From: Onthophagus taurus
Lineage: Eukaryota > Arthropoda > Insecta > Coleoptera > Scarabaeidae
Direction: 5' to 3'
DNA: 64,000 bases
NCBI RefSeq assembly: GCF_036711975.1
Contig: NC_091971.1
Span: forward strand, 6,021,501 to 6,085,500
Shown: in pieces, positions 1-64,000 of the stretch
How the letters are laid out: every line of letters starts with the position of its first letter
Position numbering within the stretch: the stretch's first letter is position 1
Notes under the pieces: model-generated
Database searches by the model: none
What the model saw: only the letters and a program-made list of their open reading frames with translations
What the model was told of the DNA's origin: nothing
Made by a program: the position numbers and the translations under genes

Positions 1-60
1 ATACACAACTAAACCCGAATGTTTCTAATTCTAGGTCTAGTGTTAGTTTTAGTTCAATTA
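1..60. repeat. Arm of a palindromic CTAG-rich repeat, cut by the left edge
   Basis: The first 60 bases carry 'aaacccgaatgtttcta' followed by a run of CTAG/TAGTGTTAG words. The same word set recurs at about 2695-2850, 3255-3345, 25205-25367, 51045-51720, 50307-50636 and 57028-57319. It is one arm of a repeat unit whose other arm lies outside the window. Confidence 0.7.
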
Positions 61-224
61 GTTTATGCAACATAGTGATATTTTATGCTAACTAGCGCTA
101 CCTATCACCTACCAGTTGTCTTAAGAGAGGTACAGCTAAACAAAATGTTCAAAATCTCTTGTTGTAGTTTCGTCTAGTTTTCTTCTCTTCGCTTGTAATT
201 CATTACTAACAGAACTGTCGCTGT

Positions 225-2437
225 TATCACTTTTGATTATTAATTAAAGTATCCTCTTTTTAATGCAAAAAGCCGTTTTGAAGAATCACTTTTAGTTCTT
301 GAGAAATAAATTTTTGAAATGGTCAATAATTTTTTCGTTTTGCATTTTTCGCCGATTCAGTTTTAAAAATTCGTATAAAATCCATTTCTTGGAATATGTG
401 CATGAAAATTTCCCAAAGTGTTAATGATAGTGTCCTCTTTCCAATGAATCAACCCGTTTTGAAAAATAACTTTTAGTTTTTGAGAAAACAATATTCGAAG
501 TTTTGATCAAATTTTCGATGTTGCAATTTTTATCGATAACTTTCAAAATTCGCTATAAAATTAATTTCTTGAAGGATCCTTGTGGAAATATCACCAATTA
601 TTAATTAAAGTATCCTCTTTTTAATGCAAAAAGCCGTTTTGAAAAATCACTTTTGGTTCTTGTGAAAGAAATTTTTGAAATCATCGACAATTTTATCGAA
701 TTTTGCAATTTTCGCCAATTAAATTTTAATAATTAGTATAAAATCGATTTCTTGGAATATGAGTATGAAAATTTCCCAAAATGTTAATAAAAGTGTGCTC
801 TTTCCAATGAACCAATCCGTTTTGAAAAATATCTTTTAGTTTTTGAGAAAACAGTATTTGAAGTTTTGATAAAATTTTCGAATGTCCAATTTTCATCGAT
901 AACTTTCAAAATTCGCTATAAAATTAATTTCTTGAAGGATCCTTGTGGAAATATCACCAATTATTAATTATAGTATCCTCTTTTTAATGCAAAGAGGCGT
1001 TTTGAAAAATCACTTTTAGTTCTTGTGAAAAAATTTTTTGAAATAATCGACAATTTTTTTGAATTTTGCAATTTTCGCCGATTAAGTTTTAAAAATTCGT
1101 ATAAAATCCATTTTTTGGAATATGAGTATGAAAATTTCCCAAAATGTTAATAAAAGTGTCCCCTTTCCAATGAATCAACCCGTTTTGAAAAACAACTTTT
1201 AGTTTTTGAGAAAACAATATTTGAAGTTTTGATAAAATTTTCGAATGTCCAATTTTTATCGATAACTTTCAAAATTCGCTATAAAATTAATTTCTTGAAG
1301 GATCCTTGTGGAAATATCACCAATTATTAATTATAGTATTCTCTTTTTAATGCAAAGAGGCGTTTTGAAAAATCACTTTTAGTTCTTGAGAAATAAGTTT
1401 TTGAAATAATCGACAATTTTTTGAATTTTGCAATTTTCGCCGATTATGTTTTAAAAATTCGTATAAAATCCATTTCTTGGAATAAGAGTATGAAAATTTC
1501 CCAAAATGTTAATAAAAGTGTGCTCTTTCCAATGAACCAATCCGTTTTGAAAAATATCTTTTAGTTTTTGAGAAAACAGTATTTGAAGTTTTGATAAAAT
1601 TTTCGAATGTCCAATTTTCATCGATAACTTTCAAAATTCGCTATAAAATTAATTTCTTGATGGATCCTTGTGGAAATATCACCAATTATTAATTATAGTA
1701 TCCTCTTTTTAATGCAAAGAGGCGTTTTGAAAAATCACTTTTAGTTCTTGAGAAATAAATTTTTGAAATAATCGATAATTTTTTGAATTTTGCAATTTTC
1801 GCCGATTAAGTTTTAAAAATTCGTATAAAATCCATTTCTTGGAATAAGAGTATGAAAATTTCCTAAATGTTAATAAAAGTGTGCTCTTTCCAATGAACCA
1901 ATCCGTTTTGAAAAATATCTTTTAGTTTTTGAGAAAACAGTATTTGAAGTTTTGATAAAATTTTCGAATGTCCAATTTTTATCGATAACTTTCAAAATTC
2001 GCTATAAAATTAATTTCTTGAAGGATCCTTGTGGAAATATCACCAATTATTAATTATAGTATTCTCTTTTTAATGCAAAGAGGCGTTTTGAAAAATCACT
2101 TTTAGTTCTTGAGAAATAAATTTTTGAAATAATCGACAATTTTTTGAATTTTGTAATTTTCGCCGATTAAGTTTTAAAAATTCGTATAAAATCCATTTCT
2201 TGGAATAAGAATATGAAAATTTCCCAAAATGTTAATAAAAGTGTGCTCTTTCCAATGAACCAATCCGTTTTGAAAAATATCTTTTAGTTTTTGAGAAAAC
2301 AGTATTTGAAGTTTTGATAAAATTTTCGAATGTCCAATTTTCATCGATAACTTTCAAAATTCGCTATAAAATTAATTTCTTGAAGGATCCTTGTGGAAAT
2401 ATCACCAATTATTAATTATAGTATCCTCTTTTTAAAG
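225..2437. repeat. Dimeric satellite array, about 362-bp period, six copies
   Basis: The landmark 'gaaggatcc' (or 'gatggatcc') lies near 571, 933, 1297, 1659, 2020 and 2382, a step of 361-364 bp. Each 362-bp unit is two related halves of about 181 bp. One half has 'ctctttttaatgcaaa' and the other 'ctctttccaatgaa', each followed by a CCGTTTTGAAAAAT/TTTTAGTT word. No coding potential is seen. The array ends abruptly near 2437. Confidence 0.93.
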
Positions 2438-3949
2438 TTGCTTCGTTAGTTAAATCAGCATCAAAAGAGTTCATTTTGTATCTCGGATCTAAATAACTTG
2501 ACATATTTTCTTATCAGCTTTCTTATTAATTTCATATTTATTCAAATATTGCAATAATGTGGCAGTATAGGGTATCACTTCAGAAATGCACCAGAAATGA
2601 TAACCATAATGGCCGGATAGATATTCCGTATTTCCGGCCGAAGGGGATGCCGAATATCCGGCTTTTTTACAAATCACTATCCGTTCCATCACTTTCTAGG
2701 CAGCCGGCAAAATCTCGAATTTTCCTTGTGTAATTTTTGCTTAAAACTGTCTGATAGCAACTTTTTGACGTTTCAATTTGAAAACACTTCTCCGAATTAA
2801 AAAATAGAGTATGAAACATTCGGGTGTAGCATAAAAACGAAAGGCCAAAAAACTTTATTACTCTTACCGTTTTTTTTTATGTAATTTCTCAAAGATTAAC
2901 CTTCCTCGAAATAACAAAAAAACCTTTGGTGATCCACTTTTAAAAACCTTGACGAAACCGTTAAAACTCGAAGTCATTAAGCAATGGCAACTAACGTTAA
3001 CGCATCGCCGGTAGTTTCGTTGGCCTACATCCAACAATTAAATTTAACCAGTTTTAGATGGAACAATACCAGTGGGATTACTCAAAAGAGAATAATTATT
3101 TAATCAAGGTTTCAAAATTCTCCCACATTTTATCTTTGTTACAAAAAAGAATTAAAACGAATCTAATTTGAATCGGATCACTTCCTACATTGTATTTCTT
3201 TGAAGGTTTACCTTCAAGATCAAGGTTATTTTTATAAGTATCAAGACTTTTAATTATCACCACAACTAACACCTAAAACTAGAAACATTCGGGTTTATCC
3301 GAGCGTTTCTAGTGCTAGTGTAAGTTTTAGTTTAAAAATTATTTTATTTTATAATGTTATAATTGTTTCATTGGTTTATCGCTCAATTAATTTATAAAAC
3401 TGGAGGAACCTTGAAGATAATTAATGATTAATTAATGAGAAGGAAGTTGAAAGGAAATAATTTTATTTATTTATTTTAGTTACGGTTTATTATAAATTAC
3501 TAAATCGTCTAAGTTCCTTATTAATTATCACATTACGCAATCTTAATTTGTAAGTTAAATAATCGGTCGTATGATAAATGACGTTAGGTGATTAAAAAAA
3601 AATGTTTCTAAGAAAGGGAAACAATTCAACAACCAACGTCATTATTGTCTTATAAATTGATGTATATACCTGGAATTACCAATAGATCGCTCGGAATGTT
3701 GCGGACGTACATAGCTAAATATGTACATTGTTCGATGACGTACATTTTCCGATTTACAAAACAAGTTAAATGAGTTTTATTTTATTCAAAAGAAAACTTA
3801 TTATGTATCAGTCTTTGTATCCAATATTAAGTACAATTTTTAAGTAAAGAAATTTAATTAATCATTAATGATTCTTAAAAATTAACACAGCCCATTAAAT
3901 AAAATCATATACAATTATAAACTTAAACTAACATCCAAACATTAATTTT
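2438..3949. other. Gap with repeat-family fragments, no gene seen
   Basis: Two parts are recognisable. The first, about 2690-2850, matches 51585-51730 ('ctcgaattttcc' followed by 'gtgtaatttttgcttaaaac'). The second, about 3255-3345, is a palindromic unit around 'acattcgggtttatcc'. The rest is AT-rich DNA, probably the 3' flank of the minus-strand gene that follows. Confidence 0.5.
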
Positions 3950-6900
3950 TTACATTTTAATGTTTGCCGTTGTTGATGATGATCTTTCTCTGTGAAGTTG
4001 AAAAAGTTCAATGACGGAGAGTCTTTGAACCGTCGTTGGTTGAACGGTGGTTCCGGTGGCGTGGGTTCTTGGTGGTTCCGGGGGCACCGCCGCCGCTGCC
4101 GTGGTCAACGCCGATTCTTTTGAGAGTTCTCCGACCTTTTTCAATTGTTCCAAGGCCTCTTCGTACGTGGGCAAGCCGGAAACTATCGTGTAACTAGGCA
4201 AGGATTCGCATTCTGATACCGTTGCCTCTAAGTCTTCTCTTCTACGTTCTTCAACTAAAACAAATAAAAGAAATGTTTAATAAAAATAAAATATAACAAA
4301 AAAGTCTTTTTAGAAATTTATTTGGTTCGTTGGCGATTTTGTAATTTAATCCAAGGTTAAGAAATGTTTTAAGATCTTTTTAACATTAAAAAAATGGTCA
4401 CGATTTATTAAAACTTATTCATTTCCTTTACAGTTTTAAATCAAATCCATGATGTAAAGATTTCTTAATGAATTTTTTTTTTGGAAATTTTAAAAATAAA
4501 CCTGTTGATTTGTTGAAACAACACCAAACAGTTTTTTTTGAGATATTCAAAACCTTGACATATTAAAAAATTAAAAACTTCCACGAAACCGGATTCGCTA
4601 TCTCGACGATTTATTAAATTATGTTCCTTTTCTTTTTGCGTGCCTTTTTTTGCAGATTGATAGATTACACAAAGAAAGTGAATGATGTCACTCCGCGCCA
4701 GACTTTAAATGAGTCATCATTGCGTGGGTAGAAACTTTGCTTTTTCCCGTATAAAGAGATTGCGATTACACATAAATTGGACTACTTAGGAAATTGAGTC
4801 TGACCGGAAAGAAAAAGTAAGCGATAACTGTATATTGAACTTGGAAGGGAGCGAAGCGGAAGAGTGCTAAATTGAAAAGTAATGTTTAGGAGACATGCAT
4901 CGCTAAGCTTTTTACTAATTAGTATGGTTTTGTTATCGTTTCAAAGGGGAGATTATCATAACCAAAATCATTCCTTGAGAATAATCAAAAATGTGTCTTT
5001 GAGATAATATAAGTCTTGTGTTAGTTTTAGTGACTTCCAATTTAATAGTGCAACTCAGTTTCGAATATCTCGATTAATTATAAAATTAAATTATTAATCA
5101 AAAATCTATTTTTGTTAAAAATTAAATAAGCAAATCAAGAAATGAAGAAACAATTTAATTTGGATTTCATTTTACACAGTTTCCATAAGTGGATTTAAAT
5201 TGCAGCTTGTGTTAAAATCTTGTTTATTTACGTTAATAATTAAGTGTTAATGGTAATGTTTTTATTTAGTTATTTTCCGCTGTCTACTTTCTTTCATAAT
5301 TTAACTAATACAATATTTTTCGTTCAAATAGTTGCATAAAGTTGGGTGCTAAACAACTAGGATAGTAAGAAAATATAATTAAAATGGAAAAATATTGGAA
5401 AGAAAAATATTATTGGTAGTTTGTTTATTGACTCATCCCATAAAAACATTTTTTAATGATTTTGAAACAACTGCGACTTGGTCTCGAACAAGATAAACAA
5501 TTTATTTAAAATTAGAATAATACTCAAATCTTAATTTAATCTTTTATTAACAATAATCTGATAAATGTAAAAAAACCTTTGCTATAAAGAATTCGATAAT
5601 TTATTTATCATTGTTTAAAAGAAATTAACACCACTATAACAATAAAATTGAAACGTAATATCAAATCGATCAATTAGAATGTTACGCTTCAGTTTTGATA
5701 ATAGTTTAAATTGACCAGACAAGCTCGTTGTATATTTTGTAACCACCATTTAAGATCACACGTTTATTTACGTAGACTATAACGAGCAAAACACTAAAAT
5801 TAACCGCATGTGGCGAGTATTTGTAAAATTATTTAGCCACACGCTGCAAGTTCGGATTCTTTTTATTGACGGTTCGATTTTACATCGTTTTCGTCACCGA
5901 TGTCGCGTCATAAAACGTACTAGGCTGTCTCGAGTACTGATTTAATGCGAAATTTAAACATTGAAAATGTAACAATGAGATTTGTAAACGATGATGTTTT
6001 AATTTTTTATGGAAAAGATGTTTTTAAGGAAATTTACTAAAACTTATGTCATTATAATGTCGATCTCGAGATTTAGATGAATCTATAAGATTTGAGGGCA
6101 CTTCCACTATTTTTAACAGTATGTGTATGCAAAAGACGTATATTACAAAAAAACTTTTAGAATAAAAGTTGTAGCAAATTCAATTGTTAACAATATTCCT
6201 CTCTTTCACTTTTACTGTCAGATGCATAGATATCGCAAAAATTCGAATATATGAAAATTTGAGGAATTTGTTGCCTTTTCAAGATATTAAGGATAGCACT
6301 CGGGAATTGGAGCATGTTATAAGAAAACTTTTAGAATAAAAGTTTTAGCAAATTTTATTCTTAACAGTATTGCTCTCTTTCACTTTTATTGTGAGATGCA
6401 TAGATATTGAGAAAAATACGAAAATACAAAAATTTGAGGAATTTGTTGCTTTTTCAAATTATTAAGGGTAGCACTCGGGAATTGGAGCATGTTATAAGAA
6501 AACTTTTAGAATAAAAGTTTTAGCAAATTTTATTCTTAACAGTATTGCTCTCTTTCACTTTTATTGTGAGATGCATAGATATTGAGAAAAATACGAAAAT
6601 ATGAAAATTTGAGGAATTTGTTGCCTTTTCAAGATATTAAGGGTAGCACTCGGGAATTGGAGCATGTTATAAGAAAACTTTTAGAATAAAAGTTTTAGCA
6701 AATTTTATTCTTAACAGTATTGCTCTCTTTCACTTTTATTGTGAGATGCATAGATATTGAGAAAAATACGAAAATATGAAAATTTGAGGAATTTTTAGAA
6801 TAAAAGTTGTAGCAAATTCAATTGTTAACAATATTCCTCTCTTTCACTTTTACTGTCAGATGCATAGATATCGCAAAAATTCGAATATATGAAAATTTGA

Positions 6901-9900
6901 GGAATTTGTTGCCTTTTCAAGATATTAAGGGTAGCACTCGGGAATTGGAGCATGTTATAAGAAAACTTTTAGAATAAAAGTTTTAGCAAATTTTATTCTT
7001 AACAACAGTATTGCTCTCTTTCACTTTTATTGTGAGATGCATAGATATTGAGAAAAATACGAAAATATGAAAATTTGAGGAATTTGTTGCCTTTTCAAGA
7101 TATTAAGGGTAGCACTCGGGAATTGGAGCATGTTATAAGAAAACTTTTAGAATAAAACTTTTAGCAAATTTTATTCTTAACAGTATTGCTCCCTTTCACT
7201 TTTATTGTGAGATGCATAGATATTGAAAAAAATACGAAAATATGAAAATTTGAGGAATTTGTTGCTTTTTCAAATTATTAAGGGTAGCACTCGGGAATTG
7301 GAGCATGTTATAAGAAAACTTTTAGAATAAAAGTTTTAGGAAATTTTATTCTTAACAGTATTGCTCTCTTTCACTTTTATTGTGAGATGCATAGATATTG
7401 AGAAAAATACGAAAATATGAAAATTTGAGGAATTTGTTGCCTTTTCAAGATATTAAGGGTAGCACTCGGGAATTGGAGCATGTTATAAGAAAACTTTTAG
7501 AATAAAACTTTTAGCAAATTTTATTCTTAACAGTATTGCTCCCTTTCACTTTTATTGTGAGATGCATAGATATTGAAAAAAATACGAAAATATGAAAATT
7601 TGAGGAATTTGTTGCTTTTTCAAATTATTAAGGGTAGCACTCGGGAATTGGAGCATGTTATAAGAAAACTTTTAGAATAAAAGTTTTAGGAAATTTTATT
7701 CTTAACAGTATTGCTCTCTTTCACTTTTATTGTGAGATGCATAGATATTGAGAAAAATACGAAAATACAAAAATTTGAGGAATTTGTTGCTTTTTCAAAT
7801 TATTAAGGGTAGCACTCGGGAATTGGAGCATGTTATAAGAAAACTTTTAGAATAAAAGTTTTAGCAAATTTTATTCTTAACAATATTGCTCTCTTTCACT
7901 TTTATTGTGAGATGCATAGATATTGAGAAAAATACGAAAATATGAAAATTTGAGGAATTTGTTGCCTTTTCAAGATATTAAGGGTAGCACTCGGGAATTG
8001 GAGCATGTTATAAGAAAACTTTTAGAATAAAAGTTTTAGCAAATTTTATTCTTAACAATATTGCTCTCTTTCACTTTTATTGTGAGATGCATAGATATTG
8101 AGAAAAATACGAATATATGAAAATTTGAGGAATTTGTTGCCTTTTCAAGATATTAAGGGTAGCACTCGGGAATTGGAGCATGTTATAAGGAAACTTTTAG
8201 AATAAAAGTTTTAGCAAATTTTATTCTTAAGAATATTGCCCTCTTTCACTTTTGCTGTCAAATGCATAGATATCGAGAAAAATTCGAAAATATTAAAATT
8301 TGACGAATTTGTTACATATTCAAGTCATTAGGGGTAACACTCGGGAATTAGAGCATGTTATAAGATAATTTTTAAAACAAAAGTTGTAGCAAATTTTATT
8401 CTTAACAATATTGCTCTCTTACACTTTTGCTCTCAGATGCATAGATATCGAGAAAAATACGAAAATATAAAAATAAGCTGTGTTGCATAATACTTCTATT
8501 GTATCCTTTATTGAAGTTTTGAAAATCAGTAGATTAAGTCATACATCAGTACAAAATTTTAAAATATAAAATTGATGAGTTAATTCAAGGATTAAAATCA
8601 CCGGATGTTTTTTGTAAGTTAAACTTAATAGATGTTAAGTATCCGCGGTATTTTGAAATTACAGTATTTTCTCAACATTTATTTTCCTTGCAACGTTTTT
8701 GCTAATATAATTCGATCAGTGCCATATTAAAGATGAGAAAATTGAGTGTGGGCCATTCCCGTTGTTTACAAGAACATTTTAAAAACATCTTTAAAAGTGA
8801 ATTAAGAAAGATTGTTTTAAAAATATCTTTTTAAATAGAGTGTCATTTGAAAGTATCTCTTGAGAGTATCTAAATGTATTGTATATGAAATATGTTTCAT
8901 AATAAATCGGTGCCAACTTTCTCTTGCCTTGACAGAGGAAAATTTTACAAAAATAAAATCACCATCATTTCAATTCAAATAACTCGGATATTAATATTAA
9001 AATAGATAACATATTTTTTTATTAAATCAATTTAAATTGCATCTATTTATGCAAATTGTTGTCAACCTTGACTTATAGAAAAAGATATTAAAATTATTAT
9101 TGTAAGAAAATTAAAACTATTAATTTCCATAACAGTTTTTATTTTTTTTATTGTTACCACGCAAATCATTCCTGTTATATCCTTATAACCAAAAGGTTAC
9201 GCATACTTGGCAATGAAAAATTCATAAGAAATCGTAACTTTATTTTCTTATCAACATTTCCTTTACAAAATGATAAAACAATGTGTCTTTGTTAAACTAT
9301 TCCGAAGGTAAAAGCCTCGAACCTTGTTACAAAAAAGAAATCATTTCACAAAGTTTTTTATTTGGCAAGAAAAAATCTCGGTGATATTGTTAAAAGATAA
9401 AAATTCTTTTGGCCTTGAAGACTACATCTCGAAGACTACAGCTGTTTTAATATATTGTGTTGAATTTAATTTTTTTTGTCCATAGGTTATTGTCGATCTG
9501 GTTTACCTCGATGGTCAGACGATAAACAAAAAGTATGGACACAAAACCAAACTGTGGTACAGGAGACTTTAGTAATTATCAAAAAAAAAGGAAATGAAGG
9601 TTGATTTTCAAAATTATTTTTGTGCCACAAAAAATAGATTTTAATATGATGAGTAATACAAAAACAAAACCATTAACTTTAAGCAATTCACCAAAATTCT
9701 TAACATTTTTTTTATAAATCGTTTAAAAAATATTTAAAATAAATCTTACCACTTCTTTTCCATTGTTGAAATTTATGATAAAGTAAACAGCTGCACATAC
9801 AGCAAACACAACACAAAACCATAAGGGTTAACACAATTCCCACCCACACATCTGCTAAAAATTGTTCGTATTCTGGATCTGTTTCGTGAGCTGATGGTAA

Positions 9901-10014
9901 CTCATCATAAAAATCGAAGAAAAATGTGTAATTTTTCCGATGAAGTAATTTATCGACGGTATCTTTATCGTTAGGAATTTTAAAAGACACGCCAAATTCT
10001 TCCGCCATCCTCAA
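3950..10014 (-). CDS. Commissureless-like transmembrane sorting protein (copy 1)
   Basis: Two coding exons, 9750-10014 and 3950-4254, join in phase 1 (agt g|tt gaa) to give 189 residues. Residues 1-55 are acidic, with a possible N-glycosylation site at N28. Residues 57-79 form a cysteine-rich membrane segment. The cytosolic tail has LPSY at 107-110 and LPTYEEA at 116-122. The stretch [18 protein letters not shown] aligns closely with the PPCY...GLPSYDEAL sorting motif of Drosophila Commissureless. There it recruits Nedd4-type ubiquitin ligases and diverts Robo receptors to late endosomes during midline crossing. Here the first PPxY is LPxY. The 5.5-kb intron (4255-9749) holds a 175-bp satellite. 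The start could be M1 or M3. Family assignment is strong; the role in axon guidance is inferred from the family. Confidence 0.82.
6130..8475. repeat. 175-bp satellite array in the commissureless-like intron
   Basis: The landmark 'cgggaattggagcatg' recurs at 6301, 6476, 6651, 6939, 7117, 7292, 7467, 7642, 7817, 7992 and 8167, and in diverged form at 8342. The step is 175 bp, apart from one internally deleted copy near 6790. Alternate copies at 7292-7817 share variants ('caaattatta' against 'caagatatta'), so duplication also occurred in 350-bp pairs. The last copies, after 8230, are the most diverged, as expected at an array edge. Confidence 0.95.
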
Positions 10015-12789
10015 AATTCGATTTATAAACGATAAAATAAAATTTTATTTTATATAGATGAAGTTAAGTTGATTCTCGTGCCGCAACCGCACCGGTAAAA
10101 ATGAGCAAAGCAGTTCAACTTGAAGATTATATGCGTGTTCTCGACCAACTGTTGCTCTCCCACTACTTTAGAAGGTTACTACAAATGTGATTTTTCGCTT
10201 TGGTACGTGTGATATCGCAAGTGAGGTACTTACTACGTGTAAACGTTTACACATTGGTCATCAACTCATTAAACATAGACAAAAAAATTATTAATTAGTG
10301 TTGTAAAGTCGAACGGATATTTTCATTATTCGTCATTATTTATTATTGCAGTTGGATTATGTTAGAGTTAAGATAAGAATTGTCATAATTAAAAAGGCTT
10401 TTTTAAGTCATTGTTGAGATTTTATAAAAAAATTAAGAGTTAAATGAACTGTAAAGAATTGTGAAATGTTGAATAAGAGAAAGATATTGTGATTTTTTTT
10501 CTTTATTATCGGAATTGAGTTCGTGGTAAAAGCTGTGAATCATTTTTTTCTTTAATTTTATTGGTTTTAAACATTTATCTTATAGATTCTCTGGGTATTT
10601 TCATTTTGACATAATCCATTTTCTAAAAATTTATATATTCTAATCTCCATGTGACATCATCGTGCTTCAGTAATTTAATTAATTACATGAAATGTAAAAA
10701 TAGCACAGGAAAAACTTCATCACCCAGTATTATTGCAACACCTCATGATTAGCATCTTCTGGATAACGAAAAGGCAACTCTTCAATAGCAATAAAAGGAA
10801 TAACTAAGAAATAAAGCAAACGATACATTTATGGAATCCTGATTCTGCGAAATAACACGCTGCCTAACAAATGTCAGTGCAGATTGCGCAAATATTTCGA
10901 CGTCAAATCTCCATCAAATAATAAAACCGAGTGTTCTAAGACTGCTTTCTGGTCATCAATGTTAGGTGTGTGACCTACTCTTCATTTCATTCTGTAACAA
11001 TGCATTCATTGAGTCAATATACATTCCCCAGCCTCTTAAAGCAACGATACAGACTCCAAAGAGCTACAATTTAACAATAATTCAGCTATCAGCTTAACCA
11101 GAAGATATTGTAATTGTAAACAATGATGGAAAATATGATGGAAAAACTCAGATGAAGAGAAGAGAAGCTTTTGAAATTTTAAATTGCTAATAACATAAAT
11201 TACTGTAAATTGATAACTTTAAAGTTAAAAAATATCATTAAACTCCTGTAACGCTTTTAAAACCATATTCATACATAAAAATTTGTAATTACGTTATTGG
11301 TAATAGGTAGCATATCTGATTGTACTCCATGTCAAAATTCTGACATATGTCAAACAGATTTTAAGTTTGGTTATGTTTATCTTGATGCATTTATCTTTAT
11401 TTATTTGTTTTAGAAGTAACAGTTTAGTAATAAAGTTTGTAAGTTATTTATTGCCTAATTACAATTTCATATTTATATTATTTTTTGCAGAATTAACATA
11501 AATTGAATATAAATTGTCATTGGAATTGGTTGTTGGATCCCTTAAGCTTTGTATTAAGCTAAGTTTCCTAAAAATCCGTTCTTACAATCATCATGGAATG
11601 TAATAAAACACTCTTCCTTTTAAATTATTTTTGAGTTTGCTACATCATCCTCATAAAACTAACCATGAACCTGAGAATTCTTTAATAATGTTGGTCTTCA
11701 ATGCAACAAAGTAAGATGTTTCATATACAATTTTTTAATAATTATTCTTCTTTTATTGATTAATGTTCCATGCAAGTGGTTCATTAGGACTTTTTTAGGT
11801 TGGATTATTTATTTTCTCATCCTTGGATTAACCTACAAATTTAAATAAGCATTAGCTACAGAAGTGTTGAGATCCAAATTATGCCTTGTCAAGTTTGGAA
11901 ATTATGAAACTAATCTAAAATTAGTTAAAACTCAATAATTTGGTAATCAAAAAAACTGGGTTATGTGTAATAATTTACAAACTCTGATACCTAATCACAT
12001 TAAAAGTATTTGATTACATGAAACTTGAATTGCAAAAATTCCCTGCAATGAGACTTACATAATTCCTATATTGAATTAATTTGTTCCCAAAACGCTATAT
12101 TTTCCGTTACCTCTTTAACCTATAAAATAAAATGATTTATTTTTAGATCAGTCCAAATTTTAATAGATCAAGGTTTCATAAAGTTTACAAGTATTACATG
12201 ATTCATGTCTTACCGTTATATTGCATAATGGATTGAAATTTACGACCCATAACAACGTTAATTCTCCCCTAACAATATTCATAAATGCACTGCAGTAAGC
12301 AAAGTTTAGATACATATTAGTTGAGAGATTTTAATGTAAATAAAACAGTTTATATTTCATTGTTCGTTTTATCAAAATTATAATCTCAATGCGGATATTT
12401 ACTCAACATCAAAGATTTCATTGCGAAATTAAAATCCCATTCATTCGTGTAAGAGTAAATTTTATAAAAAAATTGGAATGAAGTGTATGTGACCCAAATT
12501 GCATTGTTAATAAATATTTATAACTTAACCTTAAAATGGAGAAAGAAAAAACGTAACAAAAATCCTTTATTTATTAATTATCTTAATAATCCTTATAAAA
12601 ATATAATAATTACATTATATCAATAAATTGGCGTCTATGGCATTCGAAATAAAAAAACCACCAAAAGTACACTTAATCGCGCCGAATCTTTCATTGTAGG
12701 CTTCACAGAAGCAATTCTACACAGCGCTATAAATCCATAAATCACCTTTTTACATTTTTTATTCTTAACTTTGTCAATTTTATTTTTTG
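10015..12789. other. Intergenic, no gene recognised
   Basis: AT-rich DNA between the two commissureless-like genes. The stretch 10015-10300 just upstream of copy 1 should hold its 5' UTR and promoter. I saw no open frame with coding character, RNA gene or clear repeat in the rest. Confidence 0.4.
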
Positions 12790-15562
12790 TTATGCCACTA
12801 TGTGTTGGTTGGTCCCTAATGATTTGGTTGAGTTGGTCATTTTCATTGCTTCGTCGTATGTGGGTAACCCGGAGGCGTCCGTATACGTGGGGGGAACCCC
12901 CAAATAACTTGGCCTGTTATCACATGGTGATGGTGGATAATAAGGCACTTCTAAGACACCGGGTTGTGGTAAAATGTACGGCGATCTGCTTAGTTGTGTG
13001 TTCACATCGTGGTTATAAAAAACTGAAAAATAAAAATAAATAATATCATCTCAATTTTATGCATGATTAAGTTTTTAAAAGATTGTTGGGTTTAAAAATA
13101 AATAAGTAATTTAAAATGTATTTTTTAATGGATTGTTTTTGACTTGTATTTGAAAAACATTCATAAGTGTTGTGAAAAACAATGTGTTTAAGGTTAAATT
13201 TAAAAATAACTTTAGTTTTCATATCTTGAAGAAAATCTTTCAAAAAAAAAAAAAAAACAAGTTTATGTTAATTTGCTTCTAATATATACAATTTATATGA
13301 TTAGATATTGTAATAATCATATCAAGTGAAGGTAAAGATCGATTAAGTAAGTGGAATAATAATTTTCTGATGCAAAAAGTAAGAAATTTTACTAATTCAA
13401 AATTCTTGTTTTCGCTATAAATCTCTTTTAAGACAAGTACTTCTTTAAGAGTATCTAAATTAACACGTAAAGTAATATATTAATAATTAAAATATATAAA
13501 AATTGTTTGAAGATCAGTCCCAAAATCAACAGGGAATTTTGTTATATCATGTTTTGAAATTAACATCTGTCAAAGTGACGTTTGAATTTATGTTATTCAA
13601 GTATTGGTTATTTTTATACACAAATAATTGAAATAAAATATAATATAAATTTTTTAAAGTCAAACATGTAGGTACCGAAAATATTACTAAAAATCAGAAA
13701 ATAAAATAAATTTTATAATAACCCTACGGAATAGAAAAAATCCTAAAATTTTGACATTGACAGATAAAGAAAGAAAACTGTAATATGTTTAGCAAAAAAA
13801 TATGATTTTGAGAATTTAAAAAATGAAGGGAATTTATTGGATTTGCAGAAAACTTTGAAGACTTTTTCTGATGTTCTCTACTTTGCAGATAACCTCGTAA
13901 GTTTAGCGAAATCAAATCTGGTGGTTTTCGGCGATCTCGATTCAATGCAGAGATAATGCATACATTACATGTATAGAGTTATCTAGGTTAAGATTTGATG
14001 TAAATAGTTTTAGATGAAGGAAAGATCAAGCTTTCTAGTGATGTATTTAATATTCCACTATCTCTAAGTACAACGAAGATAAGAATATGGAAAGTACGTT
14101 GAAAAATAGAGATTAAGAGTTTGTTGTTTGAGATTTGTCGAGCATTTTGTGATTTCGATAGGAGAAACTATGGCGAGTCAAATAACGTATAGATCTCGAT
14201 AATCGAGTACTTTATTTACAAGTTATTACCATTTAAAACAGGTCATTTTTGTGTTATTTCGAACCTTCGCAACCTTTTGGCGGAATTTGAAAGAGATTTC
14301 GAATCGGACATTTCCACTTTACTTCTTACTCAGTTCCTCAACGAAAAAATTAATCTGTGTGAATGATTAATAATCATTGTGCTATTATCACTGATTGTTT
14401 CACTTTATGATTCTTTATGAAATCAACTAATTGTTTAAATATTTCTTTTTTAATATACTCATTTCCTGTATGACGCATTTCCTACAATAACATAATCGAA
14501 TCCCCTTTTCAAGCTGTTTATACAAGAACCACCATAAAAAGTGAAATCAATAATTGTTTAAAAATTACTAGATTTTGAAATGTAATAATTTTTATGATTA
14601 CTATTGTTAGTTTTTGTGCAACACATTATTTCAATAAAGATTAAGGCATTGTTTTTTCCTTGAAAATCCGTCCCGCTTATTAGTGAAGCTATTGTTGAAA
14701 TTTAATAACCAATTTTATCGTTTCGAGTTTTCATTCATGTGCCTATTGTAGGTAGTTATTACATAAGAAATCCTAATTGTATTCAGTTAAATTTCTTGAC
14801 CCATATGAAAATTTTATTCTCAAGGTCGGCTTTTAACTTAGTTTTCACTTTCATTGCAAATGGAAAATTTGATTATTCTTAATTAATTTGAAACAAAAAG
14901 TCGTCGACCTTCAGAAAACCCAACTTTTATCTCAATTTGCACTAACGTTTCTGTTATTTTTTCTTTTATTTAAATGTAACTAGTTTTTTGTTGTTTAATT
15001 TTGTAGAATTCATTAATTTTGTCCTTGTAAAAAAAAATCACCAGGGATTTCTCTGCGGGCGTTGTCGCTTTTTTCTAATTAAATTAAAACCAATTATAGA
15101 CAAATGGACCGGGAGAATCATCCTGATGACCTCATGATTCGTTAAAACGAACGAATTTAAAACGGAATTAATATCAATCGGAGAGGAAAACTTTGCATAC
15201 GGTTTATATTCTCGGAGGCGTTTTAACGCCTTTAGCCTTGACGACGTCGTCGTCGGTTTTAATATTTTTCTTTGTTTCTTATTTTAATCGTGAGATCACC
15301 GTTCGCACCTGAATAAATAAATTTAATTATTAATTATCGTATCCACAAAGAATTTTATTTATTTGTTCTTTTGAACCCAACAATCTCAAAAAAAAATAAA
15401 TTTTCCCAACTCACCGTTTTCTGGATCATTTCCAAACTCATTACTCTGTCGGCAACAAAATTTTCTTAACAAATCCAAAACGAATGCGAGAAAAATAATT
15501 ATGACCACGTAGATTAGAATGGCCAGTATATGTCTTTGAAAACCGTCAAGAACGGACACCAT
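12790..15562 (-). CDS. Commissureless-like transmembrane protein (copy 2)
   Basis: Exons 15415-15562 and 12790-13022 join in phase 1 (aac g|tt ttt) to give 126 residues. The outer segment is very short (about 10 residues). A membrane helix at about 11-31 is followed by a basic, cysteine-containing stop (LLRKFCC). The cytosolic tail is rich in proline and tyrosine. It ends in PPTYTDASGLPTYDEAMK at 93-110, which holds a true PPxY (PPTY, 93-96) and the LPTYDEA box. The intron sits at the same place and phase as in copy 1, between the membrane segment and the PY motifs, so the two genes are tandem paralogues. By family they act as Nedd4-binding endosomal sorting adaptors. The start codon is the first ATG after a probable 5' UTR with stops in frame. 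Confidence 0.82.
13500..13960. repeat. Dispersed repeat, related copy at 32380-32900
   Basis: Blocks such as 'catgttttgaa', 'gacgtttga', 'actaaaaatca' and 'aattttataa' occur in the same order in both places, with gaps between. It is an old interspersed repeat of unknown type, lying in the intron of commissureless-like copy 2. Confidence 0.45.
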
Positions 15563-18068
15563 CGACCGAAAACAGCTGCTCCGATAAAAAAAATATAATT
15601 AAAACACCGACTTTTAGGTCGCAAAAAAATTTGTTTCGAATTTAATTCAAAATCACCACGTGTTTTTTAAACGATTTAATCTTTTACGCACACTACACGG
15701 TGTTAACTGCGTCTTTATCGCAATATCGACTGGAGAAATCGCGAACGTCGCTTACGTTTTAAACGAAACAGAGTTGTGTATGTGTAGTTGAGACCCTGTG
15801 GAAACGAGGAGGTGGTCGACGTCTCGACGAAGACCATCGTCGTCGTCGATATCAGTTTTACTCGCGTGTAATTGTACGCCCAATGGCCCGTTTTATTTAT
15901 AGGTTGGCATAGTTTTTGTCTTTGTCTGAATGCAGTACAAGAACACATCAATAATTAAATTCAAAAAATACATCAATAAAATACTTATTTCAAAAAACAC
16001 CGAATTTAATTGTGTTAAACAAAAACGATTAGTTTATTGTAGTGTGCGTCATTGATGAATTCCTAGATTTAAAATGTTTCGCAATACCTTGAAATAAATA
16101 TAGACTCTTTTAGGTAAATAAAATAAACAGAATTTTTAGAACAATCTTGATTACTCATTTCGTTAAATTCTTATTTAACAAACAAATTTTTTTCTTTCCA
16201 CTGTAATTAAGACAAGCAGAATTGTTATTATGAGGTCGTTGAGCTTCCCATGCTGACGAAGTGGCTGATTCTCAATTCTTGTAATTTGTTAGCGAGTTCT
16301 GTGAAATTCACGCTTGCTTTAATGACTGCAATTGTAGGTCTTTAACGATTATCTTCTAATTTTCAAACTTATAAAAGACACTTTCATTACACATCAAAAG
16401 CTGCAATGGGCCGACCACGTGCAGCGGAAGGAAAAACGAGAAAAAGCTGGCAGAATGCAGTTGATGAGTATATAAGTCGTTCATGAAATTTGCGTTTGCT
16501 GAGATAGACAATTTGTCTATGACATCAACATATATACAACATATATCAATTCAATCCAACGCACCGAAAGTTCATGTGTTTTTAGAATTATCTGCAGATT
16601 TAGCTTTGATGTGCTAAATTATTATGATAGGCCTAGAATTATTTGATAGTTCCGAACCTCACGCATGCCTCGAGATATATTTTTACAGAATAATTTGAAC
16701 CACTCCCACCCAGAACAATGGGTGCAGCTTGTAGACAAGAATCACTATAGATCTTTGTATAAAAAAATAATTACTTCTAGATAACTTTGAAGTAACAAGT
16801 TTAATGAAATGTTTATTTACTAAATAGGAGAAAATGATATTTAGGATTTTAGTTTAATAAGAAAAAAGTTTTCAAAGTAAAAAATAAAACAACAAACGAA
16901 AGGAGTTAAATTTCGAATGTAAAAATAAAATGAGAACATCTTCCAAAAAAGTTCAACGTTCGTTAAATCGTAAACACGAAACACTTTGTGTTTGTGGCGT
17001 TTATTTCGTTTCGAATCTTATTTTTACATTTAAAAGTCACGACTGAACAAGAAAAATATCGATCTTTGTGTTTACTTTTTTATTCATCCACCTTTTTGTA
17101 AAGGATTAATAATGATTTAATTTAATACGTATAATTATCTTTCTTTTATTATTTATAGGCATATACAGGATACAACATACACAATTATTTAATTAATTAA
17201 TTACATATAGTGAATCTCAACAGTTTTCTTTTAATCTGAGCCTTAACAACACCAAAAGACGTATCCTACAGTCTTTTTGAAATACATAGCTAATTAATCT
17301 CTCGTCGATGATTGTTATAATAACCATTCTACAGTAAAAGCGGGTGAAACCACTAATAATAATATTAATTAACAGAATTCAATAATAATTTCTGTATACG
17401 TTAACATTGCTTTTTCGTTTTTCTACAATACATAGATCGTGACAGTTAGAGTTTTAATTGTAGAAGACAAAGAATCACCGAAGACTTACTGTATGACTAG
17501 TATTGAATCAACACCGCAAAAATTATATTTTACAATTTTTTTATACAATAAATTACTGGATAAAACGTTATAAAAAAATGGAAATTTTAAATTCCTTGGA
17601 AAAGATTTGTTAAAAAGGAAGTTTACGATTTTAATGATTAAAATGAGATAAATTAATTTTAATTTAAAAAAAAAATACTTTGATATGTTCTAAATCTTTC
17701 ACTCTAAATCAATTATTTTTTAACATAGAAGTGGAATGTGATTTCCAAACCGAAAGAAATAGTTTTAAAAAAGTCTCCATCCATTAAAACTAGCTAACTA
17801 AATTATTATAAAAAAGGAAAACTTCTTAATTTGTATACATATTTTCACTTACAATTAATTTACAACTTATTTAAATATTTTTTTGTCTTTAGAGTCTCAC
17901 TTATTATCTAATTTAGATACACGATCAGTAATGAGGAGGAAAATATATATATACGTAGGGATTTTTGCACATACGAGAGGTGGAAGTCGTAATACTCAAG
18001 GATTATTGTGTTTATTTGGATGTTTTTTTTAATTTTCATATATTATTATTATTATTCTACGAAGAGGG
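15563..18068. other. Intergenic, no host gene recognised
   Basis: The part up to about 15950 is relatively GC-rich and probably holds the promoter and 5' UTR of commissureless-like copy 2. The rest is AT-rich, with a LINE tail at about 16396-16487 and an AT-repeat tract near 17942. The stretch 17150-18068 is likely 3' UTR and flank of flower. Confidence 0.4.
16396..16487 (+). mobile_element. Probable tail of an RTE-type LINE reading frame
   Basis: A short open stretch reads GRPRAAEGKTRKSW followed by QNAVDEYI. This resembles the C-terminal 'GRPRKRW...V..D' box that follows the reverse transcriptase in RTE-clade LINEs. The upstream domains are absent. Only this box is seen, so the call is tentative. 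Confidence 0.4.
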
Positions 18069-19362
18069 TCAGACGTTGCTATCAAACATTGGGGGCCCTG
18101 TGAAGCTCATCGGCTGAGCATTATTCACTAGATTAGAGCGCATGTTTGTACTTGTTGTGTTACTTGTTGGTGGATTCGCATTTGGAACTCCCCTTTGATC
18201 TCCAGCTTGCGCGTTTGCCCTCATTTCTTCTACAGTTGCCCTTGAAAAGAAATAAGAACGATTTAATTCACTCAAAATAAATCGAAAATTTTAAAAGAAA
18301 CAAACTAATTTAATTCAGCTTCTATGTGCTTTTTTATTCGGCCTGAAAGGAAATAAAACATAACTAGATGAGGTTAAGAATGTAGAAGGGTATCTAAATG
18401 GACGAAAAATAAAGATTAAAGCATGCAAAGAAAGCTCTAATTACAATTAAAAACTTTGTTTGAATACTTCTGGTTAAAATTTTTATGTGGGGCGCCAAAC
18501 ATCGGGGTCCTCCATGAGTGTAGACCGAGGATCCCCGGTTGTTACAGTAGAAGGAGATTGTGGGGAAGCCATAGCTGCCATATCCTGCCTAGACCCTCTG
18601 CGTTAGACATGGTAGGGAAAGTTATGATGCGATTATTATTAATTAAGCAATAATTAATTTTAATTAACAAATTGTTTTTAAGCTAGATAATTAGATATAG
18701 ATAGCATCAATAATACACATTGTTTTTACAAGATAAGATACTCACTTTTTTCCTAAAGCCATCATCCCATAAATAACTCCCGTAAGGAAGATAAGACCTC
18801 CTCCAAAAATGCTACTAAGTCCAGTACAAAAAATAACGGGCGGAATCGAAATACTAAAACACAACATTAATTTTAAATCAAATTTCCAAATACAACAAAA
18901 ATTACCAAACATATATAATCGCTTTGTTCCAATACGGTCTATTATCAATCCATTCGCTTACATTTTGAACATAATCTAAAAACATACAGCAACAAGGAGC
19001 CTCGAAACAAATAAGAGTAAATCCAGCCAAAACTTGTAAAATTCCACCAATTAGACAAGATATGTTCATTGTAATTAGAGATAAGGTTTCCACTAATCCT
19101 AATATTATGGCAACTAGGAAATAAATGTGTTAATTATAAATTCGGGCGCAATTAAATGATTTTTAACTTACTTATGCCACCCACAGTCCCAACACCTCTT
19201 CCAGCATACCTTAAATACCAAGGAACGTCGTCTTTGGCGTTCGGGTCTTGACCCGGCCTCGCCATAAGCGATGCTACTTTGTCGGAAAACGACTAAAATC
19301 AAAGATAAAGTGTCAAAAAAACGTTATTTACCAACAAATTTATTGTTTTAATTGTTTACCAT
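18069..19362 (-). CDS. fwe: Flower: synaptic vesicle/endocytosis calcium channel-like protein
   Basis: Five exons join in phase: 19360-19362 (ATG only), 19172-19292, 18906-19113, 18746-18853 and 18069-18240, giving 203 residues (the Drosophila protein is about 194). The N-terminus [14 protein letters not shown] and the C-terminus [11 protein letters not shown]...DSNV match Flower closely. Four membrane segments are present. E79 in FEAPCCC falls at the same number as the glutamate needed for calcium permeation in the fly protein. PWYLRY (25-30) and YGMMALGKK are further family signatures. Flower links synaptic vesicle exocytosis to endocytosis and marks cells in fitness-based cell competition. 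The gene is divergent from BCS1, with about 480 bp between starts. Two other possible last exons are listed separately. Confidence 0.95.
18315..18342 (-). CDS. fwe: Possible alternative last exon of flower (short tail)
   Basis: A good acceptor (tttcctttcag) is followed in the required phase 2 by PNKKAHRS and a stop. Splicing from 18746 gives a 155-residue form ending [11 protein letters not shown]. Fly flower also makes isoforms differing only in C-terminal exons. The exon is only 28 coding bases, so it needs transcript support. Confidence 0.45.
18483..18597 (-). CDS. fwe: Alternative last exon of flower (second tail)
   Basis: After acceptor 'taacgcag' the phase-2 frame stays open for 37 residues: [16 protein letters not shown], a Thr/Gly/Arg stretch, then [10 protein letters not shown] and a stop. 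Splicing from 18746 gives a 184-residue form. The reading frame has coding-like composition, although the sequence around it is AT-rich. This makes a real alternative exon likely. Isoform switching of the Flower tail is the basis of fitness labelling in Drosophila. Confidence 0.65.
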
Positions 19363-19843
19363 GTTCCTAACCGTACGGCGAATGACGTTATGACAATTTG
19401 ATCTGACAGCTGTCAATAACTGTACTGATTAACGGCTACCAACTATTTATTATAAAACACACCAAAATATAAATTTTATCAATACATATATTTGTTAAAA
19501 ATATATAATAAAATGTGTATTTATTTAAATATAATTATTAATAAGATGCTTATTTATACCATAATATCTTAATATAACAGTATTTATGCCTTAATTAAAA
19601 AAAATTTATTGCCAACTTAAAAAAAAATTTGAATTCATAAAAATTTGCTTCTATTTTAAAAATTTAACATATAATATTGTTTTAAATAATATTAATTTCA
19701 TTAAGTAATATTTATTAAGTAATATCAATCAATAATTAAAGATAAAAATTATTTGTTATGTAAAAAAAGAGGTTATGACACATAACCTATAAAACTCATC
19801 TCAAAGGTTCCAATAATAATATTCTAAGTAGTTTAACAAAGCG
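19363..19843. promoter_or_regulatory. Divergent promoter region between flower and BCS1
   Basis: 481 bp of AT-rich DNA separate the oppositely directed starts of flower and BCS1, so both core promoters must lie here. No TATA box at a convincing distance or other named site stands out. Confidence 0.5.
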
Positions 19844-22800
19844 ATGACTTTTATTGATTATATATCCGACTTATCGTCGAATCCGTATTTTGGTGCTGGG
19901 TTTGGACTTTTTGGATTAGGAGCTGGAGCGGCGATTCTTCGAAAAGGTTTACAAACATCTCTTATACTATTTCGAAGACATTACATGATCACATTGGAAG
20001 TACCGTGTAGAGATAAATCCTACCAATGGTTACTACAATGGATGACTCTTAAGGGGGCGAAACAGACGCAGCATTTAAGTGTAGAAACTAGCTTTGAACA
20101 AAAAGATACGGGTTATGTTAAAACCAAGTACGATTTCATTCCAAGTGTGGGGACGCATTTTTTTAGGTATGTATTCTAATTAAATAAGCATCGTTCATTT
20201 ATTTTAAGCATTTATTGATTACATCATAAGAGTAGATAAATATAATGTACTACGGATCTGTTTAAGGTAACTCCTTATTTGCATGAATCGAAGAGTCCTT
20301 TTTCTCTCATTTCATCAAATTCCTTATCAATGTCATACTCTCTAAAGTATTGGGCGGTTCGGTTTTTGTATTGTACATTATGAAAGAAATGGAAAAGAAG
20401 ACCAGCACCTGCTGTAAGCACGAACGTAACCGCTAAATTCATTTTTGTTTGATTATGGAATAAATTCCGTAATTGGGGTTTTGGTATCTTCGCACATTGG
20501 TCTGCCATTTTCTTTTATTGTTCGATACAACTTCTCGATGTGATTCGAATTTATACTGAGTTTGGATCACTGAAAATGGTTTACAGATAAGATTCTGTCA
20601 ATCAAACTCAATATTCATTTGTTTGTTCAGGATTATTTGATAAATACCTGCCTACGTGACTTGATAAGAGGAGCTCTCTCTAGTTGTGTTCACCCACTTC
20701 AATTTTTTTGGTAGTCGTTTTCCAAGTTGGTATAGGAAGTGGGTAAATTTAACTATGACGTAATTTGTGGTAATAAAATGGTCATGAAAAACCAACAAAC
20801 TTTACAGTTCTAAGAATTTTATTTATCTAATACGTTAGAGTAGAAAACTTCACTGGTCAAGTCTCAAGCTATAGTTGGGCTGATATTGATTAGTATTCCC
20901 CCAGTTTCTTCTTCATCTAATATTGGAATTTTTACGACCACAGTTATAGTGTTGTTGTTGTCAGAAAAAAAAGTTACTACGCAACCTAAATATTTTTTTC
21001 GCGAAGTTTATTAATACTTACACGCAATTACAAAGGAACCGAAATAAAAAGGTTGAAAATTTATCTTTATGATAATATTATCTTATTAAAGATAAAGAAT
21101 GGGTTATATAACTGGTTTTGTTGATTTTTTGTTCATGAAAAAGGTGTCTTAATAATCCACCCCATTGATCTTTTAAGTTTTAAAAACTTTTCTTTTTGAT
21201 TCATTTTTTTATTGATTTTCCAACGTTAACTGATAACGAGGTTATGTTTTATTCAAGAGTGTTGTATTTAGATTTTATATATAATTTAACTCACAAATTG
21301 TTGAAAACAAACTTTGAGAAAATATTTCTTTTGAATATAACCACCTTCATTACAAATTTTCTATAAAATTTTTTAAATGAATATGTTAATATACAGGCTG
21401 GTTCAAATTCGATGTCCGAATAGACTCTTTTTTTTTTAATTCCAATGTCGAAAATCTCAAAGCGCTATCGTCTTTTGCTTTTCCCCTAGAGGCCAAAATT
21501 GAAAATATCATAAAACCAGCTAATGCAATTATCTTGGTTATTATTATAAGTAGAGTATAATAACTAAGACATTATATGGACACTTTTTTACAGAAATTTG
21601 ATGACGCAGTCAAAAAAAATTGTTCTATGTTAGATTTGGAGATATGACAATTTTCCACTAATTATTTGCTTATTAAGTTCGTTATTTTTTTCTGATTACA
21701 AAAATATAGGGTTCGACAGGCCTATTTCTTATTGTTTTAGAATAAAGATAAAAATAACCTTTTTTTTAGTGTTGTCGAAGGAATTAAATTTACAGTTTCC
21801 TGTAAATTACGGTACTAACAAAAAATTAAAAAAACATATTTTTCCAATCCAAAACAATGCAATCCATTAAATATTTCCGTAATAAACATAATTATTTGTT
21901 TTTAAATACTAGAAGATATCTTCTTATTTAATTGTTAACTTTTTAGATTTTACCTACCGCCCCGTAATTTACAGGAAACTGTAAATTTCTTTTTTTCGAC
22001 GATACTACATTTCGGCGGCGTTTAGAAATTTAGAAAAAAAGTTTATTTTAAATTAAGAAAACATATTTTCAAACTGGGAGAAAAGAGGTTTATTTTTATC
22101 TTTAGAGCCATAGATGAATGTACAGGATTCATCTAAGGCTCACTCTTGGTTGTATCTTGATCTCCATCCATCCTTCTCCCGAACTGGCCCAAATATTCTT
22201 CTCAAGATCCTTCTCTCGAAGATATTCGCGTTTTCCACCGAATTTTGCATCAGCGTTTATTCCTTACTCCTATAGCTTTAATACAAATAAAATAAAATAC
22301 GCTCTATTGGCCAGGACTCATCTCCTTTTCTGTACCCAGCCCACCAAGAATTCTACACCAAGATATATAAAGTGAGGCACCGCTTCTATGTTGTCATTTA
22401 TCGCTGTCTCGATATTGATGTTTCTCCTCGTCTGTAGCAGTAACTGTGTCTTCTCCGTGTTCATCCTAAGCCCCACCGCTTCAGCACCATGTTAATATAC
22501 AGGTGTACTTAAATAACATCCACGAACTTTAGGCGATAATGGCAAACAATGTACCGCCTCGGCCGCAAACGAGCTTGGCTTACTACACGAGGTGGCTTGC
22601 GGCCGAGGCGTTATAATTAACACCAAAAAAATTTTATTTTACTTAATTCGTGTATGATCAAATATTTAATTAATTTTTTTTTGTAGTTATGGAGGAACAT
22701 GGATAAGAGTAGAACGTACAAGAGAACAACACACTTTAGATCTCCACATGGGTGTCCCATGGGAAACTGTAACATTAACAGCTTTTGGTCGTAACAAAGC

Positions 22801-25072
22801 GATTTATTTCAACATATTGGAAGAAGGTGGGTAACAAAAATTTATTTTAATTTTCTTTACAATAAAAAAAGATACAAATAACTCGCATAACATAAAAATT
22901 TAAATCTCGTCATTGCACTAAAAGTATTCGAATTATTTTCAATATTATCTCTTTGACGAAAATTGTTAACCCTTAAATTGTAAGACATGAAAACGTTATC
23001 GTTTAAATTTGCAGTTTGGTCCTCTGTAAATTGAGCTAATTGTTCATTAGTCATTATATCTAAAATGTTTGTTGTTAACCCTTGGAAAACTTGCGAGTTT
23101 AATTTTTTAAATTCTTTTGGTTTAATGATTATTACAAGTAAAGCGAGTTTTTCAAATATTTCTTTTGTCCATACTTCTAAAGGGCCGTAAGTATCCGGTC
23201 TTATTGCGATATTTAATAAAACGTTAACTTGTTCTGAAGTACACGGCCAAATATTTTCAAACACCTCTTTATTAATATTAATAAAAACATCGCTTGGGAT
23301 GTTAGATAAATCAATTTCGGGAAATCCACAAATTAATCCTCTTAATTTATTTATTTTTTCCGAATCTTTAAGAATTTCTTTGTTACTTTTTTTAATCATA
23401 TAAGATAAAATAGCAGCTTGACGTCGTTTTAAATACTTTAATGTTCCTAAATACTTCACCAAATCATCTTGGTGGATGTTAAATTTAACAAGTTCATGTT
23501 CGGGGATGTCGTACCATAAACCATTCGTTTCTTCAAGAAAATGTCGATTCATTCTTTCTATCGGAACACGTTTTCGAATTAAATCCCAAATAATTATCTT
23601 TTTTTGATCACTCAATAAAGTCATATCGATCAATTTCAAATTCCCCATTATCACGTTATAAGGAATTTTAAGTATTTCATCATCATCCCCGGTTAATAAA
23701 GTTTTTATAACAATTTCTTGGGGAAAAACGATCTCGTTATAACTTTTAACCGGATTATTTTTCGTTGTATTTTTTATTAAATTAGTTTTAGTTCCAAAAT
23801 CATTCGAATACTTTGAAATGTTTTGAATTTGCGTTAAATTAACGCGTCTTATAATCTCTTCTATAGGAATATATCCGATTGATTTATTTGTTAATGATTG
23901 TATATGTTTCTTGTTAAACCCATCATTTTCATTTTGACCACTTCTAATTAACAGTAAAATAAAAATTAAAATCATAATTTTGTGTCAAAATTAATAAAAA
24001 TTTGATTGATGATTCCTTTCAAATTGATGATAAGCACATTTTTGTTAGCCAGACAGATGGCGCTTAAAAAACACGAAGGAAAAACGGTGATGTACACCGC
24101 GATGGGGAGTGAATGGAGATTGTTTGGACATCCAAGAAAAAGAAGACCCATATCTTCAGTCGTTTTAGATAATGGGGTTAGTGATAGAATTCTTCAAGAT
24201 TGTAAAGAGTTTATAAATAATCCCGGGTGGTATACTGAAAGAGGGATTCCTTATAGGAGGGGATATTTGTTACATGGTCCACCGGGATGCGGAAAATCTT
24301 CGTATATCACAGCTTTGGCGGGAGAATTAGAATTTGGAATTTGCGTATTAAATCTTTCAGAGCGGGGTTTAAGCGATGATCGATTAAATCATTTATTAAG
24401 TGTGGCCCCCGTTCAAAGTATCATTTTATTGGAAGATATCGACGCGGCTTTTGTATCGAGAGAAGATACTGTTCAACAAAAAGCTGCTTATGAAGGATTA
24501 AATCGAGTTACTTTTAGTGGATTATTAAATTGTTTGGATGGTGTTGCAAGTACTGAGGCGAGAATTGTTTTTATGACGACGAATTATTTAGAAAGGTAAA
24601 GAATTTCTTAATCAATATATTTTTTTTGATACCATTGCACCTACGTTTGTTAACAGTTCTGCCAATTATAAATTATCCTAAGTATACAATTTAGAACGAA
24701 CAATTTTTGTATAAAATTCTATATTAACAAAATTTTAAAAATGTAGATGCAATGAAACCAAAAAGAGTAGGGGGTTACTAACATTTTGGTTAATTATTTA
24801 ACATTCTTAGACTTGATCCGGCTTTAATTCGTCCTGGTAGAGTCGATTTAAAAGAATATATAGGTTGGTGTTCCCCTCATCAATTAGAAATCATGTATTT
24901 AAGATTTTATAAAGGAGAAACAGCCGGAGAAGAAGCAAAAGAATTTGCGGAAAAGGTGTCAAAGTTTAACAAAAACGTAAGCCCAGCCCAAATTCAAGGT
25001 TACTTCATGTTTTATAAACAAGCCAGTACTAAAGATATATTAGGAAATGTTAAACTTATTTGGGAATTGTAA
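19844..25072 (+). CDS. BCS1L: Mitochondrial chaperone BCS1 (AAA ATPase for Rieske protein insertion)
   Basis: Four exons, 19844-20166, 22687-22826, 24049-24595 and 24811-25072, join in phase to give 423 residues (human 419). The N-terminus has a glycine-rich membrane segment at about 17-33, followed by the BCS1-specific domain with [12 protein letters not shown]. The AAA module has Walker [10 protein letters not shown] at 231-239, Walker [12 protein letters not shown] from 279, a sensor-1 TTNY and the arginine-finger stretch LIRPGRVD. In the inner mitochondrial membrane BCS1 moves the folded Rieske iron-sulfur protein into complex III. Introns 1 and 2 each hold an opposite-strand gene. The last 32 codons are repeated at 25368-25471. 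Confidence 0.96.
20275..20508 (-). CDS. COX6C: Cytochrome c oxidase subunit 6C (cyclope)
   Basis: A single exon encodes 77 residues, the usual length. PKPQLRNLF near the N-terminus, a membrane helix at about 24-44, and the end [20 protein letters not shown] match COX6C (YRNYDVMKDFEEMRKAGIF in mammals). It is a small nuclear-encoded subunit of complex IV in the inner mitochondrial membrane. The gene lies wholly in intron 1 of BCS1 on the opposite strand, so two respiratory-chain genes are nested. A TATAAATT word lies about 45 bp upstream of the ATG, close to where a core promoter or 5' UTR would be. Confidence 0.93.
   Translation of the reverse strand: MADQCAKIPKPQLRNLFHNQTKMNLAVTFVLTAGAGLLFHFFHNVQYKNRTAQYFREYDIDKEFDEMREKGLFDSCK
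21776..21991. repeat. Inverted-repeat (foldback) element in BCS1 intron 1
   Basis: 'aaatttacagtttcctgtaa' followed by 'attacgg' near 21788-21813 is repeated inverted at 21961-21989. Each arm is itself a small hairpin (ATTTACAG-TTTC-CTGTAAAT). About 150 bp of AT-rich DNA separates the arms. This is a MITE-like or foldback structure. Target-site duplications were not identified. Confidence 0.65.
22110..22492 (-). mobile_element. RTE-clade LINE fragment (end of reverse transcriptase ORF)
   Basis: On the minus strand [17 protein letters not shown] is followed by NIE...FIYLGVEF, the conserved 'LRMNTEKTK...FVYLGS' segment downstream of the RTE reverse transcriptase core. Further on come the [13 protein letters not shown] box and WRSRYNQE, in a different frame and after a much shortened middle. 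The copy is therefore internally deleted, frameshifted and not functional. It sits in BCS1 intron 1. Confidence 0.75.
22553..22612. repeat. GC-rich hairpin with 14-bp arms
   Basis: 'cgcctcggccgcaa' and its inverse 'ttgcggccgaggcg' are about 30 bp apart, a strong stem-loop in AT-rich surroundings. The GCCGAGGCG word is also the hallmark of the satellite at 57.8-59.6 kb, so this may be a stray derivative of that family. Confidence 0.65.
22857..23975 (-). CDS. Unrecognised secreted protein nested in BCS1 intron 2
   Basis: An intronless frame of 372 codons starts at the first ATG. It begins with a short signal peptide ([10 protein letters not shown]) and ends in a hydrophobic tail (about residues 354-372), which could be a GPI-anchor signal or a membrane anchor. 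Several N-glycosylation sites (NLT, NIS, NTT, NKS) fit secretion. The body looks all-helical, with repeated modules such as [18 protein letters not shown] and [15 protein letters not shown]. These recall the stacked-helix mesothelin/stereocilin type, but this is a weak impression, not an identification. It fills most of BCS1 intron 2 on the opposite strand. A frame this long in AT-rich DNA is unlikely by chance. Function unknown. Confidence 0.75.
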   Translation of the reverse strand: MILIFILLLIRSGQNENDGFNKKHIQSLTNKSIGYIPIEEIIRRVNLTQIQNISKYSNDFGTKTNLIKNTTKNNPVKSYNEIVFPQEIVIKTLLTGDDDEILKIPYNVIMGNLKLIDMTLLSDQKKIIIWDLIRKRVPIERMNRHFLEETNGLWYDIPEHELVKFNIHQDDLVKYLGTLKYLKRRQAAILSYMIKKSNKEILKDSEKINKLRGLICGFPEIDLSNIPSDVFININKEVFENIWPCTSEQVNVLLNIAIRPDTYGPLEVWTKEIFEKLALLVIIIKPKEFKKLNSQVFQGLTTNILDIMTNEQLAQFTEDQTANLNDNVFMSYNLRVNNFRQRDNIENNSNTFSAMTRFKFLCYASYLYLFLL

Positions 25073-25194
25073 TAATTTATTTAATTCATAAAAAAATTGT
25101 TATTTCTTCTTTTTATCGAATTTCCCATTCTTTTTTCCTTACTTTTTACGGTATGATCCCTAACCATGACGGCACATCGTTCCTCTCCACCAAG
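24969..25194. repeat. Direct duplication, copy A (holds the BCS1 3' end)
   Basis: About 225 bp from 'aaaacgtaagccca' to 'ctctccaccaag' recur at 25368-25593 with few differences. Copy A holds the active last codons and stop of BCS1 and, past the stop, a dead antisense copy of the DRC9 end. Confidence 0.9.
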
Positions 25195-25367
25195 GTTGTC
25201 GGGGTTGCTATTGGTGAGTTTTAAGCAAAAATTACACTAGGAAAATTCGAGATGTTGTTAGCTGCCTAGAAACATTCGGGTTTAGCCACACTTCTCTCAG
25301 TATGGCTAAACCCGAATGATTCTAGTTCTTGGTCTTGTGTTAGTTCTAGTTTTACACTAGCACTAGA
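25195..25367. mobile_element. Palindromic CTAG-family repeat inserted between duplicate segments
   Basis: 173 bp hold, in inverse orientation, the core 'aagcaaaaattacac' plus 'ggaaaattcgagat' found at 2700 and 51600. A hairpin follows (cattcgggtttagcc ... ggctaaacccgaatg), and then the CTAGTT/TAGTGTTAG tail. It is the same family as at 51.0-51.7 kb. Confidence 0.75.
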
Positions 25368-25593
25368 TAAAAACGTAAGCCCAGTCCAAATTCAAGGTTA
25401 TTTCATGTTTTATAAACAAGCCAGTACTAAAGATATATTAGGAAATGTTAAACTTATTTGGGAATTGTAATTATTTATTTAATTTATAAAAAAAATCTTA
25501 TTTTTTCTTTTTATCAGATTTTCCATTCTTTTTTCCTTTCTTTTTACGATACGGTCCCCAACCATGACGGCACATCGTTCCTCTCCACCAAGC
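25368..25593. repeat. Direct duplication, copy B (holds the DRC9 3' end)
   Basis: Second copy of the 225-bp segment. It carries a spare copy of the last 32 BCS1 codons and stop (plus strand; one change, Ala to Val, was noticed). It also carries the active last codons of DRC9 (minus strand). The spare BCS1 tail has no splice acceptor of its own and is taken to be inert. Confidence 0.9.
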
Positions 25594-26821
25594 TTGTATT
25601 TTAGTGGCGGCCCGAGATTGTATTATAAATAATTTTTCTTTTTCTTCGCGTAATTTCCTTGCGATTAAATAATCTATAATTTCTTTTTGTTGAGAATTAT
25701 ACTAAAAAAGTGTAAAATGAGTAAAATAAATATTAAAAGTTGTTTCAAAAACCTTTTTTGTTAACACTTCAATTTGGTCTTGTACAAATTCTTTGTCCCT
25801 CATTGCCAATTGAATCTTTGTATGCATTTGTGATAGATCAATATCGAATTTATTCGACCACTTTTCAATTGCTTTCCAATAATCGGCCATTTTCGCGGTT
25901 TGAAACGAAACTATTTGTTCGTGAATTAAATTTTCTTCCAATTGGGCTAATTGGGTTCTTTCCAAATCTTTTTTGATTTGTTCTCGTTGGAGTTTTAATT
26001 TCATTCGGTGTTGAAATTGTCTTGCTTCTTCCCATTTTGTAACATAACGAGTTTTAATTTTATTTTCAATTAATGTATCCTAAAATTAAAAAATTAATTT
26101 AATTCATTTCAAAAATTATAATTACTTCATAAGCATCTTTAAGACGTCCTAATTTATTACTAAGCGTTTCAATATCTTCTTTCATTCTCATTTTTTTATC
26201 ATCAACCTCAAACGATAAATTTCCAACTCGTACTTTCATTATAGTCGAGCTGTTGAGTGTTTCTAACATTTCGGTGCTTTCGTTGAAAAGTTTGCTGGTT
26301 AATTTATTAAATTTGGTGGTGTTGTTGTTGATGGAAATGTCTTTTATTGCGGTGGAAATTAAATCTTCAATAAAGAGGCGATCTAAATTATATTTTGTGG
26401 TGTTGTTGTAAAACGGAGATTTCATTAAATCTTTGTGGGTTTTAAAAAATGATTTTAAATGGTTTATATCACCCGGAGCTTTAGGTCCAACAATCCCTAA
26501 AATTTGTAATTTTCGTAAACATTCGGTTAAAATAGTAACGTGAAGTGAGCTTGTCGTTGATTTATTTTTAAATGAAATTCTTCGTTTCTTTTTTAAATTT
26601 TCGTTTACTACACTGGGAGTTTTATCAAATATTAATTGTGGCTCGATTTCCTCCATTGGATACTCAATTTCTTCAGATTCTATTTCTTGAGATTCCAATT
26701 CATCCTCACATATCATCTTTGTTAATGATTTACTCTCCCATGTATGTTTCTGAACTTCGACGATATTAATTCTTTTTGGGGAAACTCCCGAGACTTTGGG
26801 TGAAGATGGTGGAGTGTCCAT
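25498..26821 (-). CDS. DRC9: Dynein regulatory complex subunit 9 (IQ-motif protein IQCG)
   Basis: Exons 26126-26821, 25753-26079 and 25498-25701 join in phase 0 to give 408 residues (human IQCG 443). The first about 100 residues are acidic and low-complexity. A helical region follows, with coiled coil over about 205-365. Then comes an IQ motif, AATKIQAWWRGTMCRHG, at 372-388, and a lysine-rich end (KKKGKKNGKSDKKKK), the usual IQCG layout. DRC9 belongs to the nexin-dynein regulatory complex of motile cilia and flagella and binds calmodulin. In an insect, sperm tails are the likely site. The start used is the MDTPP methionine; an in-frame ATG 23 codons upstream is possible but its extension is hydrophobic and unlike the family. 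Confidence 0.85.
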
Positions 26822-27179
26822 TTTGATACTTTTCACAAAACTTGGTAATTTTAATAAAACACCATGCAAAAAAATTATTTTACACCCCAATTAGGTAAAT
26901 TTTGGGTAAGTACATTAATTTTTTTTGATGGAACTTGATAATTTTTCAGCACCACATAAAATAAATCCTTAATAGTTACCCCCAAACAAGTAAATTTTGC
27001 TTAAAATCCACTTATTAATACATTGGGGAATTGGGTAGTCTTTTATGTTGAAATTTTATTTAATTGTCAATAATAGTAATGCCATAGTAACGACTTTTAT
27101 TGATAATATTTAGGCAACCAAAATTACAAAATTGCGTAAATTGGGTTGCATACTTCATAATTATTATTTCTTCAGGTAT

Positions 27180-27790
27180 AGTTTTGGAGTTTGAACTTTG
27201 GTTCATATCATACTCCAGCAGCTGAGGTTCTAGTTTAGTTTGCTATATTTCTTCAGCTCCTATCCTGCCCCGTGGATTTTTTCTCTTATTTTCAATTCAA
27301 AACAGTCGCAAGCACAACCAACTGTCGTGATACGAAAGGAAAACTCTTCTTCATGGCCCATTCTAGCAAGTTCATCCACTTCCTCCTTACCCAGTACGCC
27401 GACGTGTCCCTGAACCCAAACCAGGATTACCTCAAAACCGGACTCGTAAACCGTTTGCAATAAATTTAGCACCTCTATGATGTAAGGGTACAATAAAAGA
27501 TTTAAGATTGCACTTCTTTACGAGTTCAAGCACACTTCGGGAGTCAATAATAATCGCTTTTTTTGATATTCGTTTCTCTCATATAATTGTTAAAGCCCTT
27601 AGTAGGCTTCAGCTACAAATATGGATAGTTGCTCTAGCATGAATGGCCTCCTCTATTCCCAGAGTAGAAAAGTATATTCCACAAGATACGCTTCTATTTG
27701 GGTCGTGGACCAATGATCCATCACTAAAAATAAACTGTGCATCGGGCCACGTGTCTTTGATGTATTTATCTATCTCTATATAAACTTATT
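27180..27790 (-). mobile_element. LINE fragment with RNase H domain
   Basis: Read on the minus strand, SDGSLVHDPNRSVSCGIYF (RNase H start, with its catalytic Asp) comes first. VILVWVQGHVGVLGKEEVDE and LARMG (the WVPGH.G..GNE.AD.LA box) follow. This is the RNase H domain that follows the reverse transcriptase in I/jockey-type non-LTR elements. The frame is interrupted between the two boxes and no reverse transcriptase is adjacent, so it is a remnant. The 26822-27180 stretch beside it holds nothing recognisable. Confidence 0.75.
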
Positions 27791-28005
27791 TTTAATATAT
27801 ACAACGCACTGTTTCTAGTTCTAGATCACTCTAACATTAAAATGTCTTTAACACTACTTTGAAGTGCTCATTGAGAAACAAAACGGCTTGTGATGCAAAT
27901 GGGTTAAGAATGAGTTAGATTTAGGTACAAAGAAAGAGTATTTTTAGAAAAAATAATCACATTTTATTCCATTTAAACCATTCTACTTTTTATTTATCAT
28001 TAAAC

Positions 28006-29080
28006 TTATTGTGTTGGTCTCAAGATTTGACGAAGGTTAACTTTTGGCATTTGATGTCCAATGGTCAATTTGGGTTCTCCTTCTAAATGGCGTCCCAAAA
28101 GATCTCCAAGATTTTCGTTGAGGTACTCAACGATGTATTCAACGACGGCGCCAACAACTTTGTTTAAGATATCAACAATTTGTTCGTGGAGAACATCTTC
28201 GACAACATCAATAAGCAAATTAACGAGCCAATCGATGATTCCATATCCGTAGAATTTCAATGAAAGTTTGCTAAAAAATCGATGTTAAAATAAGAAAAAT
28301 ATTTTTTTGATTTAAATTATTTCTTACCCAGTATTTAAATTAAATTCATTCATGGTAACAGTCATGGCATCCGTATCAATGGTGACATCAAAATAGGCAT
28401 CAACATCGTAAAGTTTTCCATGGATAGATCCGTGTGGTCCCAAATCCATTATAGTGGCGCTGTATAAGTAAGTGAGCTAAAAAAATATAAATTAAAAAAT
28501 TGGTTTAAACCGATTATTATTTTTATTACAATAATGTCATCAAAACCAATTGGGATTCTAGCTCCGATGATGTTACCGTCTAAAGAAACGGTGGATGATC
28601 CAGTTCTATGGATGGTGATGATATCTTGAACCCAACCTCCAACCATATCAAGTTCCCCGTGATAAGTAATGAGGGCTGGTTGCTAAAAAATTAACTATTA
28701 ATCATCATTTTTTAAGTTGAAAGAAACTTACATATTCGAAACCTAAATGAATTTCAGGGAGAGAAAGAGGATCCAAATTGTTGTCAAGCAACAAATCAAC
28801 GGCTTCTCCTAAAACTTTATCGACGATGAAATCAATAGTCATATCAAGTCTTGGGCTACGTCTAAATGATTATAAATTATTAAAAATTATATTAAAAATA
28901 AATTTTAAACACTTACTCTTGGACTGCTTTGGTTAAATAAGCTTGGATGGCGGGGTTTTTAATTGGGATGGTTCTTTCCAATTTAATGGAAATGTCCTTG
29001 GTGGATTTGCTGGTAACTTTGACATTGCTCGCCGCATAAGCGATGCCGACGACGGCCAAAAAAGCTAAAACGAATTTCAT
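28006..29080 (-). CDS. Secreted lipid-binding-like protein (group 7 allergen/TULIP type)
   Basis: Five exons, 28917-29080, 28732-28861, 28530-28682, 28328-28476 and 28006-28270, join in phase to give 286 residues. A clear signal peptide (MKFVLAFLAVVGIAYA) is followed by an amphipathic helix, alternating strands and a long C-terminal helical stretch rich in Val, Ile and Leu (about 200-265). Length, secretion and pattern (DMTIDFIVDKVLGEAVD ... LPEIHLGFEY ... long final helix) fit the insect group-7-allergen-like family. That family shares a fold with juvenile-hormone-binding proteins and takeout. The gene is certain by its splicing; the family is inferred from pattern and could instead be another TULIP branch. 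A ligand cannot be named. Confidence 0.75.
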
Positions 29081-30152
29081 TTTGCTTGAAACTGACTAAC
29101 AAACAAAGTAAAAGTCATCGTAACAACGATTTCCGATCGCCTAAATACCTACACTTCAAGTGATAATCTAATCGGAACTTTTTTCTATTTAATCATTTTA
29201 AATCGAAGAAGATAGGTTTTTGAATGAAATAGCATTTAAATTGTGACCACTTCAAAGATAGCAAACAATGAGTTTTTTGTGCGTTTGTTGCAAAGGGCAA
29301 AAGTTTGATAAAAATTAAAAATCAATATTTTTTACTAACTTCTTAAATTCAAACTAACCTAAAAATGTCAATTTTTTGTATCATTAATTTAAAATCGTTT
29401 TTTTGTGTAAAGTTGTAGGATTTAAGAAATGAAATTTTTACAGGTTATAAAGCAAGAGTTAATCTTTATTTTTTTAAATATTTAAAGTTTGTATGAGTTT
29501 TCGTTTTGTTGATAAAAATTCTTAAACTCAACTTAACCTAAAAATGTAAATTTTTTGCATCATTAATTTATAATTGCTTTCTTGAGTACAAATTTGGGAT
29601 TTAAGGAATTTAAGTTATAAAGCTTAATCTTTAATAGCTTTAAAATTTCTGCCAGTTTATGTTTCTTTGAAATAAATTTTGAAGCTCAACTCAAAAAGTG
29701 CTGTTGATTATAGAGCTTCTAGAAAACGCCTTTATTATTTTCATAATTTTTTAATTTCATCAAATCTAAGCATAAAACTTTAATTGCTGATTTTAATCGG
29801 TTCCTTTTTATTTTGTTAAAGTGCTTTTAATTAGAGATAAAATAAGACCCTCATTGTTTTTTTATTATTGTTTAAAATGCTTTTATATACTTAAACAAAT
29901 CATTTTGATACTTTATAAAGTTCAATTGCCTTAAAATTATAGACAAATAATATTTTGAACTCTAAAATAATCTGGACCACAATGTGTTGTGTTTTTATGT
30001 TACTTTTTAATAAATATCGAGCTATCAGTACTAATACAAAACTAGTAAATAGAAACCTGTTAATTCTAGTTGTCATTTAAGTTTACATTTTTATTACAGG
30101 TTCCTGTACGTGAAATGTCAAAAATATGTTAGGTTATGTTGATATGTTTATC
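29081..30152. other. Intergenic between divergent genes, nothing recognised
   Basis: 1.07 kb of AT-rich DNA between the starts of the group-7-like gene (minus) and ARMC7 (plus), so it should contain both promoters. Two loosely similar blocks at about 29330-29450 and 29510-29620 ('aacctaaaaatgt' followed by 'attttttg') look like an old local duplication. Confidence 0.4.
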
Positions 30153-30857
30153 ATGTTTAGTCGAAAAGAGCAATTAAACACAAAAACGGGACCTGATGGG
30201 GTTGGTAGACGAGAATATCTTCAACAATTAGTTGACGAATTTAATAAAACTCAATCTTACGGTAAAAATAATCCGGTTTAGTTACAATTTGTCACTTTAA
30301 AAATTGATTGAATGTTTTAGATGCTAAGCAACAAATTTTAGCAAATTTGGCTAATTTTGCTTACGATCCAATTAATTACGACTTTATTAAAGAGTTACAC
30401 ATTACTCAGTTGTTTTTATCACAACTTACGGATTCAAATGAGGAATTGTTGGAGTTTAGTTTGGCAGGGTTATGTAATTTAAGCTCTGGTAAATAAATCA
30501 AGGTTTTGGTCTATAAATTAGCTTTAAAAATAAAATTTATTTTTAGATCCAACCATAAAAGATATTATAATAAAATCTAACGGAGTTTTTTTAATATCGC
30601 AACAATTATTACATAGAAATGAAGAAATAGCTTTAAATGCTTTAACAACCTTAATATTTCTTATTACACCAGAATCACAAGCTAGTATCACTACTCCAGA
30701 TATTATAAATAAAGTGCTACATTATAAAACTCATTCAAACGCACGTTTTAAAAATTTAAGCACAATTTTTTTAGATGATTTTTGTTCCCAAGAACAAATC
30801 GATTGTGCGAAAAAGTTACAATTAAACACCGTTGATATTCCTTTACCACAGCATTAA
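30153..30857 (+). CDS. ARMC7: Armadillo repeat-containing protein 7
   Basis: Exons 30153-30261, 30321-30488 and 30547-30857 join in phase 1 to give 195 residues (human 198). REYLQQLVDEF, AKQQILANLANFAYDP, LEFSLAGLCNLSS, FLDDFCSQEQI and the end IPLPQH match ARMC7 along its whole length. The protein is a small armadillo superhelix. In vertebrates it is reported in the U2/SF3b spliceosomal context, which I recall only loosely. Two in-frame ATGs lie upstream (30126, 30144); the one giving MFSRKEQ is preferred. Its stop lies 23 bp before the HTD2 start. Confidence 0.92.
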
Positions 30858-30880
30858 ATCCTTTCTTCTTTCACTTTAAC

Positions 30881-31309
30881 ATGTTTCGAAGGGCACAATT
30901 TAATAAGAAAAGTTTATTAAATTTTTATCGACACTCCAGTTTTAAAGTTGGCGATAAAGTGACCGTCGAAAGGAAAATTACGAAAAGCGATGTTAAGAGT
31001 TTTGGAGAAATCACCGGCGATATAAATCCGGTGCATTTTCCTGAAAATTCTTCTTCAGTTGGGGTCGTTCATGGCGCTTTTTTAAACGGTATCGTTTCTG
31101 GAATTATTGGCACGCGATTACCTGGTCCTGGAACTTTGGTAGTTTCACAAAGTTTAAATTTTCCGAATAAATGTTTTGTTGGGGAAAAGATTAGTGTTGA
31201 AGTTGAGTTAATGGAAATGAGGAAAATTATTAAAGTAAAGTTTGTTTGTGAAGTTAAGGATAAGGCAAAAATTGTGATGTACGGTGATGCGAAATTAATC
31301 AAAAAATAA
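30881..31309 (+). CDS. HTD2: Mitochondrial 3-hydroxyacyl-thioester dehydratase (HTD2, hotdog/MaoC)
   Basis: A single exon encodes 142 residues. The first 20 are basic and amphipathic without acid residues (MFRRAQFNKKSLLNFYRHSS), as in a mitochondrial targeting peptide. The hydratase-2 motif GDINPVH gives catalytic D47 and H52, followed by GVVHGAFLNGIVSGIIGTRL and PGPGT. The enzyme removes water from 3-hydroxyacyl-ACP in mitochondrial fatty acid synthesis, which feeds lipoate production. Only 23 bp separate it from ARMC7, too little for a separate 3' end and promoter, so a shared two-gene transcript is plausible. Vertebrate HTD2 is also carried on a two-gene mRNA, with RPP14. Confidence 0.92.
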   Translation: MFRRAQFNKKSLLNFYRHSSFKVGDKVTVERKITKSDVKSFGEITGDINPVHFPENSSSVGVVHGAFLNGIVSGIIGTRLPGPGTLVVSQSLNFPNKCFVGEKISVEVELMEMRKIIKVKFVCEVKDKAKIVMYGDAKLIKK

Positions 31310-31357
31310 ATGTTATTTTATAATTTATTTAGATACTTTTTTTTTTAATTATATTTG

Positions 31358-31822
31358 TTAAATAGGACATTTGTAAGGTGTGTTATCTTTACAACAATAC
31401 TCCCTTCCTGCCGACATATTTGAATTAATCCATTTTTTAGAATGATTTTTTACAAATAAATACGCTTTTTCTTTATAACAATCCCTTTCCATTGTTCCAC
31501 AAATTATATCAGCACTTTTTGGCAAAAATTTAACAATCTATTAAGTCAGAATTAAAAATTAACTTAACTCAAATTCAATAAATCACTTTTTTACCTGCTC
31601 CAAACATTTATTCATACATTGTCTTAAACCAATCGAATTATCAGCAAACGTCGCCCCAGCTTCTATTGTAAAGGCTGGTTTTCCAGTTACTTCATTTTTT
31701 GATTCCTTCGAAATTTGACCACTTAAAAAAACACCACATGTACATGGAATTGGGTCTAAATCACCTTCAGCTGTGGTTTTGTGGATAAAAAATAGTAGGG
31801 ACAAAATAAGAAAATTTCTCAT
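31358..31822 (-). CDS. Small secreted cysteine-rich protein, follicle cell protein 3C-like
   Basis: Exons 31595-31822 and 31358-31537 join in phase 0 across a 57-bp intron to give 135 residues. A signal peptide (MRNFLILSLLFFIHKTTA) is followed by PCTCGVFLSGQ, CMNKCLEQ, a central CGTMERDCYKEKAYLFV and the end SAGREYCCKDNTPYKCP. The cysteine pattern and the GREYCCKDG/NxPYKCP end match the insect follicle cell protein 3C-1 family, linked to eggshell-forming follicle cells in Drosophila. It converges on HTD2, with 48 bp between the stops. Confidence 0.82.
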
Positions 31823-32096
31823 CTAAAACAATTAAAAATGATTTTGAGTCAAGTTTTAAAAGATGATTTGATTTACTTTTGTGTGAGGTTCAAAGAGTTC
31901 TGATAAAAATGTTTGATTTTGTGAAATTGTAGTAGTCATAAATGTTGAAAAAATTGCTGAGTTTTTTATCTTGCAATAATAAACAAGAAAAATACGAATT
32001 TGCTGAATTATAGTTTTAATTTGCAATCATACACTTTTGCTTAGGATGGGATTTATAATTTGTCTTTGCGTTTTATTAAATGCAAAAATTGATTAT

Positions 32097-32176
32097 TTAA
32101 AGATCATCCAGTAATAAACTTTCCAAGCTTTCTTGAATACCATGATTTTTATCTAAATCAGCGGCTCTTAACATAT
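32097..32176 (-). CDS. Orphan terminal exon of an unrecognised gene
   Basis: After a good acceptor (tttatcttttag) the frame reads DMLRAADLDKNHG then IQESLESLLLDDL and a stop, 26 residues entering in phase 1. The composition is protein-like and unlike the AT-rich flanks. I could not find the upstream exons between here and about 36 kb, so this is either the last exon of a gene with a long intron or a remnant. Family not recognised. Confidence 0.4.
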
Positions 32177-33695
32177 CTAAAAGATAAATTGAATTTATTT
32201 AATTAATTTTGTTTGTTAATTACTTATTTCCAATTATTTTTATAAATATTAATATTTAAATAAATAAATGTTAAAGTTAAAACATAACTTTTTTCGACAA
32301 CTAATTTATCAGGAAATTTCTGTCATTATTACCAACCTTGAAACTCAAAATTCGTCAAATTATAGTTCATTTTTTTTCTATAATACCTGTCAATTTGTTG
32401 TAAAGTTGGCAAAATTAACAGCGAGTTTTGTTTTATCATGTTTTGAAGTAAATATGTCACATTGACGTTTGAGCTTTCGTTATTCAAAAAGAAAAGGTGC
32501 AGTAAAAGTGTTGTGGGGTGTTTATTTGCCATTTATTTACCTAGAAAAGGTATTTTATTCTATTAATTACTTTGTAGCACGTTTTTACAACAAATATGTA
32601 CTTCGTTAAAATCGTATTTATCTAAAAATTTATTAGTATTTTAACCTCAACTATTCAGTTACTGAAAATGTTACTAAAAATCAGGAAAACAACATAAATT
32701 TTATAAGGGTACTAGATAATACCAACAGAAACTCTAAATAATTTACATTGACAAGTATTATAGAAAAAAAACGAACTATATAAAATAATTGATAATTTTT
32801 CATTAAAAGTGCATGTCAATTTTCAAAGTGGTCCCCAAAATTTTTCTATACGCTAAAAATCGACGAGTTTTGTTCTATCTTATTCAGAATAAATCAAAGT
32901 TTCTTATTTTGTGCCTTTCAAGACTTTATATTTACTCATTAAAGAAAATTATTGATTTCTTAAAACGAAACATGCCGAAAAAAGTTGCAGTTGTGAGGTT
33001 GGTAATGAAAATGATTAAATGTCACTAAGTTTAAATAATTTTTTTGAAATAATTTTAATTGAAGTTAATTACATTATATACTACTATTATATTAATTTTT
33101 TGTTTTTAATTGTTAATTAGTTATTTCTATGTTAATTGCGTTGCAATATAATCTCAAAATTTAAACGTCTCCCAGATTTAGTACCTTATTTTTTTTTTTT
33201 TAAATTGGTACTATAAAATTGACAACTTGCATCACAAACAACTCATTAGAGGTTATACAGTTTTTATTTTTAACAATAATTAATATTTTCTAATAAAAAT
33301 GAGTGGAAAACAAGATAAATCGACCGTAGACAAGTTAAAAAACACGTTTAAGAAAAATCGAAAAACCTGGTATAACTTAAAAGATTTTAGTTTTATTTAT
33401 ACCTAAAAAGTGATATAACCTAGAAATACGATTTTAATTTACTTACATTTTCGTTATTTAAGAATGTTTTTTTTTCACAGAGGGCATAAACATACAGAAA
33501 GCATCGTGATGTACCACTTTAGAGATTTTAGTGGTTCAACATGGTTTAATAAACAAAATTACAGCTGGTTCTGATCTAGTTTTTGATTCAATTTACTGGT
33601 TTTTGCTGAATTATTCTCCTTTGAAATGTGCATCGTTGTAAAATTAATTTATTTAAAACGTATTAAGTGCAATTATTCAACAAAGATTATTATTA
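32177..33695. other. AT-rich stretch with an old dispersed repeat, no gene seen
   Basis: 32380-32900 resembles 13500-13960 in ordered short blocks ('catgttttgaa', 'attgacgtttga', 'actaaaaatca'). A 36-codon frame at 33299 is discussed under rejected items. Confidence 0.4.
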
Positions 33696-34534
33696 TGGGG
33701 TCATACACGATTTTTTTTTTATTATATTTTCTGAAAGTTTATATAAAAATATAGTTACCGTTATTTTTTTTTTTTATATTTTCGAACAAAATCATTGTTA
33801 AAAAAATAGTTGAAAATTTATATACCCATTTGAGCTTTTAAAATTCCCCCGTTGATGACGTAGGAGTATCACCTTTGCGTCCCCTGCTCCCCGCTCAAAT
33901 GCGAGAAAGAGATGAACGTCATTTAGGTTGTATTGAAAAGAGATAGAGTATTTGTAGGTTATGTTTATTATGTTTTGTTCATGGATGTAATAGAGCAAGG
34001 TCTATAGAACATAAGGTTACCCAATACCGATTCTCCTCCTCTGAGAGGCAAGGTGGGTCAGTGACGTAGCTGGTTCTATGAACAACACAACACGATGCGA
34101 GGTTTAAATATTTTATATAGACTGTACCACAGTATAGGCACGTATAGGCTATCTTTTATTCTGACTGTATCGAACCAGTGACGTCAATTTGCGGGGTAAT
34201 AATCGATACTACAGAGGCATAGGGAATGAGGTAACCTTATGTTCTATAAACCTTGGTAATAGAGACACTCTGTTACATCCATGGTTTTGTTTTGACACTG
34301 TCATACCGCAAGCGCTATCTAACGGACAATTTAACTTGTTTTAGGCAGTGCGGTTCCTACGTCACAGAAAAGCCGCGAAATTATTTCGTTTGAATATTTG
34401 CTATTTTTCACTTCAAATTACGCAAAATATAAAATTGATCAAAATATTTCTTTTACTTTGTGTTCATGCATATACTTGCATATATCGTTTGACGTAAAAA
34501 TTTTCTCTAAATTTAATAAGTGTGTATGACCCCA
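33696..34534. mobile_element. Harbinger-like MITE, split by a nested hAT-like MITE
   Basis: Ends are TGGGGTCATACAC (33696-33708) and its inverse GTGTATGACCCCA (34522-34534), each flanked by TTA. A 3-bp TWA target duplication is the mark of PIF/Harbinger elements. The sub-terminal parts are GC-rich ('gatgacgtagg' against 'cctacgtcac'), also inverted. No transposase frame. Without the nested element it is about 530 bp. Confidence 0.7.
33980..34283. mobile_element. hAT-like MITE with 8-bp target-site duplication
   Basis: The 304-bp element has terminal inverted repeats starting CATGGATGTAA and continuing as TATAGAACATAAGGTTACC on both sides, interrupted on the right by a short extra block. It is flanked by the direct repeat GTTTTGTT (33972-33979 and 34284-34291). 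An 8-bp duplication with CA...TG ends points to the hAT superfamily. It carries no reading frame, so it is non-autonomous. Confidence 0.82.
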
Positions 34535-34859
34535 TTACATCATAAACAGATAAGTTTTAATCTAGTTTGGTTATAAAGCCTCATATTTCCAATTACGATA
34601 ACGTATTATTAAGACGCATCTAAATCTTGTCATAACTTTAAATTAACTTTTCTGCGTAATTCTTAAAGTGTTTTAACCCAACACTGTTTTATGGATTACT
34701 AAAAAATTCGTGAATACATAGGATTTAAATTGAAATGGTTATATGTAAACAAAGTTGTCTAAATTTGTATAAAATCTTTTAAAATTTCCCAACTAATAGA
34801 TGTATTTCAAGTCCTCTAACCCGTTATAATGACAAAAGCAAACTGAAAATCTGCCCCAA

Positions 34860-36010
34860 ATACCATAACAGTCGAAATATAGCCAGCACGTGGCTTCAAA
34901 TGGTGAACAGAGAACCACACAACCTGTTGTCGGTCGTGTGTGTCCATATGACCTTGCCTTTTGGCGTCGGTTCTAGCCTAGCGACGGACCCACAGTTGCA
35001 TAATTTGCCCCCTTTCGGTCCCCCTTTAGGTCCCCTTCGACTCTAACCCCACCCGTCAACAATCCAACAACGCAATCATTTCCGCCAAGGATACTTGCCA
35101 TCTCACTCCTAGAGATGCGACGTTAAAATCCATCTAAATAAAACGAATTTGACACAATTTTTAATATCTTTTTTCTTATCTTTTAGAAATAAATTGAAAA
35201 TAAAATTAGTTTTTTTAGGGAGTAGGTGTTAAAGGCGTTGTGTTTAGGTAGGTTGGTGTAGATGACGTCACGGTGAATTTGAATATGAAATGTCAAAGGG
35301 TGTGCCGAGGTCTCAATTCGGTGTTTTTTATATTGGTGGAGGGGTTGACCTATTTTCCACTCGGTTAGATTAATATTAAAATGAATTCCTTCCTCGGGCT
35401 GATTTTTTTTAAACTTTACTATTATTAGCACCCAACAAGATATCTATCTATTTAAGTAATTAATCAAACGTTGCATGGAATTTTTTAATCCAACCAATTG
35501 AAGAGGAAATTATAATTAAACGTAAAAAGGAATCAAAAAAATATTTAATTGAAGATGCAATTTATTTTAAGATTCCACCATAACATCAGGTGTGAGAATA
35601 ATCCAACAAGTTTTATGACTCAGACTTCTTCTTCACACAGCAACCACCAGCAGGAGTAGTTCGGTTCAGTTCTTATTACCACTTTTTCCATTTAGATCGT
35701 TCGTTACTCTCTTTGTCCTGGACGTTCGTTCTCAGGGCGCGCTCTCGGCCTTTGCCTATTCTTCACGGTCCCGTGGCGTGAGACGCGCTCTCACACCAAG
35801 AAAGAAACTTCTTCTTCTACGGTGCGGGTCCCGCTTCTTTCTTCTGTTGAGATGAAGTCCATCGGCGGTGCAAACGGTGCTCCAGCGCGAAGTGAATGAA
35901 GTCTCCACCGCGCTCTTCTTGAGATCGCGGGTTTTTCACCAACCAGAGAAGGAGGGGAACTTCTTGTCCGCGACGATTAGTTATGTAACAAACGCTGCGG
36001 CCAAACGTGA
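34860..36010. promoter_or_regulatory. GC-rich islands, possible promoter or enhancers
   Basis: Two islands, about 34860-35110 and 35600-36010, stand out from AT-rich DNA. No open frame with coding character is present on either strand. An insect initiator-like TCAGTT lies at about 35665, and a GTGAGA...TCTCAC hairpin near 35780. They could be the promoter of an unseen gene or far elements of tramtrack. Confidence 0.3.
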
Positions 36011-36539
36011 ATGGAACGAGGAATTGGCTGAAAAATAAAATGAAAAAGATGGATGGTATGGGTAATGTGTGTACGAGAAACGATGTTATTCTCTTTAGAA
36101 TTTCTTAATGGAAATTTACTCTTAACTGTGTATTTAAAGGTACATGATATTTTTTTTTGGAAGGAATGTTCAGTTAGATTTATGTGCTAACTCAACTCTT
36201 TACACATACAAATTTGCAAAACTTTTCTTCTTAAGTGTTTAGAAGATTTATTCTGGACTTTCGAATAATCTCTTCAGGTTTATTTCTGCAATCTTGGAGA
36301 TACATGATTAAAAAGGAATTTGATTCATAGGTGATTATTACTCAGATGCCCTATACTTATTTTTACCGATTCTATGTGAGAAATTATGGTTATGGAGTCG
36401 CAGTCGATACTTGTATTGTTTCTGAAAGCAAGATTTTGTATATTTAATTAGAATTTTTGAGTGAAAAACAGGAAACGAAAAAAAAAAATAAAGAAATTTA
36501 TTCTTAATAAAATTCATGTCGTGGTCGCATTGTAAATTC

Positions 36540-38030
36540 GTGTACACGTGCATTTAGAGGGAAGAAAAGGCGTCCACATCCTGCCTTCGAGTCGCTTCCC
36601 ACATATTTATGCACCCCACGACTTTTAACCCCCGTCCCGACCGGGCTGGTCACGGAACAAATCATAGCACCCTCTATTCAACGTTTCAGACAAGTGCGTC
36701 CCGATTGTCCGCATTCAAATGCGCTCTTCCTGTCCGTAGAAGAGGGACCATTTACGATGAGTCCGTTTCCGAGTTTCACATCGTCCGACTAAAAATAGGG
36801 GTGGTGCTTAATGCAGGCATTTTAGAAAGTCCGGCTCGTAATTATCGAAGCGGTACCGTTTCCTATGTTAATTGTCTACTGCTACGCTGAGGTTACACAA
36901 AGGAGAACTTCCACACCAATTGATAGAAATTATTTAAAAATATGTAAACGAAAAAAAAATTTTTTTGATACCTTAAATAATACTGTTTTAAATAACTTAA
37001 TTGATTTATATGAAAAACTTGTTTTTCGAAGGAATTAATTGATTACGCAAGAAAAGCACGTTGATCGGCCAATGTCAAGGCGTCTGCGAATTTGAATGGT
37101 GAGAGTTTGTATACATACATATACAATTCGCAGCTGATTGGGAACCCGCGAGTCGTTGATCTACTTTCGAACCTCCTCGAACGTTCTCTCGAACGGCAAA
37201 CGTCCCACTTTAAAAAGATCTGCAAGCAATCGCTGCAAGAATTATATCGATTATTTCACTTTTGTTTATTAGGTTTGTTTGTTTTAACGGAACCGTATAA
37301 ATCAAATTTACCACAAAATGTATTACTTACAGCGATTATTGGAACTTCTCACGTTCCATTACAAATCATAATCAAAGAAAAAGTACCGTTTTAGCAACTA
37401 CAATGGTTGTTTTAAAGGTTTTAAAAAAGTACAAATGTAAATTAACTTACAACGGCTAATGCATTGGCTAATAGTGTGGTGGTTGGGGAGTTTAAGTTGT
37501 GAGTGTAGTATGTAAATTTGTTAGATAAACTGTTAAAGATTACTTAAGGGATTAGTTAAAATCTTTTTTAAAATTTAATTAAAACTTCTCATTTCAGAAA
37601 TGTTCCTCTCAGCCCACGTAACACTTTTCTTCTTCATCGCTCGACTCTGAAAGTATGCAAAGTACGGTCCACGTAAAGTACAGTTAGCTTCCTTGAGCCA
37701 AGTACGCGGTATAAAGTGGTTTTTACGTCGTTGTCGTCTTCGCACGCGGCGATTACCCTGCCCTCAAACCCAAAGCGAACCGGAGGATTCCGACTTCTCT
37801 TTTAGTCGATTTCTACGGCAGAACGGTTTTCGAAGAAGAAGTGTACCCGATATAAGCAGGTCAATTTCCGCCAGCAAATCAGGGTGAAGAATGATTTAGT
37901 CGAGGAGAATTTTGCTATGGCGAAAAAAGAAGAGTACCGTTCGTTTTAGGGGTTGACAACCTCGGGCACGCCTCTTGGCCAATCGTCACTAAGACTTCAC
38001 CATAAGTACCTGGTTGTGGCGTTGAAAATG
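36540..38030. promoter_or_regulatory. GC-rich islands without coding character
   Basis: Islands at about 36540-36900, 37050-37210 and 37610-38030. Frames are open in two or more registers, as expected of GC-rich DNA poor in stops, and none resembles a protein family. They are likely noncoding regulatory DNA upstream of tramtrack. Confidence 0.3.
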
Positions 38031-40269
38031 TCTCCATAAATCAACCTTTGTCTGTTTCTTTTTTTATTGGAGAAGAATTAAAATATTTGTTATGTAAATC
38101 TGTAAATGTTATGAAATATTTTGAACTCATCTTTTTATCTTTTAAATAAACAACTACGTATACGGAATTGAAATGAAAATAAATCAAAGTGTGAAAGTAA
38201 ATGCCTCGCAATCAGTTAATAAGCGAACGCTGCTGGAAAGCATCACACCCCGGCTTATGGTTAAAAATAGATCTTTTTGAATCGTCTTTTATTGGGCGAC
38301 GAAGAATAGAACGGGAGTAGATTAAAATAAAATATGGGACGACTACGGAATAGAAATTGGTTACAAACATAGTATTGCGAGGATATTGTTGACCAAGAGA
38401 GGGTCGAGATGGGTGGACTACTTAGTTGCGTCATATTCTAGGAGCGGTTTCTACACCCACATCCATCTCCATATACAACAAATCGAACGGGCCCAATCGG
38501 TTTTATCCAATTAGTTCCTATACATTTTATTCCTTTTCAAATATATACTAAACTATATCAAATTTAACTTTTAAGAAGTTTATACCAATAAAATTATGGT
38601 GTATTTCCTGTATATTTCATTATAGAGGGGAAAACAGGAAATATTTAATAACAAATTCTTTAAGTACGGGAACACGTTTTCCTTTATGGGAAATACTGCT
38701 GTGTAACTGTGTAAAGTATATGTTTCAACCGGAAATTTAAGACAATTTGTTTGCAGTTAATACAGATCATTAAATTAACAAGAAATAAAACCAAATTGAT
38801 TCAAGAATAGAATAACTCAAATAGGAAGGTTAGAATATACCAAATTATAAGCTTTTGGGGTATGTATTTTAATTAAAATAAATTTTTAAATCTCTTACAT
38901 CAATCTCAACTCAATTTAACGAAGGTTATGATATTAATTGTAGCGTTTCGGGCGCAAACGACCTTATCTTATAAGAGATGAATTCCATGACTATAACCCA
39001 TTTTTCTTGAGAATTGTGTTTCAGCAAAAAAGTTGATTTAAAGAGGATCAAAAATAAAAATCCATTCTTTTGTATAAACAAGAAATTAATATATACATAA
39101 TTAAATCAACTTATTAAAATACTGACTCAACTGATATCTTAATAAAGTAAACAAATAAAACTATATTTATTCCTTATTTAATTAACGAATACATTAAGCC
39201 CCCGTTTAACCTGTATCATTGAAATTCCAAGTACGGAAACTTTTTTTAGTAGCTCAAATCTTTTTCTGAATTTCTGTTATTTTTGTGTTCTCACCTGATG
39301 ATGGTTCATTCACCCCTGTGCTGTTCACCTACACGTTTACCGCAATACGTGTGGCTTTACCAACCATCTAAAACGCCTTAATAATTCCACATATCGGACA
39401 TCCTGTATAAGGTAGTAGTTGTTGGTCAATAGAGGTTGAGGTAAACACCTCTTTTTATGTATTTTATGTTCGAAACATGTAACACGATTTTATTCGATAC
39501 TAAACGAACGCGACGTTTTAAGAAAATCTCTTTCCAAGTGATTTGCATTTTCTATTTTTATACTTGGGAAGTTGTCTTTCTACAATTACTTTATATGTTA
39601 GTTTACTATATTTGACTACTGTTTTCTCTTTTCTCGTCACCTAAACAGTAATTTTACAAATTTCGAAAGTAGTTTTTTTGCTTGAATTGCATTTTATTTC
39701 TTTTAAGATAAATTTCGATAAATCCCCGAAATAAGAAATTAATTACTTGTAGTACAATGGTGTTGTGTTGTGTTGTAAAGAGTTAATGGAGTGAAAATAA
39801 TGGCCTAATAAAAAATCTATTTTTATCAAAGCACTAAATTTTGTTGGTTTTTATTGGGTTAATTAGTTTTATGTTAAATATAATGATTTAGTGGAGAAAT
39901 GATGTGCTCGTTAAGAAATTTTTTTGCGAGAAAAAAAGATTGGCCTTGGTTATTGGGTCCTCGTTAAGGGTATTTTTTCGGAATTCGGTGAAAGGAAGTT
40001 CCTTTATCTTGTGCCTTTCGAAAGATTGAACCAATTTAGTGAACTGGTTTCACAAAATCGGTGAGGCAATCAGGGAAGAATTCTCTTGGATGTCGCGATT
40101 TTTATGTTGACGCGATATCTTAAACCATACGAACAAATTACCGTGTCGAACACAATCTTTATCTTAAAACACGACCAATCAAATAGGGATTGTAACGAAA
40201 TATGTGATTTATAATATTTGTTTAAATACTTATTGAATAAAGGTATGGGCAGATTTTTTAGGTTGGGCA
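38031..40269. other. AT-rich noncoding stretch
   Basis: No frame, RNA gene or repeat stands out. Moderate-GC patches occur at about 38390-38510 and 39280-39420. Confidence 0.4.
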
Positions 40270-40800
40270 TTAGATTACGTAACAAAAATGGTAAAATTCC
40301 TCCTCTTCTTTGGTGAGTTGCGACCGTCGGGCATAATAAACAACAGAAAACGGAGGCCGAGAGAGTGTGACGGCCGTCGGACGAGGAGGTGATCGTCAAA
40401 GGGGGTCGTCTCGCTAGGCGTATACAGCAAGCACACCACCGGAGGCCGTTGAACCCGGGGCCTCGCGAGGCCGGGTTGCCTCGGCATCGGGAGTTAAAAG
40501 TGGACGCTCGGTCCGCTGCTGCTCCTCGCTCTCTCGCCCATTTAAACTCAACTCTTCCTGTGCCGGATAAAAATACGATAAGGCCCGCGGTTCGCATTCA
40601 AATCTGTGCCGTAATGCCCGAATGCCGCGTGGACCCCTCTCCACCTCATCTCCACGAACCACCCCCGGGAATCGAGCTCTACAAGTAAAGTAGGAGGAGG
40701 AGGAGGAAGAAGATTCGGTCGAGCTCATCTGCATGGGCACGTTTGGTTCGCCCACCGAACGTGGAATTATTAAAGTGTTTATACGGTGCGTGGGTTTTCC
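40270..40800. promoter_or_regulatory. Strong GC-rich island
   Basis: About 500 bp with many CpGs, a GGAGGA run at 40690-40710 and open frames on both strands that overlap one another. None reads like a protein family. It is the sharpest island of the 36-50 kb region and a good candidate for an enhancer or alternative first exon of tramtrack. Confidence 0.35.
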
Positions 40801-41054
40801 ACGTTCTTTTTAAGGGTGAACGAACCCCGGATCATTTTTAAGTCGGTTTACTTCAAAATAAACCAAATTAAAAAAAATTAACTTCCTCTTCGTTGTCTGC
40901 ACCTTTTTTTATTAGATAAATTTATGACACCACCTAAACATATATTTGTTTGCGTGAACAGACCCCTATGCAACCTCCCCTAAAACTATTGTACCCAGCT
41001 ACAAGGTGCTTAACAGGCAGGTGCAGGTTAAAGGTGACTTTGAGGGTACAAGGT

Positions 41055-41625
41055 GATTTTAAATTACCCTCAGCACTTGAGCGCATCGAAGGGGAAGATA
41101 CTTGTTGATGATATCGAAACCAACGAACCCCAATTCCATAAAGAAAATTAATGAAATAAAATCGTATTACTGCAAAACTATAAATATTACAGTTATAAAG
41201 GTCGTAATCTTCTACACCTACGTTCCTCTCCAAATGTAGAGGCTACATCGTAAATTGCTATATCAAGAAAATACCCTAAAAGAAAGCTATCATGATTTAA
41301 TATGTGACAAATTTTGTTAAAATGAAGTACTCACTCCGGAGATAATTTAGTATGATCTAATAGAATGTTTCTTTGTATCCTCAAAAAGTTAAATTTTTTA
41401 ATTCCTTCAGCACTTGAGTGTATCGAAGGGGAAGAGACTTGTTGATGACATCAAAACCAACGAACCCCAATTCCATAAAGATATTTATATCAAAACTAAT
41501 CGTATTATTGTAAAATTATAAATATTATAGTTATAGAGGTCATTTCCCCGTAATCCTGTACACCCACGTCCCTCTCCAAACGTAGACACTACATCGTAAA
41601 TTGCCATATCAAGAAAATTCCCCCC
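41055..41625. repeat. Diverged tandem duplication, step about 340 bp
   Basis: 'cagcacttgag' followed by 'atcgaaggggaaga' and 'aaccaacgaaccccaattcc' at 41064-41140 recurs at 41407-41480. The matches continue through 'tataaatatta', 'cgttcctctccaaa/cgtccctctccaaa' and 'ctacatcgtaaattgc' to about 41275 and 41625. The copies differ at many sites, so the duplication is old, yet specific blocks are nearly identical. Confidence 0.85.
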
Positions 41626-42539
41626 AAGTGTTAACCAATAACATTCTCACAAGCAAAAAAAATCTAACTTATCGCCCCCTTATCTCGCCACTGAGTTAAT
41701 TCCGGTAAACAATCGCAAAAACACAATAACAGGACGTATCAAATACACGTCATACGTAGTGTTTATTATTACATGCGGACACCGGTGGTCATAACCTTGA
41801 ATGAACGGGGCAACCTCATAGAAACCGGTAGTGTTTCATCTAAAACGGTGCTGGATCCTTTGTTGGTCGACCGATCAAGGGGGCTCCCGGCGAAAAATAA
41901 TAATGACCCGAGTTATTTTAGATTTCCAAAACTGTTCGGATTTACTTCAAGGAGTCCTAAATTCCAACATCTTTCTTCATAATTAAATTTAGATTATTTT
42001 TTCATTAATTGTAAAATATTCTCCCCTTTTTGTATATCTATGTAACTGTTTCAAAGCATATAACATCAAATTTGCTATTAGAACAGTACACCCACGTTCA
42101 TTTAGGAACCTAACCATTAGCGGTATATACGTTCGTTTCGTTTGTTCAAGACACGAAAGGTTAACCTGTGCGAATAAAGTGGTTTTCAAGTCGGGGAGCT
42201 GCTGTGCTGTGTGAGGAACGGTTGTTTCGAGTTTAGCAGTTCGGAACGGGGTCAACGCGAATGCAATTTGGCTCGGGATTGACACGATTGGAATTATTTA
42301 AACTTGACCATTTACATCGCAAGTACATAATCATAACAAGATAAACGATAAGATTAAAATGTAGAATAACATAATGAGTTATTTTATTTCAAATTTGAAT
42401 CCAGATGGCATGATCCAAAAAAAAAAGTTGCTCAATCATTTCATAATAAAATTATTGTTCCAAACAATCAATTCTACAAACCAGGTTCAATTGAAGATGA
42501 AGAGAGTATTTTGACTTGAAAATACACTTTAAAGTAAAA

Positions 42540-42860
42540 AGAACTTTATTGTCAAGTGAGCATGCAATCTCATTGTTACAAAAGATCCGATGCTGCTTGC
42601 AGTTGAGGCATCACAATGTGACGAACAGTTTCAGAAAGATATAGCGTTGAGCCTTGGACACCTAACAACTCAAAACATCTATAACCTCAGTTGATAAAGT
42701 CTCCATCGCAAGCTACCTTGACCGAGGCGCCACATTGTGATGATCAATTTCAGGTTGATAATATTAATGATTGAACCTCGCCCACAAATAACCTGACTTG
42801 ATAAGCTGAGACACTACAGATATGATGACCAGTTTCAGGATAATATAGTTAATAACTAAG
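42540..42860. repeat. Diverged monomers of the GCCGAGGCGCCAC repeat family
   Basis: Words such as 'gaccgaggcgccacattgtg' and 'agtttcaggataat/aatttcaggttgataat' match the satellite at 57.8-59.6 kb. About three degraded units are present, without a regular step. Confidence 0.65.
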
Positions 42861-42979
42861 GATAACTTTTCATCTGAAAATATATTCGTTATATTTTCAA
42901 ATTAATCTTTCATTGTTTATTAGTTTTCCATGATCCAACTTTCTTATATGATTTAGTGAGTTATATATAAAATAATTTT

Positions 42980-43720
42980 TTAGGGTTGATTCGTCTCTTC
43001 GTTCCCGCCGCATCCTCTTCTTGTCGTCTCAGTTTTTTTTTTGTAATCCGCCGGAGCGTGTTCTTCTCCTCCTTTTCACTTGGTAGACGGGGTTGTCCGG
43101 TTGTCGACCCGCGTACCTCCTCCATTGCGTACCTTTCCCTGTACCCCGGTGTTGAACGGCGAAGAGCCGTTCTTCTTTCCCCTGGGCCGCCCGGACGATG
43201 ACCATTCTGATGTCATAGCACCGTTCGTGGCTTCCGTCCGCGAGGCTTTCCTCAATCCCCCCATATTTCCATCATACTTTTTATTTCCTACAAAATATTT
43301 AAATCAAAATGACTTTTTAAAAGATACAATTAGATCAGGTGGAGGAAAAGTTAACAAAAGGTGATGATTACACGTTTTAGTGGAGAGTCAACCCCTTTGA
43401 GTTTGTATCGATTCTTTCAGCGTATCGCATACCGAGTTCGATTCAAAGAAGCCCTCCGGGTTAAAAGACGTATCTAGCTGTAATGAAAAAGGGAACGCGG
43501 CAGATGGCGCCCACGGAGACTCATTTCAATTTGAAAACACAATTTCATCGCGTCATTCCGTTGCGCGGCGGCAGCGCAACGTTTATCCGTCCGTGGTATG
43601 ATATTTCGATCTACTCCGTGATTTTACATGGTCGGCAGGTTTACGGTAGCGGGGTCATTTGTAGGTAATGGACTATTCGATGCCCGTGGGGGGCACCGGA
43701 TTTGAAACAGGTGGTATAGA
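42980..43720. promoter_or_regulatory. GC-rich islands with a CTCF-like site and a short palindrome
   Basis: Islands at 42990-43260 and 43480-43720. The sequence cggcagatggcgccca at 43498-43513 contains AGATGGCGCC, the core of insect CTCF sites. A palindrome ttgcgc-ggcggca-gcgcaa follows at about 43560. No coding character. Confidence 0.35.
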
Positions 43721-45239
43721 AAAAAAAATGGAACGGGGCGCATGAACGGTAAATTAGAGTCAATTTATATAGTTTTAGGGATTTCCACAAAGAAAAAGAT
43801 TTTATGTAAATTCACCTGGTGACCTTTGTGTGAAATTGGTTACGTATCGTTTTCATTAACTACTTAGAATTGCACGTAGTTACGTAAGATGTATCTGATA
43901 ACGTCCCGTTTGTTGAAAGGTAGTTAGGTCAGTATGATTAATTAAGCAGTAAATGTTTAAAAAATTTATGTTTATGTTGATGATAAAAATTGTTTCTTTA
44001 AGTAATAATATTAATTTATGGATACTTTGTGGTTTAATAAACTTGTATTTAAACCATCATCTTAATAATTGATATTATTGACTTGGTAAATTTTTTTGTG
44101 AAGATTATCGATAATTTATCTTGGTTCATAAGCCGGGTAGTGGAAGAGCAACTAAAAGTTAAATAAAGGATGTCAGTAATTACATCCTTTCTGTCTTATC
44201 TACATATTGATGAGTTTAAGCAATATTGCCGGACGCCAGTATTTAAGCTTAACCCATCAAAAACTCATATTTCTTCTTTAATTTTCATTTCGCCTTTAAT
44301 AGGAAATTATTATATTACAAAAATCTTTTATTGTTTTAAGATTTTATAAATTTCAAAATCTTATAACCATAAAAATATACGATTTTTAAAATATATATTT
44401 ATGGTAACCATGAAATGATTTATGACTTTACTAAAAAAATAAAATGAATATGTGCTTTTATTGGGAATTAATACATTTTTCTTAAAACACTTGAATTGAA
44501 GATTTAAATCTATTTTTCAAACTAAATTATCTCAAACTTTAAGATTTTAGCAAAAAAATTATTTTAAAGTTAAAATTTGAAATCATTTCTTATAAAGTCA
44601 TCATTGATAATGATTACAATGCTTAAAAGTTATTAAAGATGAGTGATAAAAAATAATTAGGTGCTTGAAATAAGGGGAAAAACAAGGAAGAGTTGATAGA
44701 TTATCAGAATTACGTGATAAATTTAAAAATTATTATTAGAATATGTTGAGTGGTTAAAACATGATACATTATTTATAAGTAACAATCGAGTTTAAACAGG
44801 GATAGAAAAAAATTTAAACTATAAATCATTTTATCTGTATTTTATAACACAAACATAGACAGTAACACGTGGCCTTGCAGAAGATTGGAAACTGAATCGA
44901 AACAGTGCAGTATTTACAGTTCGATAACGCATGTAAATATCACGCGTTATTTTTAGCGACATTTCGAAATGTTCCGAGTGGTTGTCGGATTTTTCTTTAT
45001 CAAAATATTTGCGGCGATAAGAAATCGGCGGGGGTTTTATATGATACCCTTTGAAATAAAAAATTTCAAACGCGGAAATACTTCTGGGAACGGAATTTCT
45101 TTCTTTTATACGATCATCGTAACCAACGGTTTTTATGATCTCCGAGTTGTAACATCGGCGGTTTTCCGCGCTGAAAAACCAAACTATATCCCGTGACAAA
45201 TGTCGATATAAAAGAACTAATTGTCGCTCGTTTCACGAC
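43721..45239. other. AT-rich stretch, nothing recognised
   Basis: Mostly AT-rich. The overlapping open frames on both strands at 44830-45200 show no protein-family motif and are taken as chance. Confidence 0.4.
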
Positions 45240-47060
45240 ATCAGGGTTCATTCCTCTAAACACAGAACCAGGCCCCTACATTCTATTTTTTTCCTTCTTT
45301 CCTTTGGTAATCACCACCATGGGTAGAGAGACACGAGATAACAGGGGTTAGTAACCTCTACCCCCTACTGTAGATTATCGCTTCAATGGTCATTTGTATG
45401 CCGGATGAATATCCTGGTATCACGTACCGTAGTTCTTTTTATTATTTTATTTCGGGGACGATGTGGAACGCACTGTGCGTGTTTTATGACCCTTTTTTGA
45501 AGAATTGTCGATCCTAACGGCTACGGATTTTGTAAAATTATCACGTACGGGGACTCAGTTTACATTGTACACAGAAATTGATAATGCTTTATTAACATTT
45601 GTTGAAAGTCCGAATATGCAAGAAATACCAAAGCCGTGGAGGTAATCTAGCTTGACTTCCTCGGCGGTAGACATTCCTAATCCGCGTTGCGGCAAATCTT
45701 AACGACAGGAATTAACTCCCGATCAGTCAGAAGGCGCGCTAACGGTTCCACGGGAGCGGAGCCGTTCGCGACTTAGGAGGAAAAAGAAAAGAAGAAAAGA
45801 AGTTGAATGACGGTGGCCGACGACCGAAGACGACGAGTGACACGGGATTTCCCCTCTATCTCTTCTTCGATAGCGATGGCGACGACGACGTCCTTCTGGA
45901 TATCTCGGCAACTTCATCGGGCAGCGCAGAGCACGGTTAAATCGAAGACGCCGGGGCCAAGATGGAGAGATCTTGACGGAGCAACGGTTCCACACACCAC
46001 AGATGGGTGGAGTGTCGGCAATAGGGAGGCACCTCAGGTTGACGGTTACATAAGAAGTCTCTCCGTTTAATAACCCCCGTGTCGTAATGATGCTGGGGTC
46101 AACGTACTCCGCTCCGGGAAATGGTGAACCTCGTACCAACGTGGCCGACGTACTCAACTCTACACACACACTCTTGCACATCAGAAAGATATTACGTGCT
46201 AGACAGGGGCGCATTTAGATACATCATTATCCACTCCCATTTTTTATTAAACTACAGTTTATTAACGAACAATACACAATGAGTCATTTAAAAAAATAGT
46301 CCCCACGGTTCTTTTTCGTTTTTCCGTTTACTCAATCATCCCCTATCATTAGTTAAGGGTAATATTAAATTGATGTATATAAAATATTTTTTATGTAATT
46401 AATGGTGTTTAAAATTAATATAATGAAACACTTTCGCTGTTAAACAAAAATTCCACATAAATAAAACTTGCATTGTTTTACATGGGTAAGTAGCGAGTTA
46501 TAAAATTTTACATCACGGCAGTTAACGTTCCTTTTAATTCCATTTAATGCGAGACGCACTCGGTGTACCATAATTTACATCAAGTTGTTCCGCATTGCTG
46601 GTACAGTACAGGAATGCGAAATGGTTTTCAGGGACGACTATTTCCCTAGGATCTGAGTAATCACGAGCAAAATCGTAATTATAAATTCCATACATCTACC
46701 TTAAAAAGAAATCTTTTTCAAATAATACTTGAATACGGTTCTGTGGTCATAGCGAAGAGTTAAGAGTTTAAAATCTAGGAGGGAGAAACAGAGCTCTATC
46801 TCTAGGCTCATAGGCCAATGATGTGGTCGGAGGTTTCCTACACGTGGCTATCCTCCGGTTCGAAGTCCTTCCCGTACACCCCTTGGTCCTTCTGCCCTCC
46901 CGGCAACTCCTCGGACGCTATTAGCGCTTTCCGCCGGTATCCCATTTGTACGCACCGTCCAGCATAATCTATTTTCGCTTTGTGTCCGGATTATTGCCGT
47001 GAGGCCGCAATTTGTTAAGTGAGACGTAAAAGGTAGGAGCCCTTACAACCTGTCCTTTAT
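45240..47060. promoter_or_regulatory. Cluster of GC-rich islands
   Basis: Islands at about 45240-45560, 45640-46220, 46500-46670 and 46750-47060. The 45723-46214 minus frame (163 codons) is open but arginine- and serine-rich without motifs, so I read it as chance in GC-rich DNA. An imperfect inverted repeat (cgcatt...aatgcg) lies at 46590-46620. Confidence 0.3.
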
Positions 47061-47446
47061 AACCACAACCATTTCAATACCAAACGATCGACAATTTCAT
47101 TCATTTGAATATAATTTTATCAACAGGAAAATAATTCACTATCAAGAAATTTAGTTACAATCCTATTGTATTCAGGTAATCTAAGCACAACCAAAGACGG
47201 TTCAACCCTTCTTTTTCAAGTTCTAGAAGCGTAACCACCTTGTGGTTGAAACTTTACGACTCACGTAACACAATAGCTGCAATCTCAGGGGTTTATAGTG
47301 TTAAAGTACTGCTTTTCGTGACTTCCATCTCTGGGAACTAATTCAGTTACTGAAAGGTTTCGAAAACAATGAACTCTCATTTCAAGTAAAAATTATATTG
47401 CAACAAATTATTACATTTTTAAAATTGTTTTATGTAGGGTGTTCCT

Positions 47447-47937
47447 GTAAGTCGTGGCATAATTTTAATCACAAATACTAGAGTTACATATTATTTATTT
47501 ATTTATTTGAAGGGTTTATAGCATAATAAAAAAGTTTTAAGGAAATAACCTTTGTGGACACTGTGTAGCATTGATTCCGTGGTTGTATACCCTCAAAAGT
47601 GATCTTAAACGATTTCTCATGATAACATTGCATTGTTTGCCAAATTTTATCTTTCTAAAATAAACCATATTGAAAATATTTAAGAAAATGTTTATAAATT
47701 ATTTAACTAGACTCACTTTTACCATCACTTGATAAATTTATCTGATAGATAAATCAAACTGTTAGCCAATGAGAGCGCTTAAAAGAGCTGTAACCATGGC
47801 AACTATCCCCAAGACAGTTTATGAGGAGGATTGTAAAAGTGGGCTTTAATCATTTATGGGTTTAGACCAAAAATATTTACACAAATCGTTATAATTTTAT
47901 CTCTTTTATTAGTGATTAAAATTATGCCACGACTTAC
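47447..47937. mobile_element. MITE with 26-bp terminal inverted repeats
   Basis: A 26-bp left end starting gtaagtcgtggcataatttt (47447-47472) is matched exactly, inverted, at 47912-47937. The element is 491 bp and has no reading frame. A target-site duplication could not be fixed, so the superfamily is open. Confidence 0.82.
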
Positions 47938-49760
47938 TGTTTCTGTATAAAGAACGATTTCGCCTCAACTCACCGAGGTCGTTTGTGGACGAGGTGCTGG
48001 ATTTGATATATAAAACGAAATCGTTAACCTTGGAGGATTCTAAGCGACCTCGGCGGTTTGAGGGTTTGCAAATTTTTTCAGTTTGCTTTTCCTATTGTTG
48101 AGGTTCATGCTGAATCTGGTGTTGAATAGATTTCTCAGCAGAAATGTAAAAGCGCATTAGCTCATCATTCTAACTTCGATGATTACATTTATAACATCTA
48201 TTAATTTGAAAATAATATATTATAGCATTATTTACCTCTTCCATAAGAATACTATGTTTGATACTACATATTGGGGGTCTATCCAACAAAATTATCGTCA
48301 AAAATGTAGGTTTTTTGTAAATTTAAAATATCAACTGAAAAAAGAAATATTTTTTCTGTACTTTTTATAATTTTATTTCAATTATATTTTTAATATTTAT
48401 GTGCCATCAACACGCAATCGTATCCACACATAACATCGACTACCTGTTGCTCCCCAGCCTGTTGCTCTTCCGTACTCGCAGGTGACGTCGTTCGCATGTC
48501 GTTTCGCCGATGTTCTTTACTATAGTAGTAAGTTGGTAGCGCACGGTGCGCGTTCTTTTACTAAGAGAAAAGAAGACGAAGAAGAAGAGGCTGCTGGCCT
48601 ACGGAGAAGCAACAACACATGTTTTCCCTGTGACGATCGGATTGAACGTCGTCATCTCCGGCCATTGCCAAGTTATGGGAACCAATTATAGACATACGGA
48701 AAGTTGCCCACTTGACCGCATAATCAGGCCGCATTACGTATTCAAACCGGACATATTGGGAGGGTTGCTTCTATTAACGTTAATGACAGGGTGGAAGATC
48801 GGCCCTCATTTTTTGCAATTTTCCCACGTGAAACTGAGATTTTTTCTTATAGCTTTTTTTTAATTTTAAAACTTTAATCGATAATAAAACGTGAGGATTC
48901 GAAATAGTTAACAGCTCATTAAAATAATTTATATTACTTTGCAATATGCCATTCATGAGGTTTTAAATACGGAATAATTATAGTGATAAATGAGCATAAT
49001 TACATCTATACTTTGTGCACTTTATATCTTAAACTCCCATAAGCATTAGGTTACCTTTTAAAGAATAAATTCGATTAACATACTATTCATACCATTTTTT
49101 GCCATTCCTCACCTTTCACAATTTATTATTATTTATTTAAATGTTTCAATATTCCGCTCTATAAACAAAAAAGAAATAAATCTATCTAATTACTTCTAAA
49201 TATTTATCGTTCTTATGAAACATTAATACCCCTTTAAGTTTAGTTAACGGTCACAAAACAAACACAACAAGTGTAATTGAATACATTTCTAAACAGGGTG
49301 TTGACTGGCGGCCATATTTGCGGTTAAACAACCCGGGCGTAGCTTCGCCTCTCGTAGGTTTATCGTCTAAAATTACATAATGTGAATAAAGAGGTTACAG
49401 CAGCGCTAGCGGCTAATAACTGTGTCAAATCAAGCCGCGAACAGTCGACCAGTCGTAGTTGAACATATGGAAAACTTCAGATTAAGGTTGGAAAACACAG
49501 TTCGAAGAAGGAGGACTTCGTCGTCGGCGTCGGACTAACGACAAAACACAATGCGAAATGAATTAAACACGAAACGGCAATTAAAGCGAAGAAATTCCGC
49601 GGCTTGCGCGTATACATTCGCGTCGATAATTTCGTGATTCATTTGCCAACGTCGAACGATAACGGCATACAATAGGTCCCGTGCAACTGGGGTGACTAAG
49701 GTCGATTTTACCACTAACCGATATCAAGAATCACGAATTATTGGTGAACATTCTTTTGAA
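47938..49760. promoter_or_regulatory. GC-rich islands without coding character
   Basis: Islands at about 47940-48070, 48420-48840 and 49280-49740, separated by AT-rich DNA. The GAAGAAGA-rich stretch near 48570 keeps two frames open at once. No protein-family motif seen. Confidence 0.3.
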
Positions 49761-50169
49761 ATTTTTTTAACTTATAAATAACGGTTGATATAAATTTTAC
49801 GATTATATTTGGAAATACCTTTATGATACAGTGACAAAAAAAAACTATGTTTATATACTTATTAAAAAATGACTGATTTTTTGGAAATTATTTTACATTG
49901 TTTTAAAGAGCACGTTTTAAGCTTTCATGTATGACATAAAACATATCTTAAGTAACAGAATTAAACCGGGAGCAACCTCATCTCTATCAACGTCTTATAA
50001 GTTCAAATTCATATTTTTTTCGAAAATTTTTGTATGCATCATACTGGTTGTTATATAAGATCCTAAAGAGGACATTTTAAGCTTTAATTTAAGATACAAG
50101 TCGTTTCTTAACTCCTAGAAATTAACCGAACATGATTTTTTGAAAAAAATAATAAAACTAGAATTTACA

Positions 50170-51040
50170 CACTGAGGGAAATTATTCTTTACTTTCAAGA
50201 AAAATTTATTCTTGAATGTATTTCTTAGAAACAAGTATAAGATACTCTTAAAACAAAAATATTTTTTTGTTTTAAGAATAGAAATATATCGAATAAAGTA
50301 TCTCATTAAACTAAGATTAGAACTAAAACTAGAACTAACACTAGAAACTTTCGGGTTTTGCCGTGCGTCTTTTAATAAAAGGTTTGACGTTTCGGATGCC
50401 ATGTTGCAACCTTCTTCAGAAACTGGTTCGAAGTGGAACATGTTGCAACCTTCTTCAGAAACTGGTTCGAAGTGGAACATGTTGCAACCTTCTGAAGAAG
50501 GTTGCAACATGGCATCCGAAACGTCAAACCTTTTATTAAAAGACGCACGGCAAAACCCGAAAGTTTCTAGTGTTAGTTCTAGTTTTAGTTCTAATCTTAG
50601 TTTAATTCACACCGGCCGTGAAAGCCTTCGTACTTATAAAGTATCTCATATTCTTAGCATCGAAGAATATCAATTCTTTGTATCAAAAAATTCATTCCTG
50701 CGTCAATAATTTATAATACTCAAATGAAGAATTATACAAGATTGTTGTTACATGAACAAGTTTTTCTAAAAAGAAAGATACGTTATTCTTGACATAAGAA
50801 ATTTATTCTCGATACGAAAATGGGATTGTTGACGAAACAGTAAGATACTCTTCTTCAAGATGATTAATTTACTTTCACTAAAAATTCGTTTTCTTGAGAA
50901 TCAAGAATATTTGTATACTTGCTTTGAGAATATGTGGTTTTTCTTCACTTAACAAAATGATCTTCTTGTGGATATACAAGAATATGATAAGCTTGTGCCA
51001 AGAGTAATAATCTTCGTTCAAGAATATATTTCCCTCAGTG
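50170..51040. mobile_element. DNA transposon-like element with CACTGAGGGAAA ends
   Basis: Ends are CACTGAGGGAAA (50170-50181) and its inverse TTTCCCTCAGTG (51029-51040), followed inwards by similar ATTATTCTT/AAGAATAT words. The interior is full of 'caagaat/attcttg' motifs. No transposase is seen. The element is interrupted by the insertion at 50307-50636; without it the length is about 530 bp. Confidence 0.7.
50307..50636 (+). mobile_element. Short hairpin-rich retroelement with 13-bp target duplication (copy 1)
   Basis: 330 bp lie between two copies of taaagtatctcat (50294-50306 and 50637-50649). The element opens with CTAG-rich words, then a long hairpin built of 'gccgtgcgtcttttaataaa' and 'ggtttgacgtttcggatgcc' and their inverse. 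A 33-bp internal direct repeat ('gttgcaaccttcttcagaaa...') forms the loop side. It ends 'caccggccgtgaaagcctt'. The same ends and structure occur at 57028-57319. A target duplication of this length fits target-primed reverse transcription, for example a non-autonomous Penelope-like or LINE-driven element. Confidence 0.82.
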
Positions 51041-51720
51041 CACTAGACCTAGAACTACAAAATATTCGGGTTTAGCCGTGCGTCTTCAGACGGTTTTTTG
51101 TTCTAGTGTTAGTTCTAGTTTTACACTAGCACTATCACTATAGAACTACCACAAGACCTAGAACTAGAATCATTCGGGTTTAGCCATCATGAGAGACGTG
51201 CGGCTAAATCCGAATGTTTCTAGCTCTCGGTCTAGTGTTAGTTCTAGTTACACTATCACTAGAACTAACACATGACCTAGAACTAGAATCATTCGGGTTT
51301 AGCCGTCTTGAGAGACGTGCGGCTAAATCCCAATGTTTCTAGCTCTCGGTCTAGTGTTAGTTCTAGTTACACTATCACTAGAACTAACACAAGACCTAGA
51401 ACTAGAATCATTCGGGTTTAGCCGTCTTGAAAGACGTGCGGCTAAACCCGAATGTTTCTAGTTGTCGGTCTAGTGTTAGTTCTAGTTTTACACTAGCACT
51501 ATCACTAGAACTATTACAAGACCTAGAACTAGAATCATTCGGGTTTAGCCATACTGACAATGAGAGGCGTGTGGGTAAACCCGTATGTTTCTAGGCGGCT
51601 GACATCATCTCGAATTTTCCTAGTGTAATTTTTGCTTAAAACTGACCAATAGCAACCCTTCTTTTTAGCGCTTCAATTTGAAAACACATCTCCGAATTAT
51701 AAAATAGAGTATAGAAATGT
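51041..51720. repeat. Tandem array of palindromic units (about 119 bp) and conserved core
   Basis: 'cattcgggttta' recurs at 51171, 51290, 51409 and about 51536. Each unit is a near-perfect hairpin: 'attcgggtttagccgtct' against 'gacgtgcggctaaacccgaa', plus CTAG-rich joins. The array ends in the core ('ctcgaattttcctagtgta' followed by 'atttttgcttaaaac', then 'tttgaaaacac' and 'tctccgaatta') shared with 2690-2820. Confidence 0.88.
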
Positions 51721-52199
51721 TAGCCTTCACTTCACAATTTTGTTTTATTATTTTCATCAATAACTTCACAATTTCATAAAGATTATCATACATCATTCTA
51801 AAGAGGACATTTTAAGCTTTAATTTAAGACATAAAACGTTTAACTCGCAGAATTCAACTGGAAGCGATTTTTTAAATATTAATGTATATCAAAAATTGTC
51901 AATATTATCTTATTTATCATATAGGTTCATATATTACTTTAAAGACTATATTTTAAATAAAAAGCTTTAATTAAATAGTTTCGTAACTCACAAAGTTAAC
52001 CCGGAAGTGATTTTTTAAAGATCCAGTCTCAAAATCACTAAATTAATTTTTTAAATTAACAGTAAACTTATCAAAGCAAAAAAAATAAATAGTAATTATT
52101 TATCAGAAAAAGTGTTGTGATAAACCTAACCTAAATATAGCAATAGCATGTCTCGCAAATGCACCACAAAACGCAACATAAGCGATTATTTAAAATTAT

Positions 52200-52720
52200 G
52201 CAGCGAAATAAACCGTCAAAATGACAACTAAAAGTATTTCGACATGGCAGCTATTTTCAAACATTCCATCATACCTCGAACCGCAAAAAGTCAAGGTAAG
52301 CGTTTTTCGTTTCAACAATCGTCGTCAAACAGCCACGAACGGAACCCCTTATTTTCCTATCAGCAGACGCGGTACATTTTTTTTTTATTCGGTCAAGATA
52401 ACGATAATATCGACTTTATCAATTTCTGTGTGGCCGTTCATGGCGCTTATCTTTCCGTACACCACCCCGCTATAATGCTTATAAAACGTGGAAAAGCAAC
52501 GAGCGCGCGTGTATGCGGCGTTGTGTATTTTAGATCCTCTTTCTGCGCCCGATATCGGGCCACTATTTTTGATACGAAAGGTCAACACGAAATGATCAAG
52601 TCAAAACACAGTTACATTTCTGGCGACGAAAATAATTCTTTTCGGGTTACCACTAATCGAGAACACTTAAGTAACGACCCTTTAATGAGCACAACCGCCC
52701 AACATCGTCATCCTTAATTA
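52200..52720. promoter_or_regulatory. GC-rich island without coding character
   Basis: About 500 bp, open in two plus-strand frames at once (84 and 157 codons). This reflects low stop density, not a gene. No family motif. Candidate regulatory DNA for tramtrack. Confidence 0.3.
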
Positions 52721-53179
52721 CGTGTACTCAACAAATGTAATAATTGGATGAAACCAGATAACCTATTCATCATCCGTTTGTTAAGTGGACCTGAAATCAC
52801 CGCCAAATCTCTTATTTTTTTTTGGTACACATTTAGATCATTTTGAAATGAAACTTCAAAATGTATTATTTTATTACAAATTTTTTCCCTTTCATTTCTC
52901 ATATCACATTATGCCGGATGTTATCGTCAACCTCGTTATAAACCAATTAGAAACGAAAACCTAAGTTATTTTCTGCCTTTTAATTTTTTTTCTAACCATT
53001 CAAAATTATTGAACCTTTAGAACCGATTCAGGTAAACGATTTTGAACCAAGGGCGTGGTTTAAAACCATTTTTGCAATTTCATTGGTACTGAAATGGTAT
53101 TGTGTGAAGTGTGACGTGGATTTTCTAGTTTAGAATGGAAATTGTGATTATGATATCTTCCTTAAGATAAAATTCAAAA

Positions 53180-55080
53180 GCTTGTATGGTAAGAGTATTT
53201 CAAAAAGCTTCAAAACTAAACATTTAATTTAAATGAAGGAAGTGGTTAAAAATATCTTTCTCCAAAATGGTTTGGAATTGAAAGTTGAAACTTTTTGGGG
53301 TGATTAAAGAATGTAGAAATTATACCAAATTTTAAGATTTTAAATTGAACGGCTTTTTTACAATTTTTTTTTAATCTCCAGTTTGATTTTGGTGTTTTTA
53401 AAAATGAAAGTCAAAGAAAACATTTTTTTTCCATTACGGTTTGGAATTAAGAAACAAAACTTTACAAAATTATAGAAGAATATTTGAGGTTATCTCATTC
53501 CAAATTTTAAGTTTCCGGGATGAACTGATTTTCTTGTAACATTTTTTAAACATCATCATTGATTTCAATTTGGCGGTTTTTGAAAGTTTCGGAAATGGAT
53601 TGGAATTGGAAAATAAAATTATTTTGAGGTTATAAGAGATTGTTTAAGGTTAGGTTGTACCAAATTTTAACTTTCCAGGTTAAGCGGTTTTTCCAAAAAA
53701 ATTTTGAAATCATCACTTGAAAATTGACGTTTTGAAAATGAAAACCAAAAAAAAATTTTTTTTCCATTACAGTTTGGAATTAAGTAACGAAACTTTACAG
53801 CATTATAAAAGAGTGTTTGAGGTTATGTCATTCCAAATTTTAAGTTTCCTGGAGGAACAGATTTATTTATAACGTTTCTTAAACATCATTGATTTTAATT
53901 TGGCGGTTTTTGAAAGCGAAAGAAAATTATTCTTTTCTCGGAAATGGATCGAAATTGGAAAATAAAATTATTTTGAGGCTATAAGAGATTGTTTAAGGTT
54001 AGGTTGTACCAAATTTTAACTTTCCAGGTTGAGCGGTTTTTCCCAAAAAAATTTGTAAATCGTCGCTTTAAAATTGACGTTTTGAAAATGAAAGTAAAAA
54101 AAAATTTTTTTCTCCGATATGGTTTGGAATTAAGTAACGAAACTTTAGAACATTTTAAAAGAGTGTTTGAGGTTATGTCATTCCAAAATTTAAGTTTCCT
54201 GAATAACCAGATTTTTTTATAACATTTTTTAAACATCATTGATTTCAATTTGGCGGTTTTTGAAAGCGAGGTTAAAGTAAATTATTCTTTTCTCGGAAAT
54301 GGATTGGAATTGAAAAATAAAATTATGTTGAGGTTATAAGAGATTGTTTAAGGTTAGGTTGTACCAAATTTTAACTTTCCAGGTTGAGTGGTTTTTCCCA
54401 AAAAATTTTGTAAATCGTCGCTTTAAAATTGATGCTTTGAAAATGAAAGTCAAAGAAAATTTTTTTTCTCCGATATGGTTTGGAATTAAGTAACGAAACT
54501 TTACAACATTTTAGAAGAATGTTTGAGGTTAGGTTGTACCAAATTTTAACTTTCCAGGTTGCGCGGTTTTTCCCAAAATAATTTGGAAATCCGCTTTAAA
54601 ATTGACGTTTTGAAAATGAAATTCAAAAAATTTTTTTTCCTCCGTTATGGTTTGGAATTAAGTAACGAAACTTTACAACATTATAAAAGAATGTTTGAGG
54701 TTATGTCATTCCAAATTTTAAGTTTCCTGGATGAACAGATTCTTTTATAACGTTTCTTAAACGTCATTGATTTGAATTTGGCGGTTTTTGAAAGCGAGGT
54801 TAAAGAAAATTATTCTTTTCTCGGAAATGGATCGGAATTGGAAAATAAAATTATTTTGAGGTTATAAGAGATTGTTTAAGGTTAGGTTGTACCAAATTTT
54901 AACTTTCCAGGTTGAGCGGTTTTTCCCAAAAAAAATTGTAAATCGTCGCTTTAAAATTGACGTTTTGAAAATGAAAGTTAAAGAATAATTTTTTTCTCCG
55001 TTAATGTTTGGAATTAAGTAACGAAACTTTACAACATTATAGAAGAATATTTGAGGTTATGTTATGCCAAGTTTTATGTC
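53180..55080. repeat. Dimeric satellite array, about 350-bp period
   Basis: 'gtttggaattaagtaacg' and close variants lie near 53439, 53772, 54122, 54478, 54650 and 55006. Most steps are 333-356 bp; the 172-bp step at 54650 is a half-unit. Each unit has two related halves of about 175 bp ('ggtttggaattaag' and 'aatggatcggaattgg'). The half-unit step shows unequal exchange in the array. Confidence 0.92.
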
Positions 55081-55449
55081 AAACATCATCAAACACGTTT
55101 TTAAAAATATATTATTCGATGAACTAATAATACGATAATGTTGAGTGTAGAGCACTAAAACGATTTATGAAATAATATATTATTGTCAATGATCAATATT
55201 CAAAGAAGAATATAGAATATGATGAATAACGATGTTGGTATTGAATTTCTTGGTAATAAAGGTCTTGTGAAATCTTTTAAAATAAAATAAAAATATATAG
55301 GTGAAGATATTTGTTTTTTAAGATGACACTTAAAAAAAAGGGAAAGCGAAAGAATGAAGACGAAGTTAATAAACGAAAAAAAAATCCCCAACGGAGCCCC
55401 TAGATTCCAAAGAAAATCAAAAAAAATCCCTATTAGAGCTACAACATCC

Positions 55450-56341
55450 ACCTGTTGATCTCCCCCTTAACAAAAACCTGCGCGCCAGAAAAAGAGCAAT
55501 ACGAAAAGAGAGAGGTTCGGCATCGTTTCAGTGACGGGCGCTGGGTATTATACGGTCCCACCCACCCCCATCATCCATCCGAAGAGTCTCGGAGCCTTAG
55601 AAAACGGTCCACAAAAGGACTGGGGAAGAAGAGAAGGCCGCGTACACGGGCGGCATTCTTCTGAAAAAGTGTTACGAGAAGTCGAAAAGTCGTCCTCTTT
55701 TCGAAATGGGGGGGTCAACCACCCCACGTCGGGCATTACACGTGTATCCCCGTTCTGCGCTCCCATCGTCCGATTACGTAGTCGACGTCGCGACGCAAGC
55801 CAACGCCCAGGAAAACCACACTGGACGACTGTACAAGCCCCTACAATGCGAGAGAAACAAACGTAGTCGACCAGCGGCGTCGCGACGGTCGTCGTCCGAA
55901 CGGCGGCCCCTCGATTCCGCTGGTCGATCGTTCGTACATCCACAACGCTCAAGGTCACAGCAGTAGTGGTGGTGGTGGTATTCTGAGCAATAGCTGCGCG
56001 CGGGGCTGAGTCCGACTTAGTAACTCGAAGGGTGCGTTCCGCACGCCCGTCTTTCGAAACCTCCCAACGACGTCGACGTCCTCGTTTTTTTCCTTTTTTT
56101 TAACCCGTTCTTTTTATTTTCGCCGTTCGTCGAGTTTTTTTTTCGATTTTTCTTTTTTTATTTTTCGTTATTTATCGGTGACCGAAAGTGTTACGAAGGG
56201 GGTTGGGATTTAAAATTTAAAACAGAGCATTGTGTCGATTATGTGCCACGGAGAGGATCTCGTGTTCGTATAGTGGTGCGCCTCCATCGGTAATGTGACT
56301 GCGCCTGCTTCGTTCAATTTCCCACAAGGACGTCGTATTGC
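55450..56341 (+). promoter_or_regulatory. CpG-rich island with a candidate noncoding first exon of tramtrack
   Basis: The largest GC- and CpG-rich island of the window (55450-56040). T-rich DNA follows, then a stretch ending in a strong donor (attgc|gtaagtgtg, exon end 56341). Several frames are open on both strands without family motifs. On the plus strand the only coding exon able to use it downstream is tramtrack at 63.45 kb, so this reads as an upstream promoter and 5' UTR exon. No transcript evidence. Confidence 0.45.
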
Positions 56342-57027
56342 GTAAGTGTGTTTCAGAATAGGACCGTTTTTCGCTCATACATATTATTATTATTAATTTA
56401 TCCCCGTCATTATTTTGACGCGTTTAATCAAAACCGAGTTACATTCAAGAATGGGGGACTTGATGACGGTTTTAGTTAAAGCCTTATTTATAGTCCGATT
56501 TTTATCATCTACTTACTTTTGATCAAATTGAATTTCAAATTCCCCACTACAACTTTGACGTAGCCAAGAGAACGATATAAGTAAAGACGCTCGCGGATTC
56601 GTACGCGTGGCGCACCCTACTTTACTTTAACGTTATTAATTCTTAAACCACATTTTGGTATTTAACCATTTTTAAATGAGTAATCGTTTAAAAAGCTATT
56701 TTTGTTTAGAAACCACAAAGAAATTTCGATATCCTCGTTATCTATGATTTTTTTCAAAATATTTAAAACATTTTTTTATTGTGATTACAAAATTATTTAA
56801 ATTCCAAAATACAATTTATTTCTTGTAAGTTATTATAACAAAAATGAAGGAAATGAATCATTTCAGTATAATCAACCTGTTGATTGTCGTTAAATATCCA
56901 TTTAGTTACAAGAATAACCTCATAATAAAAGCCTAAATAGCTAATAATAATTAGAAATCAATAATTAAATATTTAATTTTCTTTTAATCTTTTCTTTCTA
57001 ACTTAATTTAAGGCATAAAATGGTTTA

Positions 57028-57319
57028 ACTAAAACTAGCACTATCACTAGAACTAACACTACACCTAGAACTAGAAACTTTCGGGTTAAGCCGTGTGTTT
57101 TTGAACCTTCTTCAGAAACGACTTAACTTCGAAGTTCTGAGTTCACTTCAAACTTATTTCTGAAGAAGGTTGCAACATGACATCCGAAACGTTAAACATT
57201 TTTTCAAAAAACATCTTAACCCGAAAGTTTTGAGTTCTAAGTATAGTGTTAGTTCTAGTGATAGTGCTAATTCTAGTTTTAGTTTAATTAACACCGGCCG
57301 TGAAAGCCTTGGTAGTTAT
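57028..57319 (+). mobile_element. Short hairpin-rich retroelement with 13-bp target duplication (copy 2)
   Basis: 292 bp lie between two copies of ataaaatggttta (57015-57027 and 57320-57332). It starts aactaaaactag and ends caccggccgtgaaagcctt, as in the 50.3-kb copy. A central hairpin uses 'ccttcttcagaaa' and 'tttctgaagaagg', and arm words 'ctttcgggttaagc' against 'cttaacccgaaag'. The shared ends and equal duplication length fix the family borders. Confidence 0.85.
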
Positions 57320-57799
57320 ATAAAATGGTTTATTTCAAAAATTAAATTTAAACTATACATCTAAAAATAGTTTTTATTAATAAATTATTTTGATACACAC
57401 ATTCTGAAATGGCTATTTTTAATACAATTTAGAATTGGTTCTATAAAAATACTTTTTCAAATCAGTCTTTGTTTTTCTTGCCGATTAGCAATTTAGATCA
57501 ATATCTTGGAACCTACATCATTTTCAAATTTGAACTGAATGTTGCCCCAAAGTTGCGCACTTAACAGGAAATAAGGATCCTTCTGATTTTGATAATTTTA
57601 TTTTAATTGTAGATCGTCAAAAATGTACTCAAATTATAGTTGATTCCGTCAATCTTCCGTTTACTTCAATGTATCTGTCAAACCTGTTTGGTTGTATATT
57701 CCATTTTATTTTAAGTTCAAAGGAGCCAGACGTTATGTATAATGTCAAATAACTGATTTCTGCAAAAATATCGAAATTGATTTCCATTCATATTACCTT

Positions 57800-59620
57800 C
57801 AAAGAAGAAAAGCACTCTAAACCGATAGCGGCATCGCCTTAATTTGTCAAAAGATTCCAAAACAATTCCATTTGATAAAGTCGAGTCCTCTCAACTCTAG
57901 TTGAGGCGTCACAATATGATAACCAGTTTTAGGTTGATGTATTAATAATTGCGACTCCAGCAACCTCAGCTTAATTTGTCAAAAGATCCATAATTTCACT
58001 ACAACAGTACAATTAACTAGTTTCAGGTTGATGTATTAATCACTGAGTATTGGCCGCAAGCAACCTCCTTGTCAGAAAATCCACAACTTAATGTCATAAA
58101 GCCAACGACGCTCACAGCCGAGGCGCTACAATATGATTCAGGTTGATATCATATTAATCACTAAGCCTTAGCCACAAGCGATTTCGGCTTAATTTGTCAA
58201 AAATCAATAATTCCACTTGTAAAAGCCGAGGCGCCACAGCATGATAACTAGTTTCAGGTTGATGTATCAATCATTGAGTCTCAGCTGCCAGCGAGAGGTC
58301 GCTTAATTAAGCAGAGGTGCTTAATTTGTCAAAAGATCCACAATTTCACCTACAACAGTACAATTAACTAGTTTCAGGTTGATATATTACTCACGGAGCC
58401 TAAACTGCAAGCAACCTCGACTTAATTTGTCAAAAAATCCACAACTTAATGTCATAAACCCAACGACGCTCGCGGCCGAGGCGCCACAATGTGATGACTA
58501 GTTTCAGGTTGATATCATATTAATCACTGAGCCTTAACCACAAGCGATCTTGGCTTAATTTGTCAAAGATCAGCAATTCCACTTGTAAAAGCCGAGGCGC
58601 CACAGTATGATAACTAGTTTCAGGTTGATGTATCAATCATTGAGCCTCAGCTGCCAGCGAGAGGTCGCTTAATTCAGCAGAGGTGCTTAATTTGTCAAAA
58701 GATCCACAATTTCACCTACAACAATACAGTTAACTATTTTCGGGTTGATGTATTAATCACTGAGCCTTGGTCGCAAGCAACTTCGGCTTAATTTGTCAAA
58801 AAATCCTCAACTTAATGTCATAAACCCAACAACGCTCGCGGCTGAGGCGCCACAATGTGATGACTAGTTTCAGGTTGATATCATATTAATCACTGATCTT
58901 TAGCCACAAGCGATTTCGGCTTAATTTGTCAAAAATCAACAATTCCACTTGTAAAAGTCGAGGCGCCACAGTATGATAACTAGTTTCAGGTTGATGTATC
59001 AATCGTTGAGCCTCAGCTGCCAGCGAGAGGTCGCTTAATTAAGCAGAGGTGCTTAATTTGTCAAAAGATCCACAATTTCACCTACAACAATACAGTTAAC
59101 TATTTTCTGGTTGATGTATTAATCACTGAGCCTTGGTCACAAGCAACTTCGGCTTAATTTGTCAAAAAATCCTCAACTTAATGTCATAAACCCAACAACG
59201 CTCGCGGCTGAGGCGCCACAATCTGATGACTAGTTTCAGGTTGATATCATATTAAGCACGGAGCCTCAGCTACAAGTAACCTAGGCTTAATTTGTTAAAG
59301 ATCAAGAATTCCACTTGTAAAAGCCGAGGCGCCAGAGTATGATAACTACATAATTTCATCTAATCATTGAGCCTCGGCCGCCAGCTTAATTTGTCAAAAG
59401 GTCCACAATTTTTCTTCATAAAGCCGAAGCCTCTCACGGCTGAGGCGCCACAATATAATAATTTAAAGTTGATATAATCAGCCTTAAAATCAGTTAATTA
59501 TATTAACAAGGTTGATATTATATGATATTAATCACTGAGCCTCAGCCGCAAGCGACCTCTTCTTAATTTGTCAAAAGATCTACAATTTTAGTTGATATCA
59601 TGAGATCAATGAAAAGTTTA
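57800..59620. repeat. Higher-order satellite, 366-bp unit of three related subunits
   Basis: 'gcagaggtgcttaattt' lies at 58311, 58677 and 59043, an exact 366-bp step. Inside each unit 'ttaatttgtcaaa' occurs three times, spaced about 101, 133 and 132 bp. The subunits share 'gaggcgccaca', 'gatgactagtttcaggttga' and 'gagcct'. Copies at both ends are more diverged and irregular. The family also appears at 42.5-42.9 kb, and its GCCGAGGCG word in the hairpin at 22.55 kb. Confidence 0.92.
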
Positions 59621-59929
59621 ACAACTTAATTTTTATTTGGGACTTTATTTACCAGAAAGTTTTTTCTTCTGAGAAAACTTTATGATTTTTCAATTTAATG
59701 TCAATACATAAATGGCTAATAATAACTTTAATTTTGTTTTTAAAAATTTACTAATGTTTTGCTAAAAAATCCGCCATTTTTTGAAGGGGCGTAACTGTTA
59801 AAAGAGAATCGGAACAATTTGTAACATATTTCTTGGACACCTGTAAATAAAATTTTCTATAGAAAATGCGTAATGTGTTTTGCGCATGTCGTTTTGTTTT
59901 GATTTTGGTTTGAAATTGCGAATCAAAGT

Positions 59930-60808
59930 AGGTCTGGGCCGAGTATACGGGCGACTGTTAGATCCTCGATAGAGAGCGAGCGGCGCGAAAATTTGTTCGA
60001 AATGTTCGCGGTTTTGGTCTCGCCCCGACAACCCCCGAGATTAGCCGATCGCGGCAGCCGAGACGGCAGACTGCTGACATGGCGTCTTAAAAAGTGTTGT
60101 GCCCATAAAGTCGTCCTGTTTCGGGATAGAACCCTGTCCGTTTTTAGTGACATCGTGTAACAGGTAACGCACGCGACAATTCACTAATCGCACGACAACG
60201 TCACCGTTTCATTTTCCACACCCTTCACCTCTCGGTGTCCTCAGTAAAAACCGATTTTGATTCTGTTCCCCCCAGTGTTAAATCGGCGGAGTGTGTGTGC
60301 CTATGTGTGTGTGTGTGTATCTCGGGTTCCCCTTTTTTTAACCCTACCTACACTCTACTGCTACGACTCGCCAAAATCAATATATTTCCAACGATCAATA
60401 CCGAGAATACCCTCATGGTACCCGCAGGATTCTACTAATTACACGTTTTTTTTATTTTAACTTTTTAACTTGTTGGTTTTAACCCATTTGTGTTTAACGT
60501 TGGTGATTATCGTAATTATAAATAGTATTTTGTGCGCTATGTTCGTGTGTTGCGGGGCAAAAAGGGTTGCGTAAACTGGGCTTTTCCACGGCGCGCCGTC
60601 GTCGAGTAGGCGGGGTGATGAGGTTTTTTTTCGCACACTCTGCTAAATATGGCGTCAGAGGGCTGTTGTGATGGTTTCGGTTTAGCGAGGGTTGCGATTT
60701 TTTCTTTTGTATCTTCGAGATCGCGTTGCCTCCGTGTGGAGGAGAACAACACGTGCGTGTATTGTGCGATAATTCCGCCTGTTTGTCCTTCGCACGACAA
60801 CGACGACG
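59930..60808 (+). promoter_or_regulatory. CpG-rich island with candidate 5' UTR exons of tramtrack
   Basis: GC-rich DNA with two good donors: gtaacag|gtaacg (exon end 60163) and gacgacg|gtatgt (exon end 60808). A GT-repeat run lies at 60292-60320. If the second donor joins the tramtrack acceptor at 63454, an upstream frame starting ATGGCGTCAGAG at 60649 would run 58 codons. It would stop in the joined exon just before the tramtrack ATG. Likely a second, nearer promoter. Confidence 0.45.
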
Positions 60809-60959
60809 GTATGTTTAAAAACCTCCACGCCACACACACATACACACTATATACTCGTCAGTCCTCTTGTGATGTAATATTTAAGAAGTCGTGCTCACAC
60901 AGGGACACCTGTGTGAATCATACGGATGTACAACGCTCTGGTGCCCGTTAAATTGCCCT

Positions 60960-63453
60960 ACTCTTCTCACTTGACGCCGTGTTTATTTTTAAATTTCATC
61001 TTTATATTCTTTTTTTTTGGTTTTATCGTGGCAAAATTTCATTAAATTAAAAATAGTGTTTGTGTCAAATTTGACTTTATCCGAAATGTCAAAATATATA
61101 TAAAAAAAATGAATACCTAAAAACAATCGAGTTTTGTTCTTAATTGTTTTTGTTTTGTTTTTTGTTTGTAGTATTAAAATCTATTCAAATCAGTTGTATA
61201 AATGAGTTAAGTAATCTTAAGACTGTATAATACGTCAATGGCATTTGCAAATTAATCCGTGTACATACTTGTTTGTGTTATGCAATTTTTTTCTTGGACT
61301 TATTTATAGTGTTACTCGATCGATAAACATAACAATAACGCCTTTAATGATTAAACATTAATTTCTTTTGATAATTACCGGGCGCGAAATGGGTCAATTA
61401 AATTTAAATCAATTTTCTACTACAATCTACCAATTCAATTATTGCCAAATTATTAATTAATTATAACAATTAGTAAAAGATCAGTAAAACCAAATATATT
61501 GAGCAAATTTTGCAACCATGATACTCGTATTGCGATATTATAGTATTGTAATCGTGCAAAAATTCTATCTTAAGATTTTGATGGATCTCTGAATTTTGTG
61601 GGCTTCTAATTTCATCTCGACTATTTTTAGTATTTGTTTGTGTGTATATATGATGTGTGGAAACGCAATAACTGAAAAACGTAATTAGTTCCATTCATGA
61701 CATCTTGATGAAACTTGCAGTTTAAATTAATATGCGATAAATATAAATAAATTAATTAAATCCAATTTCTTACCTATACAGATATTTATTTATTAGTTTT
61801 ATACTAACAGTCCCATGTCTTACCACAATCTCACCTTTTTTCAATAGCATTCATTCTTCCGTTACATCTGAAACAAAAGGAACATAGATCAAACCGTATT
61901 TCTTGTCTGCTGCTTCATTTTCTTCATTTTTAGTACATTCTTTATAAGTTCTACTTCCTTACACTTTTCTAGTTTTCGCAGCACATAATTTTCTGATACT
62001 CTAAGGGTGTGTATTATGCATATTTTTAGTTCCGTTAAGTTTTTTTTTTCATTTAAATTCCGTATAGATGACGAAAGAGTAGTTAAGTATCGGGGTCATA
62101 ACTTTAGTTTCCAGGGATTGTTTTCTAAAGCCACTTCTTCGAAGAGCTCCATATAAAAGTTGGCGAAGACTGGTGATAACAACGGAGGTTTCACAATTAA
62201 TTGTATTGCATTTTTAGGATGCGATGTCTAAAAAGCGTTTGTTACTTTCAATTACAGCAAATGATTCGAAAAAGCTAATTAATTAAATATACTCAGATGG
62301 TTTGATTGGAGGTTTGGTAATATTAGCCTCAAGTGCAGATGGAATTTAGAAACTCAAGTAATGATTCGGTGGGGCTTAGTTTGAAGTTTGTTGGAGTATA
62401 GAGTAGGATGTTAGAGGTAGAACGTTTAGCTATTGATGCAATTGTGTTCAGTATTAGGATTTTGACCATTATTAATTGAAATGAAGTTATTATTCGGTCA
62501 AGGATTGGATGTTAGAAATATTATCTCAATAAAATTATACCTCAAATATATTTGTTGATAATATTCATCTACTCGTCACTAGATAGTGGTAGTTCAGAAC
62601 TATAATTGTTTTAATTAGTTAATTTTCTTAATAATTAAAGTTATCAGGAATACAATGGTGTTAAAATAAAACTAATTAAACATTCTGATTGCTCGTTTTA
62701 CTATGGCTGAAATCAATGGCTAACTTCACGCGTCTCACACACGATTTAGTAATAATCAAGGACGAAAATAATTTAAAATTAAATTTGTTAATTGAAATAT
62801 TTTCGAATTTGATTTTTAAATTCAATTTCTACTGAGAAAAAATAAAAGTTTAATGGTTCGATAACAAAAGGTGATTAGAAATTTTTTTAAATATCAACTG
62901 GAAATACAATTGTTATGAATTTAGCTACTAATAGGTATATTATACTCCATGATTAACGATCGTTTGTTCCCAGAGCCCCCGGAGTAGGCAAATAATCCCA
63001 TAGAATTAAATGACACACAGTGTTCAAAAAATAAACATTAATGATCAAAAAACTTTTCCTATTAATTTACTTAATCAATCGTGGTTAATGCAGTATCTTC
63101 ATTAGTATTATCGCTAACTAATAAACTAGCTGAACAATGGATTATAATTCAACGTGTTAAACGACTTGTCTATACCCATTATTTACGGAGCTTAAATTAA
63201 AAAAAAACCTTTATTGAACTTTATACAATACCTACATTATGACTTTGCTAATTTAAATTCTGCAGCATGGTTGCAGTACTCATTTAAATGACCTGCACAA
63301 ACGAGAAACTAATTTCACGACTTCGTAATTCCTCGACAGTATTTGCAAATTAATGCGTGTGGACATTACACAATCTTTTTTGATTTATTTGTATTGTAAC
63401 GCCATGTTTTATTAACATATTAATTGTATTAATTTTTTTTATCTTATTTTCAG
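60960..63453. other. Probable tramtrack intron
   Basis: AT-rich DNA between the candidate 5' UTR exon and the first coding exon. Apart from a retroelement remnant at 61900-62230 nothing is recognised. It ends in a good acceptor (atcttattttcag, exon from 63454). Confidence 0.5.
61900..62230 (-). mobile_element. Decayed Penelope-like retroelement fragment (reverse transcriptase part)
   Basis: On the minus strand a stretch resembling the Penelope-type reverse transcriptase signature (PLLSPVFANFYMELFEE, then a WPRY region) is recognisable. It is a short, broken fossil with no neighbouring endonuclease domain, and looks old. Confidence 0.6.
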
Positions 63454-63486
63454 GGTTGCTAATAAACTAAAACCAGGGCTCAACAA

Positions 63487-64000
63487 ATGAACAGTTTATG
63501 TTATCGGTATCAATCGCAGTATCAATCAAACGTTCAGCAAGTACCGAACAATCCGCTTCCAAACATGTCTTCCCAACGTTTCTGTCTCCGATGGAACAAT
63601 CACCAGTCAAATTTACTCTCAGTATTCGATCAGCTGTTGCACGACGAAAGCTTCGTTGACGTGACGCTGGCTGTTGATGGAAAATTACTCCGCGCTCACA
63701 AAATGGTGTTGTCGGCGTGCAGCCCTTACTTCCAAACTTTATTCGTCAATCATCCCGACAAAGATCCAATAGTCATTTTAAAAGATGTACCTTACAACGA
63801 CATGAAAAGTCTCTTAGACTTCATGTACCGTGGAGAGGTCAGCGTCGATCAAGATCGATTAACGGCGTTTTTAAAAGTCGCCGAAAGTTTGAGGATAAAA
63901 GGATTAACGGAAGTTAACGAAGAAAAGTGTGATTCGATAGCTTTAACGCAAAATCAACACCACGGCAACGCTCAATTGCAGAGGTTTATGCCGCAGAAGA
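63487..64000 (+). CDS. ttk: Tramtrack, BTB zinc-finger transcription factor, first coding exon (partial)
   Basis: The exon begins at acceptor 63454 and is open from the ATG at 63487 to the window edge (171 codons). An inner ATG at 63565 starts MSSQRFCLRWNNHQSNLLSV, the known Tramtrack start. The BTB domain follows: FVDVTLAVDGK, AHKMVLSACSPYFQTLF, HPDKDPIVILKDVPY and MKSLLDFMYRGEVSVDQ, ending ESLRIKGLTEV. This matches Tramtrack more closely than Lola or Broad. Tramtrack represses neural and other cell fates; isoforms share the BTB end and differ in zinc fingers, which lie outside the window. The 26-residue Gln/Asn-rich extension before MSSQRF may or may not be used. Confidence 0.95.
   Translation, partial: MNSLCYRYQSQYQSNVQQVPNNPLPNMSSQRFCLRWNNHQSNLLSVFDQLLHDESFVDVTLAVDGKLLRAHKMVLSACSPYFQTLFVNHPDKDPIVILKDVPYNDMKSLLDFMYRGEVSVDQDRLTAFLKVAESLRIKGLTEVNEEKCDSIALTQNQHHGNAQLQRFMPQK

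Follow-up and report, generated by a model that had tools for sequence, protein, structure and literature searches.

In flies, Commissureless (Comm) acts as a switch by which nerve fibres are allowed across the body midline. The Drosophila protein has a single membrane segment, a lumenal juxtamembrane segment that is needed for function, and two PY motifs reported to lie 9 residues apart (PPCY at 220-223 and LPSY at 229-232; PMC12101832), the second inside a box of the form GLP[ST]Y[DE]EA[LM]. The need of Comm for Nedd4 in neurons has been disputed: ubiquitination of Comm itself is described as dispensable (PMC3655966), and PY-dependent ubiquitination of Robo1 has been reported (PMC12101832). 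In mammals, the small membrane PY proteins PRRG4 and Ndfip1/2 are reported to redirect Robo1 (PMC5578492, PMC12101832), although PRRG proteins are described as differing from the Comm type by a Gla domain and by an extra PPxY that follows the box, rather than preceding it (PMC5578492). The fly genes comm and comm2 are reported to be adjacent duplicates with identical expression patterns (PMC9687003), which bears out an earlier remark, in the first-pass annotation of this DNA, that Drosophila comm genes are clustered; three comm2/comm3-like genes are reported from Culex (PMC3130749). Because neighbouring comm pairs are already known from fruit flies, the beetle locus described here makes a good annotation but is not unexpected. 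Among the open-licence papers surveyed, no title or abstract opening mentions a comm pair from beetles.

The window (the whole 64,000-nucleotide stretch analysed, from Onthophagus taurus) contains a pair of comm-type genes, both spliced and both on the minus strand, for which the reading frames and 4/4 splice borders (GT-AG) were verified:

9750..10008, minus strand: copy 1 exon 1, with the start codon, a predicted lumenal part of ~55 residues and a Cys-rich membrane segment; GT donor at 9749-9748
4255..9749, minus strand: copy 1 intron, 5495 bases, phase 1
3950..4254, minus strand: copy 1 exon 2 to the stop codon, predicted cytoplasmic tail with LPSY and GLPTYEEAL
4190..4201, minus strand: copy 1 PY motif 1, LPSY, in the place of fly PPCY
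4154..4177, minus strand: copy 1 extended PY box GLPTYEEA, in the place of fly GLPSYDEA
3776..3786, minus strand: two overlapping AATAAA polyadenylation-type signals 3' of the copy 1 stop codon (motif only)
15415..15562, minus strand: copy 2 exon 1, with the start codon, ~10 residues, the membrane segment and RKFCCR; GT donor at 15414-15413
13023..15414, minus strand: copy 2 intron, 2392 bases, phase 1
12790..13022, minus strand: copy 2 exon 2 to the stop codon, predicted cytoplasmic tail with RPSY, PPTY and GLPTYDEAM
12883..12894, minus strand: copy 2 PY motif PPTY, in the place of fly PPCY
12847..12870, minus strand: copy 2 extended PY box GLPTYDEA
12566..12575, minus strand: two overlapping AATAAA polyadenylation-type signals 3' of the copy 2 stop codon (motif only)

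Further polyadenylation signal-like sites begin at 3858 for copy 1, and at 12784 and 12763 for copy 2. The codon-usage score was highest in the frame used for 4/4 exons; support for copy 2 exon 1 was weak (-0.03, compared with a background 95% point of -0.25 that derives from longer stretches). We interpret the pair, with a probability of roughly 0.75, as two separate genes that would descend from one Comm-type gene through an old tandem duplication, copy 1 being Comm and copy 2 a ligase recruiter.

The identity of copy 1 is clear from profile comparison. Against the Pfam Commissureless family (PF15957; curated cut-off 27 bits), the protein scored 105.4 bits (E 2.5e-30), and each exon exceeded the cut-off alone and in the expected order, with 48 bits for exon 1 (profile positions 1-46) and 38.6 bits for exon 2 (positions 59-93). 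The best hydrophobic 19-mer, residues 58-76, contains CCVCCMCSC, giving a single membrane segment with Cys near the predicted cytoplasmic end and an N-terminal part ahead of it, and the tail carries LPSY followed by GLPTYEEAL at a spacing of 9. Copy 1 thus shares with Drosophila Comm the lumenal juxtamembrane sequence and the family match, as well as the membrane segment and motif spacing that are common to all three proteins; it differs in that fly PPCY is replaced by LPSY, and fly LPSY by LPTY. A comparison of copy 1 with solved structures returned a single insignificant match (E 2.1). On sequence grounds, copy 1 is a Comm family gene, and probably a Commissureless orthologue or co-orthologue.

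Copy 2 resembles fly Comm less completely. It has PPTY followed by GLPTYDEAM, again at a spacing of 9, and one membrane segment (best hydrophobic 19-mer, residues 11-29), but only ~10 residues precede that segment in the present gene model, which therefore lacks the lumenal juxtamembrane part. The PF15957 score of 20.0 bits (E 0.00085) was confined to residues 81-115, the PY region, and fell below the cut-off, although Comm was the best-scoring of the four Pfam families listed for copy 2; TMEM52 (14 bits, cut-off 26.4) and ECSCR (12.5 bits, cut-off 27) also failed. The proposal that both genes are commissureless-like, with one hydrophobic segment and a box in each protein (GLPTYEEA and GLPTYDEA), was correct as to anatomy, and the family profile upheld it for copy 1 and not for copy 2. 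The motif readings LPSY/LPTY for copy 1 and PPTY for copy 2 were likewise verified, with the addition that copy 2 also has LPTY. The AATAAA motifs 3' of the copy 2 stop codon suggest that this copy would be a separate transcription unit.

The link between the two copies lies chiefly in the box. When GLPxY(D/E)EA was searched as a degenerate DNA pattern, which misses any box interrupted by an intron, the 290,825,966-base genome (291 Mb) gave two matches, both at this locus, and the reversed control gave 0. By our arithmetic, sites placed at random would be 8.7 kb or less apart in ~6 of 100,000 pairs. Boxes confined to two sites in the whole genome, separated by 8.7 kb, are far better explained by tandem duplication than by convergence. 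Two of the eight box codons are identical between the copies, five differ silently and one changes E to D, a pattern that fits old copies under purifying selection. Among 2,760 open frames of at least 25 residues in the 124 kb around the pair, the two with two [LP]PxY motifs were the exon 2 frames themselves. The alignment of the exon 2 tails with each other beat 5,000/5,000 shuffles, and each tail scored 69 (BLOSUM62) against the fly Comm PY region, a value reached by 0/5,000 shuffles (means 20.2 for copy 1 and 21.6 for copy 2). With the box masked, the similarity of the two tails became marginal (243/5,000 shuffles scored as high), and exon 1 showed none between copies (1,675/5,000), in a test with little power on membrane segments this short. 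Support from sequence for copy 2 is therefore confined to ~16 residues where the short linear motifs lie. The restriction of the box to these two sites in the genome makes copy 2 most likely a tandem paralogue of copy 1.

The introns contribute less than had been supposed. As the first-pass annotation stated, a phase-1 intron separates the membrane segment from the motif in both copies, and each interrupts a valine codon. The further claim of a shared intron position did not hold: beyond phase and side the introns differ, that of copy 1 lying 26 residues ahead of the box and 9 beyond the membrane segment, and that of copy 2 lying 51 ahead and 17 beyond. Phase alone coincides by chance about one third of the time. 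The intron was accordingly rejected as strong evidence of tandem duplication, given that only phase and side agree and the offsets differ.

Searches of the whole genome bear on the number of copies. PF15957 (E<=0.001, five candidates scored) returned two matches, both of them copy 1 exons, and thus no third Comm gene at that threshold; an equally divergent third copy could escape, since copy 2 itself went unlisted. The copy 2 protein (E up to 10, two candidates scored) recovered its own two exons without copy 1, and the copy 1 protein (E up to 10, four candidates scored) recovered its own exons and two insignificant matches (E 1.37 and 4.21) without copy 2. The beetle-type telomere repeat TCAGG gave 0 matches, in a search that may pass over simple repeats and so carries no information.

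Several other explanations of copy 2 were weighed. The gene model may be incomplete, such that an upstream exon would supply a normal lumenal domain, an outcome compatible with tandem duplication. A CAG acceptor-like site at 15578-15576, which follows a T-rich tract and lies upstream of the ATG at 15562 with no in-frame stop in between, is consistent with this. However, the upstream frame beginning at ATG 15837, with a donor-like GT at 15755-15754, would by our reading join out of frame; it has no codon-usage frame preference (-0.10 versus -0.13 and -0.08) and no Pfam match. No stop-to-stop frame of at least 80 residues occurs between 15283 and 19832, a limit that leaves room for smaller exons. 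We regard a missing exon as unlikely.

Alternatively, the PY-tail exon alone could have been duplicated and joined, via the phase-1 intron, to an unrelated membrane exon, so that copy 2 would be a chimera resembling Comm in the ligase-recruiting tail alone. The restriction of similarity to exon 2 agrees with such an origin, and matching intron phases would keep the join readable. Against it, rapid divergence is usual in short membrane segments, where the shuffle test has low sensitivity, the order of parts is identical in both genes, and conservation of Comm outside its motifs is described as remarkably low even among insects (PMC5578492); the chimera is improbable. Convergence, with copy 2 as another small single-pass PY protein (of the Shisa-like, CYYR, WBP1 or TMEM52 kind) that neighbours copy 1 by chance, would account for the sub-threshold scores against Comm, TMEM52 and ECSCR and for the failure of either protein to list the other copy, but is very improbable given a box found nowhere else in the genome, adjoining copies on one strand, Comm as the best of the four listed families, the lack of Cys ahead of the membrane segment in this model (versus the Cys-rich Shisa-like proteins), and a second PY motif that precedes the box as reported for invertebrate Comm, rather than following it as in PRRG (PMC5578492).

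Under tandem duplication, the N-terminal part of copy 1 would face the lumen and, with the membrane segment, bind cargo (Robo in flies), and its two cytoplasmic PY motifs would recruit WW-HECT ligases of the Nedd4 class. The cargo would then be ubiquitinated and diverted to late endosomes before reaching the growth cone surface. Copy 2, with almost no lumenal part, would keep the ligase-recruiting tail and the 9-residue spacing of its two PY motifs; its most likely role is to recruit a ligase to cargo chosen via its membrane segment or tail, and it may act on a different receptor or modulate copy 1. Because it lacks the lumenal segment needed by fly Comm, copy 2 probably brings in Nedd4-type ligases but does not hold Robo as Comm does. 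An earlier suggestion that ligase binding is split between the paralogues finds no support, because each copy has its two PY motifs spaced as in the fly and LPxY is reported as a known Nedd4-binding motif of fly Comm (PMC5578492). A bolder extension, which we hold only tentatively and consider unlikely, is that copy 2 is a PY adapter with no lumenal cargo-binding part that chooses receptors only via the membrane: its tail would have been duplicated beside comm and its front half replaced or eroded, giving the insect a second switch for clearing receptors, independent of Robo and controlled in the manner of comm.

Comm has been described as restricted to insects or some of them (PMC8045725), with poor conservation beyond its motifs (PMC5578492), so a clean comm locus that adjoins a divergent copy is of help in dating the gene cluster. 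If copy 2 is indeed a Comm-like protein that naturally has no lumenal domain, it would be useful for testing through which part Comm selects Robo. In other respects, the pair mirrors the known fly comm/comm2, to which it is likened by its arrangement as adjacent duplicates. Three compact loci combining WW and HECT domains, as grouped by us, are present in the genome as possible ligases.

The two Commissureless (Comm)-type genes in the window lie side by side on the minus strand, and the spliced models proposed in the first-pass annotation were reproduced for both copies in their reading frames and exon borders, every one of which is GT-AG:

Copy 1: exons 10008-9750 and 4254-3950, minus strand; 187 residues, rebuilt by splicing.
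Copy 2: exons 15562-15415 and 13022-12790, minus strand; 126 residues, rebuilt by splicing.

Each start codon has an in-frame stop upstream, and AATAAA signals downstream of both stop codons suggest that the copies are likely two separate transcription units. The frame used ranks best by codon usage in all four exons, as scored with a training set of 10 long open frames nearby, some of which are not identified genes. The weakest is exon 1 of copy 2, which scores -0.03; the background averages -0.58, has its 95% point at -0.25 and was drawn from 80-codon stretches, longer than the exon itself. The introns (5,495 bases in copy 1, 2,392 in copy 2) are both phase 1 and cut a valine codon between G and TT. 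The common intron previously claimed therefore holds for phase but not for position, as it precedes the extended PY motif GLPxY(D/E)EA (hereafter the box) by 26 residues in copy 1 but by 51 in copy 2, and so adds little on paralogy.

Against the Pfam Comm profile (PF15957; cut-off 27 bits), copy 1 scores 105.4 bits. Its two exons each exceed the cut-off alone in the unspliced genome (48 and 38.6 bits), matching profile positions 1-46 and then 59-93 collinearly, an order that also supports the splice model. Comm is likewise the top family for copy 2, at 20 bits and over the PY region only, ahead of the other families listed (TMEM52, ECSCR and a phage scaffold family); being below the cut-off, copy 2 is not filed as a Comm member by this criterion.

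Decisive for paralogy is the genome-wide uniqueness of the box to this pair: a degenerate DNA pattern for GLPxY(D/E)EA has two matches in 290,825,966 bases, both here, and its reversed control has none in the same bases. Aligned locally, the two proteins reach 65 (shuffle mean 27; 0 of 5,000 shuffles as high), a score resting on a single block of 16 residues against PTYTDASGLPTYDEAM. Masking the 8-residue box leaves the exon 2 tails with a score that 243 of 5,000 shuffles equal; the first exons show no similarity (1,675 of 5,000 shuffles as good), and the other copy is absent from the matches listed in genome searches with each protein. Between copy 1 and copy 2, two of the eight box codons are identical, five differ silently and one changes E to D, a pattern that fits an old duplication with the motif kept by selection.

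The PY motifs of fly Comm, given as PPCY 220-223 and LPSY 229-232 in the available portion of PMC12101832, stand in a 9-residue step that recurs in copy 1 (LPSY and LPTY) and copy 2 (PPTY and LPTY). In fly Comm, LPxY is itself recognised as a Nedd4-binding motif, so copy 1 does have motifs of the ligase-binding kind despite having no PPxY, and the suggestion that binding is divided between the paralogues is unsupported, given that both carry two PY motifs in this step. By our own grouping, three genome loci (C5:5.85 Mb, C6:19.35 Mb and C7:6.91 Mb) have WW and HECT domains near each other; C2 may hold a fourth, the two domains there being ~14 kb apart.

Following the fly model, the lumenal and membrane parts of copy 1 would hold the receptor Robo, its PY tail would recruit a Nedd4-class ligase, and Robo would be diverted to late endosomes. 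The role of the ligase differs between two accounts, at least in their excerpts: ubiquitination of Comm is dispensable and the PY motifs essential in one (PMC3655966), whereas Robo1 ubiquitination is PY-dependent in the other (PMC12101832). According to PMC5578492, fly Comm cannot do without its lumenal juxtamembrane part, and PMC2583054 states that conservation within Comm had been shown for the LPSY motif and the membrane/juxtamembrane region alone. Copy 2 retains the tail but lacks the lumenal juxtamembrane part, from which we infer that it may recruit ligase for other cargo, or modulate copy 1.

Clustering of comm genes in Drosophila, as the first-pass annotation had stated, agrees with an excerpt describing fly comm and comm2 as adjacent duplicates with identical expression patterns (PMC9687003), and comm2/comm3-like genes are reported from Aedes and Culex in an extract of PMC3130749. 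The arrangement is therefore already known and this pair is a further example, the sole unusual feature being the missing lumenal part of copy 2, if the gene model holds.

Copy 2 has a possible alternative last exon (15308-15258, minus strand), with an in-frame TTTATTTATTCAG acceptor 106 bases past the exon 1 donor; it would add ANGDLTIKIRNKEKY and a stop, yielding a short form without PY motifs. Its codon score of -0.21 is the top of three frames, over only 16 codons. A 39-residue upstream open frame (15837-15721, minus strand), with TATAAATA above it at ~15900, lies in what is probably the copy 2 leader; Pfam gives no match for it, and codon usage favours none of its frames.

Left of the window are exons coding for photolyase/cryptochrome, Ras-type GTPase, DnaJ and Asx PHD domains; to the right of the pair come BCS1 and a MaoC-like hydratase. 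At the window end, a BTB frame (63466 to 64371; 102.5 bits for the part within the window) runs into the DNA past the right end, where C2H2 zinc-finger exons follow; together these look like a lola-type gene. Some genes around the pair we take to be cryptochrome 2, Rab14 and lola, the last having a role in fly axon guidance. Pfam gives no match for an open frame, in another piece of surrounding DNA, that looked by eye like neuroligin. Between the BCS1 exons, on the opposite strand, lies a 375-residue open frame (22857-23984, minus strand) with a hydrophobic stretch at its start, whose only match, to Nuf2, is sub-threshold (18.5 versus 25 bits). At 50115-50709, open frames on both strands overlap and contain repeated blocks (EEGCNMFHFEPVS on the minus strand, ETGSKWNMLQPSS on the plus); this appears to be a repeat that is both inverted and tandem.
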